From the NCBI RefSeq assembly GCF_900105925.1, contig NZ_LT629791.1:1054001-1118000 (forward strand): 64,000 nucleotides of DNA. The letters run 5' to 3'. Below the pieces are notes generated by a model that saw nothing but the letters and a program-made list of their open reading frames with translations, was not told the origin of the DNA and did not search any database. The stretch comes from Jiangella alkaliphila (GTDB taxonomy: Bacteria > Actinomycetota > Actinomycetes > Jiangellales > Jiangellaceae). Positions 1 to 64,000 of the stretch are shown in pieces. A program made the translations under genes and the position numbers. Positions within the stretch are counted from its first letter, which is position 1. Every line of letters starts with the position of its first letter.

Positions 1-398
1 TCGGCGATCCAGTTGTAGGCGGCCGGGTCGTTGTGGCAGACGAGCTCGCCGTCGGCCAGCGCGCGGCGCCCGTGCCGCCACGTCACCTCGCCCGCCGGCC
101 GGTAGCCGGCCACCGCGTCGTGGAAGCGGCGCAGCCAGCTGACCCCGTCGGCCAGCAGCGCCTCACCGACGACCTCGTCGCGGGCGATGCTGCGGCCGGG
201 GATCAGCCCCAGCACCTCGCGGCCCTGCTCGTCGACCCCATGGACCGCGGGGACGCCGTCCAGTCCGGCGGCCCGCAACGCGTCCAGCAGCGCGTGCACC
301 GCCGGCGTCCACGGCCCGGTCGGCCGCCGCACGGTGTCGCCGACGCGCACGGCCCCACCGACCCGGCCACCCGGCAACGGCGTCTCGGCCTCGCTCAC
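1..398 (-). CDS. Aminoglycoside-phosphotransferase-fold protein (partial, C-terminus off the window)
   Basis: Reading the minus strand from a GTG at 398 gives 132 codons that stay open to the window edge. The protein has the kinase-like fold of aminoglycoside/choline phosphotransferases: a linker region (GLIPGRSIARDEVVGEALL, about residues 64-82), a helix SWLRRFHDAV, and a catalytic loop VCHNDPAAYNWI near residues 120-131 that matches the HxD...N signature. Such enzymes use ATP to phosphorylate small hydroxylated compounds, but the substrate cannot be read from sequence. The rest of the C-lobe, including the DxD metal site, lies outside the window. No clear ribosome binding site precedes the GTG, so the start is uncertain. 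It is transcribed away from the neighbouring tRNA-Ser. Confidence 0.72.
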   Translation of the reverse strand, partial: MSEAETPLPGGRVGGAVRVGDTVRRPTGPWTPAVHALLDALRAAGLDGVPAVHGVDEQGREVLGLIPGRSIARDEVVGEALLADGVSWLRRFHDAVAGYRPAGEVTWRHGRRALADGELVCHNDPAAYNWIA

Positions 399-445
399 CG
401 GCCCGATGCTGCCACACGCCGGACATGGCACACTTGCACCTGCCT

Positions 446-538
446 GGAGGGCTGCCGGAGTGGCCGAACGGGGAACTCTTGAAAAGTTCTAGGGCGGGGC
501 CCTCTCCGTCCTCATGGGTTCGAATCCCATGCCCTCCG
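446..538 (+). tRNA. tRNA-Ser(UGA)
   Basis: The acceptor arm GGAGGGC (446-452) pairs with GCCCTCC (531-537). A five-base anticodon stem closes the loop CTTGAAA, giving anticodon TGA at 480-482. A long variable arm follows, as in all tRNA-Ser, and the T-arm carries GGGTTCGAATCCC. The discriminator is G at 538 and CCA is not encoded. It reads UCA (and other UCN) codons. The next coding frame begins almost immediately downstream. Confidence 0.95.
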
Positions 539-539
539 C

Positions 540-2195
540 TTGGACCCGCGCACCGACCCCATCGACCGCGTCGCCGACCTCGTGTCGGGACTCGGCATCG
601 GCGCGCGCCCGGTGCGTGCGGCGCTGGCCGCCCTGGTCGCCGGGTCCGTCACGCTCGACGACCTCGTCCGCCGGTTCGCGCTGCCGCGGCGGCTGGCCGA
701 GGCGCTGCTCGACGCGCTGGGCGGCGACCTCACGACGTCCGGCAGTCGGTCGGCGGGGGTGCGGGCCGACGCGCGGGTGCGGTACCGCGAGCGGTTCGGA
801 CTGGACCGCCTGGAGCGGCCCCAACTCCCGGGTCCGGTCGACGCGCTGCCGGCCGACGACGTCGCGCGGCGCATCGCGGAGGTCGTCGCCGCCGCACCGG
901 CCGCCGTCCAAGCGCTCGACCACGTGCCCGCGACGCGGGTCACCGCGCTGCGCCGCGCGCTGTGGCTGGACGGCACCTTCGACCTCGACGGCGCGACGCT
1001 GGTGTGCGTCGGCGACCACGACCTGACGTCCGTCGCGGTGTGCCTGGTCAACCCGCGGGTGAACGTCGTGGTCGCGGACCTCGACGAGGACCTGCTCGCG
1101 TACGTCGACCAGCAGGCCGCGGCGCTGGACCTGCCGATCCGCACCGCCTACGCGGACTTCCGGGCCGGGCTGCCGTCGGCCGCGCGCGAGGTGGGCGACC
1201 TCGTCTTCACCGACCCGCCCTATACGCCCGAGGGCGTGCGCCTCTTCCTCACCCGCGGCCTGGAGAGCCTGCGCGACCGCGCGAACGGCCGGCTGGTCCT
1301 GGCCTACGGGTACGGACGGCACCAGCCGGCGCTGGGGCTGAAGGTCCAGCGTGAGCTCGTCGGGCTGTCGCTGGCCACCGAGGCGATCCTGCCGCACTTC
1401 AACCGCTACGACGGCGCGCAGGCCATCGGCAGCGCCAGCGACCTCTACGTCTGCCAGCCGACGGCCGCGACGTGGAAGGCGCTGCCGCGCGCGGCGCAGG
1501 AGGCCGTCACGATCTACACGCACGGTCCCCAGTCGCTCGAGGGCGGCCGGCCCGACGCCGAGGACGTCATGACGACGCTGCTCGAGGCCGCCGCCGGGCC
1601 CGAGTCGCTGGACGTCGGCGCGGTCGTCGCGCTGCGGCGTCCGCCGGGCGGCATCGCACTCGGCGACGTGTTCGCCGGGCGGGCCGCGGCCGCCGTTCCG
1701 AACGCCCGCTCGGCCGCGGTCGCCGTCCACCTCGTCGGCGACCCGAGCACCTGGCTGCTCCGCACGCTGCTGGCCCTGGACGTGCGGCGGCTGGCGGTCG
1801 CCGTCCAGAACGCCCATCCGGCCGTGACGTCGCAGGCTGGCCAGCAGGAGCTGCAGCGGCTGGTCGGCGCGAAGTGGCGGCTCCGGTTCCGGCGCAGCAC
1901 CCCTGACTCGCGGCACGCCATCGTCGAGGCGGCCGAGGTCGACGCGGCGGATCTCGCGCCCGCCGACGTCGCGCGGCGGTTCCTGCTCGACAACGGCCAC
2001 CGGCGCCTCGGCACCGCCTGGCGCGACGCCCTGATCAAGGGCAGCCGGCGCACGGGCGGCGAGCCGCTCGGCAAGGACGAGGCCCGGCGCATCGTCGACG
2101 AGTCCGGGCTGCCGGCCCACGTGCTCGACAGCCCGCTGATCGAGCTTCCCGCGCACCGCATCGCTTCGATCATCGCCGGCCTCGACGCGAATTGA
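540..2195 (+). CDS. Bis-aminopropyl spermidine synthase (BpsA)-family protein
   Basis: This 551-residue protein resembles the branched-chain polyamine synthase BpsA/DUF43 family, which adds aminopropyl groups to spermidine. It has a winged-helix-like N-terminus, a Rossmann part (TLVCVGDHDLTSVAVCLVNP, about residues 153-172), the methyltransferase-like catalytic motif LVFTDPPYTPEG near residue 222, and a family block around LPHFNRYDGAQAIGSASDLY. Archaeal BpsA is about 350 residues, so roughly 190 extra C-terminal residues are present. The start is unsure: the TTG at 540 lies two bases after the tRNA-Ser discriminator with no visible ribosome binding site, and an in-frame GTG at 582 is an alternative. 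Family assignment is good; the substrate in a bacterium is inferred. Confidence 0.75.
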   Translation: MDPRTDPIDRVADLVSGLGIGARPVRAALAALVAGSVTLDDLVRRFALPRRLAEALLDALGGDLTTSGSRSAGVRADARVRYRERFGLDRLERPQLPGPVDALPADDVARRIAEVVAAAPAAVQALDHVPATRVTALRRALWLDGTFDLDGATLVCVGDHDLTSVAVCLVNPRVNVVVADLDEDLLAYVDQQAAALDLPIRTAYADFRAGLPSAAREVGDLVFTDPPYTPEGVRLFLTRGLESLRDRANGRLVLAYGYGRHQPALGLKVQRELVGLSLATEAILPHFNRYDGAQAIGSASDLYVCQPTAATWKALPRAAQEAVTIYTHGPQSLEGGRPDAEDVMTTLLEAAAGPESLDVGAVVALRRPPGGIALGDVFAGRAAAAVPNARSAAVAVHLVGDPSTWLLRTLLALDVRRLAVAVQNAHPAVTSQAGQQELQRLVGAKWRLRFRRSTPDSRHAIVEAAEVDAADLAPADVARRFLLDNGHRRLGTAWRDALIKGSRRTGGEPLGKDEARRIVDESGLPAHVLDSPLIELPAHRIASIIAGLDAN

Positions 2196-2361
2196 TCGTT
2201 TTCGCCCTCCTCGCACCGTTGTGATCGCTAGCCTGGATGCAGGTCACGGAGGTTTTCGATCGTGCTGCGCGGCGAGTTTGCTCGCGACATCACTATCGGT
2301 CAGGCATCCTTGACATGGGTGGGATGCGCCGGGGCGGCGCACGACAGACAGGTAGGAGACC

Positions 2362-2538
2362 ATGAGCGCACAAGTGGCCATCGTCTGCGACCAATGCGGC
2401 GATCTGGGGACCCTGGGGTCGACGCCACACCATGCTCGCGCGACGCTCTCCGGCTGGACCCGGCGGCACGGGCTCGACCTGTGCCCGCTGTGCCGGATCA
2501 TCGCCGAGAACCGCGCCCGGCTGGCGTCCACAGCCTGA
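2362..2538 (+). CDS. Small two-CxxC (zinc-ribbon-like) protein
   Basis: A 58-residue open frame starts at ATG 2362 behind a good ribosome binding site (GGTAGGAG, 2351-2358). It has two knuckles, CDQCG near residues 9-13 and CPLCR near residues 41-45, separated by a basic helix-like stretch (ATLSGWTRRHG). This spacing suits a small zinc ribbon that binds nucleic acid or a protein partner. I do not recognise a named family. It stands alone between the BpsA-like gene and a membrane-protein gene, and a TTGACA-like -35 hexamer is visible at 2309-2314. Confidence 0.65.
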   Translation: MSAQVAIVCDQCGDLGTLGSTPHHARATLSGWTRRHGLDLCPLCRIIAENRARLASTA

Positions 2539-2627
2539 CTCAACATTTGGGGACTGACGTCAGACCTTGCGGTCGGCTACCATCCCTCTACGCGGGCTGA
2601 CCTGCGCTCGCGTGACACACTGGGTCC

Positions 2628-3104
2628 GTGACACGCACGGTCTACGGCCCACCGACCCAGCTCGCGGTCCGCGGCATCGGAGTGGGCGCCGCCGGCCTCG
2701 GCCTGGTCACCATCGCGCTGACGATCGTGCTCGCGGCCGACCCCGCCGGCTGGCTGCGCGGCACGCTGCTGGTGCTGCTGGCGCTGGCCGCGGTCGTGTC
2801 GCTGGTCATCCTGCTCGTCGGTGTGCTGCGGGTGTTCGGCCGCGGCACCCGGCTGGTGCTCGACGACGACGGGTTCGTCAACGCGACGGGGTTCGGCGTC
2901 GGGCGGCGGGTGCCGTGGCGCGACGTCCGCAAGGTGCAGACCGACGGCGCCATCGTCTCCGTCGACCTCTCCGGCGGCCGGCAGAGCCTCATCCGCACCA
3001 CGTCCATCGACGTCGAGCCGCGGGTGCTGGCCCGTGAGCTGCGCGGACGGCTCAACCAGGACCGCGGCTACCGGCCGTTGTCGGGCCAGGACGAGGCGCG
3101 CTGA
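2628..3104 (+). CDS. Two-TM membrane protein with PH-like domain
   Basis: The 158-residue protein starts at GTG 2628. Two hydrophobic segments (about residues 13-38 and 43-67) form a hairpin. They are followed by a cytoplasmic beta-rich region (TRLVLDDDGFVNATG...VPWRDVRKVQTDG...) of the kind called bacterial PH or YdbS-like domains in small actinobacterial membrane proteins. The function is unknown. The next gene, a lipoprotein, begins 38 nt downstream on the same strand, so the two could share a transcript. Confidence 0.65.
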   Translation: MTRTVYGPPTQLAVRGIGVGAAGLGLVTIALTIVLAADPAGWLRGTLLVLLALAAVVSLVILLVGVLRVFGRGTRLVLDDDGFVNATGFGVGRRVPWRDVRKVQTDGAIVSVDLSGGRQSLIRTTSIDVEPRVLARELRGRLNQDRGYRPLSGQDEAR

Positions 3105-3142
3105 ACGCATGGCTGTCCGGGCCGCCGGGCACACTGGGATGA

Positions 3143-4174
3143 GTGCGTAGATCTCTGATCCTGCTGACGATCGCCGTCCTGGCGACGGCCGGGTGCGCCG
3201 CCGGGCCCGGCGGCGCCGGCGACGGACGCACCCCGGTCGCGCCGTGGGCAGCGGGCGACCCGACGGAATCGACGTCACAGTCACCCCCGCTGGACCCGGG
3301 CCGTCCACCCGCCGCGAGCCGAACGCCGTCGCCGTCCCCCAGTTCGACACCCACACCGAGCCCGACGCCCACGCCGCCGGCCACCCTGCCCGGCGGCGGG
3401 ACGACGATCCTGCCCGAGCACCGGCTGGTCGGGTTCGCCGGCGGCCGCTCACCGGCGTTCGGGCGGCTGGTCCCGGAGGGCCTCGACGCCGCGGCCGAGC
3501 AGATCGACGCGATCGCCGCCTCGTACACCGGCGACGGGCGCAGCGTGCTGCCGGTATTCGAGCTGATCACCGTCGTCGCCCACGGGTCGCCGGCGGCCGA
3601 CGGGCTGTACCGCACGCACGAGCCCGATGACGTCATCGCGGCGTACCTGGCGGCGGCCCGGCGCCACGGCGCCCTGCTGCTGCTCAACGTCCAGCCCGGG
3701 CGGGCCGGCTTCCTCGACGAGGTGGCCCGGCTGGAGCCGTGGCTGACCGAGCCCGACGTCGGGCTGGCGCTGGACCCGGAGTGGGCGGTCGGGCCGGACG
3801 AGGTCCCGGGCGACGTCTACGGCAGTACGACCGGCGCCGAGCTGGACTCCGTCGCCGCCTACCTGTCGACGCTGGTCGCCGCGCACGACCTGCCCGAGAA
3901 GGTCATGGTGTTCCACCAGGTGCACGCGTCGGTCGTCCTCGACGAGGCCGCGTTGCTGCCGCACCCGGGCGTCGTCACCATCAAGAGCGTCGACGGCATC
4001 GGCAACCGCGCGGAGAAGGAGCGGACCTGGACCACGCTCATGCGCACGAAGCCGCCGCACGTCGCCGCCGGCTTCAAGCTGTTCTTCGAGGAGGACGCCG
4101 CGCGGGGGCCGCTGATGACACCCGCCGAGGTGCTCGCGCTGCTGCCGACGCCTGACTACGTGCTGTACGAGTGA
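3143..4174 (+). CDS. Secreted lipoprotein, unknown function
   Basis: The 343-residue protein starts at GTG 3143 with a lipoprotein signal peptide (MRRSLILLTIAVLATAGC) whose lipobox ends at Cys18. A Pro/Ser/Thr-rich linker spans about residues 45-85, followed by a globular domain of about 255 residues containing LLLNVQPGRAGFLDEV, LALDPEWAVG and KVMVFHQVH. The alternating beta/alpha pattern with acidic residues suggests a TIM-barrel, glycoside-hydrolase-like fold, but this is inference and no catalytic pair is identified. The protein should be anchored on the outer face of the membrane. It converges on the LCP gene with a one-base gap between stop codons. Confidence 0.7.
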   Translation: MRRSLILLTIAVLATAGCAAGPGGAGDGRTPVAPWAAGDPTESTSQSPPLDPGRPPAASRTPSPSPSSTPTPSPTPTPPATLPGGGTTILPEHRLVGFAGGRSPAFGRLVPEGLDAAAEQIDAIAASYTGDGRSVLPVFELITVVAHGSPAADGLYRTHEPDDVIAAYLAAARRHGALLLLNVQPGRAGFLDEVARLEPWLTEPDVGLALDPEWAVGPDEVPGDVYGSTTGAELDSVAAYLSTLVAAHDLPEKVMVFHQVHASVVLDEAALLPHPGVVTIKSVDGIGNRAEKERTWTTLMRTKPPHVAAGFKLFFEEDAARGPLMTPAEVLALLPTPDYVLYE

Positions 4175-4175
4175 G

Positions 4176-5831
4176 TCAGCAGACCGCGCCGGCGTCGACC
4201 GGCTCGTCGGCCGCGGGCTCGTCCGTCGCGCCCTCGGTCGGCTCTTCGGCCGGCTCGTCCGTCTCGCCGGAGGCCTGCTCGATGGTGGCGCCGGAGCGGT
4301 CGCTGCTGGCGTTGTCGGCGCTCTGGCCGGTCGCCTCGGTGGTGTCCTCGGGCGGCGGCGTCGTCTCGCCGGTCTCGCCGCCCTCGGGGGCGGCCGGGGT
4401 GCCGGCGAGGATCTCCTGGATGCGTGCGTGCAGCTGGTCGTAGTCGGGGTCGCTCGACGTGGTGCCCATGCTGCCGAAGAACTCGTTGTCGAGGGTCAGG
4501 CTCTCCAGCGGCTGGGTGCGGACCTTGACCATGAGCTCGATCAGCGCCGGGAACAGGTCGGCGGGCACGTCGGAGGTGATGATGTCGCCGGCCGCCGAGG
4601 CGAGGCTCTGGTACTGGCTGAGCAGCGTGGCCGGGTCGGCCTTGTCGACGATGGCGTTCATGACGCAGCGCTGCCGCTCCATGCGCTCGTAGTCGTCGCT
4701 GCCGCAGCGCGAGCGGGCGAACCAGAGCGCCTGGAAACCGTCGAGCAGCTGGTCGTCGCCCTGCTGGATGTAGCCGTTGGCCTCGGTGCAGGTGCCGTCG
4801 GGGAGGCTCTTGTTGCCCCACGGGATGTCGCGCGGCACGTCGACGGTGATGCCGCCGAGGGCGTTGACGACCGCCTCGAAGCCGGCGAGGTCGACCATGA
4901 TGAAGTAGTCGACCTCGATGCCCAGCGCGCCCTCGACCGCCCACTTGGTGGCGTCGGCGCCAGGGTCGCCGACGCCCTCGAACACCTCGGGGTGGTCGCG
5001 CGGCACGTTGGCGTAGACGGCGTTGAGCATCCACTCGAGCGGGTCGCCGCCGCCGCTGAACCCGTCGGGATAGGCCTCGGCGAGCGGCGTGCCCTCGGGG
5101 AACGGGATGCCCTGCAGGTTGCGCGGCAGCGAGATCATCGTGGTCGCGCCGGTCTCGGTGTCGATGCTGGCGACGATCTGGGTGTCCGGACGTAGTCCGG
5201 TGCGGCCCTCGCCGGCGTCGCCGCCGAGGAAGAGCACGTTCAGCCGCGGCTTGTCCGCCCACGGGTCGGAGATGTCGACGTCAGGCGTGGTGTTGCTGGC
5301 GCCGCTGGAGGAGATGTTGCCGACCAGCTCGCGCTGGGTGAATGCGTACCGGGAGCCGACCGCCATCGGCGCGACCACGACCGACGCGCAGACGATGACG
5401 ACGGCCGCGCCGGCCAGCCGCTTGCCGGTGGTCAGGCCGTCCGGCTCCAACGACCGGTGGCTGCCGAGCGCGATGAGCAGCCAGGCCACGGCGCCGGCCG
5501 CGAGCGCCGTCCCGAGGATCAGCATCATCTGGCGGTCGCCGCCGTACGACGCCAGTTCGCCGGGCGGCACGAGCACGACGACGGCGAGCCCGAAGATGAG
5601 CAGCGCGACGAGGATCACCAGCAGCGTCGTGCCGAGCCGGCGCTTGCCGGCGGCGATGAACCCGGCGCCGGGGACCAGCGAGCCGAGTGCGGTGAGCCCG
5701 ATGAAGCGGCCGTAGCGTCCGTTGCGCTCGGCCCGGCGCGTCTGCAGCCGGGAGCGTCGAGCACCTTGGCCTCGTCGTGCACGCTGCACCGGCCGGTCAC
5801 CCCTCCTTGCTCTCACGTCGTCAGCTCTCAT
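4176..5831 (-). CDS. LytR-CpsA-Psr (LCP) family protein
   Basis: The 551-residue protein has a basic cytoplasmic N-terminus, several hydrophobic segments between about residues 45 and 160, and an extracellular LCP domain (about residues 195-440). Family motifs are visible: LNVLFLGGDAGEGR, RPDTQIVASID, MISLPRN, a long inserted loop, VNALGGITVDVPRDI, and the arginine-rich ARSRCGSDDYERMERQRCVM. LCP enzymes transfer undecaprenyl-linked glycopolymers such as arabinogalactan or teichoic acid to peptidoglycan. The C-terminal 100 residues are a low-complexity Glu/Thr/Pro tail. The ATG at 5829-5831 was chosen because upstream sequence is non-coding. Confidence 0.88.
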   Translation of the reverse strand: MRADDVRARRGDRPVQRARRGQGARRSRLQTRRAERNGRYGRFIGLTALGSLVPGAGFIAAGKRRLGTTLLVILVALLIFGLAVVVLVPPGELASYGGDRQMMLILGTALAAGAVAWLLIALGSHRSLEPDGLTTGKRLAGAAVVIVCASVVVAPMAVGSRYAFTQRELVGNISSSGASNTTPDVDISDPWADKPRLNVLFLGGDAGEGRTGLRPDTQIVASIDTETGATTMISLPRNLQGIPFPEGTPLAEAYPDGFSGGGDPLEWMLNAVYANVPRDHPEVFEGVGDPGADATKWAVEGALGIEVDYFIMVDLAGFEAVVNALGGITVDVPRDIPWGNKSLPDGTCTEANGYIQQGDDQLLDGFQALWFARSRCGSDDYERMERQRCVMNAIVDKADPATLLSQYQSLASAAGDIITSDVPADLFPALIELMVKVRTQPLESLTLDNEFFGSMGTTSSDPDYDQLHARIQEILAGTPAAPEGGETGETTPPPEDTTEATGQSADNASSDRSGATIEQASGETDEPAEEPTEGATDEPAADEPVDAGAVC

Positions 5832-5953
5832 GATCCGCTCTATTCGCCGAAGCCAGGATAATCACACCTCGGCCCGGCACCGGCGGACGTCGACCCAACG
5901 CCCCTGTGTACAAGACGCCCGAACCCGCGCATAAGTTGCCTACGTGACCACGG

Positions 5954-6607
5954 TCACGGCCTCAACAACGCTCTGACGTCGGCATCTTCGACTTGGGTGA
6001 AGTCGTCGTACCACTCGCCGACCGCGAGGAACGTCGCCGGGATCTCCAGCGCGACGACCGCGTCCACGACCTCCGCCAGCTCGTCCACCGTGTCCGCCGG
6101 CCCCACCGGCACCGCCACGACGACGACGCGCGGCCCCGGTTCCGCCGTCGCGAGCAGCTCGGCCGCCGCCCTCATCGTCGCGCCCGTCGCGATCCCGTCG
6201 TCCACCAGGACGACGGTGCGGCCGGCCAGCCGCAGGGCCGGGCGGCCGCCGCGCAGGAGCCGCTGGCGTTGCTCGGCCGCGGCCTGGGCGTCGGCGAAGA
6301 CCACCTCGACCTCTGCGTCGCCGAGCCGGATGCGCCGGGCCACCTCGGCGTTCACCACCCGGTGCCCCGACGCCGTGACGGCGCCCAGCGCCAGCTCTGG
6401 CTGCCACGGCACGCCGGCCTTGCGCACCACGAGCACGTCCAGCTCGCCGCCCAGTGCCGCGGCCACCGGCGCCGCGACGGCCACCCCGCCGCGCGGCAGC
6501 CCCAGCACCAGCACGTCCCCGACGTCGCCGAGCTGCTCCTGGACCGCCGCGCCCAGCTGCTCACCAGCCTCGCGACGATCGCGCCAGGCTCGCCCGCGAG
6601 ATCTCAC
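5954..6607 (-). CDS. Phosphoribosyltransferase-family protein
   Basis: The 217-residue type I phosphoribosyltransferase-fold protein starts at GTG 6607. It has the N-terminal segment VLVLGLPRGGVAVAAPVAAALG, a hood region VRKAGVPWQPELALGAV, and the PRPP-binding loop VVLVDDGIATGATM (about residues 132-145). These short proteins recur as stand-alone enzymes or fused to hydrolases; the base they act on is not known, and some may be regulatory. It is monocistronic, divergent from the tRNA-Ser(GCU) 80 nt away. Confidence 0.8.
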   Translation of the reverse strand: MRSRGRAWRDRREAGEQLGAAVQEQLGDVGDVLVLGLPRGGVAVAAPVAAALGGELDVLVVRKAGVPWQPELALGAVTASGHRVVNAEVARRIRLGDAEVEVVFADAQAAAEQRQRLLRGGRPALRLAGRTVVLVDDGIATGATMRAAAELLATAEPGPRVVVVAVPVGPADTVDELAEVVDAVVALEIPATFLAVGEWYDDFTQVEDADVRALLRP

Positions 6608-6687
6608 ACCACCCGACTTTGCCGTCTCCGGCGCAGGAACGGTAGCCTTGCGTCGCCCGGTGTTGCACGCAGTGCTCCCTCGGGCAT

Positions 6688-6778
6688 GGAGGCGTCGCCT
6701 AGCCCGGTTTATGGCGCCCGCCTGCTAAGCGGGTTGAGGGCTCAAACCCTCTCGCGGGTTCAAATCCCGCCGCCTCCG
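6688..6778 (+). tRNA. tRNA-Ser(GCU)
   Basis: The acceptor arm GGAGGCG (6688-6694) pairs with CGCCTCC (6771-6777). The anticodon loop reads CTGCTAA, giving anticodon GCT. A long variable arm and a T-arm with GGGTTCAAATCCC are present. Discriminator G at 6778; CCA not encoded. It decodes AGC/AGU. Confidence 0.95.
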
Positions 6779-6799
6779 CACCACCAGCACCAATGCCGA

Positions 6800-6825
6800 G
6801 GGCCGGTCCGAACCAGGACCGGCCC
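6800..6825 (+). terminator. Hairpin downstream of tRNA-Ser(GCU)
   Basis: A perfect 10-bp stem (GGGCCGGTCC / GGACCGGCCC) with a 6-nt loop lies 21 nt after the tRNA. No T-run follows, which is common for actinobacterial terminators. Termination is inferred. Confidence 0.6.
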
Positions 6826-6910
6826 GACGTGCGTCCGGTCTCAATTCTGATCTCAGTTGTCAGAGTCCGCAGGGAAGCCGCACTAGGTGCAGGTCGCGAG
6901 GGCAGTCGCC

Positions 6911-7297
6911 CTAACTCAGTCGGGCGTAGAGATCGACGTTGTTGCCGTCGGGGTCGCGCACGGTCGCGATCCGATGTCCCCATGGAGCGTCGAACGGCTC
7001 GTGCGCGCTGCCTAATCCCACATCTGCTAGCTCCCGATAGATCTCGTCGACCTCGGACGGCGAGCCGAACTCGAAAGCGAGCGCGGTGTGGGCACCTCCG
7101 GTCGGTGGCGTCCAGTCCGGATAGAACACCTTGGCATTGGCTGCGTCGTCCAGCATGAGCTTGAACCCCGGCATCAACTCGCACTCGATGTGGGCGCTGG
7201 TCACGTCTCCGAAGTCGAGGCCGAGCCGCCGATAGAAGTCGACCGATGCGGCGATGTCCGAGACGATCAGCGCAAGGGCATTGGCTTGTGGTTTCAT
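6911..7297 (-). CDS. VOC (glyoxalase/bleomycin-resistance) family protein
   Basis: The 128-residue protein starts at ATG 7297. The open frame extends further upstream, but that part reads antisense to the methyltransferase gene. It has the paired beta-alpha-beta-beta-beta modules of the vicinal-oxygen-chelate fold: ALALIVSDIAASVDFYRRLGLDFG at the N-terminus and a C-terminal WGHRIATVRDPDGNNVDLYARL with the usual metal-ligand region near its end. VOC proteins bind divalent metals or bind and detoxify small molecules; the substrate is unknown. It is divergent from the methyltransferase, with about 87 nt between starts. Confidence 0.85.
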   Translation of the reverse strand: MKPQANALALIVSDIAASVDFYRRLGLDFGDVTSAHIECELMPGFKLMLDDAANAKVFYPDWTPPTGGAHTALAFEFGSPSEVDEIYRELADVGLGSAHEPFDAPWGHRIATVRDPDGNNVDLYARLS

Positions 7298-7384
7298 GCT
7301 CGCCACGGTAATGGCGAGGTCCGACAGTTGACCGCGCCATAAACGCGTGGAAGTGGTCGACGACGTCGGGCTACGGTCGGGGCC

Positions 7385-8275
7385 GTGATCTACCATCACC
7401 CGTTGGCGTACCTGGTCGGGATCGAGGGTCTGGCGCTGTTGCGGGCGTGGGCCGGTGAGCACGATCAGGCGTTCGTCGAGGCGCGGCTGGCCGAGGTACG
7501 CCGGCTGCTGGACGACGAGACGCTGGCCGGCCACGACGGCGTGGTCGTGCGTCGCGGCGACACGCTGGCAGGCTACGAGGCGTGGGCGACGACGTACGAC
7601 GAGCCGCGCAACAGCCTGTTCGACGTCGACGAGCCGGTCATGCACGCCATTCTGGACGAACTGCCGGCCGGAACGGTCCTCGACGCGGCCTGTGGCACGG
7701 GGCGGTACGCGGCGTACCTGGCCGGTCGCGGGCACCGGATCGTCGGTGTGGACAGCTCACCCGCGATGCTCGGCCGAGCCCGCACCCGAGTGCCGGACGG
7801 GACGTTCCTGAGCGGCGAGCTGCACGAGTTGCCCGTGGACGACGACTCGGTGGACATCGTGGTCTGCGCCTTGGCGCTGGTCCACGTCCCGTCGCTGGCC
7901 CCGGTGATGGCAGAGTTCGCCCGCGTGCTGCGCCCCGGAGGGCACCTGGTCATCTCCGACGTCCACCGCGACCTCGTGCTGCTGGGCTCGGTCGTCCACT
8001 CGCCCGGACCGGCCGGCGAGCCGGGCGTCACGCCGACCTACCGACACCTCACCGGCGACTACCTTCGCGCGGCGCTGCCGGCCGGGTTCCAGGTCCGGCG
8101 CTGTGAGGAACCCCGGCCCGCGACGCCGGACCAACCGGTCCCGCCGCCCGCGGAGGCCGCCGCCATCGGCGACTGGGCGGACTGGCCGTGGACCCTGCTG
8201 CCCGTGGTTCCCGCGGTGGTCCGGGCCGTGTGGGACAAGCCGTCCACCGTCATCTGGCACTTCCAGCTCTCGTGA
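7385..8275 (+). CDS. Class I SAM-dependent methyltransferase
   Basis: The 296-residue protein starts at GTG 7385. An N-terminal helical region of about 75 residues (MIYHHPLAYLVGIEGLALLRAW) precedes the Rossmann methyltransferase core. Motif I is VLDAACGTGRYAAYLA (about residues 98-113), followed by the acidic ribose-binding residue in IVGVDSSPAML, SVDIVVCALALVHV, and the motif LRPGGHLVISD. The fold matches UbiE/small-molecule methyltransferases. The acceptor is unknown. It is a single gene divergent from the VOC protein. Confidence 0.85.
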   Translation: MIYHHPLAYLVGIEGLALLRAWAGEHDQAFVEARLAEVRRLLDDETLAGHDGVVVRRGDTLAGYEAWATTYDEPRNSLFDVDEPVMHAILDELPAGTVLDAACGTGRYAAYLAGRGHRIVGVDSSPAMLGRARTRVPDGTFLSGELHELPVDDDSVDIVVCALALVHVPSLAPVMAEFARVLRPGGHLVISDVHRDLVLLGSVVHSPGPAGEPGVTPTYRHLTGDYLRAALPAGFQVRRCEEPRPATPDQPVPPPAEAAAIGDWADWPWTLLPVVPAVVRAVWDKPSTVIWHFQLS

Positions 8276-8373
8276 GTCGTTCCTCGACCGTTACCCGCTC
8301 AGCCATCGAGTCTCACCTGGACTGTTGCTAGTGTCGGGACCGCTTTCGACGTGCTCACGAGAGGCATCCGCAG

Positions 8374-9144
8374 GTGATCTCTTCGTCCAAGCGGTCCGCG
8401 GTCGCGGCTGCCCTGGTCCTGTCCGCCGGCGTCCTGGCCGGGTGTGGTGGCGGCGACGACGCCGAGGCGGGGGACGAGTCCTCCGCGACGCCGGCATGGG
8501 AGTCGACGCCCGCGGGGGCGGCGCCGACGGACGCGGAGACCCCGGCGACGGAGGCGACGGACGGCGGGACGGAGGAGCCGGCCGCGCCCGGTGGGGCGGC
8601 GGAGAGCGGCGAGGCCCCGGCCGACCCGCCCGCTGGCGGCACCGAGGGCGACGCGGCGGGGGATGCTGCGGGCGCACCGGACGACGGCGGTGACGGCGGC
8701 GACCAGCCGCCGCCCGATCCGGACGACGCCGAGGACCCGCCGGCGGCCGACCCGATCGCGCAGCCGGTCGACGCGTGCACGCTGGGCGTCGAGGCGATCG
8801 TCGGCGTGCTCGGCGCGAACCCGACGTCCGAGGACACCTCTGAGGCGACGGAGTTCGGCCCGGGCTGTTCCTGGACCGGCAGCACCGGCCACGAGCTGAT
8901 CGTCGACATCTCGACGTTCGACGACTGGGTCAGCGCCGCCGACATGCTCGGCGGCGACACCGAGGACATCGCCGACCTCGGGACCGAGGCGTGGGCGTCG
9001 CTGAGCGCGCCGTCGAACCTGCAGGTCGCCTGGCGCCGCGACGACGTCTCCGTCACGCTCGCCGCCAGCCTCGACAGCGGCGGCGACACGCTCGTCGACG
9101 TCGCGCGGATCATCGACGCCGCGCTGCTGGCCGCGGGCTACTAA
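8374..9144 (+). CDS. Secreted lipoprotein with DUF3558-like domain
   Basis: The 256-residue protein starts at GTG 8374. The signal peptide ends in a lipobox (VLSAGVLAGC, Cys24). An acidic Asp/Glu/Gly/Pro/Ala-rich spacer covers about residues 25-130. A small folded domain follows with two cysteines (DACTLGVEAIVGVLG and GPGCSW), resembling the DUF3558 lipoproteins of actinomycetes. The function is unknown. Its TAA stop overlaps the TAG stop of the convergent VOC gene by 4 nt. Confidence 0.72.
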   Translation: MISSSKRSAVAAALVLSAGVLAGCGGGDDAEAGDESSATPAWESTPAGAAPTDAETPATEATDGGTEEPAAPGGAAESGEAPADPPAGGTEGDAAGDAAGAPDDGGDGGDQPPPDPDDAEDPPAADPIAQPVDACTLGVEAIVGVLGANPTSEDTSEATEFGPGCSWTGSTGHELIVDISTFDDWVSAADMLGGDTEDIADLGTEAWASLSAPSNLQVAWRRDDVSVTLAASLDSGGDTLVDVARIIDAALLAAGY

Positions 9145-9575
9145 CTGATCACGTACTCGTCGCCGACGGCCTCGCGCAGCTCGTCCTTCGAGACGTCGGC
9201 CGAGGGCGCGGTCAGGTGCCAGCGGTGGCCGAACGGGTCGTACAGCCAACCGCCGCGGCCGTACGGCGAGTCGGTGACCGGACGGTCGACGGTCGCCCCG
9301 GCCGCGATCGCCCGCGCGAACAGGCCGTCCACGTCGTCGACGGTGAGGACGAGCGACACCGCGGTGCGGCCGGGGTCGGGCGCGTAGACGCCGCCCTCCG
9401 GCCACTCGTCGGCGATCATGAGGACGGCGCCCTCGACGGTGAACTCGGCGTGGCCGATCGTGCCGGTCGCCGGGTCGGTCCAGCGGCTCGTCTCGACCGC
9501 GCCGAACGCCGCGGCATAGAACTCGAGCGCGGCCGCGGTGTCCTTGGCACAGAGATACGGCGTGACGGTGGCCAT
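9141..9575 (-). CDS. PhnB-like VOC family protein
   Basis: The 144-residue protein starts at ATG 9575. The sequence VTPYLCAKDTAAALEFYAAAFGA, IGHAEFTVEGAVLMIADE, and WLYDPFGHRWHL are typical of the PhnB/YdcG-like branch of the VOC superfamily. The open frame continues upstream, but that portion crosses an inverted repeat and is unlikely to be translated. The ligand and function are unknown. It lies downstream of pckG on the same strand, separated by the repeat at 9668-9723. Confidence 0.82.
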   Translation of the reverse strand: MATVTPYLCAKDTAAALEFYAAAFGAVETSRWTDPATGTIGHAEFTVEGAVLMIADEWPEGGVYAPDPGRTAVSLVLTVDDVDGLFARAIAAGATVDRPVTDSPYGRGGWLYDPFGHRWHLTAPSADVSKDELREAVGDEYVIS

Positions 9576-9667
9576 GTCGGCTCCCCTCGATCCGGGTGAC
9601 ACAACCGACGCTAGAGCACCCGTCACCCTAGCCGCTTGGACGAATGTGACCTCACGGCGCCGTGGCC

Positions 9668-9723
9668 CCATGATCATCAACCTCTTGTGCTGTGATGGCG
9701 ACACGAAAGGTTGATGATCATGG
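9668..9723. repeat. Inverted repeat with TTGATGATCATGG core
   Basis: Sixteen-base arms (9668-9683 and 9708-9723, CCATGATCATCAACCT and its exact complement) flank a 24-nt loop. It sits 11 nt after the pckG stop and upstream of the VOC gene, where a terminator would be expected. The arm sequence is related to the GTTGATCATGGAG repeats at 39.5, 44.2 and 44.9 kb. Confidence 0.8.
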
Positions 9724-9734
9724 GCGACGGGCGG

Positions 9735-11570
9735 TCACATGCCCAGGCGCGCCTTGAGGCCGTCGAGCTCGGCCCAGAGCAGCGTCGGCAGGTGGTCGCC
9801 GAACTTGTCGAACCACTCGGTGATGCCCGGTACCTCGGCCCGCCATTCCTCCGGGTCGACCGCGAGGCACGCGGCCAGCTGCTCCGCCGTCAGGTCGAGC
9901 CCCGTGGTGTCCAGCGACTCCGGTGCCGGCACGTGGCCGATCGGCGTCTCCGTCGCCGCGGCCAGGCCGTCCAGCCGCTCGACGACCCACTTGAGGACGC
10001 GGCCGTTCTCGCCGAAGCCGGGCCAGAGGAAGCCGCCCTCGTCGTCGCGGCGGAACCAGTTGACGTAGAAGATCTTCGGGAGCTTGACCGCGTCGGCGTC
10101 CTTGCCCATGGCGATCCAGTGCGCGAAGTAGTCGCCGCCGTTGTAGCCGATGAACGGGAGCATCGCCATCGGGTCGCGCCGGACGACGCCCACCTGGCCG
10201 GTCGCCGCCGCCGTCGTCTCCGACGAGAGCGTGGCGCCCATGAAGACGCCGTGCGTCCAGTCCCGCGCCTCGGTGACCAGCGGGATCGTCGTCCGGCGGC
10301 GGCCGCCGAACAGGATCGCCGAGATCGGCACGCCGCGCGGGTCGTCGAACTCCGGCGCGATGATCGGGCACTGCTCGATCGGCGTGCAGAACCGCGAGTT
10401 CGGGTGCGATGAGGGGCCCGGCGACGGCGGATTCCAATCACGGCCCTTCCAGTCGGTCAGGTGGGCCGGCTCGTCGTCCGTCATGCCCTCCCACCAGATG
10501 TCGCCGTCGTCGGTGAGCGCGACGTTGGTGAAGACGCTGTTGCCCTTGGCGATGGTGCGCATCGCGTTCGGGTTGGTCTTCCAGCCGGTGCCGGGCGCGA
10601 CGCCGAACAGGCCGAACTCGGGGTTGACGGCGTAGAGGCGGCCGTCGTCGCCGAAGCGCATCCACGCGATGTCGTCGCCGAGCGTCTCGACCTTCCAGCC
10701 CGGGATGGTCGGCTCCAGCATCGCCAGGTTCGTCTTGCCACACGCCGACGGGAACGCGGCGGCGATGTAGTGCACAGCGCCGTGCGGAGCGGTCAGCTTC
10801 AGGATGAGCATGTGCTCGGCCAGCCAGCCCTCGTCGCGGGCCATGGCGCTGGCGATGCGCAGCGAGTAGCACTTCTTGCCCAGCAGCGAGTTGCCACCGT
10901 AGCCGGAGCCGTACGACCAGATCATCCGCTCCTCGGGGAACTGGGTGATGAACTTGGTCTCGTTGCACGGCCACGCGACGTCCTGCTGGCCGGGCTCCAG
11001 CGGCGCCCCGACGCTGTGCAGGCAGGGCACGAAGTCGGCGTCGTCGCCCATCGCCTCGAGGACGTGGGCGCCCATGCGGGCCATGATCCGCATCGACACC
11101 GTCACGTATGGCGAGTCCGTCAGCTCGACGCCGAACATCGGGTTCGCCGCGGTCAGCGGGCCCATGCAGAACGGGATGACGTACATCGTGCGGCCGCGCA
11201 TCGAGCCCCGGTAGAGCTCGGTCATCTCGGCCTTCATCTCGTTCGGGTCGCGCCAGTTGTTCGTCGGCCCCGCGTCCGCCTCGTCGACCGAGCAGATGAA
11301 CGTCCGCTCCTCCACCCGCGCGACGTCCGTCGGGTCCGTCCGCGCCCAGAACGAGTTCGGCTTCTTCTCCGGGTTCAGCCGCGTCAGCGTTCCCGCGGCG
11401 ACGAGCTCGTCGGTGAGGGCGGTCCACTCCTCGTCGGATCCGTCGCACCAGTGGATCCGGTCCGGCTGGGTCAGCTCCGCGACCTCGCGGACCCAGGCGA
11501 GCAGCCGGGCATGGGACGTCGGGACATCGTCGAGATCGAGATCGGCTCCGGGTTCGGCGAACGTCGTCAT
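9735..11570 (-). CDS. pckG: Phosphoenolpyruvate carboxykinase (GTP)
   Basis: The 611-residue protein has the full length of the GTP-dependent enzyme, which converts oxaloacetate plus GTP to PEP, CO2 and GDP in gluconeogenesis. Visible motifs are the hypermobile active-site loop with P-loop [15 protein letters not shown] (about residues 271-285), substrate-binding [15 protein letters not shown], and the metal/nucleotide-binding [13 protein letters not shown] 11570 is preceded by non-coding sequence that carries no other gene. The gene is monocistronic and a 16-bp inverted repeat follows the stop. Confidence 0.97.
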
Positions 11571-11869
11571 CTAGCGGTCACCCTCTTCGTGTCGGTGCGC
11601 GCAGTCGGCCCTGCAGCGCGTTCCGGGTATGCGGAGGCGACCCGATCTCAGGCCATTCGGAGACGGGCGATGTTCCGCGGGGATGCTCAGCACGCTAGGG
11701 CCGGCATCTCAAGGACTGGAACCGACAACGGGGTGATCAGGACCACACAGGGTGCCAAAATTCGGGACAAATCAGACACTGGTACGTACCTCACCTCACC
11801 ACCGATGCGCAGTGGTACGGACCAGATCAGTCTTCAGCGCCGCCGGCCGCTCGGGCCCCGGCCGCTTCG
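11571..11869. other. Intergenic region upstream of pckG
   Basis: This 299-nt gap lies between the pckG start and the end of the amidohydrolase gene, and presumably holds the pckG promoter and regulatory sites. I see an AT-richer patch around 11750-11775 but no operator or riboswitch that I can name. Confidence 0.4.
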
Positions 11870-13075
11870 TCAGACGACCACGCCCGCGCGGATGACGGTG
11901 CGTCCCTTCTCGTTCCAGAGCAGCGACGCGTCCGCGAACGGGTCGCCGTCGAACAGGATGATGTCGCCGGCCGCGCCCGGGCCGATGCGGCCGAGATCGT
12001 CGCGACCCAGAAGCTGGGCGTTGACCGACGTGGCCGAGCGGAGCGTGTCGAGCACGCCGAGCACTTCGGCCTGAAGCCGCAGCCCGACCAGCTGGTCGTC
12101 CTCGAGGTCGCCCATGAGGTCGGTGCCGAAGCCGACGCCGACGCCGGCGGTCCTCGCCAGTTCGATGGCGTGCTTGCCGGAGTCGAGGACCTCGCGGTTC
12201 TTCGCCTTGGAGATCGGGTTCAGCCCGACGGCGTCCCCGCGCCGGTCCATCGCGTCGTACGCCGCCAGCGTCGGCACCAGGAACGCGTCGTGGTCGGCCA
12301 TCAGCTGGGCGGTCGCCTCGTCGAGCAGGTTGCCGTGCTCGATCGAGCGGACGCCGTTGCCGACGGCGTGCTCGATCGCCTCCGGTGAGTACGCGTGCGC
12401 GGCGACGTACGAGCCGCGCCGGGCGGCCTCGTCGGTGATCGCGCGGACCTCGTCGGCGCTGTACTGGGGCCGGCGGATCGGGTCGGTCAGCGACACGACG
12501 CCGCCGGACGCCATGATCTTGATCGCATGGGCGCCGCGCCGGAACCGGTCGCGGACCGCCGCTCGCACCGCGTCGACGCCGTCGACCACCTCGGACATGT
12601 GCGCGTGACCGACGCACAGATCGCGGTCGCCCGGACGGGGGTCGCCGTGGCCGCCGGTCTGGGACAGCGCCGGGCCGGTGTAGAAGTAGCGCGGCGCCCG
12701 GACGAGCCCCTCGTCCAGCGCCCGGGCGAGCCCAGGGTCGCCGCCCGCGACGTCGCGGACCGTCGTGAAGCCGCGGCGCAGGGCGTTGCTCAGGCGCCGG
12801 GCCGCCTTGAGCGCGACGTAGCTCAGCGGGCTCGACTCGATGCCGACCATGTCCAGCCCGACGCCGTACGCGTGGCAGTGCGCGTCGATCAGGCCCGGAA
12901 CCACCGTGCCGCCCCGCGCGTCGATCGTGTCGCCGCCGCGGTCCTCGGTGTCGACCGTCTCGGGGTCGACGACGACGCCGTCGACGATGTGGACGTCGCC
13001 CTCGGTCAGCTCGGCGGAGAAGCCGTCGAAGATGCGCGCGTTCGTGATGGTCAGGCTGGCCGGCTGCTGGCCCAT
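11870..13075 (-). CDS. Metal-dependent amidohydrolase family protein
   Basis: The 401-residue amidohydrolase belongs to the group of imidazolonepropionase/prolidase-like enzymes. The metal-site motifs are in order: PGLIDAHCHAYG (HxH, about residue 67), KIMASGG (bridging lysine), VAAHAYSPEAIEHAV, SIEHGNLLD, and GFGTDLMGD (catalytic Asp). The composite beta-sandwich is formed by the ends (LTITNARIFDG... and IGPGAAGDIILFDGDPF). Such enzymes hydrolyse cyclic amides or dipeptides; the substrate is unknown. ATG 13075 was chosen because upstream sequence is non-coding. Confidence 0.87.
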   Translation of the reverse strand: MGQQPASLTITNARIFDGFSAELTEGDVHIVDGVVVDPETVDTEDRGGDTIDARGGTVVPGLIDAHCHAYGVGLDMVGIESSPLSYVALKAARRLSNALRRGFTTVRDVAGGDPGLARALDEGLVRAPRYFYTGPALSQTGGHGDPRPGDRDLCVGHAHMSEVVDGVDAVRAAVRDRFRRGAHAIKIMASGGVVSLTDPIRRPQYSADEVRAITDEAARRGSYVAAHAYSPEAIEHAVGNGVRSIEHGNLLDEATAQLMADHDAFLVPTLAAYDAMDRRGDAVGLNPISKAKNREVLDSGKHAIELARTAGVGVGFGTDLMGDLEDDQLVGLRLQAEVLGVLDTLRSATSVNAQLLGRDDLGRIGPGAAGDIILFDGDPFADASLLWNEKGRTVIRAGVVV

Positions 13076-13233
13076 GGGCGGTCACCCTTTCGTCCCGTCG
13101 GTGTCATGTCACACGCTATAGGGGGCCGTCCGCGCTGGTCGTGAGCGGTCCGCCGGCCGGCGAGGTTATCCGATTTCGGCCTCGCCGCTCAGACCGGTAC
13201 ACTCGGTCACCGGTCCGCTTCGTCGCGGGTCGA

Positions 13234-13309
13234 GCGCCCGTAGCTCAACGGATAGAGCATCTGACTACGGATCAGAAGGTTAGGGGTTCGAATCCCTTCG
13301 GGCGCGCCA
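13234..13309 (+). tRNA. tRNA-Arg(ACG)
   Basis: Acceptor GCGCCCG (13234-13240) pairs with CGGGCGC (13299-13305). The anticodon stem TCTGA/TCAGA closes loop CTACGGA, giving anticodon ACG. T-arm GGGGTTCGAATCCCT is present and CCA is encoded (13307-13309). It decodes CGN codons after A34 deamination. A 37-bp fragment of this gene recurs at 14890-14926. Confidence 0.96.
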
Positions 13310-13314
13310 ACCAC

Positions 13315-13346
13315 AACCCCAGGCCAGCGAGTTGCTGCCTGGGGTT
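13315..13346 (+). terminator. Rho-independent-type terminator of tRNA-Arg
   Basis: A 10-bp stem (AACCCCAGGC / GCCTGGGGTT) with a 12-nt loop ends in TTTCG directly after the tRNA. The position and T-run support intrinsic termination. Confidence 0.8.
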
Positions 13347-13363
13347 TCGTCGTGCCCGCGGGT

Positions 13364-13657
13364 CTAGCGCAGCGACTCGATCGCGGCAACGACGCGACCC
13401 CTGCCGGAAACGACGAAGCGGTGCTCGACGCCGGAGGTCGTGGTGACGACGACGCCGTTGGGGATGAAGCCCATGCTGCGATACGTCGCGACCGAGGCGA
13501 TGTCGGCGACCGGGAGGTCGAGCGGTTCAGTGTCGGTGTTCAGTCTGTGGGCGCGAAAGGACAGCAGTTCGTTTGTCAGCGTGAGATGACCGCCCACGCT
13601 CAGGTCGCCGCGCCAATGATTCGCCTTCACGCGGATGAGTTCACCGCCCTGAGCCAC
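13364..13657 (-). CDS. GRAM/PH-like domain protein
   Basis: The 97-residue protein starts at GTG 13657. The sequence ANHWRGDLSVGGHLTLTNELLSFRAH resembles the first strands of GRAM domains (a PH-like fold), followed by PLDLPVADIASVATYR and GVVVTTTSGVEHRFVVSG. GRAM domains bind lipids or proteins, but the role of these small bacterial ones is not known. It reads toward the tRNA-Arg terminator from inside the region bounded by the tRNA-Arg repeat. Confidence 0.65.
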   Translation of the reverse strand: MAQGGELIRVKANHWRGDLSVGGHLTLTNELLSFRAHRLNTDTEPLDLPVADIASVATYRSMGFIPNGVVVTTTSGVEHRFVVSGRGRVVAAIESLR

Positions 13658-13797
13658 GCGACCGCCCTCCTGCTCGATATTCCGTTACCGGCGCAGCGTA
13701 TCGGCAGCACCCGTGACGTTGAGCAGGCCGGCGAGATGCGAGACTAAACCTGGCCCCTGTTCGTTTTGTTCGTTTAAACTGAGGGGAGGAGGCGATC

Positions 13798-14292
13798 ATG
13801 GCGAGAACGGCAGCAAGCAGCAACGTCAGAACATATATGCCCGACGAGCAGCAGGACGCCCAGATCCTCGACTTCGTGAAGGCGCTCGAGGCCGCCGGCC
13901 GGGTCGGTCCAGACGTGCGTCCCGCGCTGGTCGCGGCGAACGGCGCCCGGCTCGAACTGCCGGAGGCCATGTATCACGTACTGCTCCAGGTCGCCGAGAC
14001 CCTGTCAAGCGGTATGGGCGTCACCATCGCCCCAATGAACGCCATGCTGACCACTCAGGAGGCAGCCGATTTCCTCGGGATCGCGCGCCCGACCCTGGTA
14101 CGCATCCTCGAGCGCGGCGACATTCCGATGACGAAGCCAGGACGGCACCGGTTCGTCCAGCTCAGAGATCTGCTCGACTATCAGTCGCAGCAGCGCGAGC
14201 AGACGCGAACCACTCTCGACGAACTGGTCGAGGATGCCGTCGACACCGACCTGTACTCGGCGACCGACGGACCTCCGCCGGTGACGCGCTGA
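13798..14292 (+). CDS. Helix-turn-helix (excisionase-type) antitoxin candidate
   Basis: The 164-residue protein starts at ATG 13798 behind a strong ribosome binding site (GGGGAGGAGG, 13783-13792). An N-terminal region of about 80 residues is followed by an excisionase/MerR-like helix-turn-helix: MLTTQEAADFLGIARPTLVRILERGDIPMTKPGRHRFVQLRDLLDY. The acidic C-terminus (LDELVEDAVDTDLY) could wrap a toxin. Proteins of this type pair with PIN ribonucleases, and a PIN gene begins 3 nt after the stop, so this is probably the DNA-binding antitoxin that autoregulates the operon. A promoter region with repeated GTTCGTTT (about 13758-13775) lies upstream. Confidence 0.8.
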   Translation: MARTAASSNVRTYMPDEQQDAQILDFVKALEAAGRVGPDVRPALVAANGARLELPEAMYHVLLQVAETLSSGMGVTIAPMNAMLTTQEAADFLGIARPTLVRILERGDIPMTKPGRHRFVQLRDLLDYQSQQREQTRTTLDELVEDAVDTDLYSATDGPPPVTR

Positions 14293-14295
14293 CAC

Positions 14296-14853
14296 ATGAG
14301 CTTCCCCGCGTTCATCGACACCTGCGCTCTTTACAGTGCCACCCTCACTGACACGTTGCTTCGGATCGCCGAGGAGCGCGCGTTCCGGCCGCACTGGTCC
14401 GCTGGAGTGATGACCGAGCTGGCGAGCGTGCTCGTGCGCGAGGCCGGACTCAAGCGTGAGCAGGCCGCCCGCCGAATCGCCCAGATGCAACGGGCGTTCC
14501 CGGCGGCGGAGGTCATCGAGTACGAGCCGCTCATCGAGGTGATGAGCTGCGATCAGAAGGACCGCCACGTTCTTGCCGCTGCGGTACACGGTGGGTGCGA
14601 GGTGCTCGTGACGTTCAACCTCAAGGACTTTCCGCCCGAGTCGACCGAGCCGTTCCATGTCACGGTCGTCAGCCCGGACGCATTTCTCCTCGACCAGCTC
14701 GATCTGTATCCGGCGAAGGTGGGACGAGCGCTCCTTGCGCAGCTCACGGCCGCGAAACGGCCACCGCTGACGATGGGACAACTCCTCGGCCGACTGGCTC
14801 GCGCCGGTGTGCCGGGCTTCGCCGCCGAGACCCGCCGCCACGAGTTCGCCTGA
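14296..14853 (+). CDS. PIN-domain ribonuclease toxin candidate
   Basis: The 185-residue protein starts at ATG 14296, 3 nt after the antitoxin stop, indicating translational coupling. The acidic residues of a PIN nuclease are visible: Asp8 (FIDTCAL), Glu41 (VMTELASVL), Asp89 (KDRHVLAAAVHGG) and Asp111 (FNLKDFP). It resembles the PIN_3-type toxins, which cleave RNA in a Mg2+-dependent way. A C-terminal helical extension of about 60 residues follows the core. Toxicity is inferred from family and arrangement, not shown. Confidence 0.83.
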   Translation: MSFPAFIDTCALYSATLTDTLLRIAEERAFRPHWSAGVMTELASVLVREAGLKREQAARRIAQMQRAFPAAEVIEYEPLIEVMSCDQKDRHVLAAAVHGGCEVLVTFNLKDFPPESTEPFHVTVVSPDAFLLDQLDLYPAKVGRALLAQLTAAKRPPLTMGQLLGRLARAGVPGFAAETRRHEFA

Positions 14854-14889
14854 GCCCCGCCGTGCCTGAGCGCCTGCGCTTCGAGTGGC

Positions 14890-14926
14890 AGAGCATCTGA
14901 CTACGGATCAGAAGGTTAGGGTTCGA
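14890..14926. repeat. Partial direct copy of tRNA-Arg(ACG)
   Basis: These 37 bases repeat 13254-13291 of the tRNA-Arg gene (D-stem end through anticodon arm to T-loop) with one missing G. They lie 37 nt after the PIN gene stop. The copy lacks the 3' acceptor half and cannot be a functional tRNA. Together with the intact tRNA it brackets the GRAM/antitoxin/PIN segment. Confidence 0.85.
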
Positions 14927-14936
14927 TGCCGAGCTC

Positions 14937-15242
14937 TCAGAGGGGCGGCTCCGGCGCGATCCGATCGAGCTGTGGGTCGGGGACATGCCGCGGCCGCGAC
15001 CGTTCCGGCTTCCACAGCAGCGCGCCGACCCCCAGCCAGGCGACGCACAGCAATGCGCCGGCGCCGATCAGCACCGCTCCGGCCAGCCGACCGCCCGGGC
15101 TACCGTCGTCCACGTAGAACTCTGAGGCGTCCGACGGCTGGCTCGCCAGGAGCGTGATCAGGCCGGCGAGCAGGAGCAGGATCGCCAGGATACCGAGGGT
15201 CATCTGATACGGGTTGACCGGCTTTGGGGTGGGTGTAGACAT
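14937..15242 (-). CDS. Small two-TM membrane protein
   Basis: The 101-residue protein starts at ATG 15242 with a ribosome binding site (GGAGGTG on the minus strand) just upstream. Two hydrophobic segments (about residues 14-34 and 53-76) are joined by an acidic loop (SDASEFYVDDGSPGG). A short basic and then proline-rich tail follows. I do not recognise a family. It ends 10 nt from the tRNA-Arg fragment. Confidence 0.6.
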   Translation of the reverse strand: MSTPTPKPVNPYQMTLGILAILLLLAGLITLLASQPSDASEFYVDDGSPGGRLAGAVLIGAGALLCVAWLGVGALLWKPERSRPRHVPDPQLDRIAPEPPL

Positions 15243-15502
15243 CCTTCACCTCCAGATCCGTCAGGGTAGGCAAGGGCTGCGTCGCGTTGATGCACAGCAG
15301 CACGCCCGGCTACATGCGTCTCAGGTCTCGCCTGGCCATGGCCGGAGTCATGGCGGCGCTCGCCGCCGGCCGCCGAGTCGACGTCGGCGACGGCCCGGTC
15401 GTCGGGCACGGTCTGGTGCACGAAGGGCGTCGCCGGTCCGGCCCGCGCAGTGGTACCCGGGCTGGTACCAGTTCGCCTGGCGGTGCTGACCAGCCAGGCA
15501 GG

Positions 15503-16336
15503 TTAGGACCAGGCCCCGGTTTCCGCCGCCGCTCGGACGACGTCGCGGAAGTCGCGGGCCGGGCGGCCGAGGGCGCGCTCCACGCCGTCGGAGAGGTAGG
15601 CGTCGATGCCGCGGCGGACCGGGCTGACCATGATCGCGTACCCCTCTGCGTCGTCCGCGGACCAGCCCTGACCCACCAGCTCGCGCACGAGGTCGTCGTG
15701 CTCGATGTGGGTGTAGCGGACGTCGCGGCCGGACGCCGCAGCGATCTCCGCGGCCGCCTCGGCCATCGTCAGGGCGCGCGGCCCGGACAGCTCGTACGTC
15801 TGCCCGACATGATGGTCCTCGGTCAGCGCCGCGACGCCGACCGCCGCGATGTCGTCGGCGTCGACGAAGCTCGCGGCACCGTCGCCGGCGGACAGCCGCA
15901 GGTCGCCGGACAGGACGGCGTCGCGGAAGAAGCCCTCGCTGAAGTTCTGTGCGAACCATCCCGGCCGCAGGATCGTCCAGTCCACCGCGGCCGGACGCAG
16001 CGCCGCCTCGCCGTCGATGTGCGGGTTGCCTTCCATCAGGTCCGCCGGCAGGTAGTCGGGCACGTCGACGCCGCGGCCGGAGAGCAGCACGATCCGCTCG
16101 ACCCCGCTGCGGATCGCGGCGTCGACGAACGGACGGGTGAGCGGGGCGGCGTCGTACGGCACCACGAACGCCGAGCGCACGCCGTCGAGGGCGGCCGGCC
16201 AGGTGGCGTCGTCGGTCCAGTCGAACGGCGGGCTGCTGGTGCGTCCGGCCTGCCGCACGGGCACACCGAGGTCGTCGAGACGGGCGGCGACCCGGCGGCC
16301 GACCTTGCCGGTGGCGCCAATGAGGAGAATCGTCAT
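15503..16336 (-). CDS. NmrA-like NAD(P)-binding oxidoreductase (atypical SDR)
   Basis: The 277-residue protein starts at ATG 16336. It opens with the dinucleotide motif MTILLIGATGKVGRRVAARL and contains RIVLLSGRGVDV, WTILRPGWFAQNF, ASFVDADDIAAVGVAAL and YELSGPRALTMAEAAAEIA. These are the markers of the NmrA/ergot-alkaloid-reductase-like atypical short-chain dehydrogenases, which act as NADPH sensors or reductases. It diverges from an AraC-type regulator 80 nt away, which probably controls it. The 260-nt stretch downstream holds no convincing gene. Confidence 0.85.
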   Translation of the reverse strand: MTILLIGATGKVGRRVAARLDDLGVPVRQAGRTSSPPFDWTDDATWPAALDGVRSAFVVPYDAAPLTRPFVDAAIRSGVERIVLLSGRGVDVPDYLPADLMEGNPHIDGEAALRPAAVDWTILRPGWFAQNFSEGFFRDAVLSGDLRLSAGDGAASFVDADDIAAVGVAALTEDHHVGQTYELSGPRALTMAEAAAEIAAASGRDVRYTHIEHDDLVRELVGQGWSADDAEGYAIMVSPVRRGIDAYLSDGVERALGRPARDFRDVVRAAAETGAWS

Positions 16337-16416
16337 GCCGCCAGCCAACCTCCGTCTGGGTGGACTCTGAATGGTCCAGACGCTCCGATTCATGCGACGT
16401 CGTCTACGGTGGTGGG

Positions 16417-17364
16417 ATGGACGCGCTGACCGAGTTGCTCGACGGCGTCCGGGCGAGCGGCGCACTGATCGGGCGGACGGTGCTCGACCCGAGGTGGTCG
16501 GTGCGGTTCGCGACCGGCTCCGAACTGACGCTGCTCGCCGTCCTCGACGGGACCGCCTGGCTCCGGTCGGCCGACGGCGAGCCGGTGCGGGTCGGCGCCG
16601 GCGATGTCGCCGTCGTCCGCGGGCCGGAGCCGTTCACCGTCGCCGCCGACCCGGCCGCGCGGCCCGAGGACGCCGTCAAGCTCGCCGACTACTGCGCGTG
16701 GAGCGTGCAGGCGGGCGCGGCCGGACGGACCTGCGACCCGGGCGCTGTCGGCGACGCCGTCGTGCTCACCGGGACCTACGACGGCGCCGCAGGCATCAGC
16801 GAACGGCTGCTCGACGCGCTGCCGCGCGTGCTGGTGATCGCCGACGACGACTGCCCGTGCCCCATGCTGGACCTCGTCGCCGCCGAGCTCGCCGCCGACC
16901 GACCCGGTCAGCAGGTCGTGCTCGACCGCCTGCTCGACCTCCTGCTGGTCTCGACGCTGCGCGGATGGTTCGACCGGCCGCAGGCGCAGGCGCCGCACTG
17001 GTACGGGCGACTGGACGACTCGCCGGTCAGCCAAGCGCTCCGGCTCCTGCACGACGACCCCGGCCACGGGTGGACGGTCGGCTCGCTGGCCGCCGCGATC
17101 GGAGTGTCGAGGGCGCTGCTGGCCCGCGACTTCGCCGCTCGGGTGGGCGAGCCGCCGATGAGCTACCTGGCCGGTTGGCGGCTCTCGATCGCCGCCGACC
17201 TGCTGCGCGAGACCGACGCGACCATCGAGAGCATCGCCGGCCAGGTCGGGTACGGCAGCGCGTTCGCGCTCAGCGCCGCGTTCAAGCGACGCCGCGGTCT
17301 GACTCCGTCGCAGCACCGGGCGATCAGCCGGCCGGCGCCCGGCCTCCGCGCCGCCGCGGGCTGA
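16417..17364 (+). CDS. AraC-family transcriptional regulator with cupin domain
   Basis: The 315-residue protein starts at ATG 16417. An upstream in-frame start is possible but would run into the divergent promoter. An N-terminal cupin (SVRFATGSELTLLAVLDGTAWLRSADG...VRVGAGDVAVVRG) is followed by a linker with CPCP cysteines (DDDCPCPMLDLV, about residue 148). The C-terminal double helix-turn-helix reads WTVGSLAAAIGVSRALLARDFAARVGEPPMSYLAGWRLSIAADLL and IESIAGQVGYGSAFALSAAFKRRRGLTPSQHR. It likely regulates the divergent NmrA-like gene; the effector is unknown. Confidence 0.88.
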   Translation: MDALTELLDGVRASGALIGRTVLDPRWSVRFATGSELTLLAVLDGTAWLRSADGEPVRVGAGDVAVVRGPEPFTVAADPAARPEDAVKLADYCAWSVQAGAAGRTCDPGAVGDAVVLTGTYDGAAGISERLLDALPRVLVIADDDCPCPMLDLVAAELAADRPGQQVVLDRLLDLLLVSTLRGWFDRPQAQAPHWYGRLDDSPVSQALRLLHDDPGHGWTVGSLAAAIGVSRALLARDFAARVGEPPMSYLAGWRLSIAADLLRETDATIESIAGQVGYGSAFALSAAFKRRRGLTPSQHRAISRPAPGLRAAAG

Positions 17365-17524
17365 CCCCGTCAGACACCGATCGATCGGTGCCGGCACCTC
17401 GCCGGCGGTCGCGCCCGCCGGGATCAGGGGTCGGCGGATGCAGTTCTGGCGGCTGCTCCATGGCTGTCCGACGTCGACGTCGAACGGCGGGCGAGGTGCT
17501 CGGCGTGCCCGTTGGCTTGCGGCG

Positions 17525-18286
17525 TCAGTCCACCGGCATCACCTGCCGTACCGCACAGGCTGTGCGGGTGAGGTCGCGGAAGTCGATCTGCTCGCCACCC
17601 CCGAACACGCGGACGGCGACGCCGGGCTCGGCCAGCCAGAACAGCTCGCCGACGTCGGTGAGTCCGGGGCCGTCGAGGTGCAGGAACGGTTCGGTCGCCC
17701 AGGCGGCGGGATCGCGTTCGAGGTACCCGACCAGGAACTCCCGCAGCGCCGCCACGTCGGTGAAGGACGGACTGCGCATGACCGTGACCTGGAGGTCGAC
17801 CCGGTAGGACTCGTCGGGGTAGGGCCCGGACTCCCAGACGCGCGACAGGAAGCCGACGTCTTCCCACTCGTACTCGAAGTCGGTGACCATCGGTCCGATG
17901 CCTTGCGGCACCCAGCCGACCGCGAAGCCGTCGAGCAACGGCCGCTGCCGGGGCGGCGGCATTGGTCTGCAGTCGACGGTCCGGCTCGCGACGACGGGCG
18001 CCGTCCCAGGGCTTGCCAGCACAGCACCTGCGGAGGGGCCACCGGCCGACCCGCTCCCGGCCGATCCCAACGGCCCGGCCCACATACCTCCCGTCGGCGC
18101 GGCCCGCGCCGGCGCACTTGCTGGCAGGACACCTGCCGTAGATCCACTCGCCTGTCCGCCCGTGGCCAGCCCGCTCGACGTCGGCGTAATCTCCGCTGCG
18201 GAGCCGGCCATCGAACCTCCCGCGACCAGCGCGGCAACCGTCAGGCCGCACACCGCGGCACCCTTGATGAGCTGCATGAACGCCAT
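17525..18286 (-). CDS. Secreted protein, unknown function
   Basis: The 253-residue protein starts at ATG 18286. It has a signal peptide (MAFMQLIKGAAVCGLTVAALVAGGSMAGSAAE) with an AxA-type cleavage site near residue 31. A Gly/Ser/Ala-rich segment reaches to about residue 100, and a globular domain follows with GWVPQGIGPMVTDFEYEWEDVGFLSRVWE and LQVTVMRSP. The C-terminal half has a beta-rich character and two cysteines (Cys105 and Cys246). No family is recognised. It is transcribed alone, facing away from the PP2C gene. Confidence 0.6.
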   Translation of the reverse strand: MAFMQLIKGAAVCGLTVAALVAGGSMAGSAAEITPTSSGLATGGQASGSTAGVLPASAPARAAPTGGMWAGPLGSAGSGSAGGPSAGAVLASPGTAPVVASRTVDCRPMPPPRQRPLLDGFAVGWVPQGIGPMVTDFEYEWEDVGFLSRVWESGPYPDESYRVDLQVTVMRSPSFTDVAALREFLVGYLERDPAAWATEPFLHLDGPGLTDVGELFWLAEPGVAVRVFGGGEQIDFRDLTRTACAVRQVMPVD

Positions 18287-18572
18287 TCCTCTCCCACGAC
18301 CACACGAGGCCCGGAGGCCCCGGCCCGGCGATCCGGCCGGACCCCTTCATCGTTCGCCGAACCGGCCCTCGCCCGCTCCCGCCAAACCCGGAAATGTGGA
18401 CAAGTCAGCAGATCGGAGTGGGCTGTGGACAACGGCGTCCGCGTGGCGCCTCCACGGTGACGAACCGGGGCCGGTTACGATCCGCTGTGATCGACAAGTC
18501 TCTGGGGGGAGGCGGCGTGGTGGGCACGTTCGGGCCCCCGGCGCCTCGATTGGGTGCGGGAGTAGGAGATCG

Positions 18573-19841
18573 ATGCCGCTGACGCTGCGCTATGCCGCGC
18601 GCTCCGACGTCGGCCTGGTCCGGGAGGGCAATGAGGATTCCGGCTACGCCGGTCCCTATCTCCTGGCGGTCGCCGACGGGATGGGCGGTCACGCAGCGGG
18701 TGAGGTCGCCAGCCGGGCGGCCATCGACGAGCTCGTCAACGCCGACCATCTGCCCGACGGCGACCCGATCGACGTGCTGTCGGCGGCCGTCAGCGCCGCC
18801 AACGGCCGCATCGACGACATGGCGCGCGCCGATCCGTCCCGCGCCGGCATGGGCACGACGTCGACGACGCTGCTGTGGAACGGCGTCCAGCTGGCGCTCG
18901 GCCACATCGGCGACTCCCGGGCCTACCTGCTGCGCAACGGGTCTCTGACGCAGATCACCCGCGATCACACGTTCGTCCAGTCGCTGGTCGACGACGGGCG
19001 CATCACCCCGGAGGACGCCCGCGAGCACCCCGCGCGCTCCGTCGTGACGAAGGTGCTCCAGGGGCAGTCACCGATCCACCCGGACTACTCGATCATCGAT
19101 GTGCAGGCCGGCGACCGGGTGTTGATCTGCAGCGACGGGCTGTCTGACGTCGTCACGGACCAGGAGATCGAGTCGCTGCTGGCTCGCGCGCACACCATCG
19201 ACGACGCCGCCGAGCAGCTCATCACGACCGCCCTCGACGCCGGCGCGCCGGACAACGTCACCGTCGTCATCGGCGAGCTCGTCGACGCCGAGGCGGCCGG
19301 CGCCGGCGCCGGCGCGACCAGCGAGTCGTTCATCGTCGGGTCGGCGGCGGAGAGCATCGAGGACGGCCAGCCGGCGGAGCTCGAGCATGACCCTGAGGCC
19401 ATGCGCTACGCCCCCCGCGCCCGACGGCGACGTCGCCGGCTCTGGGTACGGCCGGTGATCGCGGTCGCCGCGGTGGTCGCGGTCGGCTGGGCCGGCCTGA
19501 CGTACGCCAACGGCTGGGTGCGCGACCAGTACTACGTCGGCGTCAGCGACGGCCAGGTCGCGATCTACCAGGGCGTCCGGCACGAGCTCGGCCCCGTGCA
19601 TCTGTCCGAGCTGCACGCGGTCCCCGGCGGCCTGCCACTGGACGCGCTGCCGACCGTCTACCGCGACGAGGTCGGCGCGACCATCGCCGCCGGCGACCTC
19701 GACGAGGCGGAGCAGCTGGTCGACACGCTGCGGGTGCGCGCCTGCCGCGCGCACCAACGCGAGACGACGAACGCATCGGACAACGGGGACGAGTGGCTCG
19801 GCGACGACGTCGGCTTCCCCGGCCTGCTCTGCTCCGAGTAG
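18573..19841 (+). CDS. PP2C-type protein phosphatase (PstP paralogue)
   Basis: The 422-residue membrane phosphatase starts at ATG 18573 behind AGTAGGAG. The catalytic domain (about residues 1-240) has the metal-binding motifs NEDSGYAG, VADGMGGHAAGEV, LGHIGDSRAYLL, CSDGLSD and GAPDNVTVV. A basic stretch (ARRRRRRLWVRP) precedes one transmembrane helix near residues 293-312, and an extracellular domain of about 110 residues follows. It is highly similar to the phosphatase at 30925-32400 across the catalytic, membrane and extracellular parts, but lacks that protein's Thr/Pro-rich insertion. It stands alone, away from kinase or FHA genes. Confidence 0.9.
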   Translation: MPLTLRYAARSDVGLVREGNEDSGYAGPYLLAVADGMGGHAAGEVASRAAIDELVNADHLPDGDPIDVLSAAVSAANGRIDDMARADPSRAGMGTTSTTLLWNGVQLALGHIGDSRAYLLRNGSLTQITRDHTFVQSLVDDGRITPEDAREHPARSVVTKVLQGQSPIHPDYSIIDVQAGDRVLICSDGLSDVVTDQEIESLLARAHTIDDAAEQLITTALDAGAPDNVTVVIGELVDAEAAGAGAGATSESFIVGSAAESIEDGQPAELEHDPEAMRYAPRARRRRRRLWVRPVIAVAAVVAVGWAGLTYANGWVRDQYYVGVSDGQVAIYQGVRHELGPVHLSELHAVPGGLPLDALPTVYRDEVGATIAAGDLDEAEQLVDTLRVRACRAHQRETTNASDNGDEWLGDDVGFPGLLCSE

Positions 19842-19943
19842 CCGGTACCTCTGCGGCCACCTTGACGCTCGTCGGGGGATAGACCTGGTGCCATCGACCC
19901 GACGACGGACGCGGCGCTGAGCGCTGGCCGTCGAAAGTACCGC

Positions 19944-20921
19944 TCAGACCAGGACGACCTTGCCCGTCGTCCGGCGGGTGGAGAGGGCGGTGTGGGCGTC
20001 GGCGGCGCGTTCGAGCGGGAAGCGATGCACCAACGGGACCAGGCGGCCCGCAGCGGCCTCGGCCAGCGCCTGGGTCTCCAGCCCGCGCAGGAACCCCGGC
20101 CGCCCGACCTGGTGCCGGCTGATCGGCCAGGTCGCGGTGAGGCCGCGGTCGACGAGGTCGGGGGAGGAGAACGGGAGCAGCTCGCCGGACGACCAGCCGA
20201 ACATCACCAGCCGGCCACCGACGTCGAGGAGGTCCATCGCGGCGCGGCCGAGCGGACCGCCGACGCCGTCGAGGAGGAGGGTCGGCGCGCGGTCGCCGAG
20301 GGCGGTGCGGACCCGCTCCGGCCAGTCGGGCGCGGTGTAGTCGACGGCGTGGTCGGCGCCCAGGTCACGGGCCCGCGCGACCTTGTCGTCACCACCGGCG
20401 ACCCCGACGACGACGGCGCCGGCGTTGCGGCCCGCCTGCACGAGGAGACTCCCCACCCCACCCGCCGCGGCCGTCACCAGCACCACGTCGTCCGCCGTCA
20501 GCGCGGCCCGCGACAGCACGCCGACCGCCGTCCGGCCGGTACCGATCATCGCCACGGCCGCGTCGGCGGCAAGAGAGTCCGGCAGCACGTGCACCGACTC
20601 GACCGGCACGACCGCCAGCCGCGCGTACCCGGCGCCGGCCGCACCCAGGTGCGCGACGACCCGCCGGCCCACCCAGGCGGGGTCGACACCGTCGCCGGCG
20701 GAGTCGACGGTGCCGGCCACCTCGCGGCCGGGGATCGACGGCAGCGCCGGCAACGGCAGCGGGCCGCCGCCCTCGCCCGATCGCAGCGTCGTGTCGATCA
20801 GGTGCACGCCACTGGCCTCGACGGCGACGCGGACCTGGCCGGCGGCGGGCACCGGGTCGGGCACCTCCTCGTAGCGCAGGTTCTCGGCCGGGCCGAACTC
20901 GTGCAGACGGATCGCGTGCAT
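19944..20921 (-). CDS. Zinc-binding-dehydrogenase-type quinone oxidoreductase
   Basis: The 325-residue MDR-superfamily protein starts at ATG 20921. It has the GroES-like N-terminus (MHAIRLHEFGPAENLRYEEVPDPVPAAGQVRV), IPGREVAGTVDSAGDGV, and a Rossmann domain with the NADPH motif VLVTAAAGGVGSLLVQAGRNAGA (about residues 151-173). No structural zinc cysteines are seen, as in quinone reductases of the Qor type. It diverges from soxR, and the SoxR-type promoter between them points toward this gene, matching SoxR control of quinone reductases in actinomycetes. It probably handles redox-cycling quinones. Confidence 0.88.
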   Translation of the reverse strand: MHAIRLHEFGPAENLRYEEVPDPVPAAGQVRVAVEASGVHLIDTTLRSGEGGGPLPLPALPSIPGREVAGTVDSAGDGVDPAWVGRRVVAHLGAAGAGYARLAVVPVESVHVLPDSLAADAAVAMIGTGRTAVGVLSRAALTADDVVLVTAAAGGVGSLLVQAGRNAGAVVVGVAGGDDKVARARDLGADHAVDYTAPDWPERVRTALGDRAPTLLLDGVGGPLGRAAMDLLDVGGRLVMFGWSSGELLPFSSPDLVDRGLTATWPISRHQVGRPGFLRGLETQALAEAAAGRLVPLVHRFPLERAADAHTALSTRRTTGKVVLV

Positions 20922-21004
20922 CCGGGGTCCTCCGAGGGGGTGTGACGGCAGCACACCCTGTCCGAGCGGCGCGGCAACCGTTGGCTCCACATGGTCTCGC
21001 CGCT

Positions 21005-21035
21005 ACGCTAGAACCTGAATCAAAGTTGAGGTCAA
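21005..21035 (-). promoter_or_regulatory. SoxR box and SoxR-type promoter (qor direction)
   Basis: On the minus strand a -35 TTGACC (21030-21035) and a -10 TAGCGT (21005-21010) are separated by 19 bp, the long spacing typical of MerR-family activation. The 18-bp box CCTGAATCAAAGTTGAGG (21014-21031, plus strand) fills the spacer. It matches the known SoxR site (CCTCAA-N6-TTGAGG) with two changes in one half. The same arrangement recurs at 26379-26409. Confidence 0.82.
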
Positions 21036-21053
21036 GTCGAGGAGACCGCCGCC

Positions 21054-21530
21054 GTGGACACCGTCGCGTGGAACAAGTCCGAGCTGACCGTCGGCGAGCT
21101 GTCCCAACGCAGCGGCGTCGCGGTGTCGGCGTTGCACTTCTACGAGCGGCAGGGCCTCATCAGGTCGCGGCGCACCTCGGGCAACCAGCGACGATACCGG
21201 CGGGCGACGCTGCGGCGGGTCGCGCTGATCCGCATCGCCCAGCGCGTCGGCATCCCGCTCGCCGAGATCAACCGCGCGCTGGCCAACCTCCCCGACGGCC
21301 GCACCCCGAACCAGAAGGACTGGGAGGAGCTGTCCCATCGGTGGCGGGCCGACCTCGACGATCGGATCCAGCGGCTGCAGCAGTTGCGCGACGACTTCAC
21401 CGACTGCATCGGCTGCGGCTGCCTGTCATTGCGCTGCTGCGCGCTGGCGAACACGCACGACGAACTGGGCGAGCACGGCCCGGGCCCGCGCCGGCTGATC
21501 GAGAACGGCATGGACACCGGCAGCTGCTGA
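21054..21530 (+). CDS. soxR: Redox-sensing transcriptional activator SoxR
   Basis: The 158-residue MerR-family protein starts at GTG 21054 behind CGAGGAG. Its helix-turn-helix is LTVGELSQRSGVAVSALHFYERQGLIRSRRTSGNQRRY, then a dimerisation coiled coil. The [2Fe-2S] ligands fit C-X2-C-X-C-X5-C: Cys118, Cys121, Cys123 and Cys129 in CIGCGCLSLRCC. Oxidation of this cluster by redox-active compounds activates target promoters with 19-bp spacers. In actinomycetes SoxR responds to endogenous redox-active metabolites rather than running a superoxide regulon. Two matching boxes in this window mark its probable targets. Confidence 0.96.
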   Translation: MDTVAWNKSELTVGELSQRSGVAVSALHFYERQGLIRSRRTSGNQRRYRRATLRRVALIRIAQRVGIPLAEINRALANLPDGRTPNQKDWEELSHRWRADLDDRIQRLQQLRDDFTDCIGCGCLSLRCCALANTHDELGEHGPGPRRLIENGMDTGSC

Positions 21531-21557
21531 CCGTCGGCACCGCGCAATGATGAGGCC

Positions 21558-22520
21558 ATGGCACTGTCGACGGCACTCACCGAACTGCTCGGCCTGCGCC
21601 ACCCGATCGTGCAGGCGCCACTGGGCGGATCGGCCGGCGGCGCCCTCGCGCTGGCCGTGTCGGGCGCCGGCGGCCTCGGCATGCTCGGCGCCGCGTTCGG
21701 CGACCCCGAGTGGCTGGACCGTGAGGCCCCGATCGTCGCCGCGGGGACCGACCAGCCGTGGGGAGTCGGCTTCCTGACCTGGGCGATCGACGCCAGGGCG
21801 GTGGACCACGCCCTGGAGTACAGCCCGACCGCGGTCATGCTGTCCTTCGGCGACCCCAGCCCGTACGTCGAGCGCGTCCGTCAGGCGGGGGCGGTCCTGA
21901 TCCTCCAGGTCACCGATCTGGACGAGGCCAGGCAGGCCGTCGACCTCGGCGCCGACGTCATCGTGGCGCAAGGCACCGAGGCCGGTGGGCACAGTGCCCG
22001 GCGGGGCCGGTCCACGTTGCCGTTCGTCCCGGTCGTGGTCGACCTCGCGGCGCCCGTGCCCGTGCTGGCGGCCGGCGGCATCGCCGACGGTCGCGGCGTC
22101 GCTGCCGCACTGGCGCTGGGCGCGGCCGGAGCCCTCATCGGCACCAGGTTCCAGGCCACCGCCGAAGCCCTGGTCGACCCCGCGACCACGAAGGCGATCA
22201 TCGACGGGTCCCCGCAGGACACCGAGCGCAGCAACCTGCTCGACGTCGCCCGCGGCTCCCAGTGGCCGTCGAAGTACCTGGCCCGCACGCTCGGCCACCC
22301 GTACCTCGACCGATGGCGCGGCCGCGAGGCCGAGCTCGCCACGGACGCCCAGGCTCAGCAGGAGTACCAGGACGATGTCGCGCGAGGCGCCATTCCTCCA
22401 CTGCCGGTCTGGGCGGGCGAGGCCGTCGACCTCATCTCCGACCTGCCGCACGCGGCCGACCTGGTCGCCACCCTCGCCGCCCAGGCCGAGGTCGCGCTGG
22501 CCAAGGCCGGACGGCGCTAG
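21558..22520 (+). CDS. Nitronate monooxygenase-like flavoprotein
   Basis: The 320-residue TIM-barrel flavoprotein starts at ATG 21558, 27 nt after soxR on the same strand, so co-transcription is possible. Motifs are LRHPIVQAPLGGSAGGALALAVSGAGGLGMLG, VAQGTEAGGHSARRG (catalytic/FMN region with His), VPVLAAGGIADGRGVAAALALGAAGALIGTRF (phosphate binding). It belongs to the 2-nitropropane dioxygenase/enoyl reductase-like NAD(P)H:flavin family. The natural substrate is unknown; oxidation of nitroalkanes or reduction of quinones are both plausible. It overlaps the convergent ROK gene by 4 nt. Confidence 0.87.
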   Translation: MALSTALTELLGLRHPIVQAPLGGSAGGALALAVSGAGGLGMLGAAFGDPEWLDREAPIVAAGTDQPWGVGFLTWAIDARAVDHALEYSPTAVMLSFGDPSPYVERVRQAGAVLILQVTDLDEARQAVDLGADVIVAQGTEAGGHSARRGRSTLPFVPVVVDLAAPVPVLAAGGIADGRGVAAALALGAAGALIGTRFQATAEALVDPATTKAIIDGSPQDTERSNLLDVARGSQWPSKYLARTLGHPYLDRWRGREAELATDAQAQQEYQDDVARGAIPPLPVWAGEAVDLISDLPHAADLVATLAAQAEVALAKAGRR

Positions 22521-23479
22521 GCAGGCTCGACGTCCACCGCCTCCAGCGCGACCACCCCGGCTCCGACGACCCCCACGACGTCGCCGAGCCCGGCGAGCAC
22601 CACCCGCACCGCCTTCGCCGCCGGCGGCATCGCCTCGCGTGCGACCGTCGCCGCGACCGGGTCCAGCAGCATCGCGCCCGCCCGGGTGACCCCGCCGCCC
22701 AGCACCACGAGCTCGGGCTCGAACACGTTCACCAGGTCGGTCAGCGCCTGTCCGAGCACGTCGGTTGTCTCCGTCCAGATCTGACGGGCCAAGGCGTCGC
22801 CGTCGCGTGCCGCCGCGGCGACGTCGGCGGCCGTCAGCGGGTCGGCCGAGCGCAGCGACGAGCCCGAGCCGAGGCCCGCCCGCAGCCCCTCCGCCGCTCG
22901 ATCGGCGATATTCGTGCCGGACACGTACGCCTCCAGGCAGCCGCGGCGCCCGCACGTGCACAACCGCCCGCCGGGGCGCACCATCACGTGACCCAGCTCG
23001 CCGCCGTTCCCTGCGGCGCCCCGGTGCAGCCGTCCGCCGATGACCGCGCCGCCGCCCACCCCCGTCGAGATGGTCAGGTAGATCATCGTGCTGACGCCGC
23101 GGGCGGCGCCGAACCGGTGCTCGCCGAGCGCGGCGGCCGTCGCGTCGTTCTCCAGGTATGTCGGCACGCCGAACTCCTGGCGGGTCAGCTCGCCCACCGG
23201 GACGTCGATCCAGCCCGGCAGGTGCGGCGGCGAGATCAGCACGCCGGCGGCGCTGTCGAGCGGCCCGCCGCACGAGATCCCGACGGCATCGATCGGCCGG
23301 CCCAGCCCGGCCGCGGCCACCGCCCGATGGCCGAGGTCGAACAGCCGGGGGAGCACGGCGTCCGGGCCCTCCCAGCGACGGGTCGGCTCGACGATCAGGC
23401 CGTGCACCGCACCGTCAGGCGTGACGACGCCGACGGCCAGCTTGGTGCCGCCGATGTCCAGCCCCAGTACCGCGGCCAT
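22517..23479 (-). CDS. ROK-family sugar kinase
   Basis: The 320-residue ROK kinase starts at ATG 23479. The phosphate-1 motif is GLDIGGTKLAVGVVTPDG. EN-D is in YLENDATAAALGEHRFGA, where Asp acts as catalytic base. The structural-zinc motif is CTCGRRGCLEAYVSG with its upstream His in GELGHVMV. No N-terminal DNA-binding domain is present, so it should be an enzyme, such as glucokinase or an N-acetylhexosamine kinase, rather than a repressor. Its start shares one base with the LacI stop (TGATG), so the two are translationally coupled. Confidence 0.9.
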   Translation of the reverse strand: MAAVLGLDIGGTKLAVGVVTPDGAVHGLIVEPTRRWEGPDAVLPRLFDLGHRAVAAAGLGRPIDAVGISCGGPLDSAAGVLISPPHLPGWIDVPVGELTRQEFGVPTYLENDATAAALGEHRFGAARGVSTMIYLTISTGVGGGAVIGGRLHRGAAGNGGELGHVMVRPGGRLCTCGRRGCLEAYVSGTNIADRAAEGLRAGLGSGSSLRSADPLTAADVAAAARDGDALARQIWTETTDVLGQALTDLVNVFEPELVVLGGGVTRAGAMLLDPVAATVAREAMPPAAKAVRVVLAGLGDVVGVVGAGVVALEAVDVEPA

Positions 23480-24519
23480 CAGGGCAGGGCTCGGGTCGAG
23501 GCGCGGTGGACGAGGCGGGTCGGCATGGTGATCGTCGTCGGGCCGGCCTCAGGGTCGGCGATGCGTTCCAGCAGACGGTTCACGGCGGCGGCGCCCAGCG
23601 CCTCCTCGTCCTGGTCGACGGCGGTCAGGCCGGGCACCACCAGGCTCATCCACGGCGCGTCGTCGAAGGAGACGACGCTGAGGTCGGCCGGGATGCTCAG
23701 GCCGACGTCCCCGGCCGCGCGCCACACGCCCTCGGCGAGCACGTTGTTGGCCGCGAACACCGCGGTAGGCCGGCGCGGGCCGGAGAGCAGTGCCGCGGCC
23801 GTCGCCCGCGCTGCCCCGACCTCGAGGTCAGCTCCGACGACGATGGAGGGGTCGAAGGGGACGCCGGCCGCGGCGAGGGCCGCCCGGTACCCGGCGTAGC
23901 GCTCACCGCCGGTGATCAGCGTGGAGGTGTCGACGAGCAACGCGACGCGCCGGTGACCCAGACCGAGCAGATATGCACTCACCTCCTGCGACGCCGCGCG
24001 GTCGGCGACCACCACCGCGTCGCAGGAGCCGGCCGCGAACTGCCGGTCGACTTCGACGACGGGGACGCGATGCCGGCACAGGTAGGTCGTGATGTCGGCC
24101 GAGGCGGGCGTGACGATCACGCCGGCGACCCGGCTCGCGACGAACGTCTCCGCGAGCTCGACCTGGGTCTGCGCCGACCCGCCGTCCTCGGCGAGGACCA
24201 GGCTGAAGCCGCGGGCGCGCGCCGTCTGCCCGATGCCGGCGGCGAGCCGGGCGTAGAACGAGTTGCGCAGATCGGTGACCAGCACGCCGATCGAGAGGCT
24301 GACCTGCTGTTTGAGGTACCGGGCCGTGGCGTCGGGGACGTACCGGAGCTCCTCGGCGGCGGCCAGGATGCGCTCACGCGCATCGGCGGCGACGTACCCG
24401 CGGCCGGTGAGGGCGCGCGACGCCGTCGACCGCGAGACACCGGCGGCCACAGCGACGTCCTTGATGGTCGCGCGGCGGGTCGGCGCCGCCGCGCCGTCAC
24501 CGTTGAGCTGACGGCCCAC
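23479..24519 (-). CDS. LacI-family transcriptional regulator
   Basis: The 346-residue regulator starts at ATG 24519. Its N-terminal helix-turn-helix is ATIKDVAVAAGVSRSTASRALTGRGYVAADARERI with the hinge helix after it. A periplasmic-binding-protein-like ligand domain follows (LSIGVLVTDLRNSFYARLAAGIGQTARARGFSLVL, VAGVIVTPAS, GHRRVALLVD, AVFAANNVLAEG, LSVVSFDDAPW). It is coupled to the ROK kinase gene, so its effector is probably a sugar or sugar phosphate handled by that kinase. No sugar transporter lies nearby. Confidence 0.92.
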   Translation of the reverse strand: MGRQLNGDGAAAPTRRATIKDVAVAAGVSRSTASRALTGRGYVAADARERILAAAEELRYVPDATARYLKQQVSLSIGVLVTDLRNSFYARLAAGIGQTARARGFSLVLAEDGGSAQTQVELAETFVASRVAGVIVTPASADITTYLCRHRVPVVEVDRQFAAGSCDAVVVADRAASQEVSAYLLGLGHRRVALLVDTSTLITGGERYAGYRAALAAAGVPFDPSIVVGADLEVGAARATAAALLSGPRRPTAVFAANNVLAEGVWRAAGDVGLSIPADLSVVSFDDAPWMSLVVPGLTAVDQDEEALGAAAVNRLLERIADPEAGPTTITMPTRLVHRASTRALP

Positions 24520-24633
24520 TGCGCCTCCCTCGCGGCTCTGGCGACGGTCATTCCCGCTCGGCCGGCTCCGCGGCCCAGCCTAGCCGGACGTCGGTCCGGC
24601 CCTCCTCGCCTGCCGAACGCCGCCGGCCGGTGC

Positions 24634-25566
24634 TCAGCGAGCCAGCTGCGCCTGCCACCAGCTGACCGTCGCCGCCACCGCCTCGTCGAGCGGCGTGGGC
24701 CGCTGGCCGAACGTCGCCTGGAAGTCCGACGAGTCCAGGATGAACGGGCGGGAGAACTGGTAGCGGGTCTCCTTGAGCTCGCGCATCATCGGCACCGCGA
24801 CCCCCAGGACGTCCTGGGCCCAGTACGGCAGCCGCCGGATCCGCGCCGGCGACGTGCCCGCGGCTGCGGCCGCCTGGTCCGCCAGCTCCCGCGCGCTGAA
24901 CGGCGCCGCCGTCGGGACGTGCCAGGCCCGGCCGTAGGCACGCTCGTCGCTGCCGGCCGTGACGAGCGCGGCGGCGACGTCGTGGACGTACGTCCAGCTG
25001 CGGACGACGCTCGGATCGTGCAGGTAGGTGGCGGGCTTGCCGGCCAGCAGCGGCGGGAAGAACCGGTCGCCGACGTGCCCCTGGTCGCGCACGCCCGGCC
25101 CGTAGTAGTCCGACCCGCGCAGCTCGGTGACCCGGACCCGGCCCGCCTCGTGCGCCGCCAGTGCCTCCGCCCACATCCGGGCCCGGACCTGGGCCTTCAC
25201 TCCGGGTCCGGCCAGCGGCAGGTCCTCGGTCATCGGGCCGTCGACCTGGCCGTACGGGTACAGGTTGCCCAGGATCGTCAGGGCGGCGCCGGTCGTCTGC
25301 GCGGTGCCGAGGATCGCGGCGGCCATCGGCGGCCAGTCCTGCGTCCAGCGGTGGTACTGCGGGTTGGCGCAGTTGTACAGCACGTCGGCGCCCTGCGTGA
25401 CCTGCGTCAGCCGGGCCTCGTCGGCGGCGCTGGCCGCGACCTTCGTAACGCCGTCGGGGCCCGAACCGGACCGGCTGACGACGGTGACCTCGTGGCCGTC
25501 CGCGACCAGCCGCTCGGCCAGCAAGCGGCCGATCTGCCCGGCGCCGACGATGACGTGCTTGCCCAT
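24634..25566 (-). CDS. NAD(P)-dependent epimerase/dehydratase-like protein
   Basis: The 310-residue extended-SDR protein starts at ATG 25566. It opens with the dinucleotide motif HVIVGAGQIGRLLAERLVADG and contains ADVLYNCANP, a possible YGQVDG region, LRGSDYYGPGV and WTYVHDVAAALV. The usual YxxxK catalytic pair is not evident, so it may act as a reductase of the dihydroflavonol type or be non-catalytic. It diverges from a TetR regulator, and two copies of an AGAGCA-N-TGCTCT operator lie between them, so TetR control is likely. Confidence 0.82.
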   Translation of the reverse strand: MGKHVIVGAGQIGRLLAERLVADGHEVTVVSRSGSGPDGVTKVAASAADEARLTQVTQGADVLYNCANPQYHRWTQDWPPMAAAILGTAQTTGAALTILGNLYPYGQVDGPMTEDLPLAGPGVKAQVRARMWAEALAAHEAGRVRVTELRGSDYYGPGVRDQGHVGDRFFPPLLAGKPATYLHDPSVVRSWTYVHDVAAALVTAGSDERAYGRAWHVPTAAPFSARELADQAAAAAGTSPARIRRLPYWAQDVLGVAVPMMRELKETRYQFSRPFILDSSDFQATFGQRPTPLDEAVAATVSWWQAQLAR

Positions 25567-25598
25567 GACCTGCTCCTCAGTGTCTGTCGCTCCATTAC

Positions 25599-25647
25599 GA
25601 GAGCAATGCTCTCTGTTCGGAGCGGAGATGTCAAGAGCAGTGCTCTC
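25599..25647. promoter_or_regulatory. Twin TetR-type operators
   Basis: Two copies of the palindrome AGAGCA-N-TGCTCT lie at 25600-25612 and 25634-25646, in the gap between the divergent epimerase and TetR genes. The first extends to a perfect 15-mer GAGAGCA-A-TGCTCTC. Centres are 34 bp apart, about three helical turns. Binding by the adjacent TetR is inferred. Confidence 0.8.
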
Positions 25648-25680
25648 GACTTGGTGCGTTGCTCTGCTAGAGTCACCGGC

Positions 25681-26382
25681 ATGAACGCCGGACGCACCGC
25701 ACGCGAGCGCGCCCGGGCCGAGCTGACCAGGGAGATCACCGAGATCGCCCGGCGTCAGCTGGGTACCGAGGGCGCGGGCGGCCTCAACCTGCGTGCCATC
25801 GCCCGCGAGCTGGGAATGGTCTCCTCGGCCATCTACCGCTACTTCCCCAGCCGCGACGACCTGCTGACCACGCTGATCATCGACGCCTACAACGCGGTCG
25901 GCGAGGCGGTCGAACGGGCCGACGCCGCGTGCGACGCGGACGACCACGCGGGCCGGTGGCGGGCCGTCTGCCACGCCGTCCGCGACTGGGCGCTCGCGTA
26001 CCCGTACGAGTACGCACTGATCTACGGCTCGCCGGTGCCGGGCTACCAGGCGCCGGTCGACACCGTCGGCCCGGCCGTGCGCGACACCGTCGTTTACGGG
26101 CGCATCCTCGCCTCCGCCTATGCGGCCGGCGTTCTGGCGTCGCCCGACGGGTTCCCGCCGCCGTCGCCGTCGTTCGCCGCCGACGCCGAGACCGTCCGCG
26201 AGATGATGCCCGGCCTGCCCGACGAGCTCGTCGCCCGGGCCATCACCGCCTGGACCGGCCTGTTCGGCTACCTCAACTTCGAGCTGTTCGGCCAGTTCGC
26301 CAACGTCGTCGACGACCGCGCCGGGTTGTTCGACCACCAGGTGCGCACGCTCGGCCGGCTGGTCGGGTTGCCCGCAACTTGA
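25681..26382 (+). CDS. TetR-family transcriptional regulator
   Basis: The 233-residue protein starts at ATG 25681. The N-terminal helix-turn-helix is LTREITEIARRQLGTEGAGGLNLRAIARELGMVSSAIYRYFPSRDDLLTTLI. The C-terminal ligand domain has WALAYPYEYALIYGSPVPGY, typical of the WHG-type (TetR_C_13) subgroup. It likely represses itself and the divergent epimerase gene through the twin operators upstream. Its stop codon overlaps the promoter of the following MFS gene. Confidence 0.92.
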   Translation: MNAGRTARERARAELTREITEIARRQLGTEGAGGLNLRAIARELGMVSSAIYRYFPSRDDLLTTLIIDAYNAVGEAVERADAACDADDHAGRWRAVCHAVRDWALAYPYEYALIYGSPVPGYQAPVDTVGPAVRDTVVYGRILASAYAAGVLASPDGFPPPSPSFAADAETVREMMPGLPDELVARAITAWTGLFGYLNFELFGQFANVVDDRAGLFDHQVRTLGRLVGLPAT

Positions 26383-26409
26383 CCTCAACTTTGCTTGAGG
26401 TTGCAGCAT
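26379..26409 (+). promoter_or_regulatory. SoxR box and promoter of the MFS gene
   Basis: A perfect SoxR-type palindrome CCTCAACTTTGCTTGAGG (26383-26400) sits in the 19-bp spacer between -35 TTGACC (26379-26384) and -10 CAGCAT (26404-26409). The predicted transcription start would fall at or next to the ATG at 26417, implying a leaderless message. The element overlaps the last codons of the TetR gene. Confidence 0.88.
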
Positions 26410-26416
26410 CGGTGGC

Positions 26417-27823
26417 ATGCCTGCTCGCTCGTCCTCGCCGTCGCTGTTCAGCCGTGACCACCTGCCGCTCGCGATCGGCGCCGTCGCCCTGGTGACGCTC
26501 GGCGCGTTCGAGAACCGGGCGGTCGGCACCGCGCTGCCGACCCTGGTGCGCGAGTTCGACGCCGTCAGCAGCTTCGGCCTGGCCACGGCCGCGCCCATCG
26601 CGACCTATGTCGTCTCGCTGGCGCTGGCCGGCCTGTGGGCCGACCGGTCCGGCCCGGTGCCGCCGCTGCGGGCCGGCGCCGTCACGTTCGCCGTCGCGCA
26701 GGTGCTGGTCGGCACGGCCGCGGGAATGCCGCAGGTGATCGCGGGGCGGCTGCTCAGCGGCCTGGCCGAAGGGCTGATCGACGTCGGGATCATGGTGCTG
26801 ATCGCGCGGGCGCTGCCGGAGGCGCTGCGGCCGCGGATGTTCTCGCTGTTCGCGGCCGCCTGGGTGCTGCCGTCGGTGGTCGGCCCGTTCCTGACGGGGA
26901 TCGTCACCGAGGGCGTCGGGTGGCGGTGGGTGTTCCTCGGCGCGCTGGCAGTGCTGGTGCCGGTGTGGCTGCTGCTCCGGCCTGCGTTGCGGACGGTGCC
27001 GCCGTCTGCCGGGGCTGCCGGGGCGCCTGTACCTGGTGGCGCGTCGCGGTCGGTGCTGCCGTGGGCGTTCGTCGCGGCGGCGTCTGTTTTCGGGTTGTCG
27101 CTGGCCGGCGAGCACCTGTCCGCTGAGACCGTCCCCGCGGTCGCGATCGTCGTCCTGGGCGCCGCCGGAACGGTCCTCGCGGCGGTCCGGCTGCTGCCGC
27201 GAGGGACGTTCCGGGTGCGGCGCGGGCTGCCCGCCGTCGTGGCGCAGCGAGCGTTCGCCGGTGCCGCCTTCGGCGCGGTCGGGTCGTGGCTGCCGCTGCT
27301 GCTGACACTGGTACACGGCTTCAGCCCGACGACGGCCGGCGTCAGCCTGTCGATCACCGGCGTCACGTGGGCGGTCGGCTCCTGGCTGCAGGGCCGCGAC
27401 CACGGCCGTCCGCCGGCGGTCGTCCTGCGGGCCGGGCTGGCCACGATGACCGCCGGCCTCGCCGTCACGACGCTGCTGGCCTGGCCGGCGGTGCCGACGG
27501 TGATCGGGCTGCTCGGCTGGGCGCTGGCCGGCCTCGGCATGGGGCTCACGTCGCCGGTGCTGTCGCTGCTGATCCTGGCCGGGTCGGACCGGACGAACCA
27601 GGGCCGCAACGTGAGCGCCGGGCAGCTCGCGGGGTCGCTCAGCACGGCCGCCGCGCTGGCGGTCAGCGGCGCCGCGGTCGCGCTGACCACGCCCGGCCCG
27701 GCGACGTTCGCGGGCATCCTCGTGGCCGGTGGCGTGGTCGCGCTCGGCGGACTGCTCACCGCCGGCCGCGTCGTCGACGACCGCACCACTGCCGTCGAGG
27801 CCGACGTGGCCCCGGTCGGCTGA
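26417..27823 (+). CDS. MFS transporter, likely SoxR-controlled exporter
   Basis: The 468-residue protein starts at ATG 26417. Its length and hydrophobicity fit 12-14 transmembrane helices. Motifs include NRAVGTALPTLVREFDAVSSFGLATAAPIATYVVSLALAGLWADRSGP (first helices and motif A) and GRLLSGLAEGLIDVG. It resembles the drug:H+ antiporter class of major facilitator proteins. The perfect SoxR box just upstream suggests induction by redox-active compounds and export of such a compound. No other gene shares the transcript clearly. Confidence 0.9.
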   Translation: MPARSSSPSLFSRDHLPLAIGAVALVTLGAFENRAVGTALPTLVREFDAVSSFGLATAAPIATYVVSLALAGLWADRSGPVPPLRAGAVTFAVAQVLVGTAAGMPQVIAGRLLSGLAEGLIDVGIMVLIARALPEALRPRMFSLFAAAWVLPSVVGPFLTGIVTEGVGWRWVFLGALAVLVPVWLLLRPALRTVPPSAGAAGAPVPGGASRSVLPWAFVAAASVFGLSLAGEHLSAETVPAVAIVVLGAAGTVLAAVRLLPRGTFRVRRGLPAVVAQRAFAGAAFGAVGSWLPLLLTLVHGFSPTTAGVSLSITGVTWAVGSWLQGRDHGRPPAVVLRAGLATMTAGLAVTTLLAWPAVPTVIGLLGWALAGLGMGLTSPVLSLLILAGSDRTNQGRNVSAGQLAGSLSTAAALAVSGAAVALTTPGPATFAGILVAGGVVALGGLLTAGRVVDDRTTAVEADVAPVG

Positions 27824-27858
27824 GGCGGAACCGAGTGGCCGGCCGATAGCCTGCGCTC

Positions 27859-28725
27859 GTGGCCGACGTCGTCGAGGGACACCGACCCAGCCGGTCGCCG
27901 GAGGAGCTGGCCGCGCAGCTCGCCGACCGCGCTGAGGAGCTCGAGCCGCTCACGGCGAGCCTGCCGGACCGGCCCGGGAACCTGGTCGAGCTGGGCGCGG
28001 AGGCGCTGGCCGTCGCGGGGCTGCGGACGCTGCTGGACGGCGACGTCGCGACGCCGCTGCGGATCGCGGCCCGCGCCGTCGCGGCGGCCGGTGTGCTGCT
28101 CGGGCTCGATGCGCCCCTGCAGGTGGCCCTCGGCGGTCCGGGGCCGGTGACGCTGCCGCTACTGGCCGCGCGCCCCGTCGGGCTGGGCCCGCGGTCGCTC
28201 GTCCAGGCCACGCACGCCGCGCTGGCGACCCGCGACACCGTCGCGCTCGAGCTGTTCGCGGCCGTGCCGATCGAGCGCACGGCCCGCGAGCCGGTGTCGG
28301 CCGAGGAGGCGGCGTACGGGCTGGCGCACGCGCGCGGCCTGCAGCTCCTGCTGCGTGGTGACGCTGCCGGCAACGACCTGCTGCTGGAGGCGCTGCAGGG
28401 CTGCACCGATGGCGGCCTGCATCCGGCCGCGCGGGACTACGCGCTGTTCCTCGTCTCGCCGGAGATCGAGCTCACGCTGGGGCACCTGCAGCCCGGCGGC
28501 GATCAATTCGACCAGTCGCTACGCAACGCGCTGACGTTGCACCGCCGCTACTGGACCGAGGTCGAGGCCAATCCCGGCGAGCCGCAGGACAACGATCCGG
28601 CCGGCTTCATAGCGCTCGGACCGCTGGCCTGGGCCGCGCTGCGGCACGACCACGGCCTGCCGTCGGCCGTCCGGTCGGACTACCTGCCGGCGTCGGTCAT
28701 CGCGGGCTCGGCACCGGCCCCGTGA
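27859..28725 (+). CDS. Imm49-like protein
   Basis: The 288-residue, mostly helical soluble protein starts at GTG 27859. The C-terminal pattern (DQFDQSLRNALTLHRRYWTE...GFIALGPLAWAALRHDHGLPSAVRSDYLPASVI) looks like the Imm49 family of polymorphic-toxin immunity proteins, which usually end in an SDYLP-type block. I see no toxin gene next to it, so it would be an orphan, or the domain has another role. The assignment is from memory of the family pattern and is only moderately sure. Its 3' end overlaps the convergent SDR gene by 29 nt. Confidence 0.5.
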   Translation: MADVVEGHRPSRSPEELAAQLADRAEELEPLTASLPDRPGNLVELGAEALAVAGLRTLLDGDVATPLRIAARAVAAAGVLLGLDAPLQVALGGPGPVTLPLLAARPVGLGPRSLVQATHAALATRDTVALELFAAVPIERTAREPVSAEEAAYGLAHARGLQLLLRGDAAGNDLLLEALQGCTDGGLHPAARDYALFLVSPEIELTLGHLQPGGDQFDQSLRNALTLHRRYWTEVEANPGEPQDNDPAGFIALGPLAWAALRHDHGLPSAVRSDYLPASVIAGSAPAP

Positions 28726-29308
28726 CCGCGACCACCTCGCCCGTCGCCGTCCCGTCGACCAGGTCGGCATAGACCCGCGCGACGTCGGCCGCCGGGACGC
28801 CGCGCGCGGGGTCCCAGCCGAACGCCTCGAGCGACTCGCGCACCCACCCCGGCGCGACGAGGTTGAGCCGCAGGCCGCGCGGCAGCTCCGGCGCCGCCGC
28901 CTCGACGAACGCCGCCAGCCCCGCGTTGACCAGCGCGCCGAACGACCCGCCCGGCAGCGGCTCGGCGAACGTGCCGCCGGTCAGCGTGATCGACCCGCCG
29001 TCGCGGACGTGGTGCAGCGCCGTCCGGGCCAGCCGCACCTGCCCGAGCAGTTTGCCCGGCAGCCCTGCGGTGAACTCGTCGTCGCTGGCCTCGACCAGAT
29101 CGGCGGTCGGCGCGTTCGCCGCGCAACACACCACCGCGTCGACGCCGGACACCGTCGCGAACAGCTCTTCCACCGTCGCCGGCTCGCCCGTGTCCACCAC
29201 GACGGGCCCCCGCCGCGACGCCCGGATCACCTCGTGCCCGCGCCCGGCCAGCTCCTCGGCCACCGCCGACCCCACGACCCCGCTCGCCCCGATGACGAGG
29301 ATCTTCAC
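28697..29308 (-). CDS. Short-chain dehydrogenase/reductase
   Basis: The 203-residue protein starts at GTG 29308; the open frame continues into the tRNA-Leu region, where coding is unlikely. The dinucleotide motif is KILVIGASGVVGSAVAEEL, followed by VDAVVCCAANAP, GSITLTGGTFAEPLPGGSFGALVNAGLAAFVEAAAPEL and RLNLVAPGWVRESL. The classical SDR Tyr-x3-Lys is replaced by sequence lacking Tyr, as in a known group of short actinobacterial SDRs, so activity is uncertain. It is monocistronic. Confidence 0.82.
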   Translation of the reverse strand: MKILVIGASGVVGSAVAEELAGRGHEVIRASRRGPVVVDTGEPATVEELFATVSGVDAVVCCAANAPTADLVEASDDEFTAGLPGKLLGQVRLARTALHHVRDGGSITLTGGTFAEPLPGGSFGALVNAGLAAFVEAAAPELPRGLRLNLVAPGWVRESLEAFGWDPARGVPAADVARVYADLVDGTATGEVVAVTGPVPSPR

Positions 29309-29340
29309 AACTGCTCCTTCGTGTCCGGTCCGAACGCGAA

Positions 29341-29372
29341 GATCCCGGCCAGATGGGTACCTGACCGGGATC
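29341..29372 (-). terminator. Terminator of tRNA-Leu(CAG)
   Basis: A stem of GATCCCGG / CCGGGATC, extended by CAG/CTG across a G-T pair, lies 6 nt past the tRNA 3' end on the minus strand and is followed by TTCG. Intrinsic termination is inferred. Confidence 0.65.
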
Positions 29373-29378
29373 CTGGTG

Positions 29379-29465
29379 TGGTGCGCGAGGGGGGAGTTGA
29401 ACCCCCACGTCCTTTCGGACACACGGACCTGAACCGTGCGCGTCTGCCTATTCCGCCACCCGCGC
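29379..29465 (-). tRNA. tRNA-Leu(CAG)
   Basis: On the minus strand the acceptor GCGCGGG (29465-29459) pairs with CTCGCGC. Anticodon stem CACGG/CCGTG closes loop TTCAGGT, giving anticodon CAG. A long variable arm (GTGTCCGAAAGGACGTG) and T-arm GGGGGTTCAACTCCCCC are present, and the 3' CCA is encoded. This tRNA-Leu beside fhaA is a conserved landmark in actinomycetes. Confidence 0.95.
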
Positions 29466-29717
29466 GTGGTGCGGCACCAAGGTTAACACGCCTCCGCGCG
29501 TGGTCGATTCCACGATCTGGGGGTCTGGATGTCAGCATGGGCGGGAAGACAGTGAGAGCCGCCGGAACCAGCCGCAGGCCGTCCTTCGTCACATAAGGTT
29601 GCGACGGCCGTTTCCGCACGGCCCCGATCCAGGGCGCGACCGCACCGCACTGCAACGCGCCGTTACGATCAGGGTCTTGCCCGCGGCACCAGGTGCGAGA
29701 CGTGGAGGGAGGTACCC

Positions 29718-30437
29718 GTGGGGGTGTTGCAGCGCTTCGAGCGCCGGCTCGAGAGCATGGTCCAAGGTGCGTTCACCCGGGCGTTCCGCTCCGAGGTGCA
29801 GCCCGTGGAGATCGCCGCGGCGATCCAGCGCGAGCTCGACAACAACGCGCAGATCGTCAGCCGCGACCGGTCGCTCGTGCCGAACGACTTCGTGGTCGAG
29901 CTGGGTCCAGGCGACTACGACCGGCTCCAGGCGTACATCGGCACGCTGGCGACCGAGCTGGTCGAACTGGCCCGCGAACACGCCGAGCTGCAGCATTACG
30001 CCTTCACGGGACCGGTCGGGGTCGGGTTCGAGAGGCACGAGGACCTCGGCACCGGCGCCTTCCGCATCCGCAGTGCGGTCCGGGCCGGCGTCGACCGCGG
30101 GGCGTCGTTCGCGCCGACACCCACCAGCGAGCAGCAGGCCGACGCGTACCTCATCATCAACGGCACCCAGCATCCGGTGCTGCCGCCCGGTGTCGTGCTG
30201 GGGCGCGGCAGCGAGTGCGACCTTCGCATCGACGATGCCGGCGTCTCGCGCCGGCATCTGGAGATCCGCGTGTACCAGCAGGGACCGCAGTCCCAGCTGG
30301 TGGCCGTCGACCTCGGCTCCACCAATGGGACGGTCGTCGACGGCGCCCGGGTGGGCCAGGCGCCACTGACCGACGGTTCCCGCATCGTGATCGGTTCCAC
30401 CGTGATCGACGTCCGTCGGCGCAGTCCCGGGAGGTGA
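29718..30437 (+). CDS. fhaA: DUF3662/FHA-domain protein FhaA
   Basis: The 239-residue protein starts at GTG 29718 behind GGAGGTA. The N-terminal DUF3662 domain (about residues 1-120) has GVLQRFERRLESMVQGAFTRAFRSEVQPVEIAAAIQRELDNNAQI. The C-terminal FHA domain (about residues 145-235) has the phosphothreonine-binding signature GRGSECDLRIDDAGVSRRHLEI and LGSTNGTVVDG. In mycobacteria FhaA binds phosphorylated partners such as the peptidoglycan flippase MviN and so links PknB to cell-wall synthesis. It leads the fhaA-fhaB-pstP-rodA-pbpA-pknB cluster; fhaB begins 5 nt after it. Confidence 0.95.
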   Translation: MGVLQRFERRLESMVQGAFTRAFRSEVQPVEIAAAIQRELDNNAQIVSRDRSLVPNDFVVELGPGDYDRLQAYIGTLATELVELAREHAELQHYAFTGPVGVGFERHEDLGTGAFRIRSAVRAGVDRGASFAPTPTSEQQADAYLIINGTQHPVLPPGVVLGRGSECDLRIDDAGVSRRHLEIRVYQQGPQSQLVAVDLGSTNGTVVDGARVGQAPLTDGSRIVIGSTVIDVRRRSPGR

Positions 30438-30441
30438 ACGA

Positions 30442-30918
30442 GTGTCGGAACTGACACTCACGGTCATCAAGCTCGGCTTCCTGGCCGTGCTGTGGCTGCT
30501 GATCCTCTCCGTCACGTCGGCCATGCGAGCCGACCTGTTCGGCGTGCGGCCCCCGAAGCAGCCCAAGCCGCAGCGCGAGGCCCGCGAGGCGGCCAAGCAG
30601 AACCGTCAGCCTCGCGGCGCCAAGGGCACCCCCACCAGGGCGTTCCTCGTCGAAGGACCCGACACTGGGAAGTCCGTGCCGCTCGACGGCACCCCGGTCA
30701 CGTTCGGCCGCGGCGCCGACTGCACCGTGCCGCTGGCCGACGAGTACGTGTCGACGCAGCACGCCAGGCTGCGGTTCCACGACGGCCAGTGGTTCGTCGA
30801 GGATCTCGGCTCGACCAACGGCACGTATGTCGGCAACCAGCGGCTCACGCGCAGCACGCCGGTCACCGCCCGCAGCCGGTTCCGGCTCGGCAAGACCGTC
30901 GTTGAGCTGCGGAAGTAG
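30442..30918 (+). CDS. fhaB: Membrane-anchored FHA protein FhaB (FipA)
   Basis: The 158-residue protein starts at GTG 30442, 5 nt after fhaA. A single N-terminal transmembrane helix (LTVIKLGFLAVLWLLILSVTSAMRADLFG) is followed by a basic linker and an FHA domain with FGRGADCTVPLADEYVSTQHARL and LGSTNGTYVGNQRL. FipA-type proteins connect division proteins such as FtsZ and FtsQ to PknB signalling in mycobacteria. The pstP gene follows after 6 nt. Confidence 0.95.
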   Translation: MSELTLTVIKLGFLAVLWLLILSVTSAMRADLFGVRPPKQPKPQREAREAAKQNRQPRGAKGTPTRAFLVEGPDTGKSVPLDGTPVTFGRGADCTVPLADEYVSTQHARLRFHDGQWFVEDLGSTNGTYVGNQRLTRSTPVTARSRFRLGKTVVELRK

Positions 30919-30924
30919 GCCTCG

Positions 30925-32396
<1,472 letters not shown>

Positions 32397-32400
<4 letters not shown>

Positions 32401-33794
32401 CTCTGGACCGCGCCCGCGCCCGCACCGAACCACCGGCGCCCGAGACGGTCACCCCGCGCCGCGGCCGGGGTACCGAACTGGTGCTGCTAATCTTCGCCAT
32501 CGGCATCGCGACGTTCGCCTACGTGAGCGTCGACCTCGGCGCGCTCGGGCGGGTGCCGCCGAACGCGCTGGGCTACCTCGGCGGGCTGTCCGCGGCCACG
32601 GCGGTCGCGCACATCGTGATCCGCATCAGGGCGCCGTACGCCGACCCCGTCATCCTGCCGATCGTCGTGACGCTGTGCGGGCTGGGCCTGGCGATGATCC
32701 ACCGGCTCGACCTCGCCGACGGGACGACCCGCGCGTCCACCCAGCTCACCTGGATGGCGGTCGGCGTCGCCGCGTTCGTCTTCGTGCTGATCTTCGTGCG
32801 CGACCACCGGGTGCTGGCGCGGCTGCCGTACCTCGCCGGGCTGGCCGGGCTGCTGCTCCTGATGCTGCCGCTGCTGCCGGTCGTCGGCCACTCGATCCGC
32901 GGCGCCCGCATCTGGATCAACATCGGGCCGATGACGTTCCAGCCGGGCGAGGCCGCCAAGATCATCCTGATCATCGCGTTCGCCGCCTACCTGGTGCAGA
33001 CCCGCGACGCGCTGGCGCTGGCCGGCCGCCGGTTCCTCGGCGTCGATCTGCCGCGCGCCCGTGACCTCGGGCCGATCCTGCTGGTCTGGCTCGGCGCCCT
33101 GGGCATCCTCGTCGTGCAGAACGACCTCGGCCCGTCCGTGCTGCTGTTCGGCATCTTCGTGCTGATGATCTACGTCGCCACCGAGCGCATCTCGTGGATC
33201 ATCCTCGGCCTGCTGCTGATCCTGGCCGGCGGGTTCGCCGCGAACGCCGTCGTCTCGCACGTCGCCGAGCGCGTCGACTTCTGGATGGACCCGTTCATCG
33301 ACCCGCAGGGCCAGGTCGCGCAGTCGCTCTACGGGCTGGCATACGGCGGCCTGCTCGGCACCGGCCTCGGCCAGGGCCGTCCGGATCTGACCCCGATCGC
33401 CGAGAGCGACTTCATCGGCTCCGCCCTCGGTGAGGAGCTGGGGCTCACCGGGCTGATCGCGATCATCCTGCTGTACGCGCTGCTCGCCTCCCGCGGCCTG
33501 CGCGCGGGCCTGCTGCTGCGCGACCCGTTCGGCAAGCTGCTGGCAGCGGGCCTCGCCGCCGGCTTCTTCCTCCAGGTCTTCATCGTGCTCGGCGGTGTCA
33601 CCCGGCTGATCCCGCTGACCGGTCTGACGACGCCGTTCCTGTCACTCGGCGGCTCGTCGCTGGTGATGAACTGGGTGCTGGTCGCGTTGCTGATCCGGTT
33701 GTCCGACGCGGCCCGGCGGCCGGCCCCGCCATCGACGCCGTCGTCCTCCCCGCAGGCGGACACCGCCGTGACCCAGGTCGTGAGAATCCGATGA
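32397..33794 (+). CDS. rodA: RodA/FtsW-family peptidoglycan glycosyltransferase
   Basis: The 465-residue SEDS protein starts at ATG 32397, coupled to pstP. Multiple transmembrane helices are evident. SEDS signatures include GARIWINIGPMTFQPGEAAKIILIIAFAAYL (catalytic-loop region), LVVQNDLGPSVLLFG, QSLYGLAYGGLLGTGLGQG, ESDFIGSALGEELG and PFLSLGGSSLVMNWVLVALLIRLS. RodA polymerises lipid II and works with the class B PBP encoded next. It has a short polar N-terminus and a C-terminal Pro/Ser-rich tail. Confidence 0.96.
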
Positions 33795-35260
33795 ACTCCC
33801 CGATCCGCCGCATCTCCGCCGGCTGCCTGCTGCTGTGCGTCGCGCTGCTCATCAACGCGACGTACGTGCAGGCGTTCTGGGCCGACGACCTCAACGCGCG
33901 CTCGGAGAACCGCCGGGTGCTCCTCGACGAGTACTCGCGCGAGCGCGGCCCGATCCTGCTCGCCGACGACACCCCGGTCGCGCAGTCGACGCCGGTCGAC
34001 GACGAGTACCAGTTCCTGCGCCAGTACCCCCAAGGGCCCATCTACGCGCCGCTGACCGGCTACTACTCGTACAACTACGGGCGGACGGCGCTCGAGCGGG
34101 CGCAGAACGACATCCTGTCCGGCGACGACGACCGACTGTTCGTCCGCCGGCTCATCGACCTCGTCACCGGTGAGGAACCGCGCGGCGGCGCCGTCCGGCT
34201 GACCATCGACCCGGCGGCCCAGCAGGCCGCGTGGGACGGCCTCACCGACGCGGGCTTCAAGGGCGCCGTCGTCGCCATCGACGTCCAGACCGGCGCGATC
34301 CTGGCGATGGTCAGCACACCGTCGTACGACCCCAACCCGATGGCCAGCCACTCGATCGAGGAGCAGACGGCCACCCGCGACGCCCTGGCCGCCGACCCCG
34401 ACAAGCCCGACCTCAACCGCGCGATCGCCCAGCGGCTGCCACCGGGCTCGGTGTTCAAGCTGGTCACGGCCGCCGCGGCGCTGGAGTCCGGCCAGTTCGA
34501 GCCCGACACCGAGGTGCCCGGGCCGGCCGACTACGACGTGCCGCAGTCGTCCCGCCCGCTGCCCAACCAGAACGGTCAGGCCTGCGGCGACGGCACGCCG
34601 ACGCTCACCGAGGCGCTGCGGGTCTCGTGCAACACCGCATTCGCCTTCCTCGGCAACGAGCTGGGTGACGACGCGCTGCGCGAGCAGGCCGAGCGGTTCG
34701 GCTTCGGCACCCAGCCGCTGACGAACGACGACATGAACGCCGCGACCAGCGTCTTCCCGGCCGAGCTCGACGACGCCCTGCTGGCCTACTCGGCGATCGG
34801 GCAGTTCGAGGTCGCCGCGACGCCGTTGCAGATGGCCATGGTGTCCGCGGCCATCGCCAACGACGGCGTGCTGATGGAGCCGTACATCGTCCGCGAGGTC
34901 AGCGGGCCGGACCTGGTCAGCCCGATCGAGCGGACCGAGCCGGAGGAGCGCACCCGCGCCGTCTCGCCGGAGACCGCCGAGCAGCTGACCGAGATGATGG
35001 TCGACGTGGTCGAGAACGGTACCGGCGAGAACGCGCAGATCGACGGCATCCAGGTCGCGGGCAAGACCGGCACCGCCCAGAGCTCGGAGGACCGGCCTCC
35101 GTACGCGTGGTTCACGTCCTTCGCGCCGGCCGACGAGCCCAGCGTGGCGGTCGCCGTCGTCATCGAAGACGCGCCCGACACCGCGCGCGACGACATCGGC
35201 GGCGGACGGCTCGCGGCGCCCATCGCCAGGGACGTCATGCAGGCGGTGTTGGGATCGTGA
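33791..35260 (+). CDS. pbpA: Penicillin-binding protein 2, class B transpeptidase
   Basis: The 489-residue protein starts at ATG 33791 with a 4-nt overlap with rodA. One N-terminal membrane helix (CLLLCVALLINATYVQAF) precedes the non-catalytic domain. The transpeptidase motifs are SVFK (in PPGSVFKLVTAAAALE, near residue 220), SCN (RVSCNTAFAFLGN) and KTG (QVAGKTGTAQSSED). It cross-links the strand made by RodA. The 85-nt gap before pknB includes a possible second promoter. Confidence 0.96.
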   Translation: MNSPIRRISAGCLLLCVALLINATYVQAFWADDLNARSENRRVLLDEYSRERGPILLADDTPVAQSTPVDDEYQFLRQYPQGPIYAPLTGYYSYNYGRTALERAQNDILSGDDDRLFVRRLIDLVTGEEPRGGAVRLTIDPAAQQAAWDGLTDAGFKGAVVAIDVQTGAILAMVSTPSYDPNPMASHSIEEQTATRDALAADPDKPDLNRAIAQRLPPGSVFKLVTAAAALESGQFEPDTEVPGPADYDVPQSSRPLPNQNGQACGDGTPTLTEALRVSCNTAFAFLGNELGDDALREQAERFGFGTQPLTNDDMNAATSVFPAELDDALLAYSAIGQFEVAATPLQMAMVSAAIANDGVLMEPYIVREVSGPDLVSPIERTEPEERTRAVSPETAEQLTEMMVDVVENGTGENAQIDGIQVAGKTGTAQSSEDRPPYAWFTSFAPADEPSVAVAVVIEDAPDTARDDIGGGRLAAPIARDVMQAVLGS

Positions 35261-35345
35261 CCATCTTCACTGTTCGGTCAGGTAGAGCAGCAGGCCCACC
35301 GGAACGGGTAGCCTGCGCGGGGTTGAGTCGAGAAAGGGCCGCACA

Positions 35346-37196
<1,851 letters not shown>

Positions 37197-37219
37197 CCGA
37201 CTGGCCGCGACCCATGCAC

Positions 37220-37272
37220 GAACGAGAGCCGCGCGGCTCGGGAGCATCTCCCGGGCCGCGCGGCTCTCGTTC
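37220..37272. terminator. Bidirectional terminator between pknB and the amidotransferase gene
   Basis: Long complementary arms (GAACGAGAGCCGCGCGG at 37220-37236 and CCGCGCGGCTCTCGTTC at 37256-37272) flank a loop that itself contains a short GGGAG/CTCCC pairing. It sits 23 nt after the pknB stop and 13 nt before the end of the convergent gene. Confidence 0.88.
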
Positions 37273-37285
37273 TGTGGCTTGACGG

Positions 37286-37927
37286 TCAGGCGGGCAGGTC
37301 GGCGGACGGTCCGTGCGAGACGACCGGGGCCAGCCCCGCGGACCGAGCGACCGCGCCGTCGTCGCCGCAGACGGCGAGCCAGTTGGCCAGCATGCGGTGG
37401 CCGCCCTCGGTGAGCACCGACTCGGGGTGGAACTGGACCCCCTCGACCGGCAGCGTCCGGTGCCGCATGGCCATGACGACGCCGCCCGCGGTGCGCGCCG
37501 TCACCTCCAGCTCGGCCGGGACGGTGCCGGGCTCGACGGCCAGCGAGTGGTAGCGGGTGGCGGTGAAGGGGCTGGCCAGACCGGCCAGGACGCCGTCGCC
37601 GTCGTGGAGGACCTGGCTGGTCTTGCCGTGCAGCAGCTCGGGCGCGCGGCCGACGGTGGCGCCGTATGCGACGCCGATGGCCTGCAGCCCGAGGCACACG
37701 CCGAAGATCGGGGTGCGCCCGGCCAGCGTGTGGACGAGGTCGATGCAGCCGCCGGCCTTCTCGGGCGTGCCGGGGCCGGGGGAGAGCAGGACGCCGTCGT
37801 AGCCGTCGGCCGAGCCGATCTCGTCGTTGCGGCGCACATCGCACTCGGCGCCGAGCTGGGCGAGGTACTGGACGAGGTTGAAGACGAAGCTGTCGTAGTT
37901 GTCGACCACGAGGATGCGCCGGCTCAC
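37286..37927 (-). CDS. Class I glutamine amidotransferase (PabA/TrpG type)
   Basis: The 213-residue protein starts at GTG 37927, overlapping the DUF881 stop by 4 nt. It has the triad of class I amidotransferases: Cys in FGVCLGLQAIG, His and Glu in VEGVQFHPESVL, plus VVDNYDSFVFNL and LSPGPGTPEKAG. It supplies ammonia for aminodeoxychorismate or anthranilate synthesis. In actinomycetes this gene always sits beside pknB and is usually named pabA or trpG; the partner synthase is not in this window. Confidence 0.92.
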   Translation of the reverse strand: MSRRILVVDNYDSFVFNLVQYLAQLGAECDVRRNDEIGSADGYDGVLLSPGPGTPEKAGGCIDLVHTLAGRTPIFGVCLGLQAIGVAYGATVGRAPELLHGKTSQVLHDGDGVLAGLASPFTATRYHSLAVEPGTVPAELEVTARTAGGVVMAMRHRTLPVEGVQFHPESVLTEGGHRMLANWLAVCGDDGAVARSAGLAPVVSHGPSADLPA

Positions 37928-38666
37928 GACGTCTGGCCTCCCTGCACGCTGCCGGTGAAGGCCGGCATCGTGATGTTCTCCTCGCCGGCGACGCCGTAGT
38001 GCAGCCCGATGCGGTCGGCCCACGCGCGGTACTCACGCACCTGCGGCGACGCGTCGAGCGAGTCGCGCATGGCGTCGGCGTCGCCGATGGCGCTGATGGT
38101 GTACGGCGGGTAGAAGGTGCGGCCGTTGAGCAGCAGCACCGGACCCTCGCACTCGACCGTGCTGGTCCAGACGATGCGCTGGTCCATGACGGTCAGGGCC
38201 TCGGCCCCGCCCGCCCACAGCGCGTTGATGACGCCCTCGAGGTCCTGCTGGTGCACGAGGTAGTCCTCGGTGTTGAACTCGGAGTCCTCGCTCAGATTGT
38301 TCGGCAGCTCCGCGTCGTCCAGCGTGACCGTCAGCCCCGGACCCTGGACCGCGGTGAGCCCGGCCTCCGGCATCAGCTCCTCGGTGTGGCGGTCGACCTC
38401 GGCGGACTCACTGTTGCCCCGCCGGCGGTGAGATCTTCGATGTCGGAGGAGATGTCGTCGATGCGGGCCTGGAGCTCCTGGACGCGCTGCTCCTCGGCCC
38501 GCACCAGGTCGGAGAACGCGACGACGTCGCTGCCCCGGAGGTCTTCGCCGTCGGCGGCCTTGGCACTGGTGATGAGCAGGACACCACAGCCTGCGAGCAC
38601 CACGGGGGCCAGGAAGCGCCAGGCCCGGGGGTAGTCGGACGACCGGCTGATGGTGGCCACCTCCAA
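37924..38666 (-). pseudogene. DUF881 membrane protein gene with a frameshift
   Basis: Two overlapping minus-strand frames together match one DUF881 protein. The 5' part (from 38666, TTG or a nearby GTG) encodes a membrane helix (FLAPVVLAGCGVLLITSAKAADGEDLRGSD) and a coiled coil (VRAEEQRVQELQARIDDISSDIEDL). It then runs off into SPPRSTATPRS and stops at 38373. The 3' part resumes at SAEVDRHTEELMPEAGL and carries the globular domain (GPGLTVTLDD, LVHQQDLEGVINALW, RIVWTSTVECEGPVLLLNGRTFYPPYTISAIGD). One missing base in the run CCCC at 38417-38420 would explain it. It may be a real mutation or a sequencing error. Confidence 0.85.
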
Positions 38667-38769
38667 GTGGGACGATCGGGACCGCGTGCCGCGATGTGGG
38701 CGCTCGGCCCGCTGACGACTACGCTAGCCGAGCATCACCGCAACCAGCCAAGACCGAGAGGAACCGACC

Positions 38770-39027
38770 GTGCCCAAGTCTCGCAGCCGTCGCAAGGACG
38801 ACGACTACACCCCTCCGGAGCGGGGCGAGTTCAAGGACTCGACGGTGTCCGGTCGCTGGGTCGTCCCCACCATGATCACCCTACTCGTCGTCGGGCTGGT
38901 GTGGATCGTCGTCTACTACCTCGTCGGCGACGACATCCCGGTGGTCCAAGACCTCGGCGGCTGGAACCTGTTGATCGGCATGGGGCTGATCACCGGCGGC
39001 TTCATGACCGCCACCCGCTGGAAGTGA
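38770..39027 (+). CDS. crgA: Cell division protein CrgA
   Basis: The 85-residue protein starts at GTG 38770 behind GAGAGGAA. It has a polar N-terminus (MPKSRSRRKDDDYTPPERGEFKDS) and two transmembrane helices (VVPTMITLLVVGLVWIVVYYLV and NLLIGMGLITGGFMTATRWK), the CrgA architecture. CrgA binds FtsZ, FtsQ and FtsI and helps place the septum in actinomycetes. It diverges from the DUF881 gene. Confidence 0.96.
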   Translation: MPKSRSRRKDDDYTPPERGEFKDSTVSGRWVVPTMITLLVVGLVWIVVYYLVGDDIPVVQDLGGWNLLIGMGLITGGFMTATRWK

Positions 39028-39058
39028 TCGATTCCCTCGCTGAACTGGGGGAACGCCG

Positions 39059-39132
39059 CTGTCCACAGGTTATTGCACAGCTGTGATTACACGCGTGTAA
39101 TTTTCCCCAGTGGGGATAACTCCTGTGGATAA
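39059..39132. promoter_or_regulatory. Cluster of DnaA-box-like motifs and palindromes
   Basis: A perfect TTATCCACA box occurs on the minus strand at 39124-39132. One-mismatch relatives are CTGTCCACA (39059-39067, plus) and TTATCCCCA (39111-39119, minus). Between them is a perfect 16-bp palindrome ATTACACGCGTGTAAT (39086-39101). The AT content is higher than in surrounding DNA. DnaA binding is inferred from motif match only. Confidence 0.55.
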
Positions 39133-39454
39133 CCTCGCCGCCGGCGTTGGGGTGTGGATGCCCGAGCGCCGGCCGGCCGTGTTCGTCGCGGTGGGTCGGT
39201 GGCCGTCGGGGGACGGGGTTCGGGACGGCGCGCCCGTGGCCGGCGGCGGTCGGGTTCGAGGACGACGGGGTGCGCCATGCGGCGCACCCCTGCTCGACGT
39301 GACCCACGACGACTGGGGCCGGGCGCGCTGGCGTCCGCTGCGGGGCGGCGGCCAGCCGGCCCTTGCCGTCGCGGTGGTGCGGACCACGCCCCTTCGCTCT
39401 GAGCGAGGACCAGGGACACGCTGCTGCTACGCCGGACACCCGCCCCGTCACCCG

Positions 39455-39528
39455 AGTTGATCTTGGAGTTGTTCGGGTACTACCGTCCCGAATGTCCGCT
39501 TGATGGCCGAAGAACTCCAAGATCAACT
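39455..39528. repeat. Inverted repeat with GTTGATCTTGGAG core
   Basis: Arms at 39455-39476 and 39507-39528 pair at 21 of 22 positions (AGTTGATCTTGGAGTT...), with a 30-nt loop. It lies 37 nt after the end of the convergent rhomboid gene, a terminator-like position. The core is related to the cobalamin-operon repeats. Confidence 0.82.
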
Positions 39529-39565
39529 GTGCCGTCTGGCGGAACGAGGCGCGCGTGACGCTTGG

Positions 39566-40495
39566 TCAGATGACGGCGATCATGATGACGGTCGTGATGA
39601 GCAGAGCAGCGCCGAGCGAGCCGATCAGCCCCCAGAGGCTGCGCTGCTCACGCGGGGCGTAGGCGAACACCGCCGCGAGCGCCGTCCCGATGGCCAGGCC
39701 GCCGAGGTGGGCCCGCCAGTCGATGCCGGAGATGGTGAAGCTGAACGCCAGGTTGAGGGCCAGCACCACGAGGATGCTGCGGGTGTCGCCGCCGAGCTTT
39801 CGGGCGACCACGAAGAGCGCGCCGAACAGGCCGTACACGGCTCCCGACGCCCCGATGGAGATGTTGTACGGGGCCGAGACCATCAACAGCGACGCCGCCG
39901 AGCCGCCGAGGGCCGACAGCAGGTAGAGCGTGATGAACCGGGACCGGCCGAGCAGCGGCTCCAGCTGCGAACCGAGCATGTACAGCGCCAGCATGTTCAG
40001 CGCGATGTGCAGCACGCTGACGTGCATGAAGGTGGCGGTGATGACCCGGTACCACTCGCCGTCGACGATGCCGAACGAGAACGCGTCGGTGGGGTCGCCG
40101 AGGACCAGGCCCAGCCGGGCGGCCAGTTCGTTGGTGCCTGAGGCGCGGGCGTATTCGGCCAGGATCGTGTCGCCACGCGTGCCGATGACCAGGCCCATCA
40201 CCCAGATGACCACGTTGATGCCGATGATGGTGAGCGTGACGAGGTTGGCGTTGCCCTCGCGGCGCTGCCCGCCCAGCGCCGTCCTGGCCTGGCGGACGCC
40301 CTTGCGGCCCTCGGCGACGCACTGCGGGCACTGGTAGCCGACCGGCGCGGCGATCATGCAGTCGGGGCAGATCGGCTTGTTGCACCGCGAGCAGCGGATG
40401 TACGTCTCGCGGTCAGGGTGGCGATAACAGGTCGGCGGCGCGGCCGAGTCGCCACTGGCGGGCGGCCCGGCCGGACCACCGGCATTTCCGGTCAT
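39566..40495 (-). CDS. Rhomboid-family intramembrane serine protease
   Basis: The 309-residue protein starts at ATG 40495. An N-terminal zinc-ribbon/B-box-like part has CYRHPDRETYIRCSRCNKPICPDCM and CPQC. Six or more transmembrane helices follow. Rhomboid signatures are MHVSVLHIALNMLALYMLG, GASGAVYGLFGAL with the catalytic Ser, and a C-terminal DWRAHLGGLAIGTALA with the catalytic His. Rhomboids cleave transmembrane proteins; the substrate is unknown. The gene lies 19 nt downstream of the peptidyl-prolyl isomerase gene on the same strand, so they may be co-transcribed. Confidence 0.93.
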   Translation of the reverse strand: MTGNAGGPAGPPASGDSAAPPTCYRHPDRETYIRCSRCNKPICPDCMIAAPVGYQCPQCVAEGRKGVRQARTALGGQRREGNANLVTLTIIGINVVIWVMGLVIGTRGDTILAEYARASGTNELAARLGLVLGDPTDAFSFGIVDGEWYRVITATFMHVSVLHIALNMLALYMLGSQLEPLLGRSRFITLYLLSALGGSAASLLMVSAPYNISIGASGAVYGLFGALFVVARKLGGDTRSILVVLALNLAFSFTISGIDWRAHLGGLAIGTALAAVFAYAPREQRSLWGLIGSLGAALLITTVIMIAVI

Positions 40496-40514
40496 GGAGG
40501 ACGGCTCTCGGGTC

Positions 40515-41039
40515 TCAGCCGCCGGTGACGGTGACCGACTCGATGATGACGGGCTCGCGCGGCCGGTCACCACGGTCGGTGGGCGTGGCGGCGATGGCGT
40601 CGACGACGTCGCGGCTGCTCTGGTCGGCCACCTCACCGAAGATGGTGTGACGGCGGTTCAGGTGCGGCGTCGGGCCGACGGTGATGAAGAACTGCGAGCC
40701 GTTGGTGTTGGGCCCGGCGTTGGCCATGGCCAGCAGGTACGGCTTGTTGAACGCCAGCTCCGGGTGGAACTCGTCGGCGAAGTCGTAGCCGGGACCGCCG
40801 GTGCCGTTGCCCAGCGGGTCGCCGCCCTGGATCATGAAGCCGGAGATGACGCGGTGGAAGACGGTGCCGTCGTACAGCTTGTCGGAGGTCTTCTCACCGG
40901 TTTCCGGGTTGACCCACTCGCGCTCGCCCTGCGCGAGCTCGACGAAGTTGCGCACCGTCTTCGGAGCGTGGTTGGGCAGCAGTGCCACGGTGATGTCGCC
41001 GCGGTTGGTGTGCAGGGTGGCATGAAGCTCGTCGGCCAC
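40515..41039 (-). CDS. ppiA: Cyclophilin-type peptidyl-prolyl cis-trans isomerase
   Basis: The 174-residue cytoplasmic cyclophilin starts at GTG 41039. Active-site residues are in FHRVISGFMIQGGD (Arg, Phe, Met, Gln), LLAMANAGPNTNGSQFFIT and LNRRHTIFGEV. It catalyses proline isomerisation during folding. There is no signal peptide. This gene sits in the conserved gyrA-to-crgA interval of actinomycetes, and it diverges from the DUF5324-like gene. Confidence 0.94.
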   Translation of the reverse strand: MADELHATLHTNRGDITVALLPNHAPKTVRNFVELAQGEREWVNPETGEKTSDKLYDGTVFHRVISGFMIQGGDPLGNGTGGPGYDFADEFHPELAFNKPYLLAMANAGPNTNGSQFFITVGPTPHLNRRHTIFGEVADQSSRDVVDAIAATPTDRGDRPREPVIIESVTVTGG

Positions 41040-41189
41040 GGGTAAGCCCTTCGCTGTTCGATGTCCTCGATATTTGCTCCATCCTCGCACGCCGTGGCGT
41101 ATGTCGGCATACGGTCGTGAGTAAGGCAAGATCGGGGGGATACAACGGGGACAGGGGCCCTGCACGCGATCCGACAAGGGAGGCCCAAC

Positions 41190-41939
41190 GTGAGCAGGCG
41201 ATTCAGCATCCGGCGGAACAGCCGCACCGAGGATGCGAAGGTGCGCACGCAGGAGGCTGCGGAACAGGCCCGCCAGGCCGCACGCGAAGCCGGTCGGCGC
41301 GCCCGCGACGCCGCGACACCAGTGGTCGACTCCGCGCGAGAGCGGCTGACGCCGGTCGTCGAGTCTGCGGTCGACAAGATGGGCCCGAAGGTCCAGGCGG
41401 CGCGCGAGAAGGTCGGGCCGGCCGCGAACCAGGCCAAGGAGACGCTGCTGCACGACGTCGTCCCGCGGGTCGCCGACTCGCTGGCGGTCGCGGCGGACAA
41501 GTTCTCCGAGCGTGCGCACGAGCTGTCCGAGAAGACGGCCGTGCTCGCGGAGAAGGCCGAGAAGCAGCGCAAGCGGCGCCGCCGGGTCGTCGCGGTGCTT
41601 GGCGGGTTCGCCGCCGCGGGCGCCGCGCTGGCCGCGGTCGTGCGCCGGCGCGGGCAGTCCGACCAGTGGACGACGTACGACCCGTCCACGGGTCCGTGGG
41701 CACCGGCGCCGTCGCCCGACGCCAAGCCGGCCGCTGAGCCCGCTCCGGTCGCCGCGAAGAAGGCCGCGTCGAGCTCCAACGCCGCGGGGGGCGACAAGCC
41801 GGCCGCGAAGAAGGCGCCGGCCAAGAAGAGCGCTCCGGCGAAGAAGACCGCGGCCAAGAAGGCGCCCGCGAAGAAGGCGGCGCCCACCTCGGCCGCCGGC
41901 AACAGCAGCCAGGGCACGCTCGACGGCAGCCAGAACTAG
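41190..41939 (+). CDS. DUF5324-like membrane-associated protein with Lys/Ala-rich tail
   Basis: The 249-residue protein starts at GTG 41190. A long amphipathic helical region with YtxH-like character (TQEAAEQARQAAREAGRRARDAA, about residues 20-140) leads to one transmembrane helix (VVAVLGGFAAAGAALAAVV). A region WTTYDPSTGPWAPAP follows, then a C-terminal tail of AAKK/APAKK repeats like histone H1 or HupB tails. It resembles the DUF5324 proteins found near gyrA in streptomycetes. A role in nucleoid or membrane organisation is only a guess. Confidence 0.75.
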   Translation: MSRRFSIRRNSRTEDAKVRTQEAAEQARQAAREAGRRARDAATPVVDSARERLTPVVESAVDKMGPKVQAAREKVGPAANQAKETLLHDVVPRVADSLAVAADKFSERAHELSEKTAVLAEKAEKQRKRRRRVVAVLGGFAAAGAALAAVVRRRGQSDQWTTYDPSTGPWAPAPSPDAKPAAEPAPVAAKKAASSSNAAGGDKPAAKKAPAKKSAPAKKTAAKKAPAKKAAPTSAAGNSSQGTLDGSQN

Positions 41940-41977
41940 CGAGCCGACCGACGAAGACAGCGGAGCCGAGCCCGCGG

Positions 41978-42080
41978 GTGCGGTGGATGCGGGGATTGCG
42001 GAGCCGGCGTCAAGAGCGCCCGCGGCATGCTTCACCGCCGCGAAGCGGAGCCGGCGCAGCAATCGCCGCATCCACCGCAC
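41978..42080. repeat. Long inverted repeat at the cobT 3' end
   Basis: Arms at 41978-41999 and 42059-42080 pair at 21 of 22 positions (GTGCGGTGGATGCGG...). The loop is 59 nt. The right arm lies inside the last codons of cobT, the left arm between cobT and the convergent DUF5324-like gene. It could terminate transcription in both directions. Confidence 0.8.
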
Positions 42081-43155
42081 CAGGACCAGGCAACGTGCTA
42101 GGCGCTCTTGTCACGTCGGCGAGCGTCGCCATGTCCGTCAGCACTCGCGCGGCGGCCTGCACCAGCGGGACGGCCAGCAGCGCGCCGGTGCCTTCGCCGA
42201 GCCGCAACGACAGGTCGAGCAGAGCAGGTTCACCGAGCCGGTCGGGCAGCCTCCGCCCGCCCGGCTCGGCCGACGTGTGCCCGGCGACCAGGTAGCCGGC
42301 GACCTCCGGGGCGAGCGCGACGGCGGCCAGCGCCGCGGCCCCGGTGACGACGCCGTCGACGACGACGGGGATCCGCGCGGCCGCTCCGGCCAGCATGACG
42401 CCGACCAGCGCCGCGTGCTCCAGCCCGCCCAGCGACGCCAGTGTCTCCAGCGGTCCGGACCGGCCGGCCGCGGCGTGCCGGGCCAGCGCCGTCCGCACGA
42501 CGTCGACCTTGTGCGCCGTCCGGCCGTCGTCGAGATTGGCGCCCTTCCCGGTCACGTCGGCCGGGTCGGCGCCGGTGAACGCCGCGAACAGGGCGGCCGA
42601 CGCCGTCGTGTTGCCGATGCCGACCTCGCCGGTCACGAGCAGGTCGGTGCCGCCGTCGATCAGCTCCGCCGCGACCCGGGCGCCCGCGCGGATCGCCGTC
42701 CGGCACTCGTCGAGCGTCATCGCCGGCTCGACGGCGAGGTCGCGGGTGGCGCTGCGCACCCGCTCGTCGCGCACGCCGTCGGGGACCGGGCCGAGCCGCA
42801 GCGTCCCGACGTCGACGACCACGACCTGCGCGCCGACCGTCCGGGCGATCGCGTTCACCGCGGCCCCGCCCGAGACGACGGTCGCGACCATCGCCGCCGT
42901 CACCTCCTGCGGCCAGTCGGAGACGCCTTGAGCGTGCACTCCGTGGTCGGCCGCGGCCACGACCAATGCCGGCGACGACGGCACCGGCGGCGGGCAGCGG
43001 TGCGCGATCGCGGCCAGCCGGGCGCCGAGATCCTCCAGGCGCCCGAGGCTGCCCGGTGGCTTTGCCAGCCCGGCGTGCCGTTCGCGGGCCTGCGCGTACG
43101 CCGTCCGGTCGACCGGCCGGACCTGCTCGACGAGCTCTTCCACGGTCGGCGTCAT
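42010..43155 (-). CDS. cobT: Nicotinate-nucleotide--dimethylbenzimidazole phosphoribosyltransferase
   Basis: The 381-residue protein starts at ATG 43155, overlapping the upstream stop by 4 nt. CobT makes alpha-ribazole phosphate from dimethylbenzimidazole for the lower ligand of B12. Motifs include LAKPPGSLGRLEDLGARLAAI, VVAAADHGVHAQGVS, LLVTGEVGIGNTTASAAL, DDGRTAHKVDVV and LASLGGLEHAALVGVMLAGAAA. A catalytic Glu is present in the C-terminal block (AEPGGRRLP...LRLGEGTGALLA). The last 20 or so codons are part of a long inverted repeat. It is the final gene of the cobalamin operon. Confidence 0.95.
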   Translation of the reverse strand: MTPTVEELVEQVRPVDRTAYAQARERHAGLAKPPGSLGRLEDLGARLAAIAHRCPPPVPSSPALVVAAADHGVHAQGVSDWPQEVTAAMVATVVSGGAAVNAIARTVGAQVVVVDVGTLRLGPVPDGVRDERVRSATRDLAVEPAMTLDECRTAIRAGARVAAELIDGGTDLLVTGEVGIGNTTASAALFAAFTGADPADVTGKGANLDDGRTAHKVDVVRTALARHAAAGRSGPLETLASLGGLEHAALVGVMLAGAAARIPVVVDGVVTGAAALAAVALAPEVAGYLVAGHTSAEPGGRRLPDRLGEPALLDLSLRLGEGTGALLAVPLVQAAARVLTDMATLADVTRAPSTLPGPGAVDAAIAAPAPLRGGEACRGRS

Positions 43156-44933
43156 GCCGGCCCTCCTTCTTCGATGGTGCGTAGCGCGGCGATCAACCTG
43201 CGGTTCGTCGCCCGGTCGCGGACGGCGACTCGCACGGCGCGGTCGTCCAGCCCCGGGAACGTGTCGGCCCGGCGGGCCGCCAGGCCGTGCTCGAGCAGCC
43301 GGTCGCGCAGGCCCGGCCGGCCGGAGCAGACCAGCACGAAGTTCGCGTGCGCGTCCCACAGCTCCAGGCCGCCGACGGCCCGCAGCTCGGCGACCAGCTC
43401 GGTCCGCGACTCGGCGACAGCGGCGGCCCGCTCGCGCCGCTCGGCCTCGGCGGCCGGCGACGCCAGCGCCTCGATCGCGGTCAGGGCGAGGCTGTTGACG
43501 CTCCACGGCTGGCGGCCGGCGGCGAGCCTGCCGATGGTGGCCGGCGGGCCGACGACGTAGCCGACCCGGAGGCCGGCCAGCCCCCACAGCTTGGTCAGGC
43601 TCCGTACGGTGACGACGCCGGGCAGGTCACGACGCCCGGCCACGCCGTCGGCGTCGTCCAGGAACTCCGCGAACGCCTCGTCGACGACGACGGTCCGGCC
43701 GGGCCTGGTGAGCGCCGCGACCGTCTCGACCGGGTCGAGCGCCCCGGTCGGGTTGTCCGGCCGCCCGACCACGACGAGGTCCGCCTCCTCGGGCACGGCA
43801 GACGGGTCCAGCCGCCAGGCCCGCTCGGCCTCGCGCATGACCCGGACCACGGGGACGCCGGCGGCCCGCAGCGCCGCCTCGGGCTCGGTGAACGACGGGT
43901 GCACGCAGGCGGCCAGCCGCGGCCGGAGCACCCTGGCCAGCAGCCAGAACGCCTCCGCCGCACCGTCGACGACCATGCACTCCTCGGCGGGACGGCCATG
44001 CCTTGCGGCCGCCGCGGCGCGGGCGGCGCGATCGTCCGGGTAGGCGGCCAGGTCGCGCACGGCTCCCGCCAGCCGCTCTGCCAGCCACGACGGTGGTCCC
44101 GGCAGCACGTTGACGGCGAGATCGACCGCGCCGGGCGGCACCTGGGTGTCACCATGCTCGCGCAACAGTGGGTCCACCACAGGCGCCCCACCCCGTCCCT
44201 GTTGATCATGGAGAAGGTCGGCTTCCCGGGCGCTCGGCAGCCGACTTTCTCCATGATCAACGGGGACCGTGGGCGGCATGTCGGGCTCGAGGCGGACCGC
44301 GCGGCCGCCGACCACGAGGAGGGCCTCGTCCGCCGCTGCGGAGAGCGTCTGGACCGCCCGGCCGTGCACGTCGACATAGAGCCGGGCGCCGGGACCGCCG
44401 GCGTGGACACCCAGGCCGGGCTGGCCGGCGATGACCAGCACGTCCACGTCCGTCGCCGCGACCGCGGCGCAGAACGCGCGCAACGCCGCCACCACGTCGT
44501 CCTCGGCGCGTGCCCGCAAAGCGGGGTCGGGCACGTCGTCGCCGACGAAGACGCCGGCCGACTCGAGGGTCTCGGCCAGCCAGGTGTCCAGCGCGTCGAC
44601 CAGCACGAACGACCCGGTTCCCGCCGAAGCGACCGCGGCCGCCAGGTCGAACGTCTCCAGGGTCCGCCAGTGCGCGGGTCGGTCCGCCCGGTGCCGCTCG
44701 ACCCGGGCCTTGAACTCCTCGTCGCGGACGACGGCCGGCGCGACGACCACGACGGGACGGCCGCTGGCCTCGGCCCGGCGCGCCGCCAGCCCGGACTTGC
44801 CCGACTTCTGGCCGCCCAGCACCAGCGTCAGCCGCCCCCGCGCTGCCGCCTGCCCCCGTTGATCACGGAGAAGGTCGGCTTCCGAGCGCCCGGGAACCCG
44901 ACCTTCTCCATGATCAACGGGGGTCGGGGTCAC
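43152..44933 (-). CDS. cobU-cobC: Fused CobU (cobinamide kinase/guanylyltransferase) - CobC-like aminotransferase
   Basis: One open frame of 593 codons runs from GTG 44933, which overlaps the cobS stop by 4 nt, to 43152. Residues 34-222 are CobU: P-loop LGGQKSGKS (39-47), VVVAPAVVRDEEFKARVERHRADRP, FVLVDALDTWLAETL. CobU phosphorylates and guanylylates adenosylcobinamide. From about residue 252 the protein is a PLP aminotransferase/decarboxylase of the CobC/CobD type (LREHGDTQVPPGAVDLAVNVLPG, VVGRPDNPTGALDP, PLP-lysine in SLTKLWGLAGLRVGY, DRAVRVAVRDRATNRRLIAAL). Two palindromic elements encode residues 4-27 and 223-246. No stop separates the domains. A GTG at 44180 or 44177 could start a separate CobC. 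Confidence 0.82.
   Translation of the reverse strand: MTPTPVDHGEGRVPGRSEADLLRDQRGQAAARGRLTLVLGGQKSGKSGLAARRAEASGRPVVVVAPAVVRDEEFKARVERHRADRPAHWRTLETFDLAAAVASAGTGSFVLVDALDTWLAETLESAGVFVGDDVPDPALRARAEDDVVAALRAFCAAVAATDVDVLVIAGQPGLGVHAGGPGARLYVDVHGRAVQTLSAAADEALLVVGGRAVRLEPDMPPTVPVDHGESRLPSAREADLLHDQQGRGGAPVVDPLLREHGDTQVPPGAVDLAVNVLPGPPSWLAERLAGAVRDLAAYPDDRAARAAAAARHGRPAEECMVVDGAAEAFWLLARVLRPRLAACVHPSFTEPEAALRAAGVPVVRVMREAERAWRLDPSAVPEEADLVVVGRPDNPTGALDPVETVAALTRPGRTVVVDEAFAEFLDDADGVAGRRDLPGVVTVRSLTKLWGLAGLRVGYVVGPPATIGRLAAGRQPWSVNSLALTAIEALASPAAEAERRERAAAVAESRTELVAELRAVGGLELWDAHANFVLVCSGRPGLRDRLLEHGLAARRADTFPGLDDRAVRVAVRDRATNRRLIAALRTIEEGGPA
44197..44265. repeat. Palindromic element at the cobU/cobC junction
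   Basis: Arms 44197-44223 and 44239-44265 pair at 25 of 27 positions (core GTTGATCATGGAGAA), with a 15-nt loop. The whole element is translated in frame on the minus strand between the CobU and CobC domains. Confidence 0.88.
44853..44923. repeat. Palindromic element at the cobU N-terminus
   Basis: Arms 44853-44878 and 44898-44923 pair at 25 of 26 positions (core CCCCGTTGATCA), loop 19 nt. It starts 6 nt past the cobS stop and is translated as residues 4-27 of the CobU-CobC protein. Its sequence and reading frame match the element at 44197-44265. Confidence 0.88.
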
Positions 44934-45685
44934 AGTAGGTCCTCCTGGGCCAGCGCCACGACGACGATCGCGACGGCGAGGTTCGTCAGCGCCACCCCGG
45001 CGCCGAGCACGTCTCCGGTGACCCCGCCGATCCGCCGACGGGCGGCACGGCGCAGGCCGAGCACCGGCACGGCCGCCGCGGCGAGCACGACCGGCGCCCA
45101 CCAGCCGGTCACGAGCACGGCCACGACGAGCACGGTCACCGCCGCCACGACGGCATCCCCGGCACGGAGCCGGCCGAGCCGCTGGCCCTGACCATCGACC
45201 CGGGCGACCGGCAGCCAGGCCGCCAGCACCAGCGGCGCCGCCCGCGCGACGACGTGGCCGGCGAGGAGCACGCGGGCGACGTCGGTGAAGGCCGCCGATC
45301 CGGCCGTCGCCAGCAGCGCCACCCGAAGCAGCAGGTCGCCGGCCAGCGCCAGCGCGCCGTACGTGCCGAGCCGGCTGTCGCGCATGATCTCCAGGCGCCG
45401 TTCCCGGGTCGAGCCGCCCCACAGCCCGTCAGCGGTGTCTGCGAGCCCGTCCTCGTGCAGGGCACCGGTGACGATCACGGTCGCCAGCACCGCCGCCACC
45501 GCGGCCACCAGCGGACCGGCCAGAGCGTCCGCCACCCACCACACCGCCAGCCCCACCGCCCCGACCAGCGCGCCGACCAGCGGGAACCACGCACCGGCCC
45601 GGTCCAACCCTGGTCTAGCGTTCGCGGAAGCGCCGACCGGTATCCGGGTCAGGAACTCCACCGCCGTACGCAGCGCCGCGATCAC
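44930..45685 (-). CDS. cobS: Adenosylcobinamide-GDP ribazoletransferase (cobalamin synthase)
   Basis: The 251-residue membrane protein starts at GTG 45685, overlapping the cobQ stop by 4 nt. It has the CobS N-terminus AALRTAVEFLTRIPVG, the metal-binding GALHEDGLADTADGLWGG (about residues 74-91) and RRLEIMRDSRLGTYGALALAGDLLLRVALL. Hydrophobic helices fill the rest. CobS joins adenosylcobinamide-GDP to alpha-ribazole phosphate, the last step of the nucleotide-loop pathway. Its length is normal. Confidence 0.96.
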   Translation of the reverse strand: MIAALRTAVEFLTRIPVGASANARPGLDRAGAWFPLVGALVGAVGLAVWWVADALAGPLVAAVAAVLATVIVTGALHEDGLADTADGLWGGSTRERRLEIMRDSRLGTYGALALAGDLLLRVALLATAGSAAFTDVARVLLAGHVVARAAPLVLAAWLPVARVDGQGQRLGRLRAGDAVVAAVTVLVVAVLVTGWWAPVVLAAAAVPVLGLRRAARRRIGGVTGDVLGAGVALTNLAVAIVVVALAQEDLL

Positions 45686-47076
45686 GACAGCCCCACCAGA
45701 CCCCGCAGCAGCCGCGTGTCGACGTGCTGCTCGACGACGTCGGCGAGCCGCTCGAACGTCGCCTCCAAGGTCCGGGCCGGCCGGGCGCCGAAGAGAGCCT
45801 CGAGCACCGCCGCGTCCTCGAACAGGCCGTGCAGATACCACCCGGCGACGTTCCTGTCGGCCACGACGACGGCGTCCGACCCGGCGTCGTCCACCGTGCG
45901 GCCCTGCCGGATCTCATAGCCGTGGACCGGCAGCCCGCTCAGCGCCGCCCACGGCTCGGCGAACGCGGGCAGCGTCAGCGACCGCCGCCGGACCAGCTTG
46001 TCGCGCTCGAACGTCGTGGTCAGCGGCAGCAGGCCGAGCCCGTCGCCGGCACCGTCGACGCCGTGCGGATCGGACAGCCGCCGTCCGAGCAGCTGCAGCC
46101 CGCCGCACACGCCCATGACCCGCACCCCCGGCCGCCCGGCGGCCGCGACCACCGCGTCGCCGACCCCCGAGTCTCGCAGCCAGCGCAGGTCCGACGCCAC
46201 GTGCTTCGAGCCCGGTAGCAGCACCGTTGCCGCGCCGTCGAGGTGCCAGGGCTGCGTCGCCCAGCGCACGTCGGCCACCTGCTCCAGCAGCGCGAACTCG
46301 TCCAGGTTCGACGCCGCCGGGTAGCGGACGATCGCGACCGGCGGCAGCCCGCCCCGCACCGGCGCTCGCAATGCCGCGCCGTCCTCGTCGGGGAGGTCGT
46401 GCCGGATCATCGGGACGACGCCGACGGTCGGCACGCCGGTCAGCCGTTCCAGCTGTTCCGGCCCGGGCGGCAGCAGCGACGCGTCGCCGCGGAAGCGGTT
46501 GAGCACGAAGCCGCGGATCCGCCGCTGGTGGTGCGGCGGCAGCAGCGCCCACGTGCCGTAGAGGTGGGCGAAGGCGCCGCCGCGGTCGATGTCGACGGCG
46601 AGCAGCACGGGCGCCTCGGCCCGCTCGGCGACCCTCATGTTCACGATGTCGTTGGCGGCGAGGTTGATCTCGGCCGGGCTGCCGGCGCCCTCGATGACCA
46701 CGACGTCGTACTCGTCGAGCAGCTCGGCCAGCGCGTTCTCGATGGTGGGCCAGAGGGCTTCGCTGCGGTCGCGCCACGGCCGCCGGGACAGTTCGGCGTC
46801 GACGCGGCCCAGCCGGACGACCTGGCTGGTGCCGGACTCGGGCTTGAGCAGGACGGGGTTCATCCGCACGTCCGGCTCGACCCTGGCGGCGCGCGCCTGC
46901 AGCCACTGCGCGACGCCGATCTCGCCGCCCTCGACGACGCGCGCGTTGTTCGACATGTTCTGTGCCTTGAACGGCGCGACCTTCAGGCCCTGGCGCACGT
47001 ACCAGCGGCACAGCGCGGTCGTGAGCAGGCTCTTCCCGGCCCAGCTGGTGCAGCCCTGCACCATGACGGCGGTCAT
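45682..47076 (-). CDS. cobQ: Cobyric acid synthase
   Basis: The 464-residue enzyme starts at ATG 47076, overlapping the cobD stop by 4 nt. The N-terminal ATPase domain has a P-loop-like VQGCTSWAGKSLL, where Asp of the usual TSDAGKS is Trp, then FKAQNMSNNARV and ARVEPDVRMNPVLLKPES. The C-terminal amidotransferase domain has the nucleophile in VMGVCGGLQLLGRR and the catalytic His in NVAGWYLHGLFED. CobQ amidates four side chains of adenosylcobyrinic acid diamide, using glutamine and ATP. Confidence 0.96.
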   Translation of the reverse strand: MTAVMVQGCTSWAGKSLLTTALCRWYVRQGLKVAPFKAQNMSNNARVVEGGEIGVAQWLQARAARVEPDVRMNPVLLKPESGTSQVVRLGRVDAELSRRPWRDRSEALWPTIENALAELLDEYDVVVIEGAGSPAEINLAANDIVNMRVAERAEAPVLLAVDIDRGGAFAHLYGTWALLPPHHQRRIRGFVLNRFRGDASLLPPGPEQLERLTGVPTVGVVPMIRHDLPDEDGAALRAPVRGGLPPVAIVRYPAASNLDEFALLEQVADVRWATQPWHLDGAATVLLPGSKHVASDLRWLRDSGVGDAVVAAAGRPGVRVMGVCGGLQLLGRRLSDPHGVDGAGDGLGLLPLTTTFERDKLVRRRSLTLPAFAEPWAALSGLPVHGYEIRQGRTVDDAGSDAVVVADRNVAGWYLHGLFEDAAVLEALFGARPARTLEATFERLADVVEQHVDTRLLRGLVGLS

Positions 47077-48041
47077 CGCGCCCGCGCCCCGGCGACTACG
47101 GCGGCAGCTGCGGCCAGCGCCCACCCGCGGCGCCGGGCCAGCCGCAGAGCAGCACGGACGTCACCGGGCTCGACCGCGCGACCTCCCGCACCGAGCGCGT
47201 AGACGCCCGGCTTGGCCAGCCACACGCCCAGCCGCAGCGCCAGCGCCGCCATCGGCCAGCCCGCGTTCGGTGACGGGGTCAGCGCGGCCTCCGCGCGCAG
47301 CCGCTCCCACGACACCGTCCGGCCGGCCAGCAGCAGACCGGTGAGCCGGGCCGGCACCAGGTTGAGCAGGTCGTCGGCGCGCGCGGCGACCCGGCCGGCG
47401 TGGTTCCAGCGCGGCGTGCGGTAGCCCCAGACGGCGTCGGCGGTGTTGGCGAACCGGTAGAGCGCGGCCGCCGGCAACCCACCCACGGCGTACCAGAACA
47501 GCGGCGCGACGACGGAGTCGGACAGGTTCTCGCCCAGCGACTCGACCGCCGCCTGCCGGATCTCGTCCGGCGTCAGCTCGGACACGTCGCGGCTGACGAT
47601 ACGGGCCACCGCCGCCCGCCCCGCCGCCACGCCGCCGGAGGCCAGGGCGCGCTCCACCCCGGCGACCTCGTCGAGCAGCATCCGGTGCGCGAACAGCGGC
47701 CACAGCGCCACGCCGACGGCGACCGGCCGCAACGGCGACGGCAACCGGGCCGCCGCCCGGGACACGAGCAAGCCCGCGCCGTACGCCGTCACAGCTCCGA
47801 AAGCCCAGGCCAGGGCGCCGGTCGCCACCGCGCGCCCGGGCGGACCCGACGGCACGCGGCGCGCGGCCCAGGCGAGATACCGCCCGGTCCAGCGGACCGG
47901 GTGCACCGCCAGCGGTGGCTCCCGGAACGCGGCGTCCAACGCCACGGCCACCACGACGGCTGCCGCGGCAGTCCACCCGCCCTTGCAATGAGCACGCATA
48001 CGCACCGGTGCGTATCGGTGCTCATTGCAAAGCGCGCTCAC
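47073..48041 (-). CDS. cobD: Adenosylcobinamide-phosphate synthase
   Basis: The 322-residue membrane protein belongs to the CobD/CbiB family, which attaches aminopropanol (phosphate) to cobyric acid. Motifs are AVALDAAFREPPLAVHPVRWTGRYL, RDVSELTPDEIRQAAVESLGENLSDSVVAPLFWYAVGG, YRFANTADAVWGYRTPRWNHAGRVAARADDLLN and AGWPMAALALRLGVWL. The GTG at 48041 overlaps the upstream ATPase stop by 4 nt, as at the other junctions. In that case the first 20 residues derive from a 48-bp palindrome. An ATG at 47999 would omit part of it. Confidence 0.94.
   Translation of the reverse strand: MSALCNEHRYAPVRMRAHCKGGWTAAAAVVVAVALDAAFREPPLAVHPVRWTGRYLAWAARRVPSGPPGRAVATGALAWAFGAVTAYGAGLLVSRAAARLPSPLRPVAVGVALWPLFAHRMLLDEVAGVERALASGGVAAGRAAVARIVSRDVSELTPDEIRQAAVESLGENLSDSVVAPLFWYAVGGLPAAALYRFANTADAVWGYRTPRWNHAGRVAARADDLLNLVPARLTGLLLAGRTVSWERLRAEAALTPSPNAGWPMAALALRLGVWLAKPGVYALGAGGRAVEPGDVRAALRLARRRGWALAAAAAVVAGARAR
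47983..48030. repeat. 48-bp near-perfect palindrome at the cobD start
   Basis: Twenty-two of 24 base pairs match around the centre at 48006/48007 (ATACGCACCGGTGCGTAT in the middle, TTGCAATGAGCA at the edge). It lies 8 nt past the ATPase gene stop and encodes residues 4-20 of CobD if translation begins at 48041. Confidence 0.92.
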
Positions 48042-48850
48042 GCGACCCCGCCGACGTCGCGGAGTCCGCCGGCCGGCCGGGACCGGAGCGGCACGACGAT
48101 CACGCCGCCGTGCGGATCGGTGACCACCCGCACGCGCGCGCCGTAGTGCTCGCGGATCAGCTCCTCGGTCAGCACCTCCTGCGCCGACCCCTGCGCGACC
48201 ACGCGGCCGTCGACCAGCAGCACCAGGTGGTCGGCGAACTGCCCGGCGGTGGTGAGGTCGTGCAGCGCGCTGACCACCGTCAGCCCGCGCGACGCCCGCA
48301 GCTCGTCGACCAGCTCCAGCACCTGCTGCGCGTGGCCGAGGTCGAGCGAGCTGGTCGGCTCGTCCAGCAGCAGCACCGGCGCCTGCTGGGCCAGCGCGCG
48401 GGCCAGCACGGCGCGCTGGAACTCGCCGCCGGACAGCTCCGTGACCATGCGGCCGGACAGCGACCGCAGCTCCAGGGTGTCCAGTAGCTCGCCGGCCACC
48501 GCGAGGTCCTGTGCCGACTCCGTTCCCAGATACGGCACGTACGGCGTGCGCCCGAGCAGCACGTAGTCGAGCACGCTCATGCCGTCGGGCCGGGCCGGGT
48601 CCTGTGGGACGACGGCCACCAGCCGGGCCCGCTCGCGTGAGCGCAGCCGAGCGACCTCGACGCCGTCGAAGGCGATCGTCCCGTCGTGCGCCACAGCACC
48701 GGTCACGGCCCGCAGCAGCGTCGACTTCCCGGCGCCGTTCGGTCCGACCAGCGTCAGCCAGGTCCCGGCGGGGACGCTGAGGCTGACGCCGTCGACCACC
48801 CGGCGCTCCAGCAGGGTGACGGCGACACCGTCGACGGTCAGCGTGGTCAC
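48038..48850 (-). CDS. btuD: Corrinoid ABC transporter ATP-binding protein
   Basis: The 270-residue ATPase starts at GTG 48850, overlapping the permease stop by 4 nt. It has Walker A GPNGAGKSTLL, Q-loop VAVVPQDPARPDG, ABC signature LSGGEFQRAVLARAL, Walker B VLLLDEPTSSLDL and switch His in VSALHDLTTA. It belongs to the FecE/BtuD group that powers B12 and siderophore uptake. Its place between a BtuC-like permease and cobD, behind a B12 riboswitch, supports corrinoid uptake. Confidence 0.94.
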   Translation of the reverse strand: MTTLTVDGVAVTLLERRVVDGVSLSVPAGTWLTLVGPNGAGKSTLLRAVTGAVAHDGTIAFDGVEVARLRSRERARLVAVVPQDPARPDGMSVLDYVLLGRTPYVPYLGTESAQDLAVAGELLDTLELRSLSGRMVTELSGGEFQRAVLARALAQQAPVLLLDEPTSSLDLGHAQQVLELVDELRASRGLTVVSALHDLTTAGQFADHLVLLVDGRVVAQGSAQEVLTEELIREHYGARVRVVTDPHGGVIVVPLRSRPAGGLRDVGGVA

Positions 48851-49908
48851 CACGACCTCCGCGAGCTGCGCAGCACCAGCGTGAAGAACGGTGCGCCGAC
48901 GAACGCCGTCACGACGCCCACCGGCAGCTCGCCGGGCGAGACGACGGTGCGCGCGACGAGGTCGGCGACCACCAGGAAGGTCGCGCCGAGCGCCGCCGCC
49001 AGCGGCAGCACGACCCGGTAGGACGAGCCGGCCAGCATGCGGACGATGTGCGGGACGACGATGCCGACGAACCCGATCAGCCCGCTGACCGACACCGCCG
49101 CCGCGGTGCCGAGCGTCGCCGCCAGCACCACCACCAGCCGGACCCGGCCCGCCGGGACGCCGAGCGTGCCGGCCTCGTCGGGGCCGACGCTGAGGACGTC
49201 GAGCAGCCGCCGGTGCGCCAGGAGCACGACGGCCGACACGGCGATGTACGGCAGCACCGCCAGCACCTCGTCCCACCCGGCGGTGAGCAGCCGGCCCAGG
49301 ATCCAGCCATACACCTCGCGCAGCGTCTCGGAGTTGCGCTGGCTGACGTACGTCTGCACCGAGGTCAGGAACGCCGCGACGGCGACGCCGGCGAGGATCA
49401 GCGAGGTGGTGCTGCGCCCGCCGACGCTGCGGCCCAGCGCGTACGTCGCTGCCACGCCGGCCAGGCCGCCGGTGAACGCCGCCAATGGCACCAGCAGCCG
49501 GTTGCCGCCGGAGACGATCGCGAACGTCGCGCCCAGCCCGGCGCCGGCCGCGACGCCGAGCAGGTACGGGTCGGCCAGCGGGTTGCGGAACACGCCCTGG
49601 TACCCAGCCCCGGCCAGCGCCAGCATCGCGCCGACCATGAGGCCGAGCACGACCCGCGGCGCCCGCAGCTGCCAGAGCACCGCGGCCTCGCGATCGTCCA
49701 GCCCGCCGGCGAGATCGACGCCCGGGAGGAGGTTGACGATCTCGGTGACGACGCCGCGCAGCGGCAGCCCGGCCGGCCCCACAGTGAGGCCGAGCAGGAC
49801 CGCCGCCAGCAGGACCGCGAGCCCGCCGAACAACCAGCGCCGGGGCAGCCGGACCGGCCGCAACGACGGCGTCGCGGTGTCCAGCTCGGTCCCGGCGGCA
49901 CTGCTCAC
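48847..49908 (-). CDS. btuC: Corrinoid ABC transporter permease (FecCD/BtuC family)
   Basis: The 353-residue permease starts at GTG 49908, 4 nt after btuF. About ten transmembrane helices are predicted. Family motifs include LRAPRVVLGLMVGAMLALAGAGYQGVFRNPLADPYLLGVAAGAGLGAT and GLIGFVGIVVPHIVRML (the coupling-helix region). It forms the membrane channel for the substrate delivered by BtuF. Confidence 0.94.
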   Translation of the reverse strand: MSSAAGTELDTATPSLRPVRLPRRWLFGGLAVLLAAVLLGLTVGPAGLPLRGVVTEIVNLLPGVDLAGGLDDREAAVLWQLRAPRVVLGLMVGAMLALAGAGYQGVFRNPLADPYLLGVAAGAGLGATFAIVSGGNRLLVPLAAFTGGLAGVAATYALGRSVGGRSTTSLILAGVAVAAFLTSVQTYVSQRNSETLREVYGWILGRLLTAGWDEVLAVLPYIAVSAVVLLAHRRLLDVLSVGPDEAGTLGVPAGRVRLVVVLAATLGTAAAVSVSGLIGFVGIVVPHIVRMLAGSSYRVVLPLAAALGATFLVVADLVARTVVSPGELPVGVVTAFVGAPFFTLVLRSSRRSW

Positions 49909-49912
49909 AGCG

Positions 49913-50890
49913 TCACTCGACCGGCGCGAGCGCCGTCCGCTCCTCGATGACGGTGCGCAGGAAGTCGACGATGCGCGGGCCCCACCGGCTGGCGATGTCG
50001 GGGTCGACCTCGACGATGCGATCCTCCTGGACGGCCGTGAGCTGGTCCCAGCCCGGCCGGCTCGCGATGTCCTCGGCCACGACGCCGCCCGCGCCGCCGT
50101 CGGCGAAGAAGATGACGTCGGGGTTCGCCGTGACGACGAACTCCGGCGACAGCTGCGGGTAGCCGCCGGCGGCGTCGGGCGCCTCGTCGGCGATGTTCGT
50201 CATGCCGGCCATCGAGTAGATCTCGCCGATGAACGTGCTGCTGGTGACGGTGAAGAAGTTGGGGTCGAGCTCGTGGTAGTACGTCACCGGCGGCGCGTCG
50301 GCAGGCACCTGCGCGACCAGCTCGTCGACGTCGGCCTGCAGTTCGCCGACCAACTCGGCGGCGTCGCCGACGTGGCCCGTCACGGCGCCCAGCTGCTCGA
50401 GCTGCGTATAGGTGTCGTCGAGCGTGACCGCGGCGGGCAGGACGATCGCCGGGATGCCCACGGCGTCCAGACCGGACACCAGCTCGCCCGGGTCGTTGGA
50501 GGCGATGACGAGGTCGGGGTCGTAGCCGACGATCGCCTCGATGTTCGGCTCGAGGCCGGACAGGTCCGTCGTCGGCGCCTCGGCCGGGTAGTTCGAGAAC
50601 GAGTCGGCGGCCACAACGGCCTCACCGGCGCCGACGGCGAACAGCATCTCGGTGGCCGTGGCCGACAGCGAGACGATCTGCTCCGGCTGCTCGGCGATCT
50701 CGACCGGCCCGTTCGCGGTCTCGATGGTGACGGGGAACGTGGCCTCGTCGCCGCCATCGGTGCCGGCGGCCGACGACGGCGCGTCACTCGGCGCGGCGGA
50801 GTCGCCGTCACCGTCGTCGCCACAGGCCACGAGGACGAGCGGGAGTGCGGCCGCCAGCAGGGCGAGTCGCAGGGGACGGGTGGTTCGCAA
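49913..50890 (-). CDS. btuF: Corrinoid-binding lipoprotein (BtuF-like)
   Basis: The 325-residue lipoprotein starts at TTG 50890, six bases after the strong binding site AAGGAGG on the minus strand. The lipobox is LPLVLVACGDD. The two-lobed helical-backbone fold of BtuF/FecB proteins is seen: EQIVSLSATATEMLFAVGAGEAVVAAD, LEPNIEAIVGYDPDLVIASND, and VTANPDVIFFADGG. It should capture B12 or cobinamide outside the cell. It is the first gene after the riboswitch. Confidence 0.92.
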   Translation of the reverse strand: MRTTRPLRLALLAAALPLVLVACGDDGDGDSAAPSDAPSSAAGTDGGDEATFPVTIETANGPVEIAEQPEQIVSLSATATEMLFAVGAGEAVVAADSFSNYPAEAPTTDLSGLEPNIEAIVGYDPDLVIASNDPGELVSGLDAVGIPAIVLPAAVTLDDTYTQLEQLGAVTGHVGDAAELVGELQADVDELVAQVPADAPPVTYYHELDPNFFTVTSSTFIGEIYSMAGMTNIADEAPDAAGGYPQLSPEFVVTANPDVIFFADGGAGGVVAEDIASRPGWDQLTAVQEDRIVEVDPDIASRWGPRIVDFLRTVIEERTALAPVE

Positions 50891-50964
50891 GGTGCGCCTC
50901 CTTCACAGTGGTAAAGGGGCGCGGATGGCGGGGAGCCATCTGCGAACCGCCCTTCTACCGAGGA

Positions 50965-51100
50965 CAATCCGGGCCACGAGGCTGGCGACCTGACTCGTCC
51001 GTCCGCGGCAGGCGGGCGGCTTCACAGTTGCGGGACAGCGCCGGAGTCGAACCGGACTTCGCAGACACTCGTCGCACCCGGGCCGGAGCCCGGGCATTGG
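50965..51100 (-). ncRNA. Cobalamin riboswitch
   Basis: Reading the minus strand, the aptamer landmarks appear in order: a GC hairpin (CCCGGGCTCCGGCCCGGG, about 51091-51074), the conserved GGTTCGACTCCGGCGCTG, CCCGCAACTGTGAA (B12 aptamer core, about 51035-51021), and GACGAGTCAGGTCGCC (50999-50984), which corresponds to the B12 box region. The btuF ribosome binding site lies about 85 nt further on. In this class ligand binding usually blocks translation or causes termination. Boundaries are approximate. Confidence 0.92.
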
Positions 51101-51130
51101 CGATCCTATCGCTTACGCCGGGCGGCGCCG

Positions 51131-52033
51131 TCAGCGCAGCAGCGTGACGTCCAGCTGGGCGATCTCGTCCGGGTCGCCGACCATGTCGATGGCCGTGATG
51201 CGGTCGCCGTCGAAGGTGAGCCGGAACAGCGCTCTCGCCTGTCCGCCCGGCGCCCAGGCGGCGGCCGGGACACCGTCGACGAGGACCGTCTCGGCGTGGG
51301 CGGCGCGGCCGTGGAAGACGCGGGCGACGGCCTCACTGCCGTGCAGCAGGCGGACCAGGTCCGGCGCGCCCTGCGCCCGTCCGATGCGGGCGTTCTCGAT
51401 CGAGGCCTCGTCGGCGCGGAGCACGACATCGGGGTCGAGCAGCGCGAGGAGGTCCTCGAACTGCCCGTTGCGCGAGGCGGCGAGGAACGCGTCGACGACC
51501 AGCCGCTGCCGAGCCGGGTCGACGGACGGGGCCCGCGCACCCTGGACGCGGCGACGGGCCCGGCTGGCCAGCTGCCGGGTGGCGACCGGCGTGCGCTCGA
51601 GGATGACCGCGATCTCGTCGAACGGCATCGCGAACAGGTCGTGCAGGACGAACGCCAGCCGCTCGGCCGGGGCGAGGGAGTCGAGCACCACGAGCAGCGC
51701 CGGACCGACGGCGTCGGCCAGCACCGCCTCGCCCTCGGGATCGAGTGCGGCGGCGTCGACGGTGGCGGAGTCGCGCTCGCCGTCGTCGTCGAGCGGGTCC
51801 TCGCGCCGCGACGTCCGCGAGCGCAGCATGTCCAGCGCCACCCGCGACACCACCGTCGTCAGCCAGCCGCCGAGGTTCTGCACGTCGTCGGTGTCGGCGC
51901 GGCTCAGCCGCAGCCAGGCCTCCTGCACGGCGTCGTCGGCCTCGGCGGACGAGCCCAGCATGCGGTAGGCCACGGCGCGCATCCGCGGCCGGTTCTCCTC
52001 GAACCGCTGGGCCAGCCAGTCGTCGTCGCGCAT
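51131..52033 (-). CDS. ECF sigma factor of the SigJ/ECF41 type
   Basis: The 300-residue protein is counted from ATG 52033, which has GGAG 12 nt upstream; a GTG at 52042 is also in frame. Sigma region 2 is RMRAVAYRMLGSSAEADDAVQEAWLRLSRAD...NLGGWLTTVVSRVALDMLRSR; region 4 is DSLAPAERLAFVLHDLFAMPFDEIAVILERTPVATRQLASRARRRV. A fused C-terminal SnoaL_2-like domain (VDAFLAASRNGQFEDLLALLDPDVVLRADE) is typical of ECF41 sigma factors, where it modulates activity in place of an anti-sigma factor. No cognate oxidoreductase gene is adjacent, unlike many ECF41 loci. Confidence 0.93.
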   Translation of the reverse strand: MRDDDWLAQRFEENRPRMRAVAYRMLGSSAEADDAVQEAWLRLSRADTDDVQNLGGWLTTVVSRVALDMLRSRTSRREDPLDDDGERDSATVDAAALDPEGEAVLADAVGPALLVVLDSLAPAERLAFVLHDLFAMPFDEIAVILERTPVATRQLASRARRRVQGARAPSVDPARQRLVVDAFLAASRNGQFEDLLALLDPDVVLRADEASIENARIGRAQGAPDLVRLLHGSEAVARVFHGRAAHAETVLVDGVPAAAWAPGGQARALFRLTFDGDRITAIDMVGDPDEIAQLDVTLLR

Positions 52034-52064
52034 CGCGGTCACACTCTCCAGTCTCGGTCCGTCA

Positions 52065-54923
52065 CTACCTTGACGCGTGGCGGGCGCCGGATGTGACCGC
52101 GCCGCGCACCAGCAGTTCGGCCAGGTGCAGTCCGCGGACGCCGCCCAGCTGCTCGGCCTGGGTTCGGCAGGACAGCCCGTCGGCCAGCAGGACGGTGCCA
52201 GGCGCGGCTGCCCGCAGGGCCGGCAGCAGCGCGTTCCCGGCCACGGCGACCGACACGTCGTAGTGGCCGCGCTCCATGCCGAAGTTGCCGGCCAGCCCGC
52301 AGCAGCCGGCCAGGACGGTGATCGTGGCGCCCAGCTCGCGCAGCAGCTCCTGGTCCGGCCCGAAGCCCATGACCGAGTGGTGGTGGCAGTGCGGCTGCAC
52401 GACGACCTCGAGCCCGCCGAGGTCCGGCCGCGTCCACTGGTCGCCGCCGGTCCGGGTCAGCAGCTCGGCCAGCGTCACCGTGCCCTCGGCGACGGCGGCC
52501 GCACGCGGGTCGTCCGGCAGCAGCTCGACGAGGTCGGACCGAAGCACGGCCGTGCACGACGGCTCCAGCCCGACGACGGGGACGCCCTGCTCCGCGTATG
52601 GGGCCAGCGCCGCGACCAGCGCCGTCAGCTTCGACCGTGCCGCCGTGAGCTGGCCTGTCGTGATCCAGGTCAGCCCGCAGCACACGCCCGGCGGTGGGGT
52701 CAGCACCTCGTAGCCGGCCGACTCCAGCAGCTCGACCGCGGCCACGCCGATGGACGGCGAGAGCAGGTCGGTGAACGTGTCGACCCACAGCAGCACCCTC
52801 GGACGCGGGACGCCGTCGGCGGGCACCGACACTCGGCGCTTCCACCAACGGTGGAACGACAACGGGGCGAACCGCGGGATCGACCGCCGCGGGTCCATCC
52901 CGCCCAGCCGCAGCGCCAGCCGCTCCAGCGGCCGGATGGAGAGCAGTGCGTTCAACGGCCGGGCGAACCGGGCCGCCAGCCCGGCCCATCGCGGCAGCCG
53001 GCCGAGCGTGTAGTGCGTCCACGGCCGACGCCGGCCCGCGTAGGCGCGGTGCAGCACCTCGGACTTGTACGTCGCCATGTCGACCCCGGCCGGGCAGTCG
53101 GTGGCGCAGGCCTTGCAGGACAGGCACAGGTCCAGCGCCTCGTGCACCTCCGGCGCCCGCCAGTCGCGGGCGACCAGCGCGCCGTTCGCCATCTCCTGCA
53201 GCACGCGCGCCCGGCCGCGGGTCGACGTCGTCTCGTCGCCGACGGCCACGAACGACGGGCACATGAAGCCGCCACTGGACGTCAGATCGGCCCGGCACTT
53301 CCCGACGCCGACGCAGCGGTGCAGCGCGTTGGTGACGTCGCCGCCGTCGTGGGCGAACGCGAACCCGTCGGACGCCGGGAGCGGCGCGGCGGCCGGACGG
53401 CGCAGGTCGCGGTCGAGCGGCGCCGGGCGCACCACGACCTCCGGGTTCAGCAGGCCGGCCGGGTCGAACAGCGCCTTGAACCGCTCGAACACGCCGATCA
53501 TCCGCGCGGAGTACAGGGACGGCAGCAGCTCGCCGCGCGCCCGCCCGTCGCCGTGCTCGCCGGACAGCGAGCCGCCGTGGCTCGCGATCAACGCGGCCGC
53601 GTCGGTCATCAGCGACCGCAGCTCGGCACCGCCGGTGTGCAGCGGCAGGTCGACGCGCACGTGCACGCAGCCGTCGCCGAAGTGGCCGTACGGCGAACCG
53701 GCCAGGCCGTGCTCGTCCAGCAGCGTGTCGAGGTCACGGAGGTACGCGCCGAGGTGCTCCGTCGGCACGGCGGCGTCCTCCAGCCCGGGCCACGCCTGCA
53801 CGCCGTCGAGCGTGCGGCCGGCCAGCCCGGCGCCGTCCTCGCGGATGCGCCAGATCGCGCGCGCCTCCGGCCCGTCGGGCAGCACCCGGACGCCGGTCGC
53901 GCCGGCGTCAGCGGCATCGCGGGCCAGCCGAGCGGCCCGCACGTGCGCGTCGTCCGGGTCCGCGCCGCCGACCTCGACCAGCAGCCAGCCGTTCCCGTCC
54001 GGCAGCTCCGGGACCGCCGCCTCGCCCTGGATGACGCGGACCGTCCCGACGATGCGGCGATCGAGCCCTTCGATCGCCAGCGGCCGGAGCGGCAGCAGCG
54101 CGGGGACGGCGTCGGCGGCCGCCGGCATGTCCGCGAACCCGAGCACGACGAGCGCCGGTCGCCGCGGCGCCTCGACCAGCCGCAGCGTCGCCTTCAGCAC
54201 GACCCCGCAGGTGCCCTCGGTGCCGACCAGCGCCTTCGCGAGGTCGTGACCGCGCTCGGGCAGCAGGTGCTCCAGCGAGTAGCCGGAGATCTGCCGCTCG
54301 AACCGGCCCAGCTCGGTCCGGATGACGTCGAGGTTGCCGTTGACCAGCTCGGGCAGGCCGGGGACGGCGTCGAGGTCACGGCCCGCGGTGAACCGGCGGC
54401 CGGACCCGTCGACGACGTCCAGCTCGAGCAGGTTGTCGGCGGTGCGACCGAACGCGAGCGCGCGGGAGCCGCAGGCGTTGTTGCCGATCATGCCGCCGAT
54501 GGTGCACCGCGACCACGTCGACGGATCCGGCCCGAACCGCAGCCCGTGCGGCGCGGCGGCCCGTTGCAGCGACCCGAGCACGACGCCCGGCTGGACGACG
54601 GCGATCCGCGCGTCCGGGTCGACCAGCTCGACGCGGTTCAGGTGCGCCGACAGGTCCATGACGACGCCCGGCCCGACGGCGTTGCCGGCCACCGACGTGC
54701 CGCCGCCGCGCGCCGTCACCGGGACGCCCAGCGACCGGGCGACTTCGAGCACACCGACCACCTCGTCGGCGTCGCGCGGGAACACCACGACCCGCGGGAC
54801 CACGCGGTAGTTCGACGCGTCGGTGGAGTACTCCGCCCGCCGCAGCGCCGACCCGTCGACCTCGCCTATGCCGTGCGACCGGAGCGCCTCGACGAGCTCT
54901 CCGCCGGCGCTCCGCCCGTTCAC
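52065..54923 (-). CDS. Fused FAD-linked oxidase / Fe-S oxidoreductase (GlcD-GlpC type)
   Basis: The 952-residue protein starts at GTG 54923, overlapping the upstream stop by 4 nt. The N-terminal PCMH FAD domain has VPVTARGGGTSVAGNAVGPGVVMDLSAHLNRV, then GGMIGNNACGSRALAFGRTADNL and a GlcD-type cap domain with GHFGDGCVHVRVDLPL and GSLSGEHGDGRARGELL. The C-terminal ferredoxin part has two cysteine clusters, CVGVGKCRADLTSSGGFMCPSF and CLSCKACATDCPAG, and two CCG-type motifs (GVCCGLTW, GCCGLAGNFGM). Such fusions oxidise 2-hydroxy acids, for example D-lactate. The substrate here is unknown; coupling to a fumarylacetoacetase-like gene suggests a catabolic pathway. Confidence 0.92.
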   Translation of the reverse strand: MNGRSAGGELVEALRSHGIGEVDGSALRRAEYSTDASNYRVVPRVVVFPRDADEVVGVLEVARSLGVPVTARGGGTSVAGNAVGPGVVMDLSAHLNRVELVDPDARIAVVQPGVVLGSLQRAAAPHGLRFGPDPSTWSRCTIGGMIGNNACGSRALAFGRTADNLLELDVVDGSGRRFTAGRDLDAVPGLPELVNGNLDVIRTELGRFERQISGYSLEHLLPERGHDLAKALVGTEGTCGVVLKATLRLVEAPRRPALVVLGFADMPAAADAVPALLPLRPLAIEGLDRRIVGTVRVIQGEAAVPELPDGNGWLLVEVGGADPDDAHVRAARLARDAADAGATGVRVLPDGPEARAIWRIREDGAGLAGRTLDGVQAWPGLEDAAVPTEHLGAYLRDLDTLLDEHGLAGSPYGHFGDGCVHVRVDLPLHTGGAELRSLMTDAAALIASHGGSLSGEHGDGRARGELLPSLYSARMIGVFERFKALFDPAGLLNPEVVVRPAPLDRDLRRPAAAPLPASDGFAFAHDGGDVTNALHRCVGVGKCRADLTSSGGFMCPSFVAVGDETTSTRGRARVLQEMANGALVARDWRAPEVHEALDLCLSCKACATDCPAGVDMATYKSEVLHRAYAGRRRPWTHYTLGRLPRWAGLAARFARPLNALLSIRPLERLALRLGGMDPRRSIPRFAPLSFHRWWKRRVSVPADGVPRPRVLLWVDTFTDLLSPSIGVAAVELLESAGYEVLTPPPGVCCGLTWITTGQLTAARSKLTALVAALAPYAEQGVPVVGLEPSCTAVLRSDLVELLPDDPRAAAVAEGTVTLAELLTRTGGDQWTRPDLGGLEVVVQPHCHHHSVMGFGPDQELLRELGATITVLAGCCGLAGNFGMERGHYDVSVAVAGNALLPALRAAAPGTVLLADGLSCRTQAEQLGGVRGLHLAELLVRGAVTSGARHASR

Positions 54924-55780
54924 TCGGGCGCCACCACCGGGTTGACCAGCGGCTCCAGCCCGGAGACCTCGCACCGGGCCACGTCGCCCGGCTCGACGAC
55001 CACGGCGCCGGGCGTGCCCGTCGAGATGATGTCGCCGGGGTAGAGCGGCATGACCTTGCTGTGGAAGCTGACCAGGTACGCCGGCGAGAACCGCATGCGC
55101 CCGACGACGTTGCTGCGGTGCCGCTCGCCGTTGACGACGGTGCTGACCTGGACGTCGGCGAGGTCCGGGCCGCCCGGCTGTGCCGCGAGCGCCTCGGCCA
55201 GCGGCACGATGTGTGGCCCGAAGGAGAAGAAGCCGGGGAAGTTCTTCGACCGGGTCAGGAACCGCGGGTTGCGCTGCAGGATGTCCTCGGCGGTCTGGTC
55301 GAGGATCGCGCACAGGCCGAACACGTACCCCAGCGCCGCGTCCTCCTCGACGTCGCGGCAGTAGCGCCCGATGACCAGCCCGACCTCCGCCTCGGCGGTG
55401 ACGCGCTCGCTCTGCACCGGCAGCGGGATCGGCTCGCCCGGCCCGATGATCGTGTGGTTGCCCTTGATGAACGACGCCGGCTCGTCCGGGACCACCTCGG
55501 CCAGGTCGGCGGCGTGGTCGACGTAGTTGAGGCCGATGCCCCAGATCTTCGGCGGGTTGCGGTACGGCGCTGTGTACGTCACCTCGTCCGCCGGCCGGAA
55601 CAGGCCCGGGTCCGCCTCCGCGACGGCCTCGTCGACCTCGTCACCGCGCCGGTCGGCGATCAGCGACATGACGTCGCCGGTGAACTCCGGCAGCAGGTCC
55701 GCGACGACGGCCACGCCCTTCGTCGGGTGGACGACGGCCGCCCGCGGCGCACCGTCGACGAGGATGGACGCCAGACGCAT
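54920..55780 (-). CDS. Fumarylacetoacetate hydrolase-family protein
   Basis: The 286-residue protein is counted from ATG 55780; an ATG at 55789 is three codons upstream. FAH-family metal ligands are visible in WGIGLNYVDHAADLAEVVPDEPASFIKGNHTIIGPGEPIPLP, TAEAEVGLVIGRYCRDV (Glu-x-Glu), and FGLCAILDQTAEDILQRNPRFLTRSKNFPGFFSFGPHIV (Asp and Lys). GDIISTGTPGAVV closes the fold. Members are hydrolases, decarboxylases or hydratases of 2-oxo-4-enoates. It is first in a two-gene unit with the FAD/Fe-S oxidoreductase. Confidence 0.9.
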   Translation of the reverse strand: MRLASILVDGAPRAAVVHPTKGVAVVADLLPEFTGDVMSLIADRRGDEVDEAVAEADPGLFRPADEVTYTAPYRNPPKIWGIGLNYVDHAADLAEVVPDEPASFIKGNHTIIGPGEPIPLPVQSERVTAEAEVGLVIGRYCRDVEEDAALGYVFGLCAILDQTAEDILQRNPRFLTRSKNFPGFFSFGPHIVPLAEALAAQPGGPDLADVQVSTVVNGERHRSNVVGRMRFSPAYLVSFHSKVMPLYPGDIISTGTPGAVVVEPGDVARCEVSGLEPLVNPVVAPE

Positions 55781-55818
55781 GGCTCTCATCGTAGGCAGCG
55801 GCGGAACCGCCGGGGCGC

Positions 55819-56208
55819 CTAGCCGCGCTCTGCGGCGCGCTCGCGTCGCTGGTGATCGTCGACGCCCCAGGCGACGAGCGGCTCGAGCGCCCGCATGAGG
55901 CTCCGCCCGCGCTCGGTCGGGCGGTACTGGACGAGCACCGGCGTGGTCGGGACGACCGTCCGCTCGATCAGCCCTTCGGCCTCGAGCTCCTTGAGCCGCT
56001 GGTTCAGCAGCCGGTCGGAGATGCCGTGGACGGCCGCGCGGTACTCGACGAAGCGGGTGGCACCGCGGACCGCGGCCAGCATGATGCCGCCGCTCCACTT
56101 CTTACCGATGATCTCCAGTTGACCGGTGAAGAGCCGGCACTTCTCGTCGTCGATGTGCTCGAACCCGGTCTCGAGCCGGGCCGCAGCGAGTCTGGTGTCG
56201 ATAGCCAC
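55819..56208 (-). CDS. HxlR-family transcriptional regulator
   Basis: The 129-residue winged-helix protein starts at GTG 56208. It has the HxlR pattern CRLFTGQLEIIGKKWSGGIMLAAVRGATRFVEYRAAVHGISDRLLNQRLKELEAEGLIERTVVPTTPVLVQYRPTERGRSL, including the N-terminal Cys that often senses thiol-reactive compounds. It diverges from the fused LLM/FAD oxidoreductase gene with a 65-nt gap, so it probably regulates that gene. Confidence 0.92.
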   Translation of the reverse strand: MAIDTRLAAARLETGFEHIDDEKCRLFTGQLEIIGKKWSGGIMLAAVRGATRFVEYRAAVHGISDRLLNQRLKELEAEGLIERTVVPTTPVLVQYRPTERGRSLMRALEPLVAWGVDDHQRRERAAERG

Positions 56209-56273
56209 TCACTCATAGTAAGTCGCTAACGGCGTGTTGGCCAATGGGGCTCCCGATCCGGAGACTGAGGAAC

Positions 56274-58553
56274 GTGAACTACGGCCACCGTCTCGAGTTC
56301 GGCACCTTCATCACGCCCACCAACCAGTCACCGCAGACGCCCGTCGCGCTCGCCCAGCTCAGCGAGCAGCTCGGGTTCGACGTAGTGACGTTCCAGGACC
56401 ACCCCTACCAGCCCGCGTTCCTCGACACCTGGACGCTGCTCACTTGGGTCGCGGCCCAGACGTCGCGCGTGCGGCTGTCGGCGAACGTCCACAGCATCCC
56501 GCTGCGCACGCCCGCCGTCCTCGCGCGAGCGGCGGCCAGCCTCGACCTGCTCTCCGACGGACGGGCCGAGCTCGGTCTCGGCGCCGGCGGGTTCTGGGAC
56601 GCGATCCAGGCGATGGGCGGGCGCCGGCTCAGCCCCGGCGAGTCCGTCCAGGCCCTGAGCGAGGCGATCGACGTCATCCGCGCCCTGTGGGACGTCGACA
56701 CCCGCGGCGGCGCCCGCGTCGACGGCGAGTTCTACCGCCTCGACGGCGCCAAGCGCGGGCCGGCGCCGAAGCATCCGATCCCGCTGTGGATCGGTGCGCT
56801 GAAGCCGCGCATGCTCCGCCTGATCGGCGAGAAGGGCGACGGCTGGCTGCCCAGCCTGCCGTACCTCGAGTCGGGCGATCTCAAGCGCGGCAACGCGATC
56901 ATCGACGAGGCCGCGCGGTCGGCCGGGCGGGATCCGCGGGAGATTCGCCGGCTGGTCAACATCGGCGGCCGGTTCGAGACGTCGCGCACCGGGTTCCTCC
57001 AGGGCACCAGCCAGGACTGGGTCGACGACCTGCTGCCGCTGGTCGTCGAGGACGGCGTCGGCACTCTCATCGTCATGGGCGACGACACGCGCACGATGCA
57101 GCAGTTCGCCGAGGAGGTCATGCCGGCGCTGCGCTCGGCCGTCGACGACGCGCTGCCGGCCGGCTCGGCCGGGGAGCGGATCCGCCCGGCGGCGGCCATC
57201 GCGGCCCGGCGCGACGGCATCGACTACGACGGCGTGCCCGCGTCGCTGCGTGACTCCGCCGTCGAGCCCGGCGACCCCGACTACCGGACGGTGCGCGGCG
57301 GCTACCTGCGCGGCGGGTCACCCGGCCTGGTGCTGCGCCCGTCGTCGACCGCCGAGGTGGTGGAGGCGCTGGCGTACGCGCGGCGCCACCCTTCGCTGCC
57401 GCTCGGCGTCCGCAGCGGCGGCCATGGCATCAGCGGCCGGTCGACCAACGACGGCGGCCTGGTCATCGACGTCGGGCGGCTGGACGGGATCGAGGTGCTG
57501 GACGAGGCGCGGCGGCTGGTGCGCATCGGCGCCGGCGCACGCTGGATGGACGTCGCGACGACCTTGGCGCCGCACGGCTGGGCGCTGTCGTCCGGCGACT
57601 ATGGGGGCGTCGGCGTCGGGGGCCTGGCGACGGCCGGCGGGATCGGGTACCTGTCCCGGTCGCACGGGCTGACCATCGACCACATGGTGGCGGCCGAGAT
57701 CGTGCTGGCCGACGGGTCGGTCGTGCGGGCCAGCGAGACCGAGCACCCGGACCTGTTCTGGGCGGTCCGCGGCGCCGGCGGCAACCTCGGCATCGTCACG
57801 TCCTTCGACTTCGTCGCCGACGAGGTGGGCGACGTCGGCTGGGGCTTCCTCACCCAGGTCGCCGAGGACGTCGAGGACTACCTGGTCCGCTGGGGCGCCG
57901 CCGTCGAGAACGCGCCGCGCGACTTCGCCAGCTTCCTTGTCATGGGCCCGCCCCGGAACGGCCAGCCGGCCATCGCGCAGAGCCGCTCGGTGGTCGAGTC
58001 GTCCGATCCCGACGTTGTTGTGGCACGGTTGCAGGAGATCGCCTCGATCGCGCCGCTCTACGACCAGGAGGTGACGATCACCTCGTACGCCGGGATCCTG
58101 CAGAACGCCGCCGGCCCCGCCCACGTGGCGACCGGCGAGCCGCTGGCACACAGCGGGCTGGTCGAGCACATCACGCCCGAGTTCGCGGCGGCGGTCGCGA
58201 CCGCCCTGTCCAGCGGGGCGATCTACTTCTTCCAGATCCGCGCCGTCGGTGGCGCCGTCTCCGACGTCCCCTCCGACGCGACGGCGTACGCCCACCGGTC
58301 GGCGAACTTCTCGGTGACGGCGATGGGCGCCAACGCGCGGCGGCTGGGCGAGGTGTGGGCCACGCTGCAGCCGTTCTTCTCCGGCCTCTACCTCAGCTTC
58401 GAGACCGACCAGACCGACGAGGTGCTGGCCGCGGCGTTCCCGCCGGCGACGCTGGAGCGGCTGCGCGACCTCAAGGACCGCTACGACCCCGACAACGTCT
58501 TCCGGCACAACTTCAACGTCGCACCCACCGCCGCGGCAGCCGTCGCGACCTGA
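56274..58553 (+). CDS. Fused luciferase-like (LLM) and FAD-linked oxidoreductase
   Basis: The 759-residue protein is counted from GTG 56274, which has GGAG 10 nt upstream; an ATG at 56244 lies in frame without such a site. Residues 1 to about 300 are a bacterial-luciferase-like flavin/F420 monooxygenase (LEFGTFITPTNQSPQTPVALAQLSEQLGFDVVTFQDHPY, RAELGLGAGGFWDAI, PIPLWIGALKPRMLRLIGEKGDGWLPSLPY). From about 330 on it is a PCMH-FAD oxidase of the berberine-bridge type (VRSGGHGISGRSTNDGGLVIDVG with flavinylated His, GGVGVGGLATAGGIGYLSRSHGLTIDHM) ending in the BBE motif RYDPDNVFRHNFNV. The substrate is unknown. Confidence 0.9.
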   Translation: MNYGHRLEFGTFITPTNQSPQTPVALAQLSEQLGFDVVTFQDHPYQPAFLDTWTLLTWVAAQTSRVRLSANVHSIPLRTPAVLARAAASLDLLSDGRAELGLGAGGFWDAIQAMGGRRLSPGESVQALSEAIDVIRALWDVDTRGGARVDGEFYRLDGAKRGPAPKHPIPLWIGALKPRMLRLIGEKGDGWLPSLPYLESGDLKRGNAIIDEAARSAGRDPREIRRLVNIGGRFETSRTGFLQGTSQDWVDDLLPLVVEDGVGTLIVMGDDTRTMQQFAEEVMPALRSAVDDALPAGSAGERIRPAAAIAARRDGIDYDGVPASLRDSAVEPGDPDYRTVRGGYLRGGSPGLVLRPSSTAEVVEALAYARRHPSLPLGVRSGGHGISGRSTNDGGLVIDVGRLDGIEVLDEARRLVRIGAGARWMDVATTLAPHGWALSSGDYGGVGVGGLATAGGIGYLSRSHGLTIDHMVAAEIVLADGSVVRASETEHPDLFWAVRGAGGNLGIVTSFDFVADEVGDVGWGFLTQVAEDVEDYLVRWGAAVENAPRDFASFLVMGPPRNGQPAIAQSRSVVESSDPDVVVARLQEIASIAPLYDQEVTITSYAGILQNAAGPAHVATGEPLAHSGLVEHITPEFAAAVATALSSGAIYFFQIRAVGGAVSDVPSDATAYAHRSANFSVTAMGANARRLGEVWATLQPFFSGLYLSFETDQTDEVLAAAFPPATLERLRDLKDRYDPDNVFRHNFNVAPTAAAAVAT

Positions 58554-58557
58554 TCGC

Positions 58558-59184
58558 TCAGGGGCGGTGCGCCCAGAGGAAATCGACATATCCCGGTGGG
58601 ACGTCGGCGCCGGTCGCGAGCATCCAGTGCACGCGGCTGGCGCCGACCAGCACCAGGGTCGCCCGGCAGCCGGCCTCGACCTGGTCGCGGTCGAAGGCGC
58701 CGTCCGCGCCGGCCAGGTAGTCGTCCAGCAGGTCGGCCCGGGCGCCCAGGGCCAGGTGCGCGAGGTCGGCGCCGACCGGGGCGGCGCCCATCGTGCCCCA
58801 GTCCAGCGCCACGGTGTCCGGGCCGTCGGCGCGCAGGTTGTCCGGGTGGACGTCGCCGTGGGCGAGCACCTGCGGCAGGGCGGCCGGCCGCTCCAGCAGT
58901 TCGTGCCGGCGCGACCACAGCCGCTGCGCCCGCTCGTCGGCGTCGACGGCGGACCAGTCGAGGTCGGACACCGCGACGCGCTGCGCCAGCTGGTGCCCGC
59001 CCAGCCACGGCACATCGGGCAGGACGGCGCTCGCCTGCCACGCACCGAGCTGCCGCGCCGCCGTCAACCTGGCCACGCCGGCCGTCGCCGCGCCGGTACC
59101 GCCGCGCAGGGGCACCTCCGCGACGTCCACCACGTCCGCGGGCCGGCGGCCGGTCAGGCTCAGCAGGACGGAGTCGGGCAGCAC
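58558..59184 (-). CDS. Short aminoglycoside-phosphotransferase-like protein
   Basis: The 208-residue protein starts at GTG 59184. It carries the C-lobe of the APH kinase fold: catalytic loop VLAHGDVHPDNLRADG and metal site VALDWGTMGAAPVGADLAHLALG. The N-terminal ATP-binding lobe is reduced to about 60 residues without a clear glycine-rich strand or lysine, so the protein is shorter than the usual 260-300. It could be a trimmed but active kinase or a degenerate one. It converges with the LLM/FAD gene, 4 nt between stops. Confidence 0.75.
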   Translation of the reverse strand: MLPDSVLLSLTGRRPADVVDVAEVPLRGGTGAATAGVARLTAARQLGAWQASAVLPDVPWLGGHQLAQRVAVSDLDWSAVDADERAQRLWSRRHELLERPAALPQVLAHGDVHPDNLRADGPDTVALDWGTMGAAPVGADLAHLALGARADLLDDYLAGADGAFDRDQVEAGCRATLVLVGASRVHWMLATGADVPPGYVDFLWAHRP

Positions 59185-59249
59185 CGCTGCACGATAGAGC
59201 AGTAGCCGCTACTGACGTCCAGCGGTTTTCCGGCGGCTAGCCTGGCGCC

Positions 59250-59456
59250 ATGTCCCAGGCTCAGGGCCAACTGCGCTACCGGGGGCAATGCGACGACTGC
59301 TCCTGGACCGGACGCCCGTTCGTCCGCTACGGCACGGCCGACACGGCAGCGCGCGACCACGCCGACGCACACCGGCACACCGCCTTCGTCGCCGACCAGT
59401 ACGACCTGCGCATCGTCGGGTCGACGGTGCGGCCGGGCGAGGCCCGGCAGCACTAG
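59250..59456 (+). CDS. Small Cys2-His2-like protein
   Basis: The 68-residue protein starts at ATG 59250. It has a C-x2-C knuckle (CDDCSW, residues 14-19) and a downstream H-x3-H (ARDHADAH), a spacing that would suit a single zinc finger. The rest (VADQYDLRIVGSTVRPGEAR) is short and polar. I do not recognise a family. It diverges from the APH-like gene. Confidence 0.6.
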   Translation: MSQAQGQLRYRGQCDDCSWTGRPFVRYGTADTAARDHADAHRHTAFVADQYDLRIVGSTVRPGEARQH

Positions 59457-59489
59457 GCCGCGCGTTCACCGCGCGTCGACTCCCATCGG

Positions 59490-59525
59490 TTCGTACTTCT
59501 ATACCGACTGGAATAGAAGTACGAA
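59490..59525. promoter_or_regulatory. Perfect 13-bp inverted repeat upstream of the SnoaL-like gene
   Basis: TTCGTACTTCTAT (59490-59502) and its exact complement (59513-59525) flank a 10-nt spacer, 69 nt before the SnoaL-like start. It is clearly AT-richer than the surroundings. It could be an operator or the terminator of the small Cys2-His2 gene. Confidence 0.7.
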
Positions 59526-59594
59526 GGGCCGGGTTGGGCACATCGAGACGCCCACCACGGGCGAGCCTCTGACCCCCACGAAAGGGGAGAAGCC

Positions 59595-59987
59595 ATGTCC
59601 GACACCAACCCGCGCGACTTCTACGAGCGCTACATCGAGGCGCTCAACGCGCACGAGTTCGACCGCATGGACGAGTTCGTCCACGAGTCCATCGTCATGC
59701 ACAGCGAGCCGAGCTCCCGCGCCGCGCTCGTCGCGCAGCTGGACAGCATCGTCGACGCGGTCCCCGACTTCCACTGGGAGACCCAGGAGCTCGCCGTCAA
59801 CGGCGACAGCCTCGCCGCCCGTCTGCTCAACACCGGCACCCCCACCAAGGAGTGGCTCGGGGCGGCTCCCACCGGCAAGCCGATCGAGATCGTCGAGTAC
59901 GCGATCTACCGGATCCGCGACGGCAAGTTCCTGCACATGTCGGCCCTCCACGACGCCGAGGCGCTGGAGCGGCAGCTCGCGGGCTGA
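59595..59987 (+). CDS. SnoaL-like polyketide-cyclase-fold protein
   Basis: The 130-residue protein starts at ATG 59595 behind AAAGGGGAGA. The NTF2/SnoaL-like pattern is NPRDFYERYIEALNAHEFDRMDEFVHESIVMHSE, VPDFHWETQELAVNGDSLAARLLNTGT, GKPIEIVEYAIYRIRDGKFLHMSALHD. These ester-cyclase-like proteins include true cyclases and many small-molecule-binding proteins of unknown role. It is monocistronic, and its stop lies 2 nt from the tRNA-Ala 3' end, so transcription is convergent. Confidence 0.85.
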   Translation: MSDTNPRDFYERYIEALNAHEFDRMDEFVHESIVMHSEPSSRAALVAQLDSIVDAVPDFHWETQELAVNGDSLAARLLNTGTPTKEWLGAAPTGKPIEIVEYAIYRIRDGKFLHMSALHDAEALERQLAG

Positions 59988-59989
59988 CC

Positions 59990-60065
59990 TGGTGGAGACG
60001 AGGGGAATCGAACCCCTAACCCCCGCCTTGCAAAGGCGGTGCTCTGCCAATTGAGCTACGTCCCC
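59990..60065 (-). tRNA. tRNA-Ala(UGC)
   Basis: On the minus strand the acceptor GGGGACG (60065-60059) pairs with CGTCTCC. Anticodon arm CCGCCTTTGCAAGGCGG gives anticodon TGC, and the T-arm is AGGGGTTCGATTCCCCT. CCA is encoded (59992-59990). With tRNA-Ile(GAU) it marks the region downstream of gyrA. Confidence 0.96.
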
Positions 60066-60216
60066 GTTGGTGCGGAACGGCGCCGCGCCGTAGGGCGCGG
60101 GGCCGTACCGCGCCGACAACCTTAGCGCGTCGCCGCGCTGTGCAGCGAATTCCTCGCAAACTGCCCAGGGCCGGCGGGCCGGGAGATCTGCGGCTCTCCC
60201 GAACCCGTCCGGTCTG

Positions 60217-60966
60217 CTAGCGCAGCCGCGCGTCGGCGTAGGCCATCATCGCGTCGCGGAGGTACGCGACCAGCGCGTCGTCGCCCTGGCCGATGTTCTG
60301 CCGGAAGCGGTCGTCGTCGACGTAGAGGCCGGCGAGGCCGCGGTAGGCGTCGCGGCCGGGCGTCCAGAACAGGCATACCCAGCGGTAGTGGTCGTCGACG
60401 ACCTCCTGGGCCCGTGCGTCGTCGTCGGGGACGCCGTCGGCGCTGAGGGTGCGCAGCGCGGCCACCGCCGCGCCGAACCCCGACCGGGCCAGCTCGGCCT
60501 GGTCGGCCGACCAGCCACGCGTGCGGGCGGTCGTGTCGTCGATGGCGAGGTCGCCCCAGCGGGAGCGGGCCTCCTCTTCGTACGGGTTCTGCTCGAACCC
60601 CGCGAACATCGAGTTCGCCGTCATGGTTCCTCCCTTCTCGAGGGTGGTCATGGTGGACTCCACGGTCGCGACGAGCCGATCGAGCCGGTCCCGCTCGGCC
60701 AGCAGCCAGGCACGGTGCCGCCGCAGCACGTCGACGGCGCCGGCGCCGTCCTGCGCGGCGAGCACCTCGCCGATGGCGTCCAGCCCGAGACCGAGCTCGC
60801 GCAGCAGCAGGATCCGCTGCAACCGCAGCAGCTGCTCCTGCTCGTAGTAGCGGCGGCCGCCGTCGGCCGTCCACGCCGGCTCGAGCAGGCCGATCGCGTG
60901 GTAGTGCCGCAACGTCCGCGACGTCACCCCGGACGCCCGCGCCACCTCGTTGATCGACCAGCTCAT
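60217..60966 (-). CDS. tipA: TipA-type MerR regulator with thiopeptide-binding domain
   Basis: The 249-residue protein starts at ATG 60966. The MerR helix-turn-helix (INEVARASGVTSRTLRHYHAIGLLEPAWTADGGRRYY) and coiled coil lead to a TipAS domain (GFEQNPYEEEARSRWGDLAIDDTTARTRGWSADQAE...HYRWVCLFWTPGRDAYRGLAGLYVDDDRFRQNI). TipAS binds thiopeptides and other drugs. A second start is evident at ATG 60624 (MTANSMF), 5 nt after GGGAGG, which would make a separate 135-residue TipAS as in Streptomyces. The long form should activate its own promoter, whose 19-bp spacer palindrome is visible upstream. Confidence 0.93.
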   Translation of the reverse strand: MSWSINEVARASGVTSRTLRHYHAIGLLEPAWTADGGRRYYEQEQLLRLQRILLLRELGLGLDAIGEVLAAQDGAGAVDVLRRHRAWLLAERDRLDRLVATVESTMTTLEKGGTMTANSMFAGFEQNPYEEEARSRWGDLAIDDTTARTRGWSADQAELARSGFGAAVAALRTLSADGVPDDDARAQEVVDDHYRWVCLFWTPGRDAYRGLAGLYVDDDRFRQNIGQGDDALVAYLRDAMMAYADARLR

Positions 60967-61014
60967 GGTGCTTCCGTGTCGTTCACCCGGACCGGACTCT
61001 CCGATCCGTCCACG

Positions 61015-61046
61015 ACGGTAACCGTTGACGTGGCGTCAACTTCAAG
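61015..61046 (-). promoter_or_regulatory. MerR-type promoter of tipA
   Basis: On the minus strand TTGAAG and TACCGT hexamers are separated by 19 bp. The spacer holds the palindrome GTTGACG-TGG-CGTCAAC (61024-61040, plus strand). The layout is that of promoters twisted open by MerR-family activators. Confidence 0.75.
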
Positions 61047-61061
61047 TCGGGACAACGCAGA

Positions 61062-61108
61062 ACGGCCACGGAGACCTCGCCGCGAACGGGCGAGGTCTCC
61101 GTGGCCGT
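61062..61108 (-). terminator. Perfect 20-bp hairpin terminator
   Basis: ACGGCCACGGAGACCTCGCC (61062-61081) is the exact complement of 61089-61108, with a 7-nt loop. It begins 11 nt after the DLW-39 stop on the minus strand and would also end any transcript from the right. Confidence 0.88.
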
Positions 61109-61119
61109 CGGTGCTGCTA

Positions 61120-61260
61120 TCAGCGCGGGTCGGCGGGCGGGATCGGATCCGTGGCCTCAGCCCACAGGTCCTGCTCGGCCCGTCCGGACTGGTAGCGGCG
61201 GTAACCGAGGTACCCGACCACGGCCACGACCGCTCCGAACAGGATCTTCTTGTTGAACAC
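61120..61260 (-). CDS. DLW-39 family small membrane peptide
   Basis: The 46-residue peptide starts at GTG 61260. It has one hydrophobic segment (KKILFGAVVAVVGYLGYRRY) and the signature C-terminus QDLWAEATDPI that gives the family its name. DLW-39 peptides lie near gyrA in many actinomycetes and have no known function. The open frame extends upstream, but the family always begins at this MxKK-like position. Confidence 0.88.
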   Translation of the reverse strand: MFNKKILFGAVVAVVGYLGYRRYQSGRAEQDLWAEATDPIPPADPR

Positions 61261-61345
61261 GATGGTCCGCCTCCAGACGGTGCTCGACTCTCGTGTGAGG
61301 TTAACGCAGAGATCCCGGCGGCAGCAGGGCGACATCGGAATCACG

Positions 61346-61876
61346 TCACTCCAGCAGCCCCTCCATCCGCGCGATCTCCGCCTCCTGCGCGTCGACGATC
61401 TCCTCGGCCAGCTCGCGGGCCTCGGAGTCGATGCCGTCGTCGAGCTGGGTCCGGGCCATCTCGATCGCGCCCTCGTGGTGCTCGATCATCATGGTCAGCC
61501 ACATCCGCTCGAACTCGGCGCCGGTCGCGGCGTCCAGCGCGGCGAGGTCGTCCTCGGTGAGCATGCCGGCCATCTCGTGCGCGTGCCCGCCCTCCAGCGG
61601 GGGCGGGGTGTATCCCCAGCGGTCCAGCATCGCGGTCATCTGATCGATCTCCGGCTGCTGGGCGTCGGCGATGCCGTCGGCCAACTCGGTCAGCTCGGGG
61701 CTGACGCCGCTGGGCGGCAGCATGGCGGCCATCTCGACGGCCTGGGCGTGGTGCGGGATCATCTGCCGCGCGAACTCGACGTCCGCGGGCGCGAACGCCT
61801 CCTCGTCATCGGACGAGCCGCAGCCGGCCAACAGGACGAGGACGAGCGTGGGCAGGGCGAGGTGCCTGCGGTGCAT
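61346..61876 (-). CDS. DUF305 lipoprotein
   Basis: The 176-residue lipoprotein starts at ATG 61876 with lipobox LVLVLLAGCGSSD. The ferritin-like DUF305 domain has two repeats, FARQMIPHHAQAVEMAAML...LADGIADAQQPEIDQMTAMLDRWG and WLTMMIEHHEGAIEMARTQL...LAEEIVDAQEAEIARMEGLL, each with a MI-x-HH motif. Family members are linked to copper and other metal handling outside the cell, but this is not established for all. It follows the DUF6153 gene by 61 nt on the same strand. Confidence 0.92.
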   Translation of the reverse strand: MHRRHLALPTLVLVLLAGCGSSDDEEAFAPADVEFARQMIPHHAQAVEMAAMLPPSGVSPELTELADGIADAQQPEIDQMTAMLDRWGYTPPPLEGGHAHEMAGMLTEDDLAALDAATGAEFERMWLTMMIEHHEGAIEMARTQLDDGIDSEARELAEEIVDAQEAEIARMEGLLE

Positions 61877-61937
61877 GAGGAAACGGTCCCTTCGGGGGTG
61901 ACGTGAACGACGGGCGGGGTCGGCAACACCCCGGCCG

Positions 61938-62327
61938 TCACGTCCGCGACACGCACAGGGACGTCAGCAACACCGAACCGTAGGGACGTGGCGGCGGCCG
62001 CACCCGGCGCGGGCGCACGGACACGACGGCGTCGCGGGCGCGCCGCGCGAGCACCGGCAGCCGGCCCAGCAGCACGCGGCCGACCAGGGCCAGCACGGCC
62101 GCCGTCAGCACCGCCAGGCACAGATGCGCCAGCCCATGTTCCGACGACGACGGCGACGGCTTGCTCTCGTGCCCCTCGGCGCCGGCGGCCGCCCCGGCAT
62201 GGGACGCCGCCGTGGTCTCGTGCGCCGGACTGTGCCCGTCGGCGTGGCCGGCACCGGCGACGTGGTGCATCAGCACGATGCCGAGGAGCAGCGCGGCCAG
62301 CACCAGCAGCCGCGACACCGTCTTCAC
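61938..62327 (-). CDS. DUF6153-like membrane protein
   Basis: The 129-residue protein starts at GTG 62327. Two hydrophobic segments (RLLVLAALLLGIVLMHHVAGAG and LAHLCLAVLTAAVLALVGRVLL) flank a His-rich loop (GHADGHSPAHETTAASHAG). The pattern resembles DUF6153 proteins of actinomycetes, which often precede DUF305 genes. The histidines may bind metal, possibly copper; this is inference. Confidence 0.78.
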   Translation of the reverse strand: MKTVSRLLVLAALLLGIVLMHHVAGAGHADGHSPAHETTAASHAGAAAGAEGHESKPSPSSSEHGLAHLCLAVLTAAVLALVGRVLLGRLPVLARRARDAVVSVRPRRVRPPPRPYGSVLLTSLCVSRT

Positions 62328-62350
62328 AGCGCCGAGCCTACGCCGCTACG

Positions 62351-62512
62351 TCACACCTTCCGGTGGGTCGACCGCCGGAGCCAGCCGACGATCGCGGTAG
62401 CCACGAACAACACCACCCCGATCAAGCCCAGCCAGAGGATGCCCTCGATGGCAAAGCCCACGATCGACAGCACCAACCAAGCGGCCAGCAAGACGACCAC
62501 AAGAACCACCAT
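62351..62512 (-). CDS. Small two-TM hydrophobic protein
   Basis: A 53-residue protein from ATG 62512 consists almost wholly of two membrane helices (VVLVVVLLAAWLVLSIVGFAI and LWLGLIGVVLFVATAIVGWLRR) with a basic end. Longer starts exist (to 62566) but would add a non-membrane lead. Peptides like this are common near actinobacterial gene borders and have no known function. Confidence 0.6.
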   Translation of the reverse strand: MVVLVVVLLAAWLVLSIVGFAIEGILWLGLIGVVLFVATAIVGWLRRSTHRKV

Positions 62513-62570
62513 GACCGAACCTGTACCCGGTTCGGAGCGTCGCACTCCGTGCTCGATCACGGGCATGAGA

Positions 62571-62600
62571 AAGCCCCTACCAAGCTTGCTGATAGGGGCT
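62571..62600 (-). terminator. Intrinsic terminator of tRNA-Ile
   Basis: On the minus strand the stem AGCCCCTA / TAGGGGCT closes a 13-nt loop and is followed by TTCT, 10 nt after the tRNA-Ile 3' end. Stem, T-rich end and position fit an intrinsic terminator. Confidence 0.8.
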
Positions 62601-62610
62601 CTGACCTGGG

Positions 62611-62684
62611 TGGGCCTAACAGGACTTGAACCTGTGACCTCTTCCTTATCAGGGAAGCGCTCTAACCGTCTGAGCTATAGGCCC
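62611..62684 (-). tRNA. tRNA-Ile(GAU)
   Basis: On the minus strand GGGCCTA (62684-62678) pairs with TAGGCCC. Stem CTTCC/GGAAG closes loop CTGATAA, giving anticodon GAT. T-arm is ACAGGTTCAAGTCCTGT. CCA is not encoded. It follows the DUF3566 gene, as it does beside gyrA in most actinomycetes. Confidence 0.96.
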
Positions 62685-62772
62685 GGGGATTTCGCACCGA
62701 GTGCGCCGCAGCAGCGTACCTCACCGTCGACGGCCAGCCCAAACCGGGCTGACCGCCGCCGCGGGGCCGGGC

Positions 62773-63816
62773 TCAGTCGTCCTCGGCGAGGGTCAGTTCG
62801 AGGCCACCGAGCAGGCTGGCCGAGAGGTTGTACAGGAACGCACCCAGCGTCGCCAGCGCCGTGAGCAGCACGACGTCGACCACCGCGATGAGGGTGGTGA
62901 AGCCGAGCACGCGGGACAGTTCGACGTACTGGTTGATGTCGATGCCGGAGTTGCTGTCGGAGGCCGTCATGTCGGTGACGACGTCGTCGATGGAGCTGAA
63001 CACGCCGGCGGCGTCGAGGACGGACCAGAGCACCGCGACCGCGACGAACAGCGTGATGCCGAGCGCGACCGACAGCAGGAACGCCGTCTTCATGACCGAC
63101 CACGGGTCGACCCGCAGCAACCGCAGCCGGGCCTTGCGGACCCGGCCGGGACGGCGCGAGCTGGCCGAGCGCGACGGGGTCGGCGTGGTGGCCGCCTTCG
63201 CGGCGGTGGTCGAACGGGGCGCCGCCGGCGGGATGGCCTCGAGGCTGGCCTGGGTGTCGTCGGCGAGGTCCAGGTTCGACGGCGGCAGCGGCGCGGCCGG
63301 CACCGGGCCGGGCGGCGCCGGGAACGCCGCCGGAGCGGCGGCACCCTGCTGGGCGACCAGAGACGGCGGCGGCACCGGGCCCTGGTTCGCCGCGCCGGCC
63401 GCGGCTCGGCCGGCCGCCGGCGGAGCGCCGTTCGGCGAGGTCGGACCGGCCTGGCCGGTCGGCCGCTGGCCGTTGCCGTTCTGCGGCCCGCCGTTCTGGC
63501 CGGGCTCGCCCGGGCGGGACCACGGGTTCTGCGTGGACCCGGCGTCGGGACGCGGCGTGGTGTCTTCGCGCGACCGGTTGCGGGTGGCGACGCGGGCGGC
63601 GGCCGCACCACGCGGCTGCTGCCCACCACCCTGCTGCCCGCGGTTGTCGACCGCCGGGTCAGCGGCGCCGCGCTGCCCGTTGGGCGAACCGTTGCTGTTG
63701 GGAGGCCCCGGCTTCGCGCCGTTGGCCTGCTGGTCCGGCCGGTCCGGAGGAGGCGCGCTCTTGTTGCGCGCGTCCTGGTCGGACCCCGGACGCCCGGTCG
63801 CGCCACTGCTCGTCAC
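62773..63816 (-). CDS. DUF3566 membrane protein
   Basis: The 347-residue protein starts at GTG 63816, overlapping the gyrA stop by 4 nt. The first 200 or so residues are a disordered Pro/Gly/Asn/Gln-rich stretch. The C-terminal DUF3566 domain (about residues 225-347) has RKARLRLLRVDPWSVMKTAFLLSVALGITLFVAVAVLWSVLDAAGVF, and ends with a second helix (GFTTLIAVVDVVLLTALATLGAFLYNLSASLLGGLELTLAEDD). The family always follows gyrA in actinomycetes; its role is unknown. Confidence 0.94.
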   Translation of the reverse strand: MTSSGATGRPGSDQDARNKSAPPPDRPDQQANGAKPGPPNSNGSPNGQRGAADPAVDNRGQQGGGQQPRGAAAARVATRNRSREDTTPRPDAGSTQNPWSRPGEPGQNGGPQNGNGQRPTGQAGPTSPNGAPPAAGRAAAGAANQGPVPPPSLVAQQGAAAPAAFPAPPGPVPAAPLPPSNLDLADDTQASLEAIPPAAPRSTTAAKAATTPTPSRSASSRRPGRVRKARLRLLRVDPWSVMKTAFLLSVALGITLFVAVAVLWSVLDAAGVFSSIDDVVTDMTASDSNSGIDINQYVELSRVLGFTTLIAVVDVVLLTALATLGAFLYNLSASLLGGLELTLAEDD

Positions 63817-64000
63817 GAGCCATCACCCTCCGCGTCGATCTCGGAGTCCGCCACGTCCTCGACGGCCTCCTCCACCGAGTCTTCCTCGGCACTGTGCGCG
63901 ATGGCGACGACCACATCGTCGCCACCGAGCGCAACGTACTTGACCCCCATGGTGTCACGTCCCTTGGCGGGAACGTCCGCCACGGGACTGCGCGTCACCC
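63813..64000 (-). CDS. gyrA: DNA gyrase subunit A (3' end only)
   Basis: The last 61 codons show the end of the GyrA C-terminal domain (SPVADVPAKGRDTMGVKYVAL), followed by an acidic tail (EEDSVEEAVEDVADSEIDAEGDG). The acidic tail is normal for actinobacterial and other GyrA proteins. The DUF3566 gene position just downstream confirms the call. The rest of the gene lies beyond the window. Confidence 0.92.
   Translation of the reverse strand, partial: VTRSPVADVPAKGRDTMGVKYVALGGDDVVVAIAHSAEEDSVEEAVEDVADSEIDAEGDGS

Follow-up and report, generated by a model that had tools for sequence, protein, structure and literature searches.

REP and BIME sequences are small, mostly extragenic palindromes that occur in many copies near the 3' ends of genes, the classical ones being mobilised by RAYT, a Y1 transposase of the IS200/IS605 type, and Rickettsia palindromic elements (RPE) can lie within genes. 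As described in PMC3733652, REPs are 20–40 bp long and RPE bear the end tag CGTC, and REP/BIME sequences are described as targets of insertion sequences in PMC1525189. Another kind of relation between palindromes and transposition is given for IS1272, assigned to the IS1182 family, which in the account of PMC5678879 replaces target stem-loops, inverted repeats of 21–85 bp, without duplication, insertion into the loop being a side path of its authors' model. Strong gene-end hairpins without a U-tract, the 'I-shaped' terminators, occur in GC-rich actinobacteria, and for Streptomyces clavuligerus PMC8269248 reports a U-lacking hairpin class of transcript ends.

Here we consider four inverted repeats within a window of 64,000 nucleotides of the genome of the soil bacterium Jiangella alkaliphila, the whole stretch of DNA that was analysed, which covers positions 1,054,001–1,118,000 of one contig of 7.72 Mb. 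They belong to three families, A, B and C, which are small mobile palindromes like REPs and MITEs and which depart from each of these classes in at least one defining property. Unlike REP/BIME sequences they are about 56–72 bp long, lack the GTAG/CGTC tag, have no RAYT match in the genus, and possess ends common to several orders of the class. They recall RPE in that three A copies lie in the inter-domain linker or C-terminal tail of a gene product (a CobU fusion, TilS and a histidine kinase), but all other A copies lie outside genes and the RPE tag is absent. As in the IS1182/IS1272 group, an IS1182-type element of this genome occupies the centre of B-like palindromes; the palindromes, however, contain no transposase and have different ends, and the element leaves a 4-bp duplication. 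In contrast to U-less terminators, one sequence is present here in dozens of copies with ends and length fixed. The C-rich left and G-rich right flanks resemble an enrichment in PMC8269248, which appears there after the account of the U-rich class. No description of the repeats was found among the papers listed in our literature searches, a body that leaves out most subscription journals.

Results

Four strong hairpins from three families

A first-pass annotation of the window had pointed to inverted repeats at 9668–9723, 39455–39528, 44197–44265 and 44853–44923. All four are present, with exact arms at 9667–9683/9708–9724 (17 bp), 39455–39470/39513–39528 (16 bp), 44201–44215/44247–44261 (15 bp) and 44853–44865/44911–44923 (13 bp, or longer if one mismatch is allowed). 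Each is a strong hairpin. Folded with short flanks included and compared with dinucleotide shuffles (n = 200 per site), the sites gave z-scores of −6.9 (9667), −5.4 (39455), −8.0 (44201) and −9.0 (44858), and at each of them 0 of the 200 shuffles folded as well. A search of the 64-kb window against Rfam at gathering scores returned four tRNAs only.

The idea that the four repeats form one common family holds in so far as A and C are related by their ends, but three families have to be distinguished, B having other ends. Family A is represented in the window by A1 (44201–44261), a palindrome of 61 bp, GTTGATCATGGAGAA..TTCTCCATGATCAAC, which lies in the CDS at 43152–44822 within the linker between two domains, and by A2 (44858–44918), likewise of 61 bp, which stands 11 nt behind the cobS stop codon and has its stem extended by CCCCC/GGGGG to 44853–44923. 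The B copy (9667–9724; CCCATGATCATCAACCT..AGGTTGATGATCATGGG) stands 10 nt behind the stop codon of a phosphoenolpyruvate carboxykinase (PEPCK) gene. The C copy (39455–39528), a 72-bp core GTTGATCTTGGAGTTGTTCGG..CCGAAGAACTCCAAGATCAAC with one flanking pair, stands 37 nt behind the stop of a rhomboid gene. Throughout the genome, family A has consensus arms GTTGATCATGGAGAAGGTCGG / CCGACCTTCTCCATGATCAAC around a variable centre, and 49 of the 52 copies retained measure exactly 61 bp. Family C has a 72-bp core with a 28-nt loop in either orientation (28 of 28 copies examined being 72 bp), and the ends of the family B palindrome, about 56 bp long, are CCATGATCATC. Because the outer 13 bp of A and C are one base apart, we regard these two families as related by their ends, their inner stems, loops and lengths being all distinct.

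Other palindromes were seen along the way. Strong inverted repeats with unrelated arms lie at window positions 41977–42081, 47983–48030 and 61062–61108, the first two at gene ends by our own gene calls. A further palindrome family beginning CATGATCATGTYCCCTGGCGGTCGC, with B-like ends and a different stem, occurs at L047:1083 and L068:1296, and a 45-bp hairpin of another class, GTTGATCTTGAA..TTCAAGATCAAC, is found at G000:C1:663905-663949 and G004:C4:728882-728926, with look-alikes in sister genomes.

Many copies with set ends and lengths

The repeats are more numerous than chance would have them: in the 7.72-Mb genome the strict A pattern GTTGATCNTGGAGN{2,40}CTCCANGATCAAC matches at 44 places and the loose pattern GTTGATCN{24,54}GATCAAC at 56, the reversed controls giving 0 in both cases (G+C of the window, 73%). 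Of the loose matches 55 were fetched, one of which (L028) is another hairpin class; with L028 dropped, together with L077 and L078, whose flanks resemble those of L026, the set consists of 52 A copies, and tests confined to 61-bp copies used 49 of these. A combined A + C pattern matches at 110 places in this genome and at 3 to 123 per genome in eleven sister species, and it has matches in 27 of 393 genomes of the class, including 12 of the 12 of the genus, with a control of 0; in a viral collection of 2.9 million contigs it matches 22 stretches. Sister species contain members of all three families, and when each window site served as query, DNA searches across the genus yielded dozens more matches, limited to the palindrome. 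A-type arms are also present in records of Jiangella aurantiaca and J. rhizosphaerae, the stretch of the latter being 91–93% identical over 1.5–2.9 kb to stretches of this genome and of the relative G007.

Palindromes ending in GTTGATC[A/T]TG recur in other genera, in at least 121 copies on 120 stretches of named genomes. Among the matches listed (80 of the 120 titles) the hosts are mainly Micromonospora, together with Verrucosispora, Catellatospora, Hamadaea, Geodermatophilus, Modestobacter, Jiangella and several metagenome bins. Fixed-sequence terminal inverted repeats, as expected of MITEs, are present, the ends being demanded by the search pattern. The pattern asks for 10-bp ends and allows 44–74 bp; within these limits, the narrow lengths found among the named copies listed, 61 bp (77 copies), 62 bp (30), 72 bp (6) and others (8), are not imposed by it. 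The motif CGG[CT]GTGTCG or its complement stands in the centre of 43 of these 121 named copies listed, where shuffling of the loops predicts 0.07. Counts of GTTGATC palindromes are also raised in G061, G078, G101, G014 and G015, of other genera and families of the class; among the copies listed, those of G014, G015 and G101, the inner arms differ (for example GTTGATCATGCAGGACC in G101).

Copies lie just behind stop codons

Two of the window repeats had been taken as intergenic and two as coding. The repeat at 44201–44261 does lie in a CDS and is alone in this, whereas that at 44858–44918 lies between the fusion gene and cobS. The fusion CDS (43152–44822, minus strand) joins a CobU domain (residues 2–178) to a class I/II aminotransferase domain (233–547), and A1 encodes about residues 188–208. 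The 3' end of cobS (cobalamin-5-phosphate synthase; 44930–45685, minus strand) faces A2, the B copy lies at the 3' end of the gene for the GTP-type PEPCK (9735–11570, minus strand), and the C copy lies at the 3' end of the rhomboid-family protein gene (39566–40357, minus strand), whose convergent neighbour on the other side of the C copy is the cell division gene crgA (38770–39027, plus strand). In the whole genome, 3 of the 52 A copies are in genes, one of the other two lying in TilS, between its two domains, and the second in a histidine kinase, in its C-terminal tail.

Measured on gene calls from our own codon-usage script, the distance from copy to stop codon has a median of 36 nt for A, 17 nt for C, 12 nt for B (8 copies) and 23 nt for the named-genome copies listed. 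A distance within 60 nt applies to 56 of 70 gene ends for A, 38 of 41 for C, 6 of 8 for B and 113 of 133 for the named copies listed. Of the A copies, 24 of 49 are in convergent gaps, as are 16 of 28 C copies and 45 of 93 named copies listed, compared with convergent shares of the intergenic bases, elements included, of 26%, 25% and 14%, respectively. Divergent gaps are rare (3 A, 3 C and 5 named copies listed). The B copies differ in this respect, 6 of 8 lying in tandem gaps, one in a convergent and one in a divergent gap. Of the 121 named copies listed, these gene-context counts leave out 24 that lie where their stretch ends and leave aside 4 in-gene ones. The stop codon of a gene can itself be inside the end of the palindrome, as it is for 11 of 52 copies in A, 2 of 8 in B and 7 of 28 in C, and for 15 of the 121 named copies listed. 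The copies thus share with REPs a mostly extragenic position near gene 3' ends and a high copy number, and with intrinsic terminators a stable hairpin shortly behind the stop codon. A U-tract after the hairpin was not found in the A copies by the base composition of the right flank, which is G-rich: T reaches 0.38 at the first base and 0.31 at the sixth and is at most 0.23 at the others. Overall, C prevails in the left flanks and G in the right ones, and a T-run is absent.

Presence and absence in related species

At each of the four window sites, a copy is present in some species and absent from others. No copy occurs at the A1 site in any of 11 genus relatives (0/11), the flanks of which are too diverged for the A1 borders to be mapped base-exactly. 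For A2, a diverged copy stands at the orthologous place in 5 of 11 relatives; the other six have none, although one of them, G009, keeps a lone GTTGATC. Counterparts of the B copy exist in 2 of 11 relatives (G007 and G005) and of the C copy in 1 of 11. At a further locus, L042, the gene end is rearranged in the relatives and offers no clean empty site.

What the relatives have in place of the palindromes depends on the site. At the 3' end of the PEPCK gene, 8 of the 9 relatives without B have another hairpin (z −2.3 to −4.3), three of which look alike, and the ninth, G006, has none (z −0.4). Within 100 nt of the rhomboid stop codon, 9 of 11 relatives reach z below −2, G002 and G008 being those with no hairpin at the C site, compared with 12 of 64 gene ends of the window. 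These z-scores come from mononucleotide shuffles, and the comparison sets 100-nt stretches at the C site against 64 window gene ends folded as 90 nt with the window's own elements included; the C copy of this genome itself scores z −0.2 in this test, as the 100-nt stretch cuts off part of it. The hairpins behind the PEPCK and rhomboid genes of the relatives indicate that B and C stand where relatives usually keep a hairpin. On inspection of the alignments, the empty sites of A1 and A2 have no obvious hairpin.

Pairing and turnover of the stems

The arms had been said to covary while the loops differ, and selection on pairing had been deduced from this. Within A or C of this genome the claim fails, the pairing within a copy being no better than that between copies; it does hold on comparing copies of other genera. 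In a set of 75 distinct copies of 61 bp from other genera, 10.63 of 14 inner pairs form within a copy versus 7.59 after shuffling, with a maximum of 8.48 in 2000 shuffles. This set excludes two Jiangella loci and duplicates, and 30 copies of 62 bp were tested separately. When the partner is slid by one to three bases, pairing of the 11-pair stem falls from 0.88 to at most 0.37. The 11-bp arms occur in 12 different versions with full complementarity. In nine orthologous pairs with 99 stem positions, 23 positions changed on both sides with pairing kept and 3 lost pairing, 20 had one-side changes and 53 were unchanged; two of the original 11 pairs were dropped, one of unequal length and one sharing members with others. 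All these statistics ignore relatedness, and replacement of whole hairpins would give an identical signal.

Orthologous places in Micromonospora can in fact hold palindromes with quite different interiors, most clearly in the pair L296/L304, where the surrounding 8 kb are 90.8% identical. Within family A, 125 pairs of copies have one inner half in common and 10 have both, where free assortment would give 2.2 of the latter; this excess means that copying of whole copies also occurs. A1 and A2 have both inner halves in common, and A1 may therefore be a local copy of A2. In G007 (L110–L121), several A copies sit inside composite repeats of several hundred bases together with other palindromes, and at L116 of the same genome a B copy is set into a composite repeat. 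The differing interiors, the singly shared halves and the embedded copies point to hairpins being replaced or recombined at fixed slots. As a separate observation, window positions 29320–29332 match the flanks of a composite repeat of about 1 kb in G007 (L114 2820–3813) and seem to be its empty site.

Transposases, flanks and an IS1182-type element

The Y1_Tnp domain (PF01797) had matches in 0 of 12 genus genomes, the control search being positive in 5 of 14 known genomes, and a GTAG or CGTC tag on either strand at or next to the ends was found in 0 of 52 A, 0 of 8 B and 0 of 28 C copies; of the 119 named copies listed, one has such a tag adjacent to an end. Within the reach of PF01797, we therefore reject a RAYT-linked REP. 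An IS91-type Y2 transposase was found in 0 of 12 genus genomes by a search whose control was without any match either, and a reverse transcriptase was discarded as the mover, since RVT_1 is present in only 1 of 12 genus genomes (G006).

Direct comparison of the flanks revealed no clear target duplication of at least 3 bp: such direct repeats flank 1 of 52 own copies (0.1 expected) and 2 of 112 named copies listed (1.7 expected). Repeats of 2 bp are in excess among the named copies listed, both direct (25 of 112 versus 13.3 expected), which leaves room for a 2-bp target duplication in these copies, and inverted (36 of 112 versus 19.1 expected); short inverted flank repeats are in excess in the own copies too.

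The end sequence GTTGATCATGG occurs 64+66 times in the genome, and at most of the 100 places listed it makes up both ends of one palindrome. It is unpaired at about 17 of these 100; of the unpaired ones fetched, five belong to A copies whose partner end is mutated and five lie inside one insertion sequence. No autonomous element or transposase with GTTGATC ends was noticed in the 75-nt stretches read at unpaired ends. The insertion sequence is 1779 bp long with terminal repeats GAGCC[CT]GTTGC and contains GTTGATCATGG once, 39 bp in from its left end, and its 538-aa transposase scores 266.1 bits against the NCBIfam IS1182 model, just below the cut-off of 270. There are at least five copies, from 100 of 130 GTTGATCATGG places listed (L415–L419; G000:C1 near 298 kb, 2.76 Mb, 4.23 Mb, 4.38 Mb and 5.36 Mb), with 4-bp duplications TGTA, GATG, CCGG, CGGG and CATG, three being enlarged by further insertions. 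In 5 of the 5 copies examined, the element is at the centre of a B-like palindrome whose outer ends read CATGATCAT or GATGATCAT; a single right end is degenerate. The palindrome ends, GTTGATC or CCATGATC, differ from its terminal repeats, so the palindromes can be regarded only as its targets. Four plasmid records matched this element, of which three were fetched; two of the three have the terminal repeat GAGCC[CT]GTCGC and none was detected in the other, and a link to GTTGATC palindromes was not found in these three relatives.

Discussion

We consider it probable, at roughly 0.6, that the three families are non-autonomous mobile hairpins of about 56–72 bp that serve as gene-end terminators or stabilisers and that have perhaps been moved by stem-loop-replacing transposition. 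The first-pass suggestion of a REP/MITE-like or terminator family spreading in the genome survives in part: the many copies, the presence/absence between sister species and the preference for gene 3' ends agree with it, but the families are three, are not RAYT-linked by the tests made and lack a clear duplication of 3 bp or more. Copies would lodge just behind stop codons, about half of A and C between convergent genes, where they most likely act as hairpins without a U-tract that end transcripts from two sides or protect their 3' ends. This role in ending or protecting transcripts we infer from the sequence. A1, inside a gene, and A2, in a possible operon, speak against the explanation as a whole.

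How the hairpins would move is the most speculative part of our model. We picture a structure-targeted transposition of the kind described for IS1272 of the IS1182 family, in which a stem-loop is replaced by the arriving palindrome and a putative transposase acts in trans, and to this we give somewhat less than an even chance. The B and C copies occupy places at which other species have a different hairpin. The hairpins of the relatives at the B and C sites fit an inverted repeat that is entered or replaced; the A1 and A2 empty sites, as aligned, do not offer one. A more daring extension, which we rate only a little less likely and think worth stating, is a class-wide guild of mobile terminators, in which non-coding palindromes would recognise and replace any stem-loop, so that gene-end hairpins would be exchanged between genes and between species at slots that persist.

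Other explanations need to be weighed against this. Ordinary MITEs belonging to a DDE transposon whose terminal repeats are GTTGATC, and perhaps leaving a very short target duplication, would account for the fixed terminal sequence and narrow lengths over many genera and for the excess of 2-bp direct repeats at the named copies listed. We nevertheless find them improbable, since no direct flank repeat of 3 bp or more exceeds expectation, bar the one among 52 own copies, and the 75-nt stretches read at unpaired ends gave no sign of an autonomous element with such ends. Immobile terminators that are alike through common descent, gene conversion among paralogues and convergence deserve about the same low weight: they would sit well with A inner halves so often being shared singly and with orthologous Micromonospora pairs identical in place and different in interior, and badly with A1, an in-gene insertion absent in 11 of 11 relatives, and with the wide range of A + C counts among the eleven sister species. 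Classical REPs mobilised by RAYT we hold to be very unlikely. They too are small palindromes, numerous, largely extragenic and close to 3' ends, and the lack of a clear target duplication suits them; the missing PF01797 domain, the missing tag on A, B and C, and the shorter length given for REPs in PMC3733652 all weigh against them.

Two further readings place the weight on the ends and not on the hairpin. If a chromosome-organising or regulatory protein recognised inverted pairs of GTTGATCATG, this would explain why the ends recur over genera despite differing stems, although the search pattern imposes these ends, and why most of the 100 GTTGATCATGG places listed are the end pairs of a palindrome. 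Such a site would need neither stem covariation nor gene-end placement, and the B ends differ, which makes us judge this reading less probable again than MITEs or immobile terminators. The remaining thought, that the palindromes are inverted pairs of a DNA-uptake-like signal, takes its appeal from Haemophilus influenzae, in which paired signal copies form terminator stems according to PMC5217627. The unpaired ends are too few for it here, and we reject it as scarcely credible.

If mobile hairpins acting at gene ends are indeed what the three families represent, mobile palindromes would be one source of the 3' ends of transcripts in a large group of actinobacteria that produce antibiotics, which would help to explain the origin and turnover of U-less terminators. 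The dozens of natural, near-identical hairpins at known positions make termination strength and read-through directly testable, and the IS1182-type element nested in B-like palindromes provides a handle on structure-targeted transposition.
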